Shown: positions 1 through 46,532 of the stretch, in pieces | Layout of the letters: each line of letters opens with the position of its first letter | How positions within the stretch are numbered: position 1 is the stretch's first letter | Source: Myxococcales bacterium | GTDB lineage: Bacteria > Myxococcota > Myxococcia > Myxococcales > Myxococcaceae | Assembly (NCBI GenBank): GCA_020846875.1 | Contig: JADLDB010000124.1 | Coordinates: forward strand, 1 to 46,532 | DNA length: 46,532 nt | Direction: 5' to 3' | The notes under the pieces: generated by a model | Database searches by the model: none | What the model saw: the letters and a program-made list of their open reading frames with translations, nothing else | What the model was told of the DNA's origin: nothing | Translations under genes and position numbers: made by a program

Positions 1-409
1 AAATCATTCGTTCCGGCACGCCCGGCGCGAACCTGGTCCTGGCGCGATCCGTCGCTGAAATCTTGCCGACGATGTTGAACGCGACGAAATCCTTGTGGAC
101 CTTTGCGCTGACCGGATCGTGCAATTCGGTGGCATAGATATCGAGATTGTCCACGCCAGCACCCTGCAAGGCATCACGCAGGCGGGCAGACATCACCGTG
201 ATCGGCGTCAGCCACAGGTCGGGCATCACCCAGTTCTTCTGGTCGGTACCGCGCAATTGCAGAATGATGGGTTGCGGTGGCGGCTCTTCGAAGCGTGCGC
301 CGGACATCCACGAGCGCAATGGATAGTCGCGCGTGTAACCCAACTGCGCCCGGTAGCCCACCTTGGGGTCCTCGACCCCCAGCACGTAGTAGGAAGGTGC
401 GTCAGCCAT
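1..409 (-). CDS. Imm11-family (DUF1629) immunity protein, 3' end cut by window edge
   Basis: The minus strand reads without a stop from ATG at 409 to the window edge, giving 136 residues. It begins MADAPSYYVLGVEDPKVGYR and contains NWVMPDLWLTP, VDNLDIYATEL and FVAFNIVGKI. This pattern (short N-terminal strand, a WxxPD-like motif, a late Y/FxxxNIVG segment) is that of Imm11/DUF1629 immunity proteins of polymorphic toxin systems, which are common in myxobacteria. An AGAGGT Shine-Dalgarno sits about 8 bases before the ATG. The preceding toxin-like reading frame stops 2 bases upstream (TGA at 412-414), which suggests translational coupling. The family assignment is from remembered motif patterns; the C-terminus is not visible. 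Confidence 0.75.
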   Translation of the reverse strand, partial: MADAPSYYVLGVEDPKVGYRAQLGYTRDYPLRSWMSGARFEEPPPQPIILQLRGTDQKNWVMPDLWLTPITVMSARLRDALQGAGVDNLDIYATELHDPVSAKVHKDFVAFNIVGKISATDRARTRFAPGVPERMI

Positions 410-411
410 CG

Positions 412-537
412 TCAACTACCTCTGCGCTTGAATGCCTGGCCCCACTTGGAGGTGTAAATGTTGCTGGTCCACGTCGAACCGTTCAGATGCCCGGACATGC
501 GGCCGGACAGGCCGTTGAGGCGGGGTGCAGTTCCCGA
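412..537 (-). pseudogene. C-terminal tail of a polymorphic-toxin-like protein (relic)
   Basis: The frame ending at TGA 412-414 closes with about 41 plausible residues, including LNGLSGRMSGHL, STWTSNIYTSKW and a basic end GQAFKRRGS. It stops 2 bases before the Imm11-type start, which is the usual toxin/immunity arrangement. Further upstream the same frame turns into an Arg/Ser/Leu-rich shadow of the methyltransferase sequence. The toxin 5' end is therefore missing and only a C-terminal scar remains. I do not recognise the toxin domain; the toxin label rests on position next to the immunity gene. It may be non-functional and leave an orphan immunity gene. Confidence 0.45.
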
Positions 538-1202
538 TCTGGCACTGCGATGGCGTGCGAGCACGCAGCAAGATCGATCACTTGAGTGCGGCATGAGGAC
601 CCTGGCTTGAACACTCGCGGCAGATAGCCGGCTTGTCGAGGGCTGGTTCGCTGTCCACGAGGAGTCCCGAATGGAACGCAGTACTCCGCGTAGCCGCGTT
701 CTCGGCACAACGAGACGGCAAAGCGCGAGAGGTCGACACCCGTGGGCTGAACTCCCAAGCGGTGCGCAGCCTCGAGCACGTAGCCCGCCGAGCAGCCCAC
801 ATCGAGCACGTCCTTCGCGTGAGGTGCGAACTCCAAGCAGACCAGCAACTGCCGCGCACACTTGCGGACGCGGTGGTTCCAGCGCGACAGGTACTTCGCC
901 CGGTTGAAGCGGAAGTACTCCGCCTCGTAGCCGACGCCAAGGCCCGGTGCCTGCTCCGACTTGAAGATGACGCCGCACGCCCGGCAGCGCACGAATGCCA
1001 GCTCGGGGAACTTCACTACAGCTGTGTGGTCATGCGATGCACATATCGGACAGCGGGTGTAGAATGGCTCCGGTCTGGTATGCCCAAACGAACCAGAACC
1101 ATCGCCGGATGCTACTCCCCTAGCCTTGGCAGACCTCATTATGGATGCCTGTGTATGCCTAGTTGTAGCTATACCACCAGAATCTCTCGACATGTAGTGC
1201 AT
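483..1202 (-). pseudogene. Truncated zinc-ribbon SAM-dependent methyltransferase
   Basis: The frame from ATG 1202 encodes an N-terminal zinc ribbon (CPICASHDH followed by VRCRACGVIF), then YEAEYFRFNR and a Rossmann SAM-binding motif DVLDVGCSAGYVLEAA followed by GVDLSRFAVSLCRERGY. This is the order of class I methyltransferases of the Methyltransf_11/23 type found in polysaccharide and natural-product clusters. Recognisable sequence ends near 675. The remaining 64 or so residues are low-complexity and Cys/Ala-rich, and two other frames are also open, so the C-terminal half of the fold is missing. I read it as a gene truncated by recombination with the toxin/immunity tail. Start uncertain: ATG 1202, ATG 1193 and a later Met are all possible. 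Confidence 0.55.
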
Positions 1203-1311
1203 GGTCTGAGGCGCCGTTGTCGAGTGCGCCGAGATACCAGGTTTCGTCTTTCAGCTGCTCGGAATCACCACTTTTGTTGCTCGCGCTGGTGGCGTGGCTG
1301 TTCTGGTGACG

Positions 1312-1842
1312 TCAGCCGGGCTTTGGGCGGAACACCTTCGGCCCCGCGTCGCTGCCCTCGAGGTAGGGCCCGCCGATGAGCTCCACGCAGTACGGAATCG
1401 CCGGCCACACCGCCTCCAGGCACTCCTTGATGCTCTTCGGCTTGCCCGGCAGGTTGACGATGAGCGACTTGCCGCGGATGCCCGCCGTCTGGCGCGACAG
1501 AATCGCCGTGGGCACGTACTTGAGTGACACCGCCCGCATCATCTCGCCGAAGCCGGGCATCAGCTTCTCGCACACCGCCTCGGTGGCCTCGGGCGTCACG
1601 TCGCGCGCGGCGGGCCCGGTGCCGCCGGTGGTGACGATGAGGCAGCAGCCCTCGGTGTCCGCCAGCTCGACCAGCGTCTTCTCGATGGTGGCGCGGTCGT
1701 CGGGAATCAACCGGTACACCGGCTCCCACGGCGTCTTGCACCAGGCGGTGAGCGTCTCGCGGATGGCCGCGCCCGACTGGTCCTCGTACACGCCCGCGCT
1801 GGCGCGGTCCGAGCTGGTGATGATGCCGATGCGTACCGTCAT
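1312..1842 (-). CDS. mogA: Molybdopterin adenylyltransferase MogA
   Basis: A 176-residue protein that adenylylates molybdopterin before molybdenum insertion in molybdenum cofactor synthesis; cytosolic. It begins MTVRIGIITSSDRASAGVYED, has the family signature TTGGTGPAARDVTPEAT near residue 92, and a C-terminal NLPGKPKSIKECLEAV loop characteristic of MogA/MoaB. The length suits stand-alone bacterial MogA. No other moa/moe gene is in the window, so it stands alone here. It ends about 110 bases from the lower-GC methyltransferase relic, so it probably marks the edge of the core chromosome on this side. Confidence 0.95.
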   Translation of the reverse strand: MTVRIGIITSSDRASAGVYEDQSGAAIRETLTAWCKTPWEPVYRLIPDDRATIEKTLVELADTEGCCLIVTTGGTGPAARDVTPEATEAVCEKLMPGFGEMMRAVSLKYVPTAILSRQTAGIRGKSLIVNLPGKPKSIKECLEAVWPAIPYCVELIGGPYLEGSDAGPKVFRPKPG

Positions 1843-1873
1843 GGCGCCGTCGTAACCGCAAGCGCGCCCCTCG

Positions 1874-3232
1874 TCACGGGCAAGGCTCCTGGCCCCCGGC
1901 GCTGGCGTACGCCTGCACGCGCGTCACCAGGAAGTCGCCGTCCGTCTCGGGCGTCGTCTGCTGTCCGTCGCCGGCGCCGAAGGCGAAGCCGAAGCCGTGC
2001 GCCGCCGCCACCTCGCCGGGGTGCGCGAAGAAGTACGCCACGCGGTTGTCCCGGTAGTGGTTGGCGGTGTCGTTCTGGCTCGCGTTGCCCACCGGCAACT
2101 GCCACCACACCAGCGGCTTGCCCGCCGTCTCCGCCACCTGCCTTGCCCAGGCAAACGCGCGGTGGAAGTTGGGCAGCGTCGCGTTCGTCTCGTCCCACCA
2201 GGTGTCTCGGCCGCGCACCGTCTCGTAGTAGCCGGCGTCGCGGTCCGAGGCCTCCACGGTGATGAAGTCGGCGTCGGGCGCGCAGGCCTTCAAGAAGTTC
2301 CCCACCTTCGTGGCCTCGCCCGCCACGTCCAGTTGCGGCTCGCTGGAGTGTGTCACGTCGATGTTGGTGGCCCAGCCCGAGGCGTGCAGCCCCACCTTCG
2401 CGTTGGGCGCGTACGCGCGCGCCATCTTCACCAGGCAGGTGCCGAAGCCGGCCAGCGAGTCCTCCTCCTGCGCGCAGTCCGTCGGGTTGGCCGCCTTCAC
2501 CTTCGCCGGAATGGTGTGCGGGTCGCTCGCGCCCAGCTGCTGCGCGTAGCCCCAGAAGTCCGGCTCGACGTGCAGCAGCGCCACCTCCTGCCCCACCTGC
2601 TGCACCAGGAAGCGCCAGTCGTTGAAGAGCTTCGTCGCGTGGGTGAGGTCGTTGACGCCCGCCACCTCGGCCGCGCCTTCGCTCCAGCCCGTCTCGGCCA
2701 GCACCTCGTAGTACGTCACCATCGGCACCAGGCCGCGCGCCTTCGCGCCGGAGATGAAGTTGCGCACGTACGCGCCCGGAGGCTGCGCCGGGTCCTGCCA
2801 GCAGCCCCACCACTGGGCGTTGCAGCCCGACTGGCAGCTGGCGCACGGGGTGGTGCCGGGGAAGAGGCCGCCCGCGAGGTACAGGTAGCGCAGCGTGAAG
2901 GGCGCGCGCCCCGCCGTCGCGTCCGCCATCGATGCCCCCACCAGCAGCCTGTCGCGGCCCAGTTGCGCCAACAGCGCGCCGGCCATGCAACTGCCGGTGC
3001 CGCCGCCTGAACCTCCCCCGACGCCGCCTCCGCCTCCACCGCCGGTGCCGCCGCCTCCGCCACCACCGCTTGCGCCGCCTCCTCCACCGCCCGCGCCGCC
3101 GCCGACGGAGCCGCCGCCTCCTCCCACCGCGCCGCCTCCGCCTGCGCCGCCGTCCGTTCCACTCGCCGTGCCCGCGCAGGACAGGAGCAGCACTCCTAGC
3201 GTCAGCATCAGAAGCCGCATGGCCGACATCAT
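1874..3232 (-). CDS. Secreted lipoprotein with Gly-rich linker and barrel-like domain, unknown function
   Basis: From ATG 3232 (tandem ATG ATG) the protein has a signal peptide with lipobox LLLSC at residues 15-19. A Gly-rich linker of about 55 residues follows, then a globular domain of about 370 residues. The domain contains [40 protein letters not shown] and [14 protein letters not shown]. Alternating beta-strand/Trp-rich motifs with acidic residues at strand ends resemble a TIM-barrel glycoside-hydrolase fold, but I cannot name a family. Upstream in-frame Met at 3280 would put about 16 residues before the signal; 3220 is the other possible start. It lies between mogA (same strand, 31 bp gap) and divergent dcd. 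Confidence 0.75.
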
Positions 3233-3291
3233 GGCGCAGCCGGGGAGAGCGCGGGTGCGCGGCCAGCGGTTTTCAGGCAAGGTGCGCCGCC

Positions 3292-3858
3292 ATGGCCATC
3301 AAAGCCGACAAGTGGATCCGCCGCATGGCGCTCGAGCACAAGATGATTGAGCCCTTCGAGCCGGGCATGGTGCGGAGGGTGAACGAGCAGAAAATCGTCA
3401 GCTACGGCACCTCCAGCTACGGCTACGACGTGCGCTGCGCCGACGAGTTCAAGGTCTTCACCAACATCAACAGCACCATCGTCGACCCCAAGCACTTCGA
3501 CCCGCGCAGCTTCGTCGACATCAAGGGCCCGGAGTGCCTCATCCCGCCCAACTCCTTCGCCCTGGCCCGCACGGTGGAGTTCTTCCGCGTCCCCCGCGAC
3601 GTGCTGGTGGTGTGCCTGGGCAAGTCCACCTACGCGCGCTGCGGCATCATCGTGAACGTGACGCCGCTGGAGCCGGAGTGGGAAGGCCACGTCACCCTGG
3701 AGTTCAGCAACACCACGCCGCTCCCCGCGCGCATCTACGCCAACGAGGGCGTCGCACAGATGCTCTTCTTCGGCGCCGACGAGGTGTGCGAGACCAGCTA
3801 CAGGGACCGCGGCGGGAAGTACATGGGGCAGACCGGCGTCACCCTCCCGCGCGCCTGA
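3292..3858 (+). CDS. dcd: dCTP deaminase
   Basis: A 188-residue protein converting dCTP to dUTP (or, in bifunctional members, to dUMP) in pyrimidine nucleotide synthesis. It starts [13 protein letters not shown] and carries [11 protein letters not shown], the nucleotide-binding stretch [12 protein letters not shown], and [14 protein letters not shown] with the catalytic Glu region, followed by GVAQMLFF. Length matches the family (about 185-195). An AAGGTG Shine-Dalgarno lies about 7 bases before ATG 3292. The longer open frame reaching back to 2932 is antisense to the lipoprotein signal/linker region and is not used. Confidence 0.95.
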
Positions 3859-3917
3859 GGCGTCGGCGTAGACTCGGCTTCGCTGGCGTCGTCCCACAGC
3901 ACCCCGGGGGCTCGAAC

Positions 3918-4757
3918 ATGACGGTGCGCAAAATCCTCTCGGCGCGGTCCGCGCGCCCCCACGTCGAGTCCCTGCTGCGCGGCCTGGTGCACGCCGCCGT
4001 CTACATGGCGCACTCCGACGGCGTGTACCGCGAGGTGGAGGTGGACAGCCTCATCGACGCGGTGCGAGACGTGGTGAAGGGCGCGGTGGGCGAAGAAGCC
4101 CTGGGCGAATTGGCCGCGACGCCCCGGCTGCTCGACTGGGGCCGCGAGGGCCGCATGCTGCTGCGCACCAGGGGCGAAGAGGCCTTCCTCTCCGAGGTGG
4201 CGAAGGCCTTCCAGGGCGGCTTCAAGCGCGACGCCCTCCTCGTCGCCTACCGCATCTGCGCCGCCGACGGGAAGGTGAAGCCCGTCGAGGCGGCCGCCTT
4301 CCGCAAGCTGGCCACCGCCATGGGCCTCGAAGGGCTGGAGCTCGAGGCCCTCGAGGCCATCGCCCAGCGCACCGTGGCCGACGCGCACCCGGGGAGGGAC
4401 GAGGTGGGCGTGGCGAAGGTGAAGGCCTTGCTCACCCGCGGCTGGAGAGACCCCTTCGCCGACCTCCGCGCGGCCCACCTCGAGCCCGACTGGTACGACG
4501 CCTCGGTGGTGTGGGTGGACCCCTCCGGCGCCACGGTGCGGCTCGACCTCGACGCCGAAGACCACACCCTGCACGTGCACCTCGGCGACGTGCACCTGCT
4601 GGTGCAGTACGGCGACGCGCTGGACCAGGTGCTGGCGGTGCTGCACGACGCGAAGGAGACGCTGTCGGTGGTCACCCTCGACGTCTACCTGCCGAGGCTG
4701 CTGCACGCTTGCCGCGACGTGTACGTGGAGCGCGCCGGCCACCTCGTCCGGGTGTAG
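3918..4757 (+). CDS. TerB-like domain protein
   Basis: A 279-residue cytosolic protein with no signal peptide or membrane segment. The N-terminal half has the two acidic helical motifs typical of TerB-like folds: VYMAHSDGVYREVEVDSLI near residue 30 and RICAADGKVKPVEAAAF near residue 110. The C-terminal part (about 175-279) is a beta-rich segment with VRLDLDAEDHTLHVHLGDVH that I do not recognise. TerB-like domains bind metals or act as scaffolds; the function here is unknown. It follows dcd by 59 bp and may be co-transcribed. The start ATG 3918 is preceded by a G-rich stretch. Confidence 0.75.
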   Translation: MTVRKILSARSARPHVESLLRGLVHAAVYMAHSDGVYREVEVDSLIDAVRDVVKGAVGEEALGELAATPRLLDWGREGRMLLRTRGEEAFLSEVAKAFQGGFKRDALLVAYRICAADGKVKPVEAAAFRKLATAMGLEGLELEALEAIAQRTVADAHPGRDEVGVAKVKALLTRGWRDPFADLRAAHLEPDWYDASVVWVDPSGATVRLDLDAEDHTLHVHLGDVHLLVQYGDALDQVLAVLHDAKETLSVVTLDVYLPRLLHACRDVYVERAGHLVRV

Positions 4758-4840
4758 TGATGCGGCTTGAGGGGGGGGGCAATTGACGGGGAGACGGCGG
4801 GTTTGCGAAGACGCGGGTCGCTCCCAGGGAGGGCCTCGCC

Positions 4841-5311
4841 ATGGAACAACTCTCGCCTGCCGTCGCCTCGCTGCTGGAGCGCGCGGTGCACCAGCCCGCC
4901 CTCTTCACGCCGCTGCGCCAAGGCCACCTGGAGTCGGTGGCGGCGCTCTTCCAGGTGCACCCCTTCGTGGTGAGCGAATTGCGCGAGCACCTCGCGCGGC
5001 CCACGGTGCGCAAGACGGTGGCGCAGCAGTTGTTCCGCACCTGGCGCGCGCAGCGCAAGGCTCTGTCGCCCGCGCTCAAGGCTCGCCGCGCGCCGACCAC
5101 CGTCACCTCGCTGCTGGAGCAGGTGAAGGCCACGCCCGGCGGCATGGAGCTCTTCCTCAACTCGCCCACCGAGACGGTGGCCACGCTCTTCAACGCCCAC
5201 GCCTTCGTGGTGGACGCGGCCCGCGCGCAGGCGACGCAGCACGAAGCGCCCGCCCACGTCCCCATGCCGCGGCCGAGCTCGCCGTACTGGCTGCCGCCCG
5301 CCCACGCCTGA
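4841..5311 (+). CDS. Hypothetical protein with two internal 39-residue repeats
   Basis: A 156-residue soluble protein with no signal peptide. Residues 10-48 and 90-128 are recognisably duplicated: SLLERAV...ESVAALFQVHPFVVSELR against SLLEQVK...ETVATLFNAHAFVVDAAR. Each repeat is probably a helix-turn-helix-like bundle. A basic segment (WRAQRKALSPALKARR) joins them and the tail is Pro/His-rich. AGGGAGG lies 9 bases upstream of ATG 4841. I do not recognise a family. The preceding gap holds a TTGACG hexamer at 4785-4790 that could be a -35, but no convincing -10. Confidence 0.7.
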   Translation: MEQLSPAVASLLERAVHQPALFTPLRQGHLESVAALFQVHPFVVSELREHLARPTVRKTVAQQLFRTWRAQRKALSPALKARRAPTTVTSLLEQVKATPGGMELFLNSPTETVATLFNAHAFVVDAARAQATQHEAPAHVPMPRPSSPYWLPPAHA

Positions 5312-5324
5312 GCTGACGGCTCGC

Positions 5325-5348
5325 GGCCTATCATGTTAATGATAGGCC
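5325..5348 (+). promoter_or_regulatory. Perfect palindromic operator of the toxin-antitoxin locus
   Basis: Arms GGCCTATCAT (5325-5334) and ATGATAGGCC (5339-5348) are perfect inverted complements around the 4-bp spacer GTTA. The palindrome ends one base before the ATG of the antitoxin leader frame at 5349. It is AT-rich in a GC-rich setting and includes TATCAT, which could double as a -10, giving a nearly leaderless transcript. This is the position of autoregulatory operators in Phd/YefM-ParE/RelE modules. Binding is inferred. Confidence 0.7.
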
Positions 5349-5506
5349 ATGCCCGCCATCCGCCCCATCTCGGACCTGCGCAATAGGTGATGAGCGTGGG
5401 AGCCCGCCTGGAGCTCTATCGCCTCCTCGATGAGGCCGGGGCGGAGGTGGCGGCGGGCGACAAGGGCGTCTCGGTGGCGGCGTTGCGGAAGCGATTGAAG
5501 CGATGA
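5349..5506 (+). pseudogene. Split or internally deleted Phd/YefM-type antitoxin
   Basis: Two short frames make up the antitoxin position. ATG 5349 encodes MPAIRPISDLRNR and stops at TGA 5388-5390. ATG 5390, overlapping that stop as TGATG, encodes a 38-residue peptide ending at TGA 5504-5506 with LELYRLLDEAGAEVAAGDKG and a basic tail RKRLKR. The first matches the N-terminus and the second the C-terminal toxin-binding region of YefM/Phd antitoxins. The middle (rest of the DNA-binding/dimer domain, roughly 35-40 codons) is missing and the two parts are out of frame. The second frame overlaps the toxin start by 4 bp. Either a decayed antitoxin or a leader plus mini-antitoxin made by reinitiation. 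Confidence 0.65.
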
Positions 5507-5796
5507 AGGTGAAGGTGCTGCGCCGCGCGCGCCAGGACCTCGACGAGATCCAGGCGTGGCTCGAGCGTGAGCTGGGAGAGAGCGCAGACCGCCATCTCGA
5601 AGCCATCCTGGATGGACTCGAGGCGCTCGAGCGGACGCCCTTGATGGGACCCCCGGCGCGCGATCCGGTCCTCCAGCAGCGCGGCCTACGCACGTTGGTG
5701 CGCGGCCGCTACCTCATTTTCTACCGGGTGGAGGCGACGCGCGTGCTGGCGCTGCGCGTGTTGCGCCAGCGCCGCTCCTGGCGACGGTTGCCTTGA
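5503..5796 (+). CDS. ParE/RelE-family toxin
   Basis: A 97-residue basic protein with the ParE/RelE plan: an N-terminal strand and helix (VLRRARQDLDEIQAWLERE), a second helix (HLEAILDGLEALERTP), and the C-terminal sheet GLRTLVRGRYLIFYRV followed by VLALRVLRQRRSWRRL. Family members poison gyrase (ParE) or cleave ribosome-bound mRNA (RelE); the VLRVLxQRRSW ending favours ParE-like, but the target cannot be decided. The ATG overlaps the preceding mini-antitoxin stop (ATGA). An intact toxin beside a broken antitoxin implies the toxin is silenced, inactive, or neutralised by the 38-residue peptide. Confidence 0.85.
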   Translation: MKVKVLRRARQDLDEIQAWLERELGESADRHLEAILDGLEALERTPLMGPPARDPVLQQRGLRTLVRGRYLIFYRVEATRVLALRVLRQRRSWRRLP

Positions 5797-5800
5797 TGGC

Positions 5801-6847
5801 TCACGCGCGCTCGTCGAGGCGCGACGACTGCGCCGGCGCGTTGGTGCCGAGGATGCCCGCCTGCTTGTCGTACACGATGCCCTGGTGGGGCACCGGCCCG
5901 GCCAGCAGGTAGTTGCTGCGCAGGCGGCGCCCGAGGACGGCCTCCACCCGGTTGCCGAGCGCCAGCATCTTCCCGAGGTCGATGCCCGTCTCCACGCCCA
6001 TCTCGTGGAACAGGCCCACCAGGTCCTCGGTGCAGGTGTTGCCGGTGTAGCCGCGGTGGTAGTCGGCCGCGCCCGTCTTCGGCTGGCCGCCAATCGCGCC
6101 CAGCGACGAGTCGTAGTAGCGGAAACCGAACGTCAGCGCGGTGAGCGTGTTGGCCACCCCCCAGCCGCGCGTGTCGTGGAAGTGCACCACCACGTCGTCC
6201 TTGGGCAGGCCGGCGGCCAGGAGCTCCGTGTAGAAGTGCTCCACCTGCTTCGGGTTGGCCACGCCGGTGGTGTCGCCGAAGCCCAGGTACGACGCGCCGA
6301 TGTCCTTCCACCACTTCCCGAGGCGAAGGACGTCCTGCGCCGGCACATCGCCCTGAATCGGGCAGCCGAAGCTGCACAGCACCCAGCCGAACACCTCGTG
6401 CCCGGTGGCGATGGCGCGCTTCGCCATCTCCTCCAGCGCGCGCTGGTTCTCCGCGTGCGTCATGCCCACGTTGGCGCGGTTGTGGGCCTCGCTGGCCGAC
6501 AGCACGAACACCAGCTCGTCCACCCCGTAGCCGGCCTCCTTGCTGGCGATGGCGCGCTCGACGGCCTTCGGCGTGGTGCAGATGCCGCGGTAGTGCACGC
6601 CTTCCCGGCGGGGGATGCGGCGCAGCACCTCTTCCGCGTCGGCGAACTGCGGCAGGTACTTCGGGTGGGCGAAGCTGGTGGCCTCGATTTTGGTGAAGCC
6701 GGCGTCCACCATCCCGGAGATGACGGCCACCTTGTCGTCGGCGGACACCACCTGCGCCTCGTTCTGCAGCCCGTCGCGCGCCCAGCACTCGCCCATCACC
6801 ACGGCGGCGGGGAGCTGAGACATCACCTGCGGGCGCGAAGTCGACAT
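5801..6847 (-). CDS. HMG-CoA lyase-like (HMGL family) enzyme lacking the usual Cys
   Basis: A 348-residue TIM-barrel enzyme of the HMGL-like family (C-C bond cleavage or aldol-type chemistry on acyl-CoA or keto-acid substrates). Visible are CWARDGLQNE (R24, metal ligand D25), the GFGDTTGVANP loop, metal ligands H222 and H224 in VHFHDTRGWG, and GNTCTEDLV (N270). In true HMG-CoA lyases the catalytic Cys sits in GGCPYA followed by GxSGN. Here that position is GGQP (Q255) and the loop to GN is about six residues longer. The metal site is kept but the lyase cysteine is not, so substrate and reaction may differ. ATG 6847 chosen; Met 9 and Met 18 are alternatives. Confidence 0.85.
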   Translation of the reverse strand: MSTSRPQVMSQLPAAVVMGECWARDGLQNEAQVVSADDKVAVISGMVDAGFTKIEATSFAHPKYLPQFADAEEVLRRIPRREGVHYRGICTTPKAVERAIASKEAGYGVDELVFVLSASEAHNRANVGMTHAENQRALEEMAKRAIATGHEVFGWVLCSFGCPIQGDVPAQDVLRLGKWWKDIGASYLGFGDTTGVANPKQVEHFYTELLAAGLPKDDVVVHFHDTRGWGVANTLTALTFGFRYYDSSLGAIGGQPKTGAADYHRGYTGNTCTEDLVGLFHEMGVETGIDLGKMLALGNRVEAVLGRRLRSNYLLAGPVPHQGIVYDKQAGILGTNAPAQSSRLDERA

Positions 6848-6930
6848 GCGGGGCCTCGGGGAAACGGCGGGTGTGACGCGCGTCTAGGAGAAGCCTGTCC
6901 CCCAGGTCAACGGCCCCCGCGCGAGGGACG

Positions 6931-7269
6931 TCACTTCGACTGCGGGAAGCTGGCGCGCATCCAGGCGATGACCTGCGTCACCTCTTCGTCGGTCAGGTCG
7001 TCCTTGTACTTCGGCATGAAGCCCTCGCCCTCGCGGATGACCTTCGCGAGGCGCTCGTCGGACTTCTTGGGCACGCGCGGGGCGAGGTTGGGCCCGCGGC
7101 TGGCCCCCTGGCCGTTGCCGTTGTGGCACCTGAAGCAGTCCACCTTCGGCTTGGTGTAGCCGTTGAAGAGCAGCGCCCCGGGGTCGGTCAGCGACTCTCT
7201 GGGCAGGGGGACTCCGGCGCAGGCGGACAGGGCGACGGCGAGGACGGGGACCAGGGGGAGGACGCGCAT
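6931..7269 (-). CDS. Monoheme cytochrome c lipoprotein
   Basis: A 112-residue exported protein with signal peptide and lipobox ALSAC (Cys 16). It has one heme-binding motif, CFRCH, in DCFRCHNGNGQG and a likely distal Met ligand in EGFMPKYKDDLTDEEV before the final helix VTQVIAWM. This is a class I c-type cytochrome; it probably shuttles electrons in the periplasm while lipid-anchored. ATG 7269 is preceded by GAGAGGG on the minus strand; the earlier in-frame start at 7323 would add an Arg-rich stretch before the signal. It lies upstream of the HMGL-like gene on the same strand with an 83-bp gap. No partner oxidase is in view. Confidence 0.9.
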   Translation of the reverse strand: MRVLPLVPVLAVALSACAGVPLPRESLTDPGALLFNGYTKPKVDCFRCHNGNGQGASRGPNLAPRVPKKSDERLAKVIREGEGFMPKYKDDLTDEEVTQVIAWMRASFPQSK

Positions 7270-7571
7270 GGTGGCCCTCTCTAGCCGAGCGGGGCGCGGT
7301 TCGCCCGCGAGAGTGCGAGTCACTTGCCCGCCGCGCGCGTCAGCTCGTTCCTCCGCTTCGTCAGGGCTCCGAGCGTCAAGAATCCATGCGCTCGCAGGGA
7401 AAAAAGAGACCCACGGCGCCGCAGGGCCAGGAGTCCCTGAGAAGGCATGGGCACCGGGAGGCCGGCCCCGCGCTGCCGGTGACGCGGCGGAAGCGACGGC
7501 TCGGCTGGGCCCGGGGACCGCTCGCCGGGGACGCGCACCGGCGGGCGCCTCGTCAGGGTCAGACTGTCACC
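7270..7571. other. 302-bp divergent intergenic region, nothing recognised
   Basis: It separates the minus-strand cytochrome gene from the plus-strand secreted protein, so it should hold two promoters. I see no clear -35/-10 pair, repeat or RNA. An open plus-strand frame from 7386 runs into the next gene, but its translation is Arg/Pro-rich and lacks a signal peptide, so it is treated as non-coding. Confidence 0.4.
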
Positions 7572-8564
7572 ATGCGAGCGCTCCTGGTGTTGGCCGTCTT
7601 CCTCTCGTCCGCCCCCGACGCCTCGGTGGACCTGCCCCCGGGCTTGTCCTCCTTCCTGGAGAAGGGCCAGTGGGACGGCACTCCGAAGGCCTTCCGCGCC
7701 ATCGCCCTGTCCCACCTCGCCGACGGCTGCGCCCAGCAGGGCGAGGCGGAGCCGCTCAAGCGCGAGTCGGCCCAGGCCTGCGTGAAGCGCACCCTCGAGT
7801 TGGCGCTCGCCACGCAGAAGGGCAAGCCGGCGGCCGTGCCGGACGCGCTGTGGCTCACCCACGTCAACCTCATCCTCGGCGCGGGGGACCGGGTCGGCCC
7901 GTGCCTCGACGAGGCGCTGCACGAGGCCCTGAGCCGGAAGCTGGCGGCGATGTCCGTCCATGACGGGAATGCCCACGCGCCGTCCTATGCGTCGCTCCCC
8001 TTGCGCTGGCCGGCGGACCAGTCGGCGACGCTGGCCAGCCTGGGGCGCTTCGACGCCGCGCACGACGCCGCGCTGCTCGCCGCGCCCCTCTCGGAGTGGA
8101 CGCGCGTCATCGAGAAGAAGGGGATGAACGCGAAGTACGGCCTGCCGGTGTCCGAGGTGACGGGGAAGGGGCCGGGCGCCGTGCTCCCCCGGGGCTGCGC
8201 GCAGTCCTTCATCAGCCGCTACCTCGCCGAGGTGGACGCGGCGCGCTCCGCCGAGTGGTGGGTCGCCTACCGCGAGGGCTTCCTCACCCGCGTCGCCGGG
8301 CTGCCGGGCTTCCGCGAGTGGCCGCGCGGGGTGGAGCGGAAGGCCGACGCGGACTCCGGGCCCATCCTCCTGGGCGTGGGAGCGGCCGCCAGCGCCTTCG
8401 GCATCTCCGCCGCCCGCGCCCAGGGGGACGTCGCGCTGGCGGTGCAGCTGGAGTCGGCCGCGGACCTGGTGCTGTCCACCGGGGTGGGCGGAGCCCCCGC
8501 CGCGACCGTGCTGGCCCAGGCCATTCGCTTCCAGGCCCGCACCCAGCCCCGGCTGGTGCCCTGA
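7572..8564 (+). CDS. Secreted alpha-helical protein, unknown function
   Basis: From ATG 7572 the product is 330 residues with a short signal peptide (MRALLVLAVFLSSAPDASVD). The mature part is helical and contains LPLRWPADQSATLASL, RGCAQSFISRYLAEVD, GLPGFREWPRGV and DADSGPILLGVG. The tandem helical motifs with conserved Trp, Asp and Gly resemble the alpha/alpha-barrel proteins distantly related to linalool dehydratase/isomerase, but this is a weak impression. GTCAGGGTCAG precedes the ATG by about 10 bases. No enzymatic residue can be assigned. Confidence 0.65.
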   Translation: MRALLVLAVFLSSAPDASVDLPPGLSSFLEKGQWDGTPKAFRAIALSHLADGCAQQGEAEPLKRESAQACVKRTLELALATQKGKPAAVPDALWLTHVNLILGAGDRVGPCLDEALHEALSRKLAAMSVHDGNAHAPSYASLPLRWPADQSATLASLGRFDAAHDAALLAAPLSEWTRVIEKKGMNAKYGLPVSEVTGKGPGAVLPRGCAQSFISRYLAEVDAARSAEWWVAYREGFLTRVAGLPGFREWPRGVERKADADSGPILLGVGAAASAFGISAARAQGDVALAVQLESAADLVLSTGVGGAPAATVLAQAIRFQARTQPRLVP

Positions 8565-8595
8565 AGAGGCCCGACCTCGCTTCACTGCCTCTACA

Positions 8596-8618
8596 CCAGC
8601 CACCGCGGTGGTGGCTGG
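8596..8618 (+). terminator. Hairpin downstream of the secreted-protein gene
   Basis: CCAGCCACC (8596-8604) and GGTGGCTGG (8610-8618) form a perfect 9-bp stem with loop GCGGT, 31 bases after the stop at 8564. No T-run follows, so termination efficiency is uncertain; it may be an RNA-stability hairpin. Confidence 0.45.
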
Positions 8619-8680
8619 CGTAGCACCAGTGCGTGAAGGCGCTAGGTGAGCCCCACGAGTTTCGCTAGAGCGGCGGCGCC

Positions 8681-9571
8681 ATGCTCCGTCGCTCAGCGCT
8701 CGCGCTCCTCGTGCTGTCGTCCCTCACCGCGTGCCCGAAGGGGGCCGTACCCGCGCCCGACGCCGGGGTGAAGGTGGGGGTGCAGAAGGACGTGGTGGCC
8801 ACCGTCAATGGCACCTCCATCACCCGCTTCGAGGTGCTGCTGCGGACGCGCACCGCGCCGCCCCAGGCGGGTGAGGGCCAGGACGAGGTGAAGAGGCGCG
8901 CCCTGGAGAACATCGTCCTCGACGAGCTGTACGCCCAGAAGGCCGTGGCGCTGGGCTTCGAGACGGACTCCTCCTTCCTCGAGGAGATGGCCCGGGTGGA
9001 GGCCCAGGTGGCCGAGGCGCGCCGCCGCGAGCTGGCGAAGGTGTACCTGCACCGGGAAGTCCTCCAGAAGGTGGCCGTCAGCGACGCCGAGGCCCGCGCC
9101 CACTTCGACGCCTTCCCGGTGCGCTTCGGGAACCAGTGGCGGGTGGCGCAGGTGGTGGTGAAGGGGAAGGCCGCCGCCGACGCGGTGCAGGCCGACCTGG
9201 CGAAGGGCCGCAGCTTCGAGGAGGTGGCCGCGGAGAAGGTGGGCGTGGCGCCGCCGGGAGAGAAGCCCTGGGAGCTGCCGGCGATGGCCTGGGCGCAGGT
9301 GCCTCCCGCGTGGTGGCCGGCGCTGGATGCGCTCGAGCCGGGCCAGGTGAGCCCCGCCATCGCCCTGGCCAACGACCGCTGGGTCTTCGTGCAGTTGCTC
9401 GAGCGCACGCCGTCGCCCGCTGACTTCGAGGCCTTGAAGCCGCTCATCCAGGCGCAGCTCAAGTCGGAGAAGATCGACGCCACCCGCAAGGCCACCGAGG
9501 CCGAGCTGCGCGGCGCGGCGAAGATTGAAGTGGGCTTCCAGCCCGAAGCCGACCTGCCACCCACCCCCTGA
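8681..9571 (+). CDS. SurA/PrsA-like peptidyl-prolyl isomerase lipoprotein
   Basis: A 296-residue periplasmic foldase-like lipoprotein. It has a signal peptide with lipobox LTAC (Cys 18), then a SurA_N-type segment [17 protein letters not shown] and [15 protein letters not shown], a helical region with [17 protein letters not shown], and a PPIC (parvulin-like) domain from about 145 with [23 protein letters not shown] and [17 protein letters not shown]. Members assist outer-membrane protein folding. It stands alone and precedes the decaheme cytochrome by 113 bp on the same strand, so it could help secretion of that surface protein (inference). Confidence 0.85.
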
Positions 9572-9684
9572 CCGGGCATTCACATTTTCCTGGCGCGCGC
9601 CCGGGCCCGCGGCTTCTCTTCTTTACCAGCCGCTCGTCCTGCAGGAGATTGACGTCGTCAGGGCTCACCGAGGGGGAAGCGCAC

Positions 9685-12201
9685 ATGAACAACTCGAATC
9701 GTCTTCTGGCGTTGGTGTTTTCCGTCGTGCTCGCTGCCTGTGGTGGCACGGGCCCTCAGGGTCCGGCAGGTCCCGTCGGCCCCTCCGGGCAGCCTGGAGA
9801 GCAGGGCCCCGCCGGTCCCACGGGGCCGACAGGTCCCAGCGGGCCCGAGGGCGACGCCGGTCCAGCAGGGCCAGCCGGTCCCCAGGGCGACGCTGGTCCG
9901 GTCGGGCCGTCGGCGGCGAAGGTGTTCGACATCCGCGTCGAGTCTCCCGACGTGCTGGTGGGCGCCATTCAGTCCGTCACCATTCCGGCCAACGGGCGGC
10001 CGGTGGCGAACTTCAGCATTCGCGACAGCATCGGCCGCGGCGCGGTGGGCCTGACCGCGGGCAGCTCGGGGCAGGTGCGCTTCACCATCGCCAAGCTGAC
10101 GCCGGGCGCGATGGGCAACTCCAGCGCCTGGCAGAGCTACATCAACACCGTCAGCACCTGGGACGCCGGCTCGGTGATGCAGGCCACCAGCGAGCGCACC
10201 GGGACGCTGGTCGACCACGGCGACGGCACCTACGAGTACACCTTCGTCACCGACGTCACCATGGCGCGCAACCCGGTGGACCTGTCGGCCATCATCTACG
10301 ACGCCACCCTGACTCACCGCGCGGTGCTGCAGGTGTCCGGCGGCACGGTGGTTGATGCCCAGAACGTCGTCTTCGACTTCGTGCCCAACGGCAGCGCCGT
10401 CAGCTTCACCCGCGAGGTGGTGGACACCGACAACTGCAACACCTGCCACGGCACCCTCACCGCCCACGGCTCCCGCTACGAGGCCAAGTACTGCGTCACC
10501 TGCCACAACCCCGGCACCGCGATGCAGGCCAACTCCGTGGACATGAAGGTCTTCATCCACAAGCTCCACCGCGGCGCCCACCTCCCCAGCGTGCAGGCCG
10601 GCGGCAGCTACGTGCTGGTCGGCTCGCGCGGCACCTACGACTTCAGCGGCGTCGGCTTCCCGCAGCCCATCAACAACTGCCGCAAGTGTCACAACGGCGA
10701 GGCGGGCGCGCCCAACCAGACGTCGGAAGGCAACCACTGGCGCCAGGTGCCGACGCGCGAGGCCTGCGGCGCGTGCCACGACGACATCAACTGGTCCACC
10801 GGCGCGGGCCACGTGGCGGGGGCGCAGTCCAGCAACATGGGCTGCGCGGGCTGCCACACCGAGGCGAAGGTCGAGAAGGTGCACGCCACCGAGACCAAGA
10901 GCCCCAACGCGCCCACCCTCATCGTGGACGACACGGGCAATCCGCTGACGGTCTTCGCCTACGAATTGGGCGACGTCACCGCCGACGGCACCAACCACCC
11001 GGTGGTGAAGTTCAAGATCACCCGCGACGGGGCGGCCTTCGACCCCACCGCCGCGCTCCCGGCCGGCATCACCGGGGGGCCGTCCTTCCTCATCGCCTAC
11101 GCGCAGCCGCAGTCCGGCCTCAGCACGCCGGGGGACTACAACAACCTGGGGCGCTCGGCGGCGCAGCCGGCGTCGGTGAGCCTGGCCAACCTGCGCGCGG
11201 GCACGGCGGGCACCTTGAGCGGCCCGGACACCGGCGGCTTCTACACCGCCACCTTCACGGGGGCGAATGCCTGGCCGGCTGGCGCCACGCTGCGGGCCGT
11301 CGCGCTGCAGGGCTACTTCAGCCAGACCGTCACGGTAGGGGGTGCTTCCACCACCTACGGCCGGCACACCACCTCGGTGGTGAAGGGCGTCACCGGCGAC
11401 GCGAAGCGGCGGGAAGTCACCGTGGACTCGAAGTGCCTGTCCTGCCACGAGTCGCTCGAGCTGCACGGCGGCAACCGGATGAACGCCGTGGGCGTGTGCG
11501 TCACCTGCCACGTCCCCAACCTGTCCTCGAGCGGCCGGGGCATGGATCCGGTCCTCTTCTCCGCGCAGGTCCGGAACGCGGCGTACCCCGACGGCGGGCT
11601 GCCCACCGCCGAGGCTCACGAGGCCTCGCTGGCCGCCTACGAGTACTTCGAGCCGACCGGCGACCCGAGCACCTTCACGCCGCCCGTCGACCCGCTCGCC
11701 TGGCCCGAGGTGTCGAACACCTTCAAGGACCTGGTGCACGGCCTGCACGGCTCGCACGCGCGCAGCACGCCCTTCGTCTTCACCCGCGACCGCGGCACGT
11801 CCGGCGCCTACGTCTTCGACTGGAGCCACGTCACCTACCCGCAAGTCAACGGCAACTGCGCGGCGTGCCACACCGACACCGGCTTCAGCGTGGCGCTGCC
11901 GTCCACCGCGCTGCCGTCTACCCAGCGGACGACCACCGGGGTGGCGGGAGAGACGCGCGCGCAGATTCTCGCGGCGCGGGGCACGGTGCCCAACTCCACC
12001 GACCTGGTGTCCAGCCCCACCGCGGCGAGCTGCAGCGGCTGCCACGACACGGTGCTGGCGAAGGCGCACATGCAGCAGAACGGCGGCGCGCTGGACGTCT
12101 CGCGCGGCGCGTACGACACCTCGGGCGCCGTCGAGACGTGCGCGGTGTGCCACGGCGCCGGGAAGACGGCCGACGTGGCCGCGATGCACCCCCTCCCGTA
12201 G
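9685..12201 (+). CDS. OmcA/MtrC-family decaheme c-type cytochrome with collagen-like stalk
   Basis: An 838-residue surface lipoprotein. The signal peptide ends in lipobox LAAC (Cys 19). Residues 23-76 are 18 uninterrupted Gly-X-Y triplets rich in Pro, a collagen-like stalk. Ten heme motifs follow: CNTCH, CVTCH, CRKCH, CGACH, CAGCH, then CLSCH, CVTCH, CAACH, CSGCH, CAVCH. They form two groups of five separated by a beta-rich domain, as in MtrC/OmcA outer-surface cytochromes that pass electrons to extracellular acceptors. Start ATG 9685 has AGGGGGA upstream. No MtrA/MtrB-like conduit is adjacent, so the electron source is unknown. The large antisense open frame is a GC-rich shadow. Confidence 0.95.
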
Positions 12202-12287
12202 CGCTTTGGGCTGACGGAGTCCCTCGGAGGGCGTCGCTCTACGACTGCGGCGCCCTTCGTGCGTCAGGAGGGGCTAACGTCGAGGCC

Positions 12288-12725
12288 ATGGTGCGACGCG
12301 CCGCGGTGGCGATGGTGACGCTGGTGGGTGGAGTGGCCCTGGCCTGCGAGTGCGGCCCGCCGCTCAACTTCTGGGACGGGATGGCCCGGGCGAAGACGGT
12401 GGTGGTGGCCACGGTGAAGGGCCCGGCCGGGCGCGGCCTGGAGGTGTCGGTGGACGAGGCCTTGAGGGGCGAAGTGAAGAAGGGGCCGCTCACGCTGGGG
12501 CGGGCGAAGTGCAGCGTGGACGTGTCGGCGCTGAAGCCCGGCAGCACCTGGATTCTCCAGCTGGCGCAGCTCGGCGGGGAGTGGGTGGTGCCGATGTGCG
12601 TGGTGGGCCCGGTGCCGGTGGACCAGCAGGTGGCCAGCATTCCCGCGGGGCCGGGGCCGAACCTGCCGACGATGAAGGTGACGATGGACGTGGTGCGCCA
12701 GAAGCTCGCCGACGGCAGGCGGTAG
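12288..12725 (+). CDS. Small secreted Cys-containing protein, unknown
   Basis: A 145-residue protein with signal peptide MVRRAAVAMVTLVGGVALA, followed at once by CECGPPLNFWDGMARAKTVV. An early C-x-C after the signal cleavage with a beta-rich body (TVVVATVKG, GLEVSVDEALRGEV, STWILQLAQL) recalls TIMP/NTR-like OB folds, but that similarity is weak. Two further Cys (AKCSVD and PMCVVG) could form disulfides. It follows the decaheme cytochrome by 86 bp on the same strand and may share its transcript. Confidence 0.6.
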   Translation: MVRRAAVAMVTLVGGVALACECGPPLNFWDGMARAKTVVVATVKGPAGRGLEVSVDEALRGEVKKGPLTLGRAKCSVDVSALKPGSTWILQLAQLGGEWVVPMCVVGPVPVDQQVASIPAGPGPNLPTMKVTMDVVRQKLADGRR

Positions 12726-12790
12726 CAACTTCGGTGCTCCGCTGGGAGACCCCGCCCCCTCCCCCGAGTCGTCAACTTCGGTGCTCCGCT
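12726..12790 (+). repeat. 18-bp direct repeat in a convergent intergenic gap
   Basis: CAACTTCGGTGCTCCGCT occurs at 12726-12743 and again exactly at 12773-12790, start-to-start distance 47 bp. The first copy begins at the base after the upstream stop codon; the second covers two bases of the stop of the minus-strand gene at 12789. It may be a small duplication or part of a convergent termination region. Confidence 0.7.
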
Positions 12791-14375
12791 ACGGGGCCGA
12801 GACTCCCGTCACGAGCGCGAGGCCGGCGGGCGAGGCCTCGGGTTGGTCGCTCAAGGCGGCCAGGGCCAGCTGCTTCAAGGCGGGCTCGCTCTTCTTCGTC
12901 TTCCAGTGCGCGCCCAGCGCGTCGTACAGCCGGGAGGCCTTCCCGCCGGGCCACACGGTGGACAACTGCTGGGCCTGGGCGTGCTGGCCTTCGTAGCGGA
13001 GCAGCCCGGGGAAGAAGAGGCGGGCGCCTTCGTGCACGGTGGCCTCGCCGCCCTCGTCGAACTGCTGCATGGAGTCGCCGCGGAAGCCGCGCGGCCCCAG
13101 GGCCACCGGCTGCTTCCACCCGTGCCGGAAGTACTTCACCCGCTCGTGCTCGTCGAAGAGCTGGATGACGGCCAGCTTCACCGACTCGGGCGCGAGGCCC
13201 AGGGCCTCCAGCGCGTCCCGGCCGGCCTGCCGCGGGTTCTCATTGTCGCCCGTCTCCCCGTCGAGGAGCGCCAGCGCCGCGCGGGCGGCCACGTCCAGGG
13301 CGCCCTCGGGCAGTCCGCCCGCCACCGCCGACAGCCACACCAGCACGTGCCTGTCCTTCTTCAAGGGGTACAGCTTGAGCGCGTCCTGCGGCGAGGCCAG
13401 CGCCGCCACCTCGAAGCGCCGCGAGCGGAAGACGTGGGAGGCGAGCCCCGGCGGCACGGCCGTCACCAGCGCCGGAGGAATGGCGCGCACCGCCGCCAAG
13501 CGCACGTCGCCCACCGGGGCCACCACGCTGCGGCGCTGCTTCTGGAACTCCACCCAGAAGGCATTCTTGGCCAGCGTCACCACCCGCAGGGGCGCCTCGC
13601 CCAGGTGCTGGTTGGCCACGTCCAGAAGCGCGCGCAGGCCGTTGGAGTAGCCGCGCGCCCCGCGCCCCACGAAGCCCGCCGACGGCACCAGCACCAGGTC
13701 GCCCGCGGCCAGTTGCACCTCGCGCCCGTTGGAGAAGTGGTCGGCCGTCTCGCGCAGCAGCTTCCGCTCCAGGGCCTGCTGGTGCCCGCCCACGGTAAGG
13801 CAGCGGCCTTCCTCGCCCGAGGCCCACAGCACGCCTTCCCCCAGGCCCGCGGCGTAGGGCACCACCCGCATGTGCCTGGGCTCGAAGAGGACGACGCCGC
13901 ACTCCAGGCGGTGCTCGAAGGCCTTCGCGCAGAGCGTCTCCAGCGCGAGGTTGGCGGCCAGCCCCGGGTCTCCGTCATTCTCCAGGGAGGACTTCAAGGC
14001 GGCGAAGGCGGCGTCCAGCGGGTGGGCCACCGGGCGGCCGTCGCGGTCCACCACCCTCAGGGAGACGAAGGCGAAGCGGTCCTCGCCCAGCTCCACGCCG
14101 CTGAACAGCTCCGGCACCGTGTCGGGGACGCGCTGCTCGATGACGGACAGCTCGAAGCGGGGCGACTCCCGCGTCCAGAGGGTGGCGTCGGGCTCGGGGT
14201 AGGGCGTCTCTTCGTCGTCCACCTGGCTTCTGGGCGGGGGAGGGCGGTTGGTGGAGACGCGTTCCTCGTGCACCACCAGCGCGCTGTTGCAGTAGCCGCA
14301 GGTGACGCGCGGGGCGCCCACCGGGACGTCGAGGGGAGCACCGCAGGAGGGACAGTGAGGCGCCTGGAGTCGCAT
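12789..14375 (-). CDS. Zinc-ribbon protein with SpoIIE/PP2C-like region, probable pseudo-phosphatase
   Basis: A 528-residue cytosolic protein. The N-terminus is a zinc ribbon (Cys 8, 11, 26, 29 in CPSC and CGYC), followed by a Pro-rich acidic linker. The middle region has VVLFEPRHMRVVPYAAGLGE and LAAGDLVLVPSAGFVGRGAR, which matches the layout of SpoIIE/PP2C phosphatases (a GD-hydrophobic-xDG strand). The metal-binding Asp of the usual YTDG is Ala-Gly here, so catalysis is doubtful. The last 200 residues (ALKLYPLKKDRHVLVWLSAV, FDEHERVKYFRHGW) are unassigned. It diverges from the nuclease-like gene across 66 bp. Confidence 0.65.
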   Translation of the reverse strand: MRLQAPHCPSCGAPLDVPVGAPRVTCGYCNSALVVHEERVSTNRPPPPRSQVDDEETPYPEPDATLWTRESPRFELSVIEQRVPDTVPELFSGVELGEDRFAFVSLRVVDRDGRPVAHPLDAAFAALKSSLENDGDPGLAANLALETLCAKAFEHRLECGVVLFEPRHMRVVPYAAGLGEGVLWASGEEGRCLTVGGHQQALERKLLRETADHFSNGREVQLAAGDLVLVPSAGFVGRGARGYSNGLRALLDVANQHLGEAPLRVVTLAKNAFWVEFQKQRRSVVAPVGDVRLAAVRAIPPALVTAVPPGLASHVFRSRRFEVAALASPQDALKLYPLKKDRHVLVWLSAVAGGLPEGALDVAARAALALLDGETGDNENPRQAGRDALEALGLAPESVKLAVIQLFDEHERVKYFRHGWKQPVALGPRGFRGDSMQQFDEGGEATVHEGARLFFPGLLRYEGQHAQAQQLSTVWPGGKASRLYDALGAHWKTKKSEPALKQLALAALSDQPEASPAGLALVTGVSAP

Positions 14376-14441
14376 GGGCGTGCGGACGAGTGTAGCCGTG
14401 GTGGACCCCGGCTGCGCCGGAACGTGGCAGACTCGCGCCTG

Positions 14442-15203
14442 ATGACTCCTCGGCTCGCCGTCTTCGCCTTCCTCTGCTTCAGCGCGCTCGCGCGGGCGGA
14501 CGTCATCATCAGGACTCAGGTGGGCAAGGGCGTGAGCAAGCCGAAGAAGGACGGCGAGGGCGCGCTCTTGCTCAACGGCGAGCGGACGGAGGTGCGGTGG
14601 ACGGACGGGGATTCCTTCAAGGTGAAGTCGGGGAAATACCAGGGCCGGGGCACGCGGGTGTCCGGGTACAACGCGCTGGAGTCCTTCGGGCCGGTGCACC
14701 GCTGGGGCGAGTGGACGTCGCGGGAGCTGTACGAGCAGGCGAAGTCGCTCAAGAAGGTGGCGGCGCGGGGCGAGTGGACGTGCACCACCGACGGAAAGGC
14801 GGACGGCTACGGGCGGCTGCTGGTGGTGTGCCCGGACCTGGCGGTGGCGTTGATTCGCGACGGGCAGGTGATGGCCTACGCGGTGGAAGGCGGGGAGCCC
14901 TTGCCCGGGACGCTGGAGGCCCAGGCGGAGGCGATGAAGGCGAAGCGCGGCATCTGGGCGAAGGGGCACGTCAACGGCGTGGTGACCAGCCTGCACTCGG
15001 TGGGCGAGGAGGGCTCGACGGAGCCGCAGGCCTACAACCGGGTGGTGGACACGCGCACCGGGCAGGCCTTGAAGCGCGCGCACACGAAGACGTACGCGGT
15101 GTGTGAAGAGGTCTGCGAGGACACGGACGGCGAGAGGAGCTGCATGGTGTACGTGCCGTTCGAGCGCCGGTACAAGCACAAGCCGGACTGCCTGAAGAAG
15201 TAG
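14442..15203 (+). CDS. Secreted staphylococcal-nuclease-like (TNase) protein
   Basis: A 253-residue exported protein with signal peptide MTPRLAVFAFLCFSALARA. The SNase-like core shows VRWTDGDSFKVKSGKYQG, TRVSGYNALESFGPVHRWG and GYGRLLVVCPDLAVALIRDG. These parallel the DGDT, R-L-x-G-I-D-x-P-E and YGR motifs, keeping the Arg, Glu and second Arg expected of the active site. Family members cleave DNA and RNA with calcium. The C-terminal 60 residues add four Cys (VCEEVCED, RSCMVYV, PDCLKK), likely disulfide-bonded. It faces the diguanylate cyclase gene, 7 bp from its end (convergent). Confidence 0.75.
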   Translation: MTPRLAVFAFLCFSALARADVIIRTQVGKGVSKPKKDGEGALLLNGERTEVRWTDGDSFKVKSGKYQGRGTRVSGYNALESFGPVHRWGEWTSRELYEQAKSLKKVAARGEWTCTTDGKADGYGRLLVVCPDLAVALIRDGQVMAYAVEGGEPLPGTLEAQAEAMKAKRGIWAKGHVNGVVTSLHSVGEEGSTEPQAYNRVVDTRTGQALKRAHTKTYAVCEEVCEDTDGERSCMVYVPFERRYKHKPDCLKK

Positions 15204-15210
15204 CGCGGCT

Positions 15211-16116
15211 TCAGCTTTCCGGGGCCGAGCCGGCCACCCGGTTTCGGCCTGCGCGCTTGGCCCGGTACATGGCCTTGTCGGCCTGCTCCATCAGCATCAC
15301 GTCGCTGGTGGCCACGCCCGCCTGCAGGGCCGCCACGCCGATGGACACCGTCACCACCACCCGCGTGTCGCCGTGCATCAGGTCGAGCTGCTCGACCTCC
15401 TGGCGGATGCGGTCCATCACCTTCACCGCTTCGCCTTCGGGGCAGGCGCGGAGGATGAGAGAGAAGTCCTCGCCGCCGATGCGCCCGAAGGTGTCTTCGC
15501 TGCGGATGAGCGTGTTCACCGTGCGCGCGAAGTGCCGCAGCACCAGGTCGCCGGCCGCGTGCCCGTGGGTGTCGTTGATGACCTTGAAGAGGTCCAGGTC
15601 GAGCAGCGCCAGGCTCAAGGCGTCGCCGTGGCGCATCGCCGCGGACACTTCCTTGCGCAGTTGGTCGAGGAAGTAGGTCCGGTTGCACGCGCCGGTGAGC
15701 CCGTCGCGGATGGCGTTGTCCATCAAGGTGCGGTGCGCCGCTTCGTCCAGTTGGTCCTGCCAGGTGAAGCGCAGCAGGTGGTGCGCCCCCACCTGCACGA
15801 GGTCGCCCGCGGACAGCGCGCGGCGGTCCACCTTCTCGCCGTTCACCCAGGAGCCGTTCTTCGAGCCCAGGTCGACGAGCGTCACGCTCGTGCCGTCGCG
15901 GAGGACGCGCGCGTGCTTGCGCGAGACGCCTTCCCCGTCCAGCCACACGTCGGCCTCGCCGGCGCGGCCCAGCAGGAGGTCGCTGGTGATGCGGTACACC
16001 CGGCCGATGCTGGTCCGCGGGCCGCCCACCACCATCAGCACCGGCGTGCGCTCGCCGTCAGGGGGCACCACCTTGGGCACCGCCATCCCTGCGGTGATGT
16101 CGTCCTGCTCGTTCAC
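15211..16116 (-). CDS. FHA-GGDEF diguanylate cyclase
   Basis: A 301-residue cytosolic signalling protein. Residues about 24-118 form an FHA domain (LLLGRAGEADVWLDGEGVSR, KHARV, LGSKNGSWVNG), which binds phosphothreonine. Residues 135-300 form a GGDEF domain with DGLTGACNRTYFLDQL, LLDLDLFKVINDTHGH and active-site GGEDF (214-218), an accepted variant. An RxxD inhibitory site, RSED (205-208), lies five residues before it, so c-di-GMP feedback is expected. It probably links kinase phosphorylation to c-di-GMP synthesis. The first codon is GTG 16116; ATG 16086 (MAVPKVV) is a strong alternative. Confidence 0.9.
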   Translation of the reverse strand: MNEQDDITAGMAVPKVVPPDGERTPVLMVVGGPRTSIGRVYRITSDLLLGRAGEADVWLDGEGVSRKHARVLRDGTSVTLVDLGSKNGSWVNGEKVDRRALSAGDLVQVGAHHLLRFTWQDQLDEAAHRTLMDNAIRDGLTGACNRTYFLDQLRKEVSAAMRHGDALSLALLDLDLFKVINDTHGHAAGDLVLRHFARTVNTLIRSEDTFGRIGGEDFSLILRACPEGEAVKVMDRIRQEVEQLDLMHGDTRVVVTVSIGVAALQAGVATSDVMLMEQADKAMYRAKRAGRNRVAGSAPES

Positions 16117-16312
16117 GGTGAGGAGCGAGTGTAGTGCCGATTGGCGTGGAGACGGGAAGATCCACGGCAGCCAGGTCCGTTGGGCCTCGGAATTCCGACG
16201 GGTGGGCGGCTCAACTCATCGATTCCACGCGCCCCGGCGCGGCCCGCCCTTTGCTCGGCGCGTTGCGCTTGCAGCACAGGCCGCGGGTCAAGCGGGACGG
16301 GGAGCGTTCTTC

Positions 16313-17446
16313 ATGTCGAGGCGTCACTTTCGGATGGTGGCAGTGGTGTTCCTCGCGGGCTGCACCGGGGCGCAGTTGCCGGCCAACACCGTCGAGGAGT
16401 ACCTCGGCAGCGCCGGCGGGCAGGTGCTCAACGTGCGTGGCGCTGGGGTGTCGGTGCCGGCGGGGGCGCTCAGCCAGGTGGTGGCCATTCGGGTGGGGCC
16501 TGCGCCGGCCAGCCAGCCGCAGCCCGCGGCGGTGATGGTGGGCGACCTGGTCCTCTTCGGGCCCGAGGGCCAGACGTTCTCGAAGCCCGTCACGGTGACG
16601 CTGGAGGTCGACGCGCTGCGCCTGCCGCCGGGCCGGGCGCTCACCGACGTGGTGGTGTGGACGGCGCCGCTGGGCAGCAGCCAGTGGGAGGTGTTGCCCA
16701 CGCACCTGGTCGACGCCGCGCACGTGGAGGCGACCACCACCCACTTCTCAGTCTTCGTGCCGGTGGTGCAGGGCGCGACGCGGGGTGGGGATGGAGGCGA
16801 GGACGGAGGGCTGGACGGGGGGAGCTGCGAGGTGGAGTGCAGTGGCGGCAACGACGGCGGCACCGACGGGGGCGCGGACTGCGACTGCCGGAAGGAGTGT
16901 GAGGGCGAGACGCTGGAGATCATCTGCTCCGGCGAAGCGCAGCTCGGCTGTGCCTGCGTGCGCAACGGCGTGCAGGTGGGGGTGGTGACGTTGAACGCGT
17001 GCCCCGGCCCGGGCGAGCTCGAGCAGGCGTGCGGCTTCGCCTCCGACGGCGGCTTCGATGGCGGCGGCTTTGACGCAGGAGTTGACGCAGGCGTGGACGG
17101 CGGCCTCGACGGAGGCACGGACGGAGGGCGTCCTGACGCGGGCGTCGACGGTGGCGGCTTCGATGGAGGCTTTGACGGAGGCCTGGATGGTGGGCGTCCG
17201 GATGCGGGCGTGGACGGTGGCGGCTTCGATGGAGGCTTTGACGGAGGGACGGACGGAGGGCGTCCGGACTCGGGTGTCGACGGTGGCGGCTTCGATGGAG
17301 GCTTTGACGGAGGGACGGACCCGGATGGGGGCGTCGACGGTGGAGGCTTCGACGGAGGCCTGGACGGAGGGCGTCCGGATGCGGGCGACGACGGGGGCGG
17401 CTTCGACGCGGGGACTCCTGACGCGGGCGCGAACGACGGCGGGTGA
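16313..17446 (+). CDS. Surface lipoprotein with ZU5-like domain and DGG-repeat tail
   Basis: A 377-residue lipoprotein with lipobox LAGC. Residues about 20-155 form a beta-rich domain with GAGVSVPAGALSQVVAIRV and THFSVFVPVV, resembling ZU5-type folds often seen before autoproteolytic or surface modules. A Cys-rich section follows (CDCRKECEG, CSGEAQLGCACV, ACPGPGELEQACGF). The last 130 residues are Asp-Gly-Gly/Asp-Ala-Gly repeats, a hallmark of myxobacterial surface lipoproteins. Start ATG 16313 follows GGGGAG. The divergent neighbour is the diguanylate cyclase. Confidence 0.8.
   Translation: MSRRHFRMVAVVFLAGCTGAQLPANTVEEYLGSAGGQVLNVRGAGVSVPAGALSQVVAIRVGPAPASQPQPAAVMVGDLVLFGPEGQTFSKPVTVTLEVDALRLPPGRALTDVVVWTAPLGSSQWEVLPTHLVDAAHVEATTTHFSVFVPVVQGATRGGDGGEDGGLDGGSCEVECSGGNDGGTDGGADCDCRKECEGETLEIICSGEAQLGCACVRNGVQVGVVTLNACPGPGELEQACGFASDGGFDGGGFDAGVDAGVDGGLDGGTDGGRPDAGVDGGGFDGGFDGGLDGGRPDAGVDGGGFDGGFDGGTDGGRPDSGVDGGGFDGGFDGGTDPDGGVDGGGFDGGLDGGRPDAGDDGGGFDAGTPDAGANDGG
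17045..17440 (+). repeat. Tandem DNA repeat encoding Asp-Gly-Gly units
   Basis: The 3' third of the lipoprotein gene is built from units such as RPDAGVDGGGFDGGFDGG. The clearest are 22-residue (66-bp) units starting near 17138, 17204 and 17270, followed by degenerate copies. High similarity at DNA level suggests recent expansion and a length-variable tail. Confidence 0.8.
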
Positions 17447-17732
17447 CGTCTTGGCTGGGCAGGGTGGCAGCCCTGGGAGGCGCCCGGAGCTCTGGAGCCG
17501 GGCCTTCCCGAGGCAGGTCGCAGGAGGCTCACCGGCGGGCGGCTGAGCGGGTGGAGTGGCCTCGAGCGGCCCAAGCGGGCTGGCAGGCGTGGAGGAGGGG
17601 CGGGTGCTCGCTCGCCTGGGCGGTGGTCCTTCCGGCGCGGGGCCTTTGGGGCGGCCCTGGCGCCTCGAGGGAGGGCTCTGCGGAAGAGGAGTGGTGCTTG
17701 CCGGTGCCCACCGCTGGGGGTACGCCTCGGCC
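17447..17732. other. 286-bp intergenic region upstream of sppA, contains dispersed repeat copy
   Basis: It lies between two plus-strand genes. The central part (17520-17641) matches the gap at 22738-22859, listed separately. I see no clear promoter; the open frame running through into sppA is Gly/Arg-rich and not convincing. Confidence 0.5.
17520..17641 (+). repeat. Dispersed intergenic repeat, copy 1
   Basis: AGGAGGCTCACCGGCGGG then GGCTGAGCG near 17522-17549 recurs at 22740-22767 with one mismatch. Downstream blocks recur in the same order and nearly the same spacing: TGGAGGAGGGGCGGGTG at 17590 against TGGAGGCGGGGCGGGTG at 22805, and CGGTGG at 17621 against 22836. The conserved order over about 120 bp points to a mobile or REP-like non-coding element. 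Confidence 0.6.
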
Positions 17733-19604
17733 ATGCACGACCCGAACGCCCCCATGCCGGTTCCGCCGTCTGCGCCTCCGCCGCCGCCTGCGCGCGCGAA
17801 GGGGATGAGCCCGGCGTTGATGCTCTTCCTCGGCTGCGGCGGCTTCCTCACCCTGGGCTTCCTGGGCATCTTCGTGCTGGCGATGCTGGGCGGGGAGCAC
17901 ACCAGCATCGAGGACGCCGCGGTGCTGCGCCTGAAGCTGTCGGGGGAGATTCCGGAGTTCGTCCGCACCTCCGGCTTCGACGAGCTGTTCGGCAGCCCGC
18001 CCGTCACGGTGCTGCAGCACGTGGAGAACCTGAAGAAGGCCGCGGCGGACAAGCGCATCAAGGGGGTGCTGATTGAGCTGGAGCCCCTGTCCATCGGCTT
18101 CGCCAAGGTGGAGGAGCTTCGCGACGCGCTGGCCGAGTTCAAGAAGAGCGGCAAGTTCGTCTACGTGTACTCGGAGTACCTGACGGAGAAGGAGTACGCG
18201 CTGGCGCTGGGGGCGGATCAAATCATCATGCCGAAGGACTCCTGGTTCGAGTTCAACGGGCTGGCCACCGACATCGGCCACTACCCGGGGCTGTTGGAGA
18301 AGGCGGGCGTCGAGGTGCAGTACTTCCGCTACGGCAAGTACAAGTCGGTGTCGGGCGAGCAGACGGGCCGCAAGGCCTTCACCGAGCCGGTGAAGGAGAT
18401 GATCAACGAGAACCTGGCGGTGGTGTACGGCCACCTGGTGGACGCCGTCGCCTCGGCCCGCAAGCTGGACAAGGCGAGGGTGGAGCAACTGCTGGACGAG
18501 AGCGGGATGAAGGCCGACTGGGCCTATGAGAAGGAGCTCATCGACCGGCTGGCCTACTACGACGAGGTGGAGGCGATGCTGCGGGAGAAGCTGGGGCTCA
18601 AGGAGGACAGGAAGGTGCCCTTCGTCTCGGCCGGGCGCTACCGGAGCGTCAGCCCGAAGGACGCGGGGCTCGCGGAGGGAGAGAACACCTTCGCGCTCAT
18701 CTACTCGGTAGGGCTCATCGTGGCGGGGAAGGGTGACTCGGGGGGCCTGGGAGAAGGCACGCAGGGCAGCATTCCCATCATCCGGGCGCTGCGCCGGGCC
18801 GCCGAGGACGAGGACGTGAAGGCCATCATCTTCCGGGTGGACTCGCCGGGCGGCGCGGGCCTGGGCTGCGACTACGTGCGCCGGGAAATCGAGCGCGTCC
18901 GCGAGAAGAAGCCTGTCATCGTCACCATGTCCGACGTGGCGGCGTCCGGCGGGTACTGGGTGTCGATGGACGCGTCGGCCATCGTGGCCCACCCTTCCAC
19001 CGCGACCGGCAGCATCGGCATCTACAGCGTCGTCCCCAGCCTGGGGGGCCTGTACGAGAAGCTGGCGCTCAACAACGAGACCTTCAAGAAGGGCGCGCAC
19101 GCGGACGTGCTCATCGCCGCGCGGCTGATGACGGAGGACGAGGCGAAGCACTTCGACGACGACTTGAAGAGGTCCTACGAGCGCTTCGTGGAGCTGGCGG
19201 CGAAGGGCCGGGGCATGAACGTGGAGGCGATGGCCGAGGTGGCGCAGGGTCGCACCTGGTACGGCAGCCAGGCGGCAGGCAACGGCCTGGTGGACAAGCT
19301 GGGCGGCATCGACGCGGCCATCGCGCTGGGGCGGGAGAAGGCGAAGCTGCCGGCCGACGCCACCGTGAAGCTGGAGAGCTTCGACAAGCGCAAGAGCTGG
19401 TTCGAGGAGCTCACCGGGCCTGGCGACGAAGAGGACGAGGAGTCGCCCGAGCTGGGGCGCGCGCTGCTGAAGCAGGTGGTGGCCGCGTCCGGCCTGGGGC
19501 CGCTGCTCGAGAAGGCGCCGTTCTCCTCCGCCTACCTGCGGGTGGTGCTGGAAGGGAAGGAGCACGTCTTCCCGATGATGGAGCTGCACGTCGACTACCG
19601 CTGA
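17733..19604 (+). CDS. sppA: Signal peptide peptidase SppA (67K type)
   Basis: A 623-residue inner-membrane serine protease that degrades cleaved signal peptides. It has a Pro-rich cytosolic N-terminus and one transmembrane segment at about 28-52. Two tandem S49 domains follow, as in the long E. coli-type enzyme. The N-terminal domain supplies the catalytic Lys (K204 in RYGKYKSVSGEQ). The C-terminal domain supplies Ser 405 in SDVAASGGYWVSMDA, next to FRVDSPGG. The tail has an acidic DEEDEESPE stretch. ATG 17733 is used; longer frames reach into the repeat. The subtilase gene follows 51 bp later, so the two may be co-transcribed. Confidence 0.93.
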   Translation: MHDPNAPMPVPPSAPPPPPARAKGMSPALMLFLGCGGFLTLGFLGIFVLAMLGGEHTSIEDAAVLRLKLSGEIPEFVRTSGFDELFGSPPVTVLQHVENLKKAAADKRIKGVLIELEPLSIGFAKVEELRDALAEFKKSGKFVYVYSEYLTEKEYALALGADQIIMPKDSWFEFNGLATDIGHYPGLLEKAGVEVQYFRYGKYKSVSGEQTGRKAFTEPVKEMINENLAVVYGHLVDAVASARKLDKARVEQLLDESGMKADWAYEKELIDRLAYYDEVEAMLREKLGLKEDRKVPFVSAGRYRSVSPKDAGLAEGENTFALIYSVGLIVAGKGDSGGLGEGTQGSIPIIRALRRAAEDEDVKAIIFRVDSPGGAGLGCDYVRREIERVREKKPVIVTMSDVAASGGYWVSMDASAIVAHPSTATGSIGIYSVVPSLGGLYEKLALNNETFKKGAHADVLIAARLMTEDEAKHFDDDLKRSYERFVELAAKGRGMNVEAMAEVAQGRTWYGSQAAGNGLVDKLGGIDAAIALGREKAKLPADATVKLESFDKRKSWFEELTGPGDEEDEESPELGRALLKQVVAASGLGPLLEKAPFSSAYLRVVLEGKEHVFPMMELHVDYR

Positions 19605-19655
19605 AGGGGGCCGTTTGCCCGCCGGGTGGCCTGTCCGCTACACCGTGCTCTACGC

Positions 19656-21902
19656 ATGCGCTTTCTGGCCGCCCTCGCCGCCCTCGCCCTGTGTGCGGCC
19701 TGTTGGCGGAACAAGGACCCGGGCATCATCGCCTTCTTCACCGTCACGCCGGACATCATCTCTGCGGGCCAGTCGGCGCAGTTGTCGTGGCAGGCGCTCA
19801 ACGCTGAAGGCTGCCGCATCACTCCGGACGTCGGCGCGGTGGCGGCGGAGGGCAGTTGGCTGGTGAGCCCCACGAAGCGCACGGTGTTTCAGTTGTCCTG
19901 CGCGGGGGCGACGACGGTGCGGGTGCTGGACGTGCTGCCCGAGGTGCGGGTGCTGTCCTTCACCGCGTCCACGCTGCAGACCATCCCCGACGGGGCGGTG
20001 AAGCTGACGTGGGCCACCGAGGGCGCGGAGCGCTGCGAGGTGAAGCCGGGCTTCGAGGACGTGGCCTTGAGCGGCGCGCTGGACGTGAACCCCACCCAGA
20101 CGACGACGTACACCCTGTCGTGCACGGGCTTCGGCGGGCCCGCCACGGCGCAGCAGACCGTCACGGTCGTCCCGGCGATGAACCTGGAGGTGCCCACCAA
20201 CCCACAAGCGGTGGCGGGAGACAGCCAGCTCACGCTGACCTGGGCGCAGGCGGTGGGCGCGGCCAACGTGTACTTCGCGCAAGCGCCCAACCTCGAGGCG
20301 GGGACCATCGAGTCGATGCCGGGGGGCGTCATCTACCGGCGGGTGGGCAGCCCCTTCGTCCTCACCGGCCTGGCCAACGGGCGCACCTATTACTTCCGCG
20401 TCTCCGCGGTCTCCGGGCCGGACGAGACGGCGCTGTCCACCGAGGCCAGCGGCACGCCGGCGGCGGGCCCCGCGGTGGCGGACCCGTACTTCGGGGAGCA
20501 ATGGCACCTGCTTCCCGACGGCGGCGAGGACCTGAACGTCGCGCAGAGTTGGGCGGAGGGTGTGCGTGGCGAGGGGGTGCCGGTGGCCATCGTGGACGAG
20601 GGGGTGGACCTGGCGCACGAGGACCTGGCGCCGAACGTGGCCACGCTGCGCTCGTACGACTACGTGGGCGGCGCGCCGGTGCGGTGGGCGGAGCACGGCA
20701 CCTGCGTGGCGGGGCTGGTGGCGGCGCGGGATTGGAACGGGAAGGGCGTGCGGGGCGTGGCGCCGCGGGCGGCCATCCTCTCGTACAACGTGCTGCAGGA
20801 CCTCACGTCCACCAACGAGAGGGACGCGATGGTGCGGGGCAAGGACTACGTGCAGGTGAGCAACAACTCCTGGGGCGACGTGGACGACGGTACTGGCCTG
20901 GTGACGACGACCGACTCGCAGTGGCTGGAGGGGGTGCGTGAGGGGGCGACGACCGGCCGGGGCGGCAAGGGAGTGCTGTATTTCTGGGCTGCGGGCAACG
21001 GGGCGGACTCGGAGTACGAGGACAACTCCAACTACGACGGGCAGGCCAACCGGCGCTTCGTGTTTGCCATCTCCGGCTACGGGAAGAACGGGAAGCTGGC
21101 GGCCTACGCGGAGTCGGGCGCGAACGTGCTGGTGAGCGCGCCCACCGAGGGGAGCGACCTGGTGGCGCTCACCACCACCGACATCACGGGGCGCGCCGGG
21201 TACAACGACGGGGCGACGCTGGGCGAGCACGCCAACCCGGACTACTCGGCCACGATGAGCGGCACGTCGGCTTCGACGCCGTTGGCGGCGGGGGTGGGGG
21301 CGCTCATCCTCCAGGTGCGGCCGGAGCTGAGCTACCGGGACGTGCGGCGGGTGCTGGCCTACTCGGCGCGGAAGGTTGCGCCGGGCGAGCCGGAGTGGAC
21401 CACCAACGGGGCGGGCCTGCACATCAACCACCGCTACGGCTTCGGGGCGGTGGACGGGCAGGCGGCGGTGGCGATTGCGCGCACGATTGTCCCGGCCGGG
21501 CCGGAGCTGTCCTTCGCGTCGCCGGTGGCGGCGCCGGCGGTGGCCATTCCCGACTACGACGGCACGGGAGTCACCAGCACGCTGACGTTGTCCAACACCG
21601 GGGTGGGGCACGTGGAGTTCGTGGAGGTGCTGCCCACGGTGACGCACCCGCGCACGGGGGACCTGGAAATCGTGTTGTCCCACGGGGGGACCTTGAGCGT
21701 GTTGCACCTGCCGCACCGGTGCGTTCCGGACGGAGTCACCGGGCGGGAGGTCTGTTCGGACCTCGTCGACTACCCCTTCGGGAGCGTCCGGCACCTCGAC
21801 GAGCCGGGCGACGGCGACTGGACGCTGACGGTGAAGGACAAGGGCATCGGCAACGTCGGCACGCTGGTGTCCTGGAAGCTCGTCCTCTACGGGAGGCCGT
21901 GA
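19656..21902 (+). CDS. Subtilisin-like (S8) protease lipoprotein with Ig-like, FN3 and P domains
   Basis: A 748-residue surface protease. Lipobox LCAAC puts the lipid on Cys 16. Two Ig-like repeats (about 25-90 and 98-172) end in FQLSC and YTLSC. A fibronectin III domain (about 178-270) is followed by the S8 catalytic domain with D314 (AIVDEGVD), H347 (AEHGT), oxyanion N448 (WAAGNG) and S538 (MSGTSASTPLAAG). A P/Homo B domain (about 635-748) with HPRTGDLEIVLSHGG and GDGDWTLTVKDKG closes the protein, as in kexin-like subtilases. No inhibitory propeptide is evident. A 158-residue gene starts 4 bp after the stop. Confidence 0.93.
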   Translation: MRFLAALAALALCAACWRNKDPGIIAFFTVTPDIISAGQSAQLSWQALNAEGCRITPDVGAVAAEGSWLVSPTKRTVFQLSCAGATTVRVLDVLPEVRVLSFTASTLQTIPDGAVKLTWATEGAERCEVKPGFEDVALSGALDVNPTQTTTYTLSCTGFGGPATAQQTVTVVPAMNLEVPTNPQAVAGDSQLTLTWAQAVGAANVYFAQAPNLEAGTIESMPGGVIYRRVGSPFVLTGLANGRTYYFRVSAVSGPDETALSTEASGTPAAGPAVADPYFGEQWHLLPDGGEDLNVAQSWAEGVRGEGVPVAIVDEGVDLAHEDLAPNVATLRSYDYVGGAPVRWAEHGTCVAGLVAARDWNGKGVRGVAPRAAILSYNVLQDLTSTNERDAMVRGKDYVQVSNNSWGDVDDGTGLVTTTDSQWLEGVREGATTGRGGKGVLYFWAAGNGADSEYEDNSNYDGQANRRFVFAISGYGKNGKLAAYAESGANVLVSAPTEGSDLVALTTTDITGRAGYNDGATLGEHANPDYSATMSGTSASTPLAAGVGALILQVRPELSYRDVRRVLAYSARKVAPGEPEWTTNGAGLHINHRYGFGAVDGQAAVAIARTIVPAGPELSFASPVAAPAVAIPDYDGTGVTSTLTLSNTGVGHVEFVEVLPTVTHPRTGDLEIVLSHGGTLSVLHLPHRCVPDGVTGREVCSDLVDYPFGSVRHLDEPGDGDWTLTVKDKGIGNVGTLVSWKLVLYGRP

Positions 21903-21905
21903 GCC

Positions 21906-22382
21906 ATGCTGGCTGTCGTCGTTTCGCTGGTGTTGTCGCAGGTGGTGGTGGCGCCAGGCGCCGCGCCGGCTGCGTCGAGCGCGCCTGCGTCGAGCGCGTC
22001 GCCGTGGGGCCGGCCGCTGGAGTGGAGGCAGGGCGAAGGGGTGCAGCGCGTGTGGGTGAGCCCGGTGCTGGTGGCGGAGGTGGGGCCGTCGCTGGAGGGC
22101 GCGCAGGCGGTGAAGCGGGTGGACGCCACGGCGGTGGTGGTGGCGGAGCGGGCGAAGGTGCGGCTGTGGCGGGTGAAGGACGCGGCGCAGGTGCGCGCGG
22201 TGCTGCCAACGTTGGTGGTGGTGGTGAATGACCTGCCTTCCACCGGGAGCCGGGCGCGCGTGCCGGTGGGCCTCGTCTGTGGCGGCCAGCGTGTGGAGGC
22301 GTCCGGGATGGAGGCGATGGAGCGGGCGGCGAAGGAGCCAGGGTGCGTGCCCGACTTCTGGATGCGGGGGTTCGCCCGCTGA
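21906..22382 (+). CDS. Small exported protein coupled to the subtilase, unknown
   Basis: A 158-residue product with an N-terminal hydrophobic segment (MLAVVVSLVLSQVVVAPGAA) and an Ala/Ser linker, so probably exported. The body has LEWRQGEGVQRVWVSPVLVAEV and RAVLPTLVVVVNDLP, a beta-rich pattern, and two Cys (GLVCGGQ, EPGCVPDF) that could pair. The ATG lies 4 bp after the subtilase stop, so the two are almost certainly co-translated. A partner, inhibitor or chaperone role for the protease is inference from position only; no family recognised. Confidence 0.7.
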   Translation: MLAVVVSLVLSQVVVAPGAAPAASSAPASSASPWGRPLEWRQGEGVQRVWVSPVLVAEVGPSLEGAQAVKRVDATAVVVAERAKVRLWRVKDAAQVRAVLPTLVVVVNDLPSTGSRARVPVGLVCGGQRVEASGMEAMERAAKEPGCVPDFWMRGFAR

Positions 22383-22540
22383 GGTGGGTGCCGGCCCGGC
22401 GCTGCCTTCAGGGTGAGCAGTCCGTCGCTTTTCCCGGCCATGCTCGACGCGGCGCTGCCCCTGGACTCTGCGGCCATGGGCCCCCACGTCACTGAGTGCC
22501 AGAGGGGGTCCCCCCCTTCCCAAAATTTTTTCGGCAAAGA

Positions 22541-22838
22541 CCGCTCTGCCGACCGCCCACCGCACGGAGCAGCGCTTCCCCACCCGTAGCTTCTGCTCGC
22601 CCCCACGCCCGAGGTCGCTCACCCTTCGAGCCCGCCCGCCCGCCCGTCCAGGCCGTCATCTCAGGCACGCCCGGAGGGCCTTCTTTTGGCCAGCCAGCCG
22701 TGGGGGGGCCGAGCCGGGTGAGGTGGAGGGAGCTGGAAGGAGGCTCACCGGCGGGAGGCTGAGCGAACCAGTGGACTTCGGCGTGGGGCAAGGGCGGGTA
22801 CGCCTGGAGGCGGGGCGGGTGGCGGTTCGGCAGAGCGG
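22541..22838. mobile_element. Candidate MITE-like element bounded by 12-bp inverted repeats
   Basis: CCGCTCTGCCGA at 22541-22552 and its exact complement TCGGCAGAGCGG at 22827-22838 bound about 298 bp of non-coding DNA. The flanks carry further weak symmetry (CGGC and AAAG-type blocks outside). No target-site duplication is obvious, and there is no transposase. Confidence 0.3.
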
Positions 22839-22859
22839 TGGACCCTTTCGGCGAGAGCC
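22738..22859 (+). repeat. Dispersed intergenic repeat, copy 2
   Basis: This copy is collinear with copy 1 at 17520-17641: the first 29 bp differ by one base, and two later blocks keep their order with a 3-bp spacing change. It lies in the right half of the inverted-repeat-bounded block. Confidence 0.6.
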
Positions 22860-22975
22860 GAAGAGGGAGGGCCCGGGTCACCAGACGGTGGGGCGAGGGG
22901 CTGGTGGGCTTCGGGCACGGCGCAGTCCTACGCCTTCCCCGCCGTCTCTGCAGGCTGCGTGGTGGAAGCGCCCAC

Positions 22976-24496
22976 TCACCTGCTGGTCTTGATGTTCGGG
23001 CTCTTCCCCGTCGGCGGCCGCCCGGCCTTCTTCTTCAGCTCGACGCTCCAGGTGGGCGCCTCCGCGCTGACGGTGCCCTGCTGGGGCTCGTACCCGTCGC
23101 GGCTGATCTTCACCGCCATGGGCAGCTTCGCGGCGACCACCTGCGTGGCGTACGGCGTCTGCCCAACTCTTTCCCCGGCCAGCTCCACGTCGGCGCCGGC
23201 GGGGTCGCTCTCCACGCGCACCTCGACGGGCTTGGGTTCCACCACCGGAGGCGGCTTCACCTCGGCGGGCGCCACCACCGGCGGAGGCTGCTCCACCACC
23301 GGCTTCTCCCGCGTCGACCTCCACGCGGCCACGCCGATTCCCACCAGCGCCACCGCGCCCAGCGCGCCCCACACCGCCTTGCTGCCGCCCTTCGCCGGGG
23401 GGCCGACGGCCTGCGTCTGCTGGCCGGGGCGATCCACCGTGGTGGCCGACCCCGCGCCGTTCACCTGCCTGTTCCGGTCCACCACCGTCGCCGCGTTGCC
23501 TGGCTTGGCCAGGCCACCCACGTCGAGGTCGGTCAGCCCGCTGTCCTCCTCGAAGGACCGTGGATCCGACTCGCGGGCGATGCGCTCGGCGTAGAGCTCC
23601 TGCATGAAGGCGGACAGGTGCGCGCTCGACGACGGAATGGCGTTGCTCAGCCCGAAGTCCTCCAGCGCCATGCGCAGCGACAGCGCGTCGGGGTAGCGCT
23701 CCTCCCGATCCTTCGCCAGCGCCTTGAGGACGATCGGATCCAGCCCCCTGGGCACCGACGGCTCCACCGAGCTCGGCTCGGGCACCTGGCAGGCCAGCAC
23801 CAGCTTCTGGGTGGCCAGGTCGTTCTCACCCTTGAAGAGCCGGCGCCCGGTGAGCTGCTCCCAGAGGATGATGCCCAGGGCGAAGACGTCGCTGCGGGGG
23901 TCGAGGTCGTCGCCCCGCGCCTGCTCCGGGGACATGTACGGGAACTTCCCCTTGAGGATGCCGGTGGCCGTGTGCTGCGCGCGCCCCGCCGCCTTGGCCA
24001 CCCCGAAGTCGATCAACTTCACCGAGCCGTCGAAGCCCACCAGCACGTTCTGCGGGCTCACGTCGCGGTGCACCAGGTTGAGCGGCTGGCCCTTCGCGTC
24101 CTTCGCCTTGTGGGCGAAGTCCAGCCCGGCGGCGGCGTCGGCCATCACGCGCAAGACGATGCCGATGGGGATGCCCTTGTTCGCCGCGGCCGCGCGCTTC
24201 TCGATGCGCCGCAGGTCCTCGCCGGCGACGTACTCCATCTCGATGTAGTGGACCCCGCCTTCCACGCCGAACTCGTTGATGCGCGCGATGTTCGGGTGGT
24301 CGAGGCGCATGGTGATCTTCGCCTCGTCCTTGAACATGGTGAAGAACTCTTCATCCTCCACAAGGTGCGGGAGGATGCGCTTGATCACCACCAGCTTCTC
24401 GAAGTCGCCCTGGCCCTTCTTGCCGAGCAGCACCTGGCCCATGCCACCCGAGGCGATCTTCCGCAGGAGCTGGTACCGCCCGAACGCGATGGCCAT
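22976..24496 (-). CDS. Membrane Ser/Thr protein kinase with PEGA domain
   Basis: A 506-residue Hanks-type kinase. The N-terminal kinase domain (about 1-285) has the Gly loop IASGGMGQVLLGKK, Lys 39 (VVIKR), catalytic loop HRDVSPQN (Asp 145), IDFGVAKAA (Asp 163) and SPEQARGDDLDPRSDVFALG. HRDVSPQN in place of HRDLKPEN is typical of myxobacterial kinases. A juxtamembrane linker leads to one transmembrane helix (about 374-392). A Pro-rich spacer then precedes a periplasmic PEGA domain (about 424-495; ESDPAGADVELAGERVGQTP). It probably senses or binds at the envelope and phosphorylates cytosolic targets, conceivably FHA proteins. ATG 24496. Confidence 0.93.
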   Translation of the reverse strand: MAIAFGRYQLLRKIASGGMGQVLLGKKGQGDFEKLVVIKRILPHLVEDEEFFTMFKDEAKITMRLDHPNIARINEFGVEGGVHYIEMEYVAGEDLRRIEKRAAAANKGIPIGIVLRVMADAAAGLDFAHKAKDAKGQPLNLVHRDVSPQNVLVGFDGSVKLIDFGVAKAAGRAQHTATGILKGKFPYMSPEQARGDDLDPRSDVFALGIILWEQLTGRRLFKGENDLATQKLVLACQVPEPSSVEPSVPRGLDPIVLKALAKDREERYPDALSLRMALEDFGLSNAIPSSSAHLSAFMQELYAERIARESDPRSFEEDSGLTDLDVGGLAKPGNAATVVDRNRQVNGAGSATTVDRPGQQTQAVGPPAKGGSKAVWGALGAVALVGIGVAAWRSTREKPVVEQPPPVVAPAEVKPPPVVEPKPVEVRVESDPAGADVELAGERVGQTPYATQVVAAKLPMAVKISRDGYEPQQGTVSAEAPTWSVELKKKAGRPPTGKSPNIKTSR

Positions 24497-24534
24497 TCGC
24501 GGCTGAGACTAACCCATAAGCGCGGCCGTTCCGT

Positions 24535-25293
24535 TCACGACTTCAGCTTGTAGCCCGTCCGGAGGAGCCGCCAGGTCAGCGTGGTCGCGCCCACGGCCAG
24601 CCCCAGCAATAAGCCCAGGCCCAGCGGCGACTGCTCCTCCAGGCCCAGCATGCCGGCGCGCAGGCCCTCCACCATGTGCACCACCGGGTTGAACAAACTC
24701 ACCGTGCGGAACGGCTCCGGCAGGTGGCGCACCGAATAGAAGACGCCCCCCAGGAAGGTGAGCGGCAGCATCAGGAAGGTGGGGAAGAGGTTGATCTGCT
24801 CGAACTTGTCCGCCCAGACGCCCGCGAGCAGCCCCAGCACCGCGAAGACGTAGGCGCACAGCAGCAGGAAGACGACGGTGCCCAGCACGTGCACCAGGTG
24901 GGCGCCGGTGAAGAAGAGCGCCACCGCCCAGGTGAGCAGCCCCACCAGGAGCCCGCGCGTCATCGCCCCGGCGACGAAGCCGAAGAGCAGCTCCCCCGGC
25001 CCCAGCGGCGCCACCAGGAGGTCGGTGACGGTGCCCTGGATCTTCGCGATGAAGAAGGAAGACGACGAGTTGAGGAACGAGTTGTTGGCCACGCCGAGGA
25101 AGACCAGCCCGGGGACGATGTACTGCACGTAGGGCACGCCTTCGATGGCCGCCTGCCGGCCGCCCAGCGTGTAGCCGAAGACGATGAAGTAGAGCGCCGT
25201 GCTGATCAACGGCTGCAGTACCGTCTGGCCAGGCACGCGCAGGAAGCGGCGCACCTCCTTGCCCAGCAGCGTCCTCGCGCCGATGACGTTCAC
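24535..25293 (-). CDS. ABC-2 type exporter permease (YadH-like)
   Basis: A 252-residue integral membrane protein with six hydrophobic segments, e.g. STALYFIVFGYTLGG, GLLVGLLTWAVALFFTGAHL, VVFLLLCAYVFAVLGLLAGV and FLMLPLTFLGGVFYSV. This matches ABC-2 permeases of the YadH/NodJ type, half-transporters that dimerise and export lipids, polysaccharide or drugs. The GTG start at 25293 overlaps the end of the ATPase gene by 4 bp (GTGA), so both are translated together. Substrate unknown. Confidence 0.92.
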   Translation of the reverse strand: MNVIGARTLLGKEVRRFLRVPGQTVLQPLISTALYFIVFGYTLGGRQAAIEGVPYVQYIVPGLVFLGVANNSFLNSSSSFFIAKIQGTVTDLLVAPLGPGELLFGFVAGAMTRGLLVGLLTWAVALFFTGAHLVHVLGTVVFLLLCAYVFAVLGLLAGVWADKFEQINLFPTFLMLPLTFLGGVFYSVRHLPEPFRTVSLFNPVVHMVEGLRAGMLGLEEQSPLGLGLLLGLAVGATTLTWRLLRTGYKLKS

Positions 25294-26207
25294 GACGCCG
25301 CCCCCTCCTTGAGCACCCGCAGCAGAATGTCCTCCAGCCTGGCCGGGGCCATCGTCACGTCGGCCACCGGCAGCCCCGCCGCGAACAGCAGCGAGAGGAC
25401 TTCGGTGGCGCTCTCGGTGCCGGCCGCCGCGGTGAAGGTGAAGTGGCGGCCGTCGGCCGACAGCGCTCCCTTCACCACCGCAGGGGGCAGGGCGGCGACG
25501 GGTTCCTTGAAGTGGACCTCCAGCCGGCGCTCGCCCAGCCGCTCGAGCAGCAAGCGCTTCTCCTCCACGAGCAGCAGCCTGCCGTGGTCGATGATGCCCA
25601 CCCGGTCAGCCAGGGCCTCGGCTTCCTCGAGGTAGTGGGTGGTGAGGACGACGGTGGTGCCCTGCGCTCGCAGCGTGCGGACGTAGGCCCAGAGGTCGCG
25701 GCGCAGCTCCACGTCCACGCCCGCCGTCGGCTCGTCGAGGAACACCAGCTTCGGGCGGTGCACCAGCGCCTTGGCGATGAGCAGGCGCCGCTTCATCCCG
25801 CCCGAGAGCGTGCGGGTGGGGCTGTCGGCCTTCCCGGTGAGGCTCATCGCCTCCAACAGCTCGTCGACGCGCGCCCGGTCCGCGCGCTGGCCGAAGTAGC
25901 CCTGCTGAATGTCGAGCGACTCGCGGACGGTGAAGAAGGGGTCGAAGTTGATTTCCTGCGGCACCAGCCCGACGCGGTAGCGGGGCGTCAGCGGATCCAC
26001 CTCGAGGTCGGTGCCGAACAGGCGAATGCTGCCCCGCGTCTTCTTCACCAGGCCGCACACCGCGCCGATGAGCGTCGTCTTCCCCGCGCCGTTGGGGCCC
26101 AGCAGCGCGAAGATTTCCCCTTCGTCGATGCGCAGCGACACGCCGTCCAGCGCGGTGAGCGACGGGTACTGCTTCACCAGGTGGGACACCTCCAGCACGG
26201 CCGCCAC
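25290..26207 (-). CDS. ABC transporter ATP-binding protein (YadG-like)
   Basis: A 305-residue ATPase, partner of the overlapping permease. It has Walker A GPNGAGKTT (about 36-44), a Q-loop in VGLVPQEINFDP, signature LSGGMKRRL, Walker B KLVFLDEPTAGVD and a switch His in VVLTTHYLEEAEA. The C-terminal 80 residues (LEVHFKEPVAALPPAV) form the accessory domain common to exporter ATPases of the DrrA/YadG group. Start is GTG 26207. The divergent promoter region upstream contains an imperfect 14-bp inverted repeat, a likely operator. Confidence 0.93.
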   Translation of the reverse strand: MAAVLEVSHLVKQYPSLTALDGVSLRIDEGEIFALLGPNGAGKTTLIGAVCGLVKKTRGSIRLFGTDLEVDPLTPRYRVGLVPQEINFDPFFTVRESLDIQQGYFGQRADRARVDELLEAMSLTGKADSPTRTLSGGMKRRLLIAKALVHRPKLVFLDEPTAGVDVELRRDLWAYVRTLRAQGTTVVLTTHYLEEAEALADRVGIIDHGRLLLVEEKRLLLERLGERRLEVHFKEPVAALPPAVVKGALSADGRHFTFTAAAGTESATEVLSLLFAAGLPVADVTMAPARLEDILLRVLKEGAAS

Positions 26208-26220
26208 GCAAAGCGGAAGG

Positions 26221-26263
26221 TGTCACACGATTCGCCCGGGGAAGCCAAACGAAACCTGTGACA
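26221..26263 (+). promoter_or_regulatory. Imperfect inverted repeat in a divergent promoter region, candidate operator
   Basis: TGTCACACGATTCG (26221-26234) pairs with CGAAACCTGTGACA (26250-26263), 12 of 14 positions complementary, with a 15-bp spacer. It is 14 bp upstream of the ABC-transporter start and about 55 bp upstream of the small exported-protein start. The size suits a dimeric repressor such as TetR or GntR, but no regulator gene is adjacent. Confidence 0.5.
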
Positions 26264-26317
26264 GCACGCCCGGAGTCCGGTAGACGTAGGCGTCCCACGC
26301 TGCGAAGTGCCCATTTC

Positions 26318-26752
26318 GTGAAGACCGCCACGTCTCTCCTCCTCGCTGCGCTGCTCTTGACCGCGGGCTCCGCACGGGCGGAGGACCGGGCGGGGCGCGG
26401 GCGGGGCTGGCTCACCGGGGTGGGCCTGGGCCTCACCGCGCTCAGCTTCACCGGCTTCGGGCTGGGCCTCGCAGGAGTCCTCAACGCGGCCGACGCCAAC
26501 CACACGCTGGCCGCGTACGTGGGCAACGGCCGCGTGCCCCTGCCCGAGGAAGCGGGGACGGTGAAGGAGCTGCAGAACCGCGTCGGTGCCGCGCAGTCGC
26601 AGGCCACCGTCGGCTTCGTCCTCGGAGGGCTGGCCCTGGCCGGCGCCATCACCTGCCTGGTGCTGGACGGGGTGTGGGCGACGCAGCCGGTGTCGGTGGC
26701 CTTCGCGCCTTCCGCGGGCGGCGGCGCGCTGCTCTTCTCCGGGCGCTTCTGA
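26318..26752 (+). CDS. Small exported membrane protein, unknown
   Basis: A 144-residue product if GTG 26318 is used; this starts directly on the signal peptide VKTATSLLLAALLLTAGSARA. The mature part has two hydrophobic stretches: GWLTGVGLGLTALSFTGFGL and TVGFVLGGLALAGAITCLVL. The segment between (NAADANHTLAAYV, EEAGTVKELQNRVGAAQSQ) is likely helical. The pattern matches small helix-pair proteins common in myxobacterial genomes, but no function is known. An alternative GTG at 26258 lies inside the operator-like repeat and adds an Arg-rich leader. It diverges from the ABC operon. Confidence 0.65.
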   Translation: MKTATSLLLAALLLTAGSARAEDRAGRGRGWLTGVGLGLTALSFTGFGLGLAGVLNAADANHTLAAYVGNGRVPLPEEAGTVKELQNRVGAAQSQATVGFVLGGLALAGAITCLVLDGVWATQPVSVAFAPSAGGGALLFSGRF

Positions 26753-26773
26753 CTCAACCAGACACCCTGCTGG

Positions 26774-26962
26774 CTACGACAGACACGCGGCCTGGTGCCG
26801 CACCTCGACCGGCTGCGTCGGCGCCGGCTGGGAGGTGTGGAGGAAGCGCGCCGCGCTCCACGCCGGGGTGCCTCCCGACGTGGCTGACAGCGGGACGCCG
26901 TTCAGCCGCACCTCGAAAGACGTCGGCGCCGAGTCGGGCCGCCCGCTGAGGTAGTACGCGTC
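26774..26962 (-). pseudogene. C-terminal relic of a beta-rich surface protein
   Basis: Minus-strand translation from 26962 to stop TAG at 26774-26776 gives 62 residues: DAYYLSGRPD, FEVRLNGVPL, GGTPAWSAARFL, PVEVRHQAACLS. No start codon precedes it. YYLSG-xP followed by a short V-x-NG-x-P strand, a GGTPxW turn and a final V-x-V-x-x-x-A-C-L resembles the C-terminal beta domain of myxobacterial VWA-type lipoproteins. The rest of the gene is absent. It sits about 75 bp beyond the 3' end of the hydrogenase maturation gene. Confidence 0.5.
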
Positions 26963-27035
26963 GGCGCCGCCGAAGAGGCGCCGGCCAAGGCGGCCCAGCC
27001 GTCGGTACCGCCTCCACGCCCGGGAAGGGAGTGCC

Positions 27036-28829
27036 TCAGGCCGGCTGCGCCGCGCGCTCCCACGCGTCGGCGAGGTGGCGCACCACGACGTCCCTCACCA
27101 CATAGGAGGCGTCCTCCACGGCCCGGGCCACGGGCGCGCTCAGCACCTTCGTCTCGGCCAGCGGCCCCGGCTGGCAGCCCACCACCAGCACCCGGCCCGC
27201 CGCCCCGCCCATGGCCTTGACCAGCCCGAGGACGGTCGCCGGCTCGAGCCCGTGCGCGCCGCCCAGCCCCCCGCTTTCCTCGAGGGTGGGCTCGAGGACG
27301 AAGACGGTGCCCGGCGACTCGCCGCGGTCCACCGCGTCCACCAGCACCAACAACTCGTAGCGTCCCAGCGACTGCCAGGCCAGGTGGACGCCCCGCAGGC
27401 CGAAGTCCGCCACCTCCACCTCCTCGGGGAAGCCGCCCTCGTCGGCCAACCGCCGCGCCACCGCCACCCCGAAGCCGTCGTCGCCCAGGGCCACGTTCCC
27501 CACGCCGGCCACCAGCACCCGCGTGCGCTCCGGCCGGGGCTCCACCTCGTCGGCGTCGAAGGACAGGAAGCGCCCGTCCTCCTCTGAGAGCGACGCCGCG
27601 TCTTCGTCCAACGTCACCGCGAGGTGCTGGTGCCCGTCCACGTCGTGCAGCACCGCGCGCACGGTGGCGCCGCGCCCCTCGTAGCGCTGCTCCTGCGCCC
27701 GCCGGCGTCCCGGGTGCAAGCGGACGTGGCTGCCGCGCTGCACCGCCACGCCCTGCACCTCCACCGCGTCCGTCGGCGGCCCCGCCACGTCGTCCCGGCA
27801 GCGCACCGCGGTCAGCGCAGGCTGGGTGTCGGCGTTCCACACCCCGCGCAGGTCGAAGTCGTCGGCCCAGACGTCGGCGCCGGGCAACTCGTTGGGCTGG
27901 GTGTCCTCCAGCCCCTTGCTGTCGAACGACTCGGTCGGCTCCGGGGAGACGCGCGGCGGCGCCCGGGACGTGACGCCCCGCAGCTCCACCACCGGCGCGG
28001 GCGCCCGTCCGCCTTCCCACACCTCGAAGCGCGGCGTGGGCACCGGCCTCAAGTCCCGGGCGGTGGCGCTGGTGCGGGAGGCCTCCTCTTCGGCGCGGGC
28101 TCTGGGCAGCCCCTCTGCCCCGGTGCCCTCGAAGACGCCCGACAGCGCTCCCTGCGGGTGGTCGCCGAGGGGGATGGGTGAAGCCAGCAGCAAGCTGGCG
28201 TCGCCCGGCGGTCCGGCCAGCACCGGCCAGGCGCGCACGTTCTGACAACTGGCCGCCAGCGCCCTGGCCGCGGCGGGCGGCTTGAGCAGCGAGACGAAGG
28301 CACCGTCCGTCGCGCAGAAGAGGGCGTGGACGCCCACCAGCGCGCGGGGCAGCAACTGCTGGCGCGTGGCGCCCACCGCGTCGACCGGCGTCACGTTGTC
28401 CACCCGCAGCCGTACCCGGGTGTACTCGCCCACCGGCTGCACGCGCAGGAAGACGTCGCCCAGCAGCGCCTGGCGGACGCACACCGAGGCGCCGTCGGAC
28501 TCTTGCCCCCCGGGGACGGAGAAGGGCACCACGCGCTCGCCCGGCTGCGCGGTGAGGGTGAGGTCGACGGCCTGCTCCACGCCTTCGTCGGACGACGGCT
28601 GGCCAAAGGACGCGCGGCGCTGCACCTGGAGGAACCGCACGCGCGCGTGCAGCGTGAAGTCCCTTCCTTCCACGAGGAACTCGCTCTGCTGCCAACTGTG
28701 CGCGGCCTCGTCGTCGCCGCAGGCCGCGCGCGGCATCAGCACGCCGGACTGCCAGCGCCGCGCCGAGGCCCGGGCACCTTCGGAGAGGACGGCGTCAGCG
28801 ATGCCTTCGGCGACGGTGAAGTCAGTCAT
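27036..28829 (-). CDS. NiFe-hydrogenase maturation protease fused to a large N-terminal region
   Basis: A 597-residue protein. The last 165 residues are a peptidase M52 (HycI/HyaD/HupD) domain: VLVAGVGNVALGDDGFGVAV, VLVDAVDRG and GGAHGLEP keep the Asp, Asp and His expected to bind nickel. This protease trims the hydrogenase large subunit after metal insertion. Residues 1-430 contain GVHALFCATDGAFVSLLKPP, LLLASPIPLGDHPQ, then a beta domain with GSHVRLHPGRRRAQ and LHDVDGHQHLAVTLDEDAA. From memory, similar sequences accompany high-affinity (group 1h-like) hydrogenases. Typical M52 proteins have about 160 residues, so this is a fusion. Start ATG 28829; longer frames look non-coding. Confidence 0.8.
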   Translation of the reverse strand: MTDFTVAEGIADAVLSEGARASARRWQSGVLMPRAACGDDEAAHSWQQSEFLVEGRDFTLHARVRFLQVQRRASFGQPSSDEGVEQAVDLTLTAQPGERVVPFSVPGGQESDGASVCVRQALLGDVFLRVQPVGEYTRVRLRVDNVTPVDAVGATRQQLLPRALVGVHALFCATDGAFVSLLKPPAAARALAASCQNVRAWPVLAGPPGDASLLLASPIPLGDHPQGALSGVFEGTGAEGLPRARAEEEASRTSATARDLRPVPTPRFEVWEGGRAPAPVVELRGVTSRAPPRVSPEPTESFDSKGLEDTQPNELPGADVWADDFDLRGVWNADTQPALTAVRCRDDVAGPPTDAVEVQGVAVQRGSHVRLHPGRRRAQEQRYEGRGATVRAVLHDVDGHQHLAVTLDEDAASLSEEDGRFLSFDADEVEPRPERTRVLVAGVGNVALGDDGFGVAVARRLADEGGFPEEVEVADFGLRGVHLAWQSLGRYELLVLVDAVDRGESPGTVFVLEPTLEESGGLGGAHGLEPATVLGLVKAMGGAAGRVLVVGCQPGPLAETKVLSAPVARAVEDASYVVRDVVVRHLADAWERAAQPA

Positions 28830-29348
28830 GCGGCCGCCCCCCACGCGCGTACGCGCGCAGCACACCGCCGGGGAGGACGCTTCTCGCTCCCGCCTCCGCT
28901 GCGGGCGCTGCCAGGAAATCGAGCCACGGGTAAGAGCGAGCTCTCGGTAAGTCAAGGCGACCGGGAAAAGCCGAGCGATTCCGTCCGTCGCCGGACGCGC
29001 GGTGCGCCACGTGTCAGCCTCTTGGTTGCGCTGCTCGCGCCCGCCCCGCGTGACGCCTCCCGCGCTGGTGCCGCGCGCAGTCGGCGCGCCCATCTTCAGC
29101 ACGACGCTCGCCGCCCGTCGGGCCAGGCGCCCCCCCGGCTCGGCGCTCTTCAAGTCCATGCAGGCGTCCTCCGGCAGCAGGGAGGCTCACCACGCTCGAG
29201 CCCGGGGTGGCGCCGCCAGTGGGCCGGCATTACCCGAGCAGCGGGAGGGCAGCGACTCCAGGTGAGCCGGTGGACTGCCTCCCGGCCGTGGACCGCAGAC
29301 GTTCGCGGCGGAGGTTTTTGTCTGTGCGGGGCTGAGGGGGGGGGCGTC
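28830..29348. other. 519-bp divergent intergenic region between maturation genes
   Basis: It separates the minus-strand protease fusion from plus-strand hypB and should hold both promoters. On the minus strand TTGACT at 28950-28955 followed 17 bp later by TACCCG is a weak -35/-10 candidate. On the plus strand a TTTTT tract at 29314-29318 lies 30 bp before hypB. Weak open frames in both directions are Arg/Pro-rich; no gene supported. Confidence 0.35.
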
Positions 29349-30446
29349 ATGTGCACGCACTGCGGCTGTGGAAGACCTGACGACGAGGTGGAGCACGAGC
29401 ACCTCTTGCCCGATGGGGACGTGGGGAAGCACGCGCACGGCGTCGCGCCCGCCCACGGGGAAGTCGCGCCCGGCGGCCTTTCGCCGGCGTGGGCTTCTGC
29501 CGGGCCGCCGGGAGCGCACGTCGAGCCACCGCACGAAGAGCACGACGCGCCCCTGGACTCCGGCCCGAAGGACGAGTCTCCCGAGGAGCTCTGGTTCACT
29601 CCCGAGACGCGGGCCGCGCCGCCTCTCCGGCCGTCGCGCGACGCCGCGCGGCAGGACTTCGACGGCGTGGTGCTGGCCTGGCCACACCACCTGCGCCCGG
29701 CCCCGCCCCCGGCCGACGACGACGAGGAGGACGAGTTGCCCCGCCTCCCCGACGCGCGCGAGCGCCGCCTGGCGCAGCTGGGCCGCGAGCTCCTCGCGCG
29801 CAACGACGCGCAGGCCGCGCGCAACCGCCGCCGCTTCGAGGCCGGACACACGCTGGTGTTGAACCTCCTGTCCAGCCCGGGCTCGGGGAAGACGACGCTG
29901 CTGGTGCGCACGCTGGTGGCGCTGGCCGGGCGCGTTCCGGTGGCCGTCATCGAGGGTGACCAACAGACGTCGCTGGACGCCGAGCGCGTCCGCGCCGCCG
30001 GGGCCCTGGCGGTACAGGTCAACACCGGCGCCGGCTGCCACCTCGACGCGCAGATGGTGGCGCGCGCCGCCCTTGCGCTCCCCGCGCTGGCCGGCGGCAT
30101 CCTCTTCGTGGATAACGTGGGCAACCTGGTGTGCCCGGCGGGCTTCGACTTGGGCGAGGCGGCGAAGGTGCTCATCCTCAGCGTCACCGAGGGCGAGGAC
30201 AAGCCGCTCAAGTACCCCGACCTGTTCGCCGTGGCCGACCTGGTGCTGGTGAACAAGGTGGACCTGCTGCCGCACGTCGACGTCTCGGTGCTGGCGCTGG
30301 AGGCCAACCTGCGCCGCGTCAACCCCGGCGTGGAGATGATGGTGCTGTCCGCCCGCACCGGCCTGGGCTGCAAGCACTGGCTGGACTGGTTGCAGCTCCA
30401 CCTGCCGCGCAAGCCCGCCGAAGCCTCCGCGCACCTGCCTCGCTGA
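29349..30446 (+). CDS. hypB: Hydrogenase nickel incorporation GTPase HypB
   Basis: A 365-residue GTPase that delivers nickel to NiFe hydrogenase precursors with HypA. The N-terminus MCTHCGCG carries the high-affinity nickel motif CxxCGC. Residues 10-130 form a long His/Asp/Glu/Pro-rich extension with HEHLLPDGDVGKHAHG, which may store nickel. The GTPase domain has Walker A SSPGSGKTTLL (about 175-185), EGDQQTSLDAER, the second metal site GAGCHLDA (C230, H231), FVDNVGNLVCPA and LVNKVDLLPH. The ATG at 29349 gives exactly the Cys-motif start, which supports it. It diverges from the maturation protease; no hypA, hypC-F or structural gene lies in the window. Confidence 0.95.
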   Translation: MCTHCGCGRPDDEVEHEHLLPDGDVGKHAHGVAPAHGEVAPGGLSPAWASAGPPGAHVEPPHEEHDAPLDSGPKDESPEELWFTPETRAAPPLRPSRDAARQDFDGVVLAWPHHLRPAPPPADDDEEDELPRLPDARERRLAQLGRELLARNDAQAARNRRRFEAGHTLVLNLLSSPGSGKTTLLVRTLVALAGRVPVAVIEGDQQTSLDAERVRAAGALAVQVNTGAGCHLDAQMVARAALALPALAGGILFVDNVGNLVCPAGFDLGEAAKVLILSVTEGEDKPLKYPDLFAVADLVLVNKVDLLPHVDVSVLALEANLRRVNPGVEMMVLSARTGLGCKHWLDWLQLHLPRKPAEASAHLPR

Positions 30447-30455
30447 CGCGCCTCC

Positions 30456-32429
30456 TCATGGGCAGGGCTCGTCGAGGCCTCGCGGCGCCACCAGGGAAGG
30501 CCCGGCCGGTGTCCCCACGCCCAGCACGAAGCACGCCACCTGCGAGCTGACGCCGGCCATGTCGAAGACGACGTAGTGGCCCAACTCGAAGGGCACCCTC
30601 AGGTGCACCGTCGCCGCGGTGACGCCATTCTGGTTGCCCTTCAGGGGGAAGGACGGCTGCGTGCCCCGCCCGTCGAGGCGCAGCGCCTTCGGCTCCAGCG
30701 GGTCCGCCTCCTCGCCCACCAGGGTGGTGCCCAGCGAAACCGCCACCGCTGCCTGCGCGCCCGGGTGGAAGTACCCGTCGACGACGCCGTGGGGCATGAA
30801 GAAGGGGTGGGGCTGCTGCCCCGGGTGCGGCTCGCGCGCGACGTGCCGCGCCTTGGCCGTCGGGTCGACGAAGTCCCACAGCGCCTGGAAGGCGTTGAGC
30901 AGCGGGTGCTTGTTGTCCAGCGCCTGGCCGGCCTCAAAGCCCAGAATCGTCTCCAGCGCCGCGCGCAGGTCCACCGGGTAGGTGGCCGTCGTCGCCACCT
31001 CCAGCAACAGCCCCCCCGCGCCGGAGAAGACGAAGCCGTGGATGCGCTTGGCCACCGTGGCCACCGGGATGCCGATGGTGCTGCCCATCGACTGGCCCAT
31101 CGCGGACACGCGCGCGGTGTCGAAGGTGGCCGTACCGCCGCCGTCCAGCGGCACCGTCATCCCTTCCAGCAGGCGCGTCAGGTACACCGCCTCCATCGCC
31201 GCCACCTGCATGTTGTCGACGGTGGAGTCGATGTCGCCGAACAAGTCGTACAGCCGCAGGCCGGTGGTGTCCGGCGGGCTGTCGCGGTCCCCGTGCAGCG
31301 GGAAGTCAAAGCCCATGGTGGCCACGCCCCGCCGGCCCAGCCACGCCGCCGGCCCGCTGCCCTTCGGAGGCTCTGGCAACATGTCGCGCGTCGCCGTCTG
31401 CGGCAGCGGCCCGCGGTCCATCACCTCGCGGTACTCGCCGCCGGAGCCGTGGAAGTACAGCATGAGCGGGTAGCCGCCCACCGGCGCCGCCACCTTCGGG
31501 ATGGAGATGGACAGCCGCACCCGCTGCGTCCCCTCCTGCACCGGCGCGGTGCCGTCTTCGTTCCACACGATGCGCCCCTTGCCGGGGATGGCCCCCGATT
31601 GGATGTGCGGCACCTCGTAGGCGGCGGTGTAGAGGGTGAAGTCCGGGTACTCGTCGGCCTTCGTCCAGGGCGTGGCCAGGGCGGGCTGGGGCAGCGTCTC
31701 TACCCAGGCGGCCAGCTTGTTGAGCGCCGCGCTGGGGTCCAGCGTGCGGAAGACGGTGGCGCCCACCACGCGGCCCCTCGGCCAGTGCTCCTGGAGGAGG
31801 AAGTCGCGCAGCGGCGCCAGCGCCTCCTGGGCCTTCGCGTCGGCGTCGGGCAGGCGCTCCAGCGCGGCGTGGAAGGGCCGGCTGCGACCCAGCGGCTGGC
31901 CGGAGGTGTCCAAGAGCGCGTCGGTGAGCAGCACCGCGTAGGTGGTGTGGGGCCGGCGCACGAAGCCCTGCACGGTGTTGAGGGCCAGCATCCGCGCCGG
32001 GCGGTAGGGCGCCGCGGCGGTGGAGAAGGTGACCTCCAGCGGGAAGCGGCGGCCGTATTCGGGGGAGGCGGGGTCGATGTCCACCAGTTGTACCGGCGCC
32101 TCCATCGTCAGCGTCTGCGAGGGGTCGGAAGGCAGGGTGGCCGGGTCCAGGTCGCCGGAGAGGACGAAGAAGGCGCCCGAGTTGACGCCCCAGCCCTCGG
32201 TGACGCGCGCGTCGATGGCGTCCAGCCACATCTTCACCAACTGCGGGCGCGGGCCGGGCCAGCGCTCGAGGTTGTAGCTGCCGTCGGCCTGGCGGCGGAG
32301 CTCGCTGGGCAGCGGCACGCCCCAGAAGTCGTTGGCGTCGGGGTCGAAGTTCACCTGCGTGGGGCGCTGGACGTAGCCGTCACCGCAGGCGCAGAGGAGG
32401 AGGAGCGAGAGGGCAGCAGAGCGCTTCAT
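30456..32429 (-). CDS. Secreted alpha/beta-hydrolase lipoprotein
   Basis: A 657-residue lipoprotein: signal MKRSAALSLLLLCAC with lipid on Cys 15. The first half is beta-rich and unassigned (NDFWGVPLPSELRRQADG, RARMLALNTVQGFVRRPHT-like strands). The second half is an alpha/beta hydrolase: oxyanion-type GGYPLMLYFHGSGGEY, nucleophile elbow SAMGQSMGSTIG (GxSxG), and a late His candidate in FELGHYVVFD. Such proteins are esterases, lipases or polyester depolymerases; substrate unknown. It converges on hypB with a 9-bp gap. Confidence 0.85.
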   Translation of the reverse strand: MKRSAALSLLLLCACGDGYVQRPTQVNFDPDANDFWGVPLPSELRRQADGSYNLERWPGPRPQLVKMWLDAIDARVTEGWGVNSGAFFVLSGDLDPATLPSDPSQTLTMEAPVQLVDIDPASPEYGRRFPLEVTFSTAAAPYRPARMLALNTVQGFVRRPHTTYAVLLTDALLDTSGQPLGRSRPFHAALERLPDADAKAQEALAPLRDFLLQEHWPRGRVVGATVFRTLDPSAALNKLAAWVETLPQPALATPWTKADEYPDFTLYTAAYEVPHIQSGAIPGKGRIVWNEDGTAPVQEGTQRVRLSISIPKVAAPVGGYPLMLYFHGSGGEYREVMDRGPLPQTATRDMLPEPPKGSGPAAWLGRRGVATMGFDFPLHGDRDSPPDTTGLRLYDLFGDIDSTVDNMQVAAMEAVYLTRLLEGMTVPLDGGGTATFDTARVSAMGQSMGSTIGIPVATVAKRIHGFVFSGAGGLLLEVATTATYPVDLRAALETILGFEAGQALDNKHPLLNAFQALWDFVDPTAKARHVAREPHPGQQPHPFFMPHGVVDGYFHPGAQAAVAVSLGTTLVGEEADPLEPKALRLDGRGTQPSFPLKGNQNGVTAATVHLRVPFELGHYVVFDMAGVSSQVACFVLGVGTPAGPSLVAPRGLDEPCP

Positions 32430-32536
32430 GGACGGGCAGGGCGCCTAGCCGACTTCCGAGGGCGAGGGAAACCGGGGCGGCCCATCCCGACGGTTCACAT
32501 TGTTCCCGGCGGCGGGGCGGAGCACACTTCGCGCGC

Positions 32537-32875
32537 ATGCGCCGGGCCACACTCCTCCTCCTGGTGGCCGTCACCGCGTGCGCCACTTCCCCGGAGAACG
32601 CCATGCGGGACACCCTCACCACCATCCTGGGCCGGGCGGAGAACGCCAAGGGCGGCGCGGTCATCGTCACCTCCGACGGGCCGGTGTACCTGGAAGGCCT
32701 CGCCGCGTGGGACGACGCGGTGCTGGGCCGGCGGGTGAAGGCGGCCGGCGTGCGCGTCCGCAAGCACGTCCTTCCGGAAGGCGGGAAGAACGAGAAGGGC
32801 GAGTGGCTGCAGGGCGCCGAAGGCCCGCAGGACGTGCTGGAGCGGGCCACCTGGCAGCTCGTCGACTCGCCGTGA
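32537..32875 (+). CDS. Small lipoprotein, unknown
   Basis: A 112-residue product with signal MRRATLLLLVAVTAC (lipobox, Cys 15). The mature part contains GAVIVTSDGPVYLEGLAAWD and VRVRKHVLPEGGKNEKGEW, a small mixed alpha/beta pattern without a family match. It diverges from the hydrolase lipoprotein across 107 bp and ends 3 bp before the convergent GNAT toxin gene. Confidence 0.7.
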   Translation: MRRATLLLLVAVTACATSPENAMRDTLTTILGRAENAKGGAVIVTSDGPVYLEGLAAWDDAVLGRRVKAAGVRVRKHVLPEGGKNEKGEWLQGAEGPQDVLERATWQLVDSP

Positions 32876-32878
32876 CCG

Positions 32879-33397
32879 TCAGCGCGCGGCCGCGGCCCTC
32901 AGGGCGGCCGCCGCGGTCTCGGTGAGGAGGAAGAGGCGCCGAGGTCGCGCCGGTAACGAGACGAAGCCGTGCGCCTGGTAGAAGGCCTGGCCGCGCTCGT
33001 CCTTCGCGTCCACGACTATCGCGTAGGCGGCGATCGACTCCGACGCCGCCAGCACGCGCCTCACGGCGTCCGCGAGGAGCAGGTCGCCCAGCCCGGTGCC
33101 GCGCGCGTCCTCGGAACGAGCGAGCCGGCCAATCAGCGCCGCGGGAATGGCGTCGTAGCGGGGCAGCTTCTTGTTGAGCTCGGGAGGGAGGTTCTCGAGC
33201 GCGAGCGTGAACATGCTCAGGCTGTAGAAGCCGACCACCTTGCCGGCCGTCAGGGCGAGGAACGCCTGAGCGACGCGCCGCCGCTGGTCCTGACTCGCGC
33301 GCGCGCGGAACCAGGTGTCGAGCGCTTCTACGCCCGAGCGGAAGGACGTGCGGTCATGCCGGCTGCTCAGCACCTCGACCGAGAGGTCCACGCTCAC
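32879..33397 (-). CDS. GNAT-family acetyltransferase toxin (TacT-like)
   Basis: A 172-residue toxin of a type II module; TacT-like enzymes acetylate aminoacyl-tRNA and block translation. It shows FRSGVEALDTWFRARA at the N-terminus, KVVGFYSLSMFTLAL, the acetyl-CoA loop RLARSEDARGTGLGDLLLAD, and the late catalytic Tyr region GQAFYQAHGFVSL. GTG 33397 overlaps the antitoxin stop by 4 bp (GTGA). Length matches the family (about 160-175). Confidence 0.92.
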   Translation of the reverse strand: MSVDLSVEVLSSRHDRTSFRSGVEALDTWFRARASQDQRRRVAQAFLALTAGKVVGFYSLSMFTLALENLPPELNKKLPRYDAIPAALIGRLARSEDARGTGLGDLLLADAVRRVLAASESIAAYAIVVDAKDERGQAFYQAHGFVSLPARPRRLFLLTETAAAALRAAAAR

Positions 33398-33663
33398 TTT
33401 CCGTGGGCACGGAGCGCGGCGACGAGTCGTGCCGTGGGACGCGGAGGATGCGCGACGGCCTTGAGGAACGCCTCGCGGTCAGCGCCGCGGAGCACCCACC
33501 GCTCATGGTCCTGGAGCACCCGGCGTGCGCCCTCGTAGGCCAGGTCTCCGGCCGCCAGGCCAGACACGGCCATGGCCTCCTCGATGAGCCGTTTGACGGA
33601 GGGCCCCACGCGGAGCTCGAGCCGTTGGGTCTTGCGCTCCGGCGAGGGGTTCTTGCGGGTCAT
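33394..33663 (-). CDS. DUF1778 ribbon-helix-helix antitoxin (TacA-like)
   Basis: An 89-residue antitoxin upstream of the GNAT toxin. The N-terminal half is a ribbon-helix-helix: RKTQRLELRVGPSVKRLIEE then AVSGLAAGDLAYEGARRVL. The C-terminal arm, ERWVLRGADREAFLKAVAHP, matches the DUF1778 toxin-wrapping segment (typically a W/I-x-L-s-x-x-D-x-x-x-F pattern). It should repress its own promoter; a perfect palindrome lies just upstream. Confidence 0.92.
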   Translation of the reverse strand: MTRKNPSPERKTQRLELRVGPSVKRLIEEAMAVSGLAAGDLAYEGARRVLQDHERWVLRGADREAFLKAVAHPPRPTARLVAALRAHGK

Positions 33664-33671
33664 GAGGGCAA

Positions 33672-33694
33672 ATGTACGGCATTCCGCCGTACAT
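33672..33694 (-). promoter_or_regulatory. Palindromic operator of the GNAT/DUF1778 module
   Basis: ATGTACGGC (33672-33680) and GCCGTACAT (33686-33694) are perfect complements around ATTCC. The palindrome begins 9 bp upstream of the antitoxin ATG, where RHH antitoxins autoregulate. The divergent ettA start is 59 bp away. Confidence 0.65.
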
Positions 33695-33752
33695 CTACAG
33701 CCGGGCCCCTCCGCCGTTGCTCCCGTGAGTGCCCCGGGCTACGCCGCGCCGC

Positions 33753-35429
<1,677 letters not shown>

Positions 35430-35435
35430 GGCCCG

Positions 35436-35942
35436 TCACGGGCAGCCGGCCACCTGCGCCCGCCGCAGCGCGTCCTTCGCCTCGTCCAGCCTTCGCTGCG
35501 CCGTGGCGAGCGCCCGAGCCGGGTCCGTCGCCGTCGTCCGCGCGGCCATGCACTGCGCGTAGGCCGCGTGGCCCAGGGTGTTGAGGACCTCCTGGCAGTC
35601 GCGGGACGGCGGCTCGGCGGAGGCCTTCCGGGCCTCCTCCACCTCGGCCTCCGCGCCGGCGAGGGCCTTCTTCGCGCGCACGCACGAGTTCTCCTTCGGC
35701 TTGCCTGCCCCCGCGTCCGGCGAGTCGTCGGCGCGCTTGTGCTGGTTGGCCGGCTCGGGCGAGGGGGCCGGCTCGGGCGCGACGCGCACCGGCTCCACCT
35801 CACCCTGGGCCATCGTCTTGGCCCTCACGCCCTTGGGGATGGTGGACGGGTCGTCGGTGTAGTGCTCCTCGCCCTGCGCGTCCGTCCACGTGTAGACGGT
35901 CTGGCCCAGCAGCGCGGCGATGAGGACGGTGACGTAAAGCAT
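35436..35942 (-). CDS. DUF4124-type exported protein
   Basis: A 168-residue protein with N-terminal signal MLYVTVLIAALLGQ and then a DUF4124-like motif VYTWTDAQGEEHYTDDPSTI, typical of small periplasmic proteins. A Pro/Glu-rich linker leads to a helical, coiled-coil-like tail with four Cys (SCVRAKKALAGAEAEVEEA, RDCQEVLNTL, AQCMAAR, AGCP). Function unknown. It converges with ettA (6-bp gap) and diverges from the aminotransferase gene. Confidence 0.75.
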   Translation of the reverse strand: MLYVTVLIAALLGQTVYTWTDAQGEEHYTDDPSTIPKGVRAKTMAQGEVEPVRVAPEPAPSPEPANQHKRADDSPDAGAGKPKENSCVRAKKALAGAEAEVEEARKASAEPPSRDCQEVLNTLGHAAYAQCMAARTTATDPARALATAQRRLDEAKDALRRAQVAGCP

Positions 35943-36027
35943 GGTGATGCGACAGCGTAGCCCGCGTGCTGTCCCTTCGCCCGCCTGCGGCTTCCCTCGG
36001 GGCCGGGTTTGGGGCAGACACCGGGCC

Positions 36028-37233
36028 ATGCTGCGCCTCATCCCCGCCCGCCAGGCCCGCCCCGACAAGGACGTCATCTTTGCCCTCAACGCCGAGGCGA
36101 CGAAGCGCAGGCAGGCCGGCGAGGCCGTCGTCAACGCCACCATCGGCTCGCTGATGAATGACGACGGCACGCTGGCGGTGCTGGAGACGGTCACCCGCGT
36201 GCTGCGCGACGTGCCCCCTTCCGAGTGGGCCGCCTACGCCCCCATCCCCGGCACCCCCGGCTTCCTCGAGGCCGTCCTCGCCGACACCTTCTCCGCCCAG
36301 CCGGCGCTGAAGGCCGCCGCCACCGCCGTCGCCACGCCCGGCGGCACCGGCGCGCTCCGCCACGCGCTGATGAACTACCTCGAGCCCGGCCAGGCGCTCT
36401 TGACGCCCAGCTTCTACTGGGGCCCCTACGCCACCCTGGCCGACGAGCACGAGCGGAAGGTGGAGACGTTCTCCATGTTCACCGCCGCCGGCGCGCTGGA
36501 CGTGGCCGCGCTCGACGCCGCGCTGGAGAAGCAACTGGCCAGACAGGGCCGCGCGCTCGTGTGGCTGAATGATCCGTGCAACAACCCCACCGGCTACTCG
36601 ATGACGGCGCTGGAGTGGCGCCAGGTGGCGCAGGTGCTGCTCCGGCACGCCGAGAAGCCCGTCACCCTCCTGGTGGACATGGCGTACTGGCTGTACGCGG
36701 CCGGCGGAGAGCCGCGCGCCTTCCAGGCCGAGCTGCTCCCGCTGCTGGGGAAGGTGGGGCTCTTGTTCGCCTGGAGCGGCAGCAAGTCCTACACCCACTA
36801 CGGCCTGCGGGTGGGCGCGCTCATCGCGGCCGAGCCCGACGAGAAGCAGCGCCAGGCCACCGCCGCCGCCCTCGCCTTCGCCTGCCGCGGCACCTGGAGC
36901 AACTGCGTGCGCGGAGGGCTGGTGGGCGTGACGAAGCTGCTCACCGACGCCGGCCTCAAGGCGGCCTGCGACGCCGAGCGCGCGAAGTTGAAGCAGTTGT
37001 TGATGCGCCGCGTGCAGGCCTTCAACGCCGCCGCCCACCCCAAGGGCCTCGGCTACCCCCGCTACGAAGGCGGCTTCTTCGTCACCGTCTTCCACCCGGA
37101 CGCCGAAGCCCAGGCCCAGCGGATGCGCGAGCGCGGCGTGTACGTCGTCCCCCAGAAGGGCGCCCTGCGGGTGGCTCTGTGCAGCGTCGCCGAAGCCGAC
37201 GTGCCCCGCCTGGTGGACGCGCTGGCCCTCTGA
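36028..37233 (+). CDS. PLP-dependent class I/II aminotransferase
   Basis: A 401-residue fold-type I aminotransferase, probably acting on aromatic or dicarboxylic amino acids. It has TIGSLMNDDG near the start, a GGTGALRHALMNYL cofactor-phosphate region, LNDPCNNPTGYSMT, the PLP-ring Asp and Tyr in VDMAYW (D218, Y220), Schiff-base Lys 253 in WSGSKSYTHYGLRVG, and a C-terminal substrate Arg region KGALRVALCSV. Substrate cannot be decided from sequence. ATG 36028 has GGGGCAG upstream. No pathway neighbours. Confidence 0.9.
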   Translation: MLRLIPARQARPDKDVIFALNAEATKRRQAGEAVVNATIGSLMNDDGTLAVLETVTRVLRDVPPSEWAAYAPIPGTPGFLEAVLADTFSAQPALKAAATAVATPGGTGALRHALMNYLEPGQALLTPSFYWGPYATLADEHERKVETFSMFTAAGALDVAALDAALEKQLARQGRALVWLNDPCNNPTGYSMTALEWRQVAQVLLRHAEKPVTLLVDMAYWLYAAGGEPRAFQAELLPLLGKVGLLFAWSGSKSYTHYGLRVGALIAAEPDEKQRQATAAALAFACRGTWSNCVRGGLVGVTKLLTDAGLKAACDAERAKLKQLLMRRVQAFNAAAHPKGLGYPRYEGGFFVTVFHPDAEAQAQRMRERGVYVVPQKGALRVALCSVAEADVPRLVDALAL

Positions 37234-37403
37234 CTGACCGCGCGCCCACCTCCTCTCACAGCGACTGGCTGAGCAAGCGCCTGAAACCCCTGAGGTGGCA
37301 CCGCACTTTCGGGTGACTTCTCGTGCGTGGCGGCGGCGGGTGCGCTTGAATCAGCCGCCCCCTGGGCCGTCTGATCCATCGACTTCCACGAGAGGACAAC
37401 GCC

Positions 37404-38789
37404 ATGCGCCGCCTGTCACTGCCTCTTTCGCTCGCCGGCTTCGCGCTGCTGCTTGGCGGGTGCGCGGTCCGGACCTACGAGTACCGGGAACGCCCCGTCA
37501 CCAGCACCGTCGTCACCACGGGGTGTGACCCGTACAACCCGTGCACCAACACGTATTACTGGGACCACTACCGCGAGGTGTACGTCTTCTACGACGGCTA
37601 CCACTACTACGACGCGCTCGGTACGCCCGGCAGCTACCCCTTGCCGCCCGCCACCGTGTACGTGACGTACCCGCCGCCCAGCTACGTGCCGCCCTCGGCC
37701 TACCGCCCGCCGCACGGGTACTACGCGCCGCCGCGCGGCTACCAGCCGCCGCCTCCGGGCTACCACCCGGCCGTGCCGGTCGCCGGTGGCACCGGGTACG
37801 TCGCGCCGCCTCCGTCGACGGGCACCACCGGCAGCCGGCCTCCCCCGCCGCCGCCTTCGGGCACCGGCTACGTGGCGCCGCCTCCGTCGACGGGCACCAC
37901 CGGCAGCCGGCCTCCCCCGCCGCCGCCTTCGGGCACCGGCTACGTGGCGCCGCCTCCGTCCGCGGGTGGCTACGTGCCGCCGCCGCCTCCTCCGCCGGGC
38001 GCCGGGAGCCGTCCCCCTCCGCCTCCGCCGTCCACCGGTGGCACCGGCTACGTGCCGCCTCCTGGCGCGGGCTACGCGCCACCGCCGCCGTCTTCGGGTG
38101 GTGGCTACGCCCCGCCTCCGCCTCCCTCCACGGGTGGCGCGGTGGTGCGGCCTCCTGGCTCCGGCTCGGGTGGCTTCGCGCCGCCCCCGCCTCCTTCGTC
38201 GGGCGGCAGCACCGGTGGCTACGCGCCTCCGCCTCCGCCTTCCTCGGGTGGCAACTCGGGCACACTCAACCCCGGCACCGGCTACCGCCCGCCGCCTCCG
38301 CCGCCCGCGGGTGGGGGCACGGTGGTGCCTCCGGGCACGGGTGGCTCCGCGCCGCCGCCGCCGGGCTACACGCACGTCGGTGGCCAGCCGCCTCCGCCCG
38401 TGACGGGCACGGTGGTGACGCCTCCCGGTGGGGCCACGGTGGCGCCGCCGCCTCCTCCCCCTGGCTACAACAAGGGCGGGGTGCAGCGGCCGCCGCTGAA
38501 CCCCCACGCCCAGCCGCCTCCGCCTCCTGCGGGAGCCATTCCGGTGCCCGTCCAGCCGCCCGCGCCCAAGGCCAACGTCAACCCTTCTCCGTCGGCCGGT
38601 ATGCCGTACTACCCGCCGCCGCCGCCCAAGACGCTGCCGCACACGGTGAACCCCACCACCACGCCGCCCAACCCGCCCCCGCCCTACCCGGTGAAGAAGA
38701 ACCCCGCGCCCGCGCCGCCTCCCCCCGCGGGCCGGCCCCCTCCGCCCCCCGGTGGCGCCCGGCCGCCGCCTCCTCCGCCCAAGGGCTGA
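37404..38789 (+). CDS. Proline-rich lipoprotein
   Basis: A 461-residue lipoprotein: signal with lipobox LLGGC (Cys 20). The first 80 mature residues are Tyr-rich (YYWDHYREVYVFYDGYHYYD), then about 350 residues are Pro/Gly/Ser/Tyr repeats such as TGYVAPPP and SRPPPPPP. Such low-complexity Pro-rich regions span periplasm or cell wall or form adhesive surface material. SD AGAGGAC at 37390-37396 before ATG 37404. A downstream hairpin probably terminates it before the FadL gene. No enzymatic domain. Confidence 0.8.
   Translation: MRRLSLPLSLAGFALLLGGCAVRTYEYRERPVTSTVVTTGCDPYNPCTNTYYWDHYREVYVFYDGYHYYDALGTPGSYPLPPATVYVTYPPPSYVPPSAYRPPHGYYAPPRGYQPPPPGYHPAVPVAGGTGYVAPPPSTGTTGSRPPPPPPSGTGYVAPPPSTGTTGSRPPPPPPSGTGYVAPPPSAGGYVPPPPPPPGAGSRPPPPPPSTGGTGYVPPPGAGYAPPPPSSGGGYAPPPPPSTGGAVVRPPGSGSGGFAPPPPPSSGGSTGGYAPPPPPSSGGNSGTLNPGTGYRPPPPPPAGGGTVVPPGTGGSAPPPPGYTHVGGQPPPPVTGTVVTPPGGATVAPPPPPPGYNKGGVQRPPLNPHAQPPPPPAGAIPVPVQPPAPKANVNPSPSAGMPYYPPPPPKTLPHTVNPTTTPPNPPPPYPVKKNPAPAPPPPAGRPPPPPGGARPPPPPPKG
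37788..37931 (+). repeat. Two 72-bp tandem repeats in the Pro-rich gene
   Basis: Units at 37788-37859 and 37860-37931 are nearly identical at DNA level, each encoding 24 residues (GTGYVAPPPSTGTTG followed by SRPPPPPPS). A third partial unit follows at 37932. Their near identity suggests recent slippage or duplication. Confidence 0.8.
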
Positions 38790-38812
38790 CTTCCAGGGAA
38801 GTTTCCGACACC

Positions 38813-38847
38813 CGGCGCCGGCCGCCCTTCGAGGGTCGCCGGCGTCG
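38813..38847 (+). terminator. GC-rich hairpin after the Pro-rich lipoprotein gene
   Basis: The stem pairs 38813-38822 (CGGCGCCGGC) with 38838-38847 (GCCGGCGTCG), one G-U pair; an inner stem CCCT/AGGG surrounds loop TCG, with a 2x2 internal loop. It starts 24 bases after the stop at 38789 and is followed by TCGTCTTT. This fits a rho-independent terminator. Confidence 0.55.
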
Positions 38848-38852
38848 TCGTC

Positions 38853-38869
38853 TTTCCAGTGCCTGGAAA
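38853..38869 (+). promoter_or_regulatory. Short palindrome upstream of the FadL-type gene
   Basis: TTTCCAG (38853-38859) and CTGGAAA (38863-38869) are perfect complements around TGC. It lies 47 bp before ATG 38916, within the expected promoter region, so it may be an operator; it could also be part of the preceding terminator's T-rich end. Confidence 0.35.
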
Positions 38870-38915
38870 ATCTGCTTAAGGCGGCCCCTCTGCGCTCGGG
38901 GAGGAGCCCTTCATC

Positions 38916-40517
38916 ATGTCATTCACTTCGTCGCGTCCCGTCGCCCTGGTGACGGCGGGGCTTGTGCTGGTGGCCGGCAGCGCCCGCGCTTCGGGCTTCT
39001 ACTTCGGGGACAACGGCGCCAAGGCGATGATGCAGGGCGGCGCCTTCACCGCCCAGGCCGATGACCTCACCGCCATCATGTACAACCCGGCGGGGCTGGC
39101 GCAGCTCGACGGCTGGAGCTTCGCGGCCGACGTGCAGCTCCTCAACCACCAGGTGAACTTCCTCCGGCAGGACCCGGGGTTCGACCCGGCGAACCCCAAC
39201 ACGCTCGTCAACACCGTCGACAACGGGAAGTCGGGCCTCTTCTTCTTGCCCTTCCTCGGCGGCAGCTACGGCTTCAAGGTGGCCGGGCGCACCCTGACGG
39301 TCAGCCTCGGCGTGTACGGGCCGCCCTCGCAGGGCCGCTACGTCTTTCCCGCGCCCAACTACACCAAGGAGATGAGCCGGTACCTGGAGAGCCCGCGGAG
39401 GTTCTCGCCGCAGCGCTACTCGCTCATCAGCAACGACATCATCATCCTCTACCCGTCGCTGTCGCTGGCGTACGCGATTCACCCGCGCTTCATGGTGGGC
39501 GCGTCGGCGCAGTTGGTGGTGTCGCACTTCACCTTCAAGCAGGCCATCTCGGCGGACCCCACCAACCCGATGACGCAGCTCGCGGAGAACCCCGAGTTCG
39601 ACGCGCTGGTGGACGTCAACGTGTCCGGGCAGGTGGGCTTCACCGGCATCTTCGGGGTGCTGGCCCGGCCGCTGGACTGGCTGTCGCTGGGCGCGTCGGT
39701 GCGGCCGCCGATTCCGATGAAAGCCACTGGCTCGCTGGGCATCGCGGTGACGCCGGAGCTCTCGGCGCTCGCCAGGGTGCAGAACGGCGCGGGTGAGAGC
39801 TGCGCCCCGGCGGATCCATCGCAGGCGTCTCCCTGCCGGGCCACGCTGGAGGTGACGCTGCCGCTGGAGCTCAAGTTCGGCGTGCGGGCCACGCCCTACG
39901 AGGGCCTGGGCATCAACGCCGACTTCGTCTACCAGGGGTGGCAGTCGGTCGACCAATTCCTGCTGACGCCGCAGGACGTCAACATGGTGCTGGGGGGGAT
40001 GACGACGCCGGTGGAGCCGTTCGCCATTCCGAAGCGGTGGAACGGCAGCTTCTCGGGCCGCCTCGGCGCGTCGTACGACGTCATCAAGTACCTCACGGTG
40101 CACGCGGGCTTCCTGTTCGAGACGGGCGCCGCGCCGCCGGAGTACTACGCCATCGACTTCGCCCACCCGACGCGGGTGATGGTGACGGGCGGCGTCACCG
40201 GGCACCTGGGGCCCATCGACGTGCTGGCGGGCATCGCCTGGGCGCCCAACGTGCAGTCCGTCATCACCCAGAGCGAGGTGCGGCGCGGCTCGACGGACCC
40301 CACCACTCCGGCGGGCGTGGTGGGCGCGGGCATCTACAACTCGGGCGGCTTCTCGATTCTGCTCGGGGTGCGGGGCCGCTTCCCCCCGAAGCCGAAGGTG
40401 GCCGAGGCCGAGCCTCCCGCGGCGCCCGCGCCTGCCTCCACCCCGGCACCAGCACCTGAGGCTGCCCCCGCTGCTACCCCGACTCCCACGACTCCCGCCA
40501 AAGAGACCACGCCATGA
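38916..40517 (+). CDS. OmpP1/FadL-family outer-membrane transporter with Pro/Ala tail
   Basis: A 533-residue outer-membrane beta-barrel importing hydrophobic molecules such as fatty acids. Signal MSFTSSRPVALVTAGLVLVAGSARA is followed by the FadL hatch/N-terminal pattern ASGFYFGDNGAKAMMQGGAF and DDLTAIMYNPAGLAQLDGWS. Barrel strands end near residue 490 (GGFSILLGVRGRF). Forty-odd Pro/Ala/Thr-rich residues follow (PPKPKVAEAEPP and so on), unusual because barrels normally end in an aromatic beta-signal. SD GGGGAGGAG lies upstream. The stop overlaps the start of the next lipoprotein gene by 4 bp. Confidence 0.88.
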   Translation: MSFTSSRPVALVTAGLVLVAGSARASGFYFGDNGAKAMMQGGAFTAQADDLTAIMYNPAGLAQLDGWSFAADVQLLNHQVNFLRQDPGFDPANPNTLVNTVDNGKSGLFFLPFLGGSYGFKVAGRTLTVSLGVYGPPSQGRYVFPAPNYTKEMSRYLESPRRFSPQRYSLISNDIIILYPSLSLAYAIHPRFMVGASAQLVVSHFTFKQAISADPTNPMTQLAENPEFDALVDVNVSGQVGFTGIFGVLARPLDWLSLGASVRPPIPMKATGSLGIAVTPELSALARVQNGAGESCAPADPSQASPCRATLEVTLPLELKFGVRATPYEGLGINADFVYQGWQSVDQFLLTPQDVNMVLGGMTTPVEPFAIPKRWNGSFSGRLGASYDVIKYLTVHAGFLFETGAAPPEYYAIDFAHPTRVMVTGGVTGHLGPIDVLAGIAWAPNVQSVITQSEVRRGSTDPTTPAGVVGAGIYNSGGFSILLGVRGRFPPKPKVAEAEPPAAPAPASTPAPAPEAAPAATPTPTTPAKETTP

Positions 40518-41368
40518 AGCGAAGCCTCCTTCTCTCGAGCCTCTTCGTCCTCGCCGCCTGCAGTGGCACGCCGTCCGGGTCCGACGCGGGCCAGGACTCG
40601 GGCACTCCGCCTCCCGATGAGATTTCGGTGGCGGGCACCGTCACCATGCACCCCGACGCGCTGGCGCTGCTGGCCGACGCGGGCGCGTCCACCTCGGTGG
40701 CCGGCCTCACCTTGCGGGTGGAGGAGCCCTTCAAGGTGGCGCTCAACAACCCCGACGGCGTCTTCCACACCCAGACGCTGGACGCGGGCGGGGAGTTCTA
40801 CGCGCCGGTGGTGCCGACGGAGCTGGTGACGCTGGGCGTGGCGGCGGGCGTGCGCGACGACACCGGGGCCAACCGCGTCATCCGCTCGGCCACCACCCTG
40901 TACGACGTGGCGCTGATGGACGGCGCCAAGCCGGCGGCGAACCTCACCGGGGGCGAGGGCTACGCGGTGCCGGTGCAACTGCACGAAGCGCTCAACGGCG
41001 CGGTGGGGGAGGCGAACATTCGCATGCTGACTGGCAGCAGCGACGCCGGCACCCTCATCGCCGCGGGCTTCATGCTGGGGAAGGTCGTCGACGCCTCGGG
41101 CAACCCGGTGGCGGGCGCCACGGTGGAGCCGCTGGGCAGCACGGCGGCGGTGAAGCGCGCGCGCCTCTTCTACCCAAAGGCGGACTTCAGCGGCACCGAC
41201 GCGGCCACCGCGTCGCACGGCCTCTTCGTGTACGTCCACAACGGCGGAGACGTGGACACCTTCCAGTTCCGCATCACCGGAAAGGCCGAGTACAAGCAGC
41301 GCAACGCGGGCGCGGCGAAGGACGCGTGCCTGGTGCTGACGGTGTTCCCCGGCACCACGCCTCCCTGA
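40514..41368 (+). CDS. Lipoprotein coupled to the FadL-type transporter
   Basis: A 284-residue lipoprotein with lipobox LAAC (Cys 16) followed by an SGTPSGSDAGQDSG linker. The body is beta-rich: ISVAGTVTMHPDALALLA, FYAPVVPTELVTLGVAAG and GFMLGKVVDASGNPVAGATV, the last resembling a carboxypeptidase-regulatory-like beta-sandwich. ATG 40514 overlaps the FadL stop (ATGA), so the two are co-translated. It may be an accessory that captures or hands over hydrophobic substrate at the cell surface (inference). Confidence 0.8.
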   Translation: MKRSLLLSSLFVLAACSGTPSGSDAGQDSGTPPPDEISVAGTVTMHPDALALLADAGASTSVAGLTLRVEEPFKVALNNPDGVFHTQTLDAGGEFYAPVVPTELVTLGVAAGVRDDTGANRVIRSATTLYDVALMDGAKPAANLTGGEGYAVPVQLHEALNGAVGEANIRMLTGSSDAGTLIAAGFMLGKVVDASGNPVAGATVEPLGSTAAVKRARLFYPKADFSGTDAATASHGLFVYVHNGGDVDTFQFRITGKAEYKQRNAGAAKDACLVLTVFPGTTPP

Positions 41369-41375
41369 CGAGAAG

Positions 41376-42710
41376 CTACCGGGCGACGCGGCGCTCCACG
41401 GCAGAGACGAGGAAGCTTTGCTCGACGTGCTGCAGCTCGCCGGTGAAGCGCGGGTAGCGCCAGTGGGCGAACTGCTTGCGCAGGCACTGGGCCAGCGGCG
41501 TGTCGTCCAGGTCCTTGCGGAGGTGGGCTTCGCGGATGCGGCCGTCGTTCTGCACCGTCCACCACACCTCGTAGCGCTGGGCGTCGGGAGGCACGAGGCG
41601 GCGGGCCTGCTCGGACAGGCACTCCTGCGCCAGGGGGGCGTAGTGGTCGCCCACCTGCTTCACCTGGTCCGCCAGGAGGCCTTCGCCCGCGGGCTTGTCC
41701 TTCGAGAAGTCGCGGAAGGTCCACGCGCCGGTGGCCTGCTTCTCGACGCGGCGGCAGGCGCCGGCGCCCTGGGCGGCGTCGTACTTCTGGCAGAGGCGCT
41801 CGAGCTGCTGGGTGCGGGACCACAGCCTGAGCTCCGGGTCCACCAGCGAGGAGGCCAGCGCCTGGTCCTTGAGCTGCAGCTTCACTGCGCCGTCCAGGTC
41901 GTCGGAGGCGAGGGCCAGCGCCACCAGCTTCCCCAGGGCCTTGCGCCGCAGGGCGGTGCACTGAGGCGCGTCGCAGCGCCCCTCCGCCTTCGCGAACAGC
42001 AGGAGCTTCTTCGCGTCCGTCTTCTCGGCGAGCGCCTTCACGTAAGTCACCCGCGCGGCGAGGAATTCGTCCTTGTGGTGGTGGGCCGTCTTCCCGGCGG
42101 CGGCGAGGCAGGGCGCGGCGGTGCTGGCGCGCTCGGCGGCGGCGACGCACTTGTCCGCGTCCTGGAGGGACTTCACCAGGGCCTTGAGGCCCTTCGCGTC
42201 GGCGCCCTTCAGCTTCGCGACGGCGCCCAGGGCCTTCAAGGCGGCGGCGCGGCAGGCGTCGACGGCGTCGGGCCCGCAGGCGAGGCGCCAGGCGAGGGCG
42301 ACGTCTCGCGCGCGGCCGGGCTCGGCCTCGGCCTGGGCCACCTTGAAGGCCAGCGCCCAGGACTTCGCGCGCTCCTCGCTGCCGAGCGACGCCGCTTCGT
42401 TGCACGCCTGGTGGGAGGCGGGGCCAGCCTCGTCGAGGCGCTTGCTGGCGAGCGCGGCCTGGGCCTGGCTCAGGGCCTCGCGGAAGGTGACGCGGCGGTC
42501 CGGGGCCTCACCCGCCTGGGCGATGTTGGGCGCGGAGGTGGCGGGCTTCTCTTCGACCGGAGGGACCCAGGCCTGCTCGAGGTCCTCTTCTCTGGGCGCG
42601 GGGAGGGCAGCGGGCGGCGGCGCTTCCGCGACGGGCGGAGGAGGCGGCGGAGGGGTGGCGCAGCCGAGCGCGAACAGACTGGCCCAGAGCAACCACCGCG
42701 GCGTCGACAT
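41376..42710 (-). CDS. AgmX/TonB-C-like lipoprotein with helical repeat body
   Basis: A 444-residue lipoprotein; lipobox LFALGC, lipid on Cys 17, followed by a Pro-rich linker. The middle 250 residues are Ala/Lys/Cys-rich helices (QACNEAASLGSEERAKSWAL, LKALGAVAKLKGADAKGLKA), probably TPR-like. The C-terminal 100 residues have YEVWWTVQNDGRIREAHLRK and LAQCLRKQFAHWRYPRF, matching the AgmX/PglI C-terminal module of myxobacteria (V-x-x-x-G-x-I, a Cys-Leu pair, W-x-F/Y-P), related to TonB-C. AgmX/PglI proteins act in gliding motility and envelope complexes. It converges with the FadL-linked lipoprotein (7-bp gap). Confidence 0.8.
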   Translation of the reverse strand: MSTPRWLLWASLFALGCATPPPPPPPVAEAPPPAALPAPREEDLEQAWVPPVEEKPATSAPNIAQAGEAPDRRVTFREALSQAQAALASKRLDEAGPASHQACNEAASLGSEERAKSWALAFKVAQAEAEPGRARDVALAWRLACGPDAVDACRAAALKALGAVAKLKGADAKGLKALVKSLQDADKCVAAAERASTAAPCLAAAGKTAHHHKDEFLAARVTYVKALAEKTDAKKLLLFAKAEGRCDAPQCTALRRKALGKLVALALASDDLDGAVKLQLKDQALASSLVDPELRLWSRTQQLERLCQKYDAAQGAGACRRVEKQATGAWTFRDFSKDKPAGEGLLADQVKQVGDHYAPLAQECLSEQARRLVPPDAQRYEVWWTVQNDGRIREAHLRKDLDDTPLAQCLRKQFAHWRYPRFTGELQHVEQSFLVSAVERRVAR

Positions 42711-43104
42711 CGGAGGCGGCAGCCTACTACGGGCGTCCGGCGCTGGCCCACGCCGGCAGGCTGGCGGCGAGGCGGCTGGTTTGCCCACAGGGAAGGCGCG
42801 CGGCGAGGGCTGCCTTCGTCGTGCCGAACAGCGACGAGCCCCGCGGCCCCGCGGGTGGGCTCGCAATTGCGGAGCCAATCCGCACGCGGTAACCGCTTCG
42901 CCGCCAACCTCAAGTCCGTCGTCCACACCTGCCGCAAGCAGAACCGCCACGCCTTCGCCTACCTCGGCGAGGCCCTTCAGGCGTCCTTGGCCAATGCTCA
43001 GCTCCCTCGCTGCTCCCCGCCCCGTGAACGCGTACGCTGCTGCAGTACGAGCACGGCAAGGCCGCGCCGGACCTCACCGCCGCGGACCTGGTCAACGATC
43101 GAGA
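42711..43104. other. 394-bp junction between core and lower-GC segment
   Basis: It contains the transposase relic at 42864-43020 and no intact gene. Base composition appears to fall from here to the right end. Another short plus-strand peptide frame, RTLLQYEHGKAAPDLTAADL, lies at about 43028-43105 and stops at TAG; it may be a relic of a recombinase but is too short to assign. Confidence 0.45.
42864..43020 (+). pseudogene. IS66-type transposase C-terminal relic
   Basis: In one frame the plus strand reads SQSARGNRFAANLKSVVHTC then RKQNRHAFAYLGEALQASL. IS66-family transposases without the extra C-terminal domain end in a similar G-x-RF-x-x-x-L-x-x-VV-x-TCR-x-Q-x-R-x-x-x-x-YL pattern. There is no start codon or upstream catalytic region, and the similarity fades after about 43010. 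It marks a past insertion. Confidence 0.55.
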
Positions 43105-44091
43105 CTAGAGTTCTGAGCGACGCCGGAGTTCAGTGAGGATCTCGCTCGGAAGCTGAACGTTCGGGATCACGATCTCGACGAGGTCCTGTGGCCCGTACTG
43201 GCTGGGGTCGAGGCGGTCTCGACACCAAGATCGGATCAGCGGAAACCCGTAGCGAGCGCACGCTTGATCGCGAGGCTTGGAAGCGCGCAAGGCAGCCAAC
43301 TGACTCAGAGGAACAGCACGGGGCAGAAAGCCGAGCAGGTCCAAGCGGCCCCCGTCCAGGTTGAGTTGGGTGCGAGGGCGCGATGTCCCGAAGAGCGTGC
43401 CGCGCCAGTCCTCGAACGGCATGACGGGGGCGACCGGGTCTCCCGATGGTTGTGCATCCGCCGCACGGAGCCCCTCAAGAGTGTACCCGCCCAGCGAGAG
43501 CGTCATCCCGGGCCCTAGCTCGGTCGTTCGAACGTTGAAGGCCGGGGAACCCGCATCACTGTCCGGGCCGCCCGGCCAGCCATGTACGCCGCACCAGAGA
43601 TCCTCTGACGAGACGCAGTGGGAAGGCACGGTGGTGCTCGCCTCGTCGCGGAGACCAAACCCGAGGTCAACACCCGCGTAGTTCAAGCTGGGTTCGACGC
43701 TCTCAAAGGGCGAGTCGTAGTACCGATTCGGGAGGTCATCGAGACTGCCGTAATGTGTCGTCGCAAGCGCGATGGGCTCGTCACATGCGTTGCAAATGTG
43801 CGCACCGACGAAACCGGTCCAGGCCGCAGGGTCTACGAAGCGCATGCCGACAGTGAGCGAGAACCAGTACACCACGCAGCCATCACGGTGAGCCTCAGAG
43901 ACCCATGCGTGAGCCGGCGCAGTTGCTGGCGAGTACCTGACGCCGGCTGGGATGTTGAAAGGGTATGCACAGGCAGCCCCGGCATCGCCTGCATCGGACT
44001 GCGGACCACCGTCGTTCGGCTCAGAGACGGGAGAGAAACACGTGCACGCCGAGAGCGCTCCGGCTGCGAGTGCAATCAGGAGCCGGGTCAT
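43105..44091 (-). CDS. Lipoprotein coupled to the divergent subtilase
   Basis: A 328-residue lipoprotein: signal MTRLLIALAAGALSAC with Cys 16 lipidated, then an NDGGPQSDAGDAG linker. The domain has CVVYWFSLTVGMRFVDPAAW, GAHICNACDEPIALATTH, FGLRDEASTTVPSHCVSSED and LWCGVHGWPGG, with several Cys likely in disulfides. No family recognised. The ATG overlaps the stop of the upstream subtilase gene by 4 bp (44088-44091), so it is translationally coupled and may be its partner. Base use is less GC-rich than most of the window. Confidence 0.75.
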   Translation of the reverse strand: MTRLLIALAAGALSACTCFSPVSEPNDGGPQSDAGDAGAACAYPFNIPAGVRYSPATAPAHAWVSEAHRDGCVVYWFSLTVGMRFVDPAAWTGFVGAHICNACDEPIALATTHYGSLDDLPNRYYDSPFESVEPSLNYAGVDLGFGLRDEASTTVPSHCVSSEDLWCGVHGWPGGPDSDAGSPAFNVRTTELGPGMTLSLGGYTLEGLRAADAQPSGDPVAPVMPFEDWRGTLFGTSRPRTQLNLDGGRLDLLGFLPRAVPLSQLAALRASKPRDQACARYGFPLIRSWCRDRLDPSQYGPQDLVEIVIPNVQLPSEILTELRRRSEL

Positions 44092-46412
44092 GGCGGCGGC
44101 GCCCACATCGCCCACCACCAGTACGGCTCATGTTTCGAGCCGCCGCATGCTTGCCACTCCGACGAGGCAGGGTCGGGCCCAACGGCCCACAGTTCCACGT
44201 CGGCGTAGCTCTCCGAAAAAGTGACATCGAAGCCCTCGGTGGCATCGTGCCTGGCCTCAGATGCTTGGATTACCTCGGGAGTGCTCGTGCCGAGGCGAGT
44301 CCCAACCAGAGCCAGATCAAAGTTGACGGCAGGCGCACCATCGGCCGGCGCCGAAGATGTGCTTGCTGGGCATGCGTAGTAGGCGAAAGTTGCTCGTAGC
44401 CTCGAACGTTCGTCGAAGGATCCGAGGTCCTTCAGCTTGATAAAGTAAGCATCCGTTATTCGCAATGCCTGAGTGTTCTGGTTGTTTCCTGGGTTGTTTG
44501 ACTGGGCCCACGCTGGAACCGCAGACCAACCGGACTCGGTTTCGAGAACACCCGTTCCGGAAACCGGACACGGTGGAGTCATGCACTCAGGGTCGTCGAT
44601 CACGCCGCAAGTGTTGAGATCCCTGAACATGTACTTGGCGGAAACCGGCCCAGCGCCGCCATGGTGGTCACACCCCAGGTGTGGCGCCGGGTACAGGGGG
44701 GTGCCGCCGAGGCTGGCCGGGCAACTGTCGACGTGTTGAGCGCCCCCAGAAGTGAACGACTCGACCGGACTCGGATCAAAGGCAGAGATGGACCGCAAGA
44801 ACGCTCGGTAGAAGGCAGAATCTCTGACCCCGGGTTCCTTTTCACAGAAGTCCAGGTGAAGTGCGATGAGCCCAGTGACCGTTGGAGCAGCGAAGCTCGT
44901 TCCCGTGTTGGTGTCCCAGCTATCGACTCCGCCCACCTCCATGACCTGAGCGCTTGAGCCTTCGGCCATGACATCCGGCTTTTCGAACTCCCAGTCGTTG
45001 GCCGTCACGTTGCGCCAGCGAGACTCAGCAGACGTCCAGTACTCTGCTCGGTTGCGTGGCGCCGTCGCGAGGGCCGAGAGTGATCCGACGCAGATGCTCG
45101 TGAAGCCGTCGCATGTCACCGCGGTGTTGGCGTAGTTCACGTTGCCGAGAGTGCTCTTGTTCCCAGCGGAGTGAACGACGATGAACTGCTTGTTGCGCGC
45201 GTACCAATCCGCCCGGACACCGATATGGCTCGGAACGCCGCCGTTCGTCGACCCGAACGAGAGGTTCACCAACCGAACAGCGTTGGAGTCGAACCACTGG
45301 TACGCCGCTTCGGTCTCGGCTTGCGTGAGCGAGGTAGTGCTCGTTCGGTTGTGTTCGACAAACAGGTTGGTTCGTCCTGCGTGAAATGCCCCCGCGGGTG
45401 CTCCGTTTCCTGCGGCTTCCTGGCTTGCGGCGATACGGCTGGCAACTTGGGACGCGTGTGCGTCGACGCATACCCCGTTGATGCACCGGCCGTACTGCAC
45501 GCCCCCGCACCATTCGCACTGGGTGTCACCAGTGCATGAGAGTGCGGGTTGCTGGTAGGCGATGGAACTGAGGTTCGCCAGTGATTCGTGGGCCTCGTCC
45601 AGGCGGCAGCCACTGAAAACCGAGAGTTGTTGGCGTAGGTAGCTCTCGAAGACCCCGACCCGCACGGACGAACCGTACACCCCCGCCGAGTTTGCGTAGA
45701 GATCGCTCTCGGTCGTGAGGCTGGTTGACGGGATGTACTCGCTTGCGGGCACCGGGGGCGGGTAGGCGACTGCGTCCTTGTCTGTGAGGTCGGCGCGAAC
45801 AACCCGCAACACTCTGACCCACGATTCGCGCGCCAGGCTTCGCGCGATTTCGGGATTGCGCACGTGCAGCTCGAAAAGCGGCATGTCGGTCGACACTGAT
45901 GCGGCGGCGTCGATGCCGCGAAGCCGCGACAGAATCTCCGCGGGCGTCGACTCGCTGCCGTACTCCCCGATCAAGTGGACGCGGCCCCCACACGTGGGTG
46001 AGGCCTTCAGCCATCGTGCGCTCTCGAGTTCCAGCGCACCCCAACTGGCTCGGTGCCGAGCTGCGAACGCTCGCTCGACCTGGGCGAGCGGAGTGACCTT
46101 GCCTTCCGGCTCCACCGCGACGCGGGTCGTGAGCCGGCCTGGTTCGCGGTTTCGTATTTCGATGTAGGCAAAGCGACCGTCCGCATCGAACCGCTCCCGC
46201 GCGATGGCGGCAGTCGGCGCGGCGCCCAAAATCTCGGCGGCCCGTGCGCGGGCAGTCCTAACCTCAAGTCCGTCGAGCTTGTCCTGCGAACTGTCGGTGG
46301 GAGCGCAGCCCAGCATCAGGACTACAACGAGGGCCGCAGCCAGGAGACGGTCGAAGGGGCGTCGTGGCAGTTCCCCCCCCAGCAACGCCGATGCCAGTTT
46401 CGCGGAACTCAT
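44088..46412 (-). CDS. Divergent S8 subtilase lipoprotein with Cys-rich insert
   Basis: A 774-residue secreted protein. Signal sequence runs to lipobox LMLGC (Cys 36). Residues 45-215 are an N-terminal region that may be a propeptide or inhibitor-like domain. The S8 domain shows H319 (VDAHASQVASRIAAS), N418 (VVHSAGNKS) and S506 (NTGTSFAAPTVTG). At the catalytic Asp position the motif reads VRVGVFESYL, i.e. Glu 256. A Cys-rich insert (Cys 293, 299, 302, 310, 315) precedes the His. A C-terminal beta domain of about 180 residues (ALRITDAYFIKLKDLGSF, VELWAVGPDP) is unassigned. Start ATG 46412 has GAGAGG 5 bases upstream. Coupled to the next lipoprotein. Confidence 0.82.
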   Translation of the reverse strand: MSSAKLASALLGGELPRRPFDRLLAAALVVVLMLGCAPTDSSQDKLDGLEVRTARARAAEILGAAPTAAIARERFDADGRFAYIEIRNREPGRLTTRVAVEPEGKVTPLAQVERAFAARHRASWGALELESARWLKASPTCGGRVHLIGEYGSESTPAEILSRLRGIDAAASVSTDMPLFELHVRNPEIARSLARESWVRVLRVVRADLTDKDAVAYPPPVPASEYIPSTSLTTESDLYANSAGVYGSSVRVGVFESYLRQQLSVFSGCRLDEAHESLANLSSIAYQQPALSCTGDTQCEWCGGVQYGRCINGVCVDAHASQVASRIAASQEAAGNGAPAGAFHAGRTNLFVEHNRTSTTSLTQAETEAAYQWFDSNAVRLVNLSFGSTNGGVPSHIGVRADWYARNKQFIVVHSAGNKSTLGNVNYANTAVTCDGFTSICVGSLSALATAPRNRAEYWTSAESRWRNVTANDWEFEKPDVMAEGSSAQVMEVGGVDSWDTNTGTSFAAPTVTGLIALHLDFCEKEPGVRDSAFYRAFLRSISAFDPSPVESFTSGGAQHVDSCPASLGGTPLYPAPHLGCDHHGGAGPVSAKYMFRDLNTCGVIDDPECMTPPCPVSGTGVLETESGWSAVPAWAQSNNPGNNQNTQALRITDAYFIKLKDLGSFDERSRLRATFAYYACPASTSSAPADGAPAVNFDLALVGTRLGTSTPEVIQASEARHDATEGFDVTFSESYADVELWAVGPDPASSEWQACGGSKHEPYWWWAMWAPPP

Positions 46413-46532
46413 TTCGGCCTCTCGCTGAGGTTGAATCGCGCTAGCTGCAACCGTATCGGTTCTTCGCGATCCGCTGCAACTGGTGGGAGAACGCGGGAGG
46501 TCGCACACCGACTCCCGAAGTGGACAGGGAGT
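46413..46532. other. Upstream region of the divergent subtilase gene, cut by window edge
   Basis: 120 bp upstream of ATG 46412 on the minus strand. The GAGAGG ribosome-binding site is at 46418-46423 on the complement. I see no confident -35/-10 pair. An in-frame extension to 46508 exists but has no signal-like start and is not used. Confidence 0.35.

Follow-up and report, generated by a model that had tools for sequence, protein, structure and literature searches.

An in-frame fusion of a Hhy-operon accessory protein and an M52 protease in a Myxococcaceae genome without a group 1h [NiFe]-hydrogenase

Introduction

Endopeptidases of the M52 family probe the nickel of the large-subunit precursor of hydrogenases and then clip its C-terminal extension. 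HybD, HycI, HupD and HoxW are stand-alone members of about 160 aa. Each M52 protease is considered to serve a single type of large subunit, and the recognition box is used here as previously defined (PMC2670836).

In Cupriavidus necator (plasmid pHG1), Mycobacterium intracellulare, Methylocystis parvus and Kitasatospora, an accessory gene lies between DUF6084 and a protease gene, in operons that also hold the small and large subunits of a hydrogenase, a NifU-like gene and DUF5947. These are operons of group 1h (Hhy/Hof, 'actinobacterial-type') enzymes, as is established for pHG1 and for the mycobacterial enzyme. In M. smegmatis, hydrogenase activity depends on HhyE, the NifU-like protein of the operon, and a possible electron acceptor was named in a PHG067 homologue (PMC6883350). 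No experiment on the accessory protein of Hhy operons was found in the literature.

The DNA analyzed here (the window) comprises contig C124 in full, 46,532 nucleotides long, of a Myxococcaceae genome of 7.06 Mb in 200 contigs that is rated 100% complete. The accessory and protease families are both known, as the products of separate neighbouring genes; new here is their fusion, in a genome without a group 1h enzyme.

Results

The fused gene and its reading frame

The fused gene and its parts were delimited by open reading frame analysis, profile searches, alignment and structure prediction, as follows:

27036..28829, minus strand: fused gene, 597 aa, Hhy-operon accessory protein (N-terminal) and M52 protease (C-terminal); from ORF, profiles and alignment
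28152..28829, minus strand: beta-rich domain of the accessory protein, residues 1-226; from alignment, conservation and pLDDT
27777..28151, minus strand: predicted disordered linker, residues 227-351, in place of a helical segment (motifs DATEIDExLxLR...TDxRA...RLHGA)
27537..27776, minus strand: SH3-like barrel, residues 352-431, conserved in the family; from alignment, structure prediction and fold search
27090..27515, minus strand: M52 protease domain, residues 439-580; ligands D451, D498 and H526, recognition box DFGLRG

The first codon of the 597-aa frame is the ATG at 28829. The frame stays open upstream as far as an ATG at 29159, and the start was placed at 28829 because this position is supported by alignment to the accessory family. 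There was no stop in the 597 codons, and the codon-position G+C was that of a coding frame over all of them (GC3 0.87-1.00). A 597-residue protein with a C-terminal M52 domain, as the earlier note had read it, is thus upheld by the frame, by its coding character and by the profile match given below. A frameshift artefact was also considered as the source of the fusion: neither of the other two frames at the junction (codons 431-438) is interrupted by a stop over the 25 codons before it or the 120 after it, so that the junction is not an obvious single-base error. Searches of the window against Rfam gave no match, and promoter and terminator scans of it performed no better than chance.

A pattern scan of the genome contigs and searches in the class and phylum detected no second fused copy; the fused gene was found in this genome only.

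The protease domain is of the Hhy type

Residues 439-580 matched TIGR00072 with 107.6 bits (cut-off 47.45), and PF01750 scored 42.6 bits in the fused protein (cut-off 23). The nickel ligands D451, D498 and H526, which correspond to Glu/Asp16, Asp62 and His93 of HybD, occupy invariant columns in an alignment with 28 Hhy proteases, which agrees with the Asp/Asp/His set of the earlier note. Of the 27 positions that at least 95% of relatives share, the protease part retains 26. It shares family and nickel ligands with HybD, HycI, HupD and HoxW but, unlike these, forms the C-terminal domain of a much longer protein and is closest to the Hhy proteases rather than to HupD or HoxW. In the protease tree it fell inside the Hhy-protease clade, as sister to the protease of Centralia MAG 231 (L137; 98/83), while the HupD-type proteases formed a separate clade (99/97); it grouped neither with HupD or HoxW nor with the Myxococcaceae Hhy protease of genome G023. 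Its recognition box, DFGLRG, is Hhy-type, as against DGGTQG in the HupD and FQLN in the HoxW of the same genome; this weighs against the protease having moved to HupL or HoxH as its substrate.

The N-terminal part is a remodelled accessory protein

With residues 1-226, tblastn matched a protein without a name in 12 records of plasmids, residues 3-433 of the M. intracellulare accessory protein aligned across the window ORF (E 1e-43), and full-length members of the accessory family aligned over the whole N-terminal part (residues 1-430). These matches, together with the operon neighbours of the family, confirm that the N-terminal region comes from a high-affinity hydrogenase context, as the earlier note had stated for segments of it. 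No Pfam family covers this part and PADLOC gave no match for it. The accessory protein in general (e.g. L133:4305-5582) has no Pfam family, despite adjoining nearly every group 1h protease surveyed.

Two blocks conserved in the family have been lost. The motif EGYxLYPYRxSxxKN is deleted around residues 18-24 of the fusion, and the segment with DATEIDExLxLR is replaced by the linker; together, 24/29 conserved positions are gone from them, and both blocks are near-invariant among all hhy-linked accessory homologues. At the level of at least 95% conservation the N-terminal part retains 40/67 positions, as against 59/64 or better in controls. The retained positions divide into 5/29 within the lost blocks and 35/38 outside them, a contrast that is descriptive only, the block boundaries having been drawn after the losses were seen. 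Outside the blocks the N-terminal part did not differ from the protease (35/38 versus 26/27; Fisher p 0.64). At the 85% level, it retained 62/81 positions outside the blocks, below every control (0.83-0.99). The confinement of the losses to two blocks suggests segmental loss, with the rest of the protein held.

AlphaFold2 models of the fusion gave pLDDT values mostly above 90 for residues 46 to 220 (the beta domain), predicted the SH3-like barrel with high confidence, and left residues 231-351 disordered (pLDDT below 50). The predicted structure of an intact relative has helices at 277-324, where the fusion is disordered. Fold searches with an intact relative matched its beta domain to part of DrmA (Z 10.8, rmsd 4.6 over 185 aligned residues) and its C-terminal barrel to PetP (Z 7.6, rmsd 2.3 over 64 residues); the barrel also had a weak likeness to nitrile hydratase beta. 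These are resemblances of fold, from which no function was assigned.

The two genes are separate in group 1h operons

A survey was made of 80 loci (L132-L211) drawn from Actinomycetota, Myxococcota, Acidobacteriota and others. A separate protease gene adjoins the accessory gene in 78/80, and the two are fused in none. HhyL lay within the fetched stretch in 74 loci; four of the other six are short contigs and two, L135 and L140, are full stretches. The latter two (Minicystis rosea and a Kofleriaceae MAG) carry the accessory gene, the protease and DUF5947, with no HhyL within 8 kb. In the seven HhyL-bearing myxobacterial relatives the accessory and protease genes are separate in all. A more distant hydrogenase (L057, genome G120; about 42% identity to HhyL) has its own protease and no match to the accessory gene.

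The closest described pair, that of the Hof cluster on C. necator H16 pHG1 (H16_RS31865 and H16_RS31870), with its Mycobacterium, Kitasatospora and Methylocystis counterparts, comprises the same two families in the same order, with homology over the whole N-terminal part and the whole protease. There, however, they are two overlapping or adjacent genes beside hhyS, hhyL, nifU and DUF5947, whereas here a single fused gene stands without these, and its product lacks the two motif blocks. Separate genes in relatives, which the earlier note had listed as evidence against its reading, are indeed the rule; they explain the origin of the fusion and do not undo it.

Hydrogenases and hyp genes of the genome

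The 46.5-kb contig carries no hydrogenase gene, in keeping with what was first noted near the fused gene, and two hydrogenases are encoded elsewhere. Large-subunit matches in the genome were limited to HupL and a related HupK on C14 and to HoxH on C65. A search at E<=1 with a group 1h large subunit returned Hup, Hox and HupK and nothing else, and a hidden or broken hhyL was rejected on these grounds. DUF5947 is absent as well; in a set of 144 relatives it is confined to the seven genomes that carry HhyL. A group 1h cluster, with hhyL, hhyS, a nifU-like gene and DUF5947 alongside, was thus not found, hhyL and DUF5947 being absent genome-wide. The Hup small subunit carries CTCC, the motif of oxygen-tolerant membrane-bound enzymes as read from its sequence, and HupD and HoxW are intact, each within its own hydrogenase cluster. 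Of the hyp genes, hypC, hypD and hypE are on C146, hypF and another hypB on C9, and hypA on C14.

The divergent hypB is of other origin

A hypB gene lies divergent to the fused gene across a gap of 519 bp:

29349..30446, plus strand: HypB, 365 aa, with CxxCGC N-terminus, H/D/E/P-rich extension and GTPase domain with metal-site Cys/His; TIGR00073

It scored 260.8 bits against TIGR00073, and its codon-position G+C was that of a coding frame. The protein starts with MCTHCGCG and carries an H/D/E/P-rich extension some 130 residues long, and the motifs GSPGSGKTT (Walker A), GAGCH, NLVCP and CTHCGC were read directly; a divergently placed HypB with a CxxCGC motif and such an extension had been described correctly. 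Its pairing with the fusion does not extend to origin: in the HypB tree it was placed in the Myxococcaceae non-hhy clade (96/93), together with the C9 copy of the same genome, and not with hhy-linked HypB proteins. A relic of the same hhy operon was rejected for this gene on that placement. With the protease in the Hhy clade and HypB in a non-hhy clade, the two divergent genes differ in origin. The GTPase domain is 68% identical to that of the C9 copy and the N-terminal Cys segment is similar, but the window protein sits on a longer branch (0.53 versus 0.15) and its gene is not beside hypF or other hyp genes. It is a paralogue of the HypB of Myxococcaceae that has diverged from it.

The locus and a decayed relative

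The gene pair is flanked by an ABC transporter and a lipoprotein-like gene. In the relative G039, which has the ABC transporter on the same side, the counterparts of a small ORF (window 26258-26752) and of the lipoprotein gene (30456-32429) are less than 20 bp apart and the site is empty. The fused gene and hypB therefore form an island:

26753..30455, no strand assigned: island of about 3.7 kb with the fused gene and hypB; from comparison with G039

In genome G016 (L226:9960-11380), about 1.4 kb of other sequence separates the same flanking genes. The site may have been used for insertions more than once.

A decayed group 1h locus was observed in genome G086 (L096:7047-8804, G086:C1), with the C-terminal half of the accessory gene, an intact-looking protease, and HhyS, HypD and HypE fragments, and with no large subunit gene (hhyL) there. 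Both loci keep an accessory part and the protease, and the hydrogenase is gone from both; the accessory gene of G086, unlike that of the window, is truncated and unfused, and other hhy/hyp fragments remain.

Discussion

The explanation that we favour, with about even confidence, is that of an orphaned, remodelled Hhy accessory pair, fused in frame, whose protein is still made and whose protease is probably competent. Two genes of a group 1h operon, for the accessory protein and for the protease, are joined here in frame. By alignment and structure prediction the N-terminal part has been remodelled: its N-terminal motif and helical segment are missing, and a disordered linker connects the beta domain and SH3-like barrel that it retains. 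We infer that the protease is still functional and is attached to a scaffold which formerly contacted the large subunit of a group 1h enzyme. The matching substrate is absent from the genome and, at the 85% level, retention in the N-terminal part is below every control, both of which count against this explanation; the candidate substrates would be the Hup and Hox large subunits only. The earlier note's proposal that the fusion matures a hydrogenase from another part of the genome is not supported in the simple sense, because there is no group 1h enzyme and Hup and Hox have their own proteases.

The main rival is a recently orphaned vestige, which we consider possible but less likely: the gene pair would have been carried in, or left after loss of a group 1h cluster, fused by a small deletion, and would now be idle and drifting. 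The absence of the cognate hydrogenase, the loss of two conserved blocks, the restriction of the fused gene to one genome and the similar end state in G086 all speak for it. A long-idle gene would, however, scatter its losses, and here they are limited to the two blocks, nearly every conserved position is retained in the remaining N-terminal part and in the protease, and the frame is open with strong codon bias throughout, which argues against a long-dead gene. A remnant of a lost cluster, the other option of the earlier note, is a plausible alternative, and the relative G086 offers a clear case of a decayed hhy locus. Rather unlikely, in our estimate, is a repurposed single-chain maturation factor, in which a group 1h protease on a remodelled Hhy scaffold would serve Hup, Hox or a non-hydrogenase target, with the diverged second HypB as the other half of a two-gene cassette.

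The Hhy-type protease and recognition box would also fit a group 1h hydrogenase that is matured by the fused protein but falls between the 200 contigs of the assembly. This is improbable: the assembly is rated complete, hhyL and DUF5947 would both need to be missing, the contig extends 27 kb and 16 kb beyond the genes without a hydrogenase gene, and the blocks lost here are near-invariant in all hhy-linked homologues. Still less probable is that the fused frame gives two products, the protease restarting internally and the physical fusion having little meaning. The start Met of the protease itself is missing in the fusion, and GTG 438 is a possible restart, preceded by GGAG 9 nt upstream and giving a product, MLVAGVGN..., that matches the protease start of L160. 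The N-terminal part is, however, ended by no stop in any frame near the junction, so that the joined product would be made if translation begins at the gene start.

The locus bears on hydrogenase maturation in two ways. A natural fusion of the accessory protein with the protease suggests that the two act jointly on the large subunit, which would give the accessory protein a role in maturation. The loss of the two blocks coincides with the absence of a group 1h hydrogenase, and the blocks are therefore proposed as the surfaces through which the accessory protein may touch the hydrogenase.
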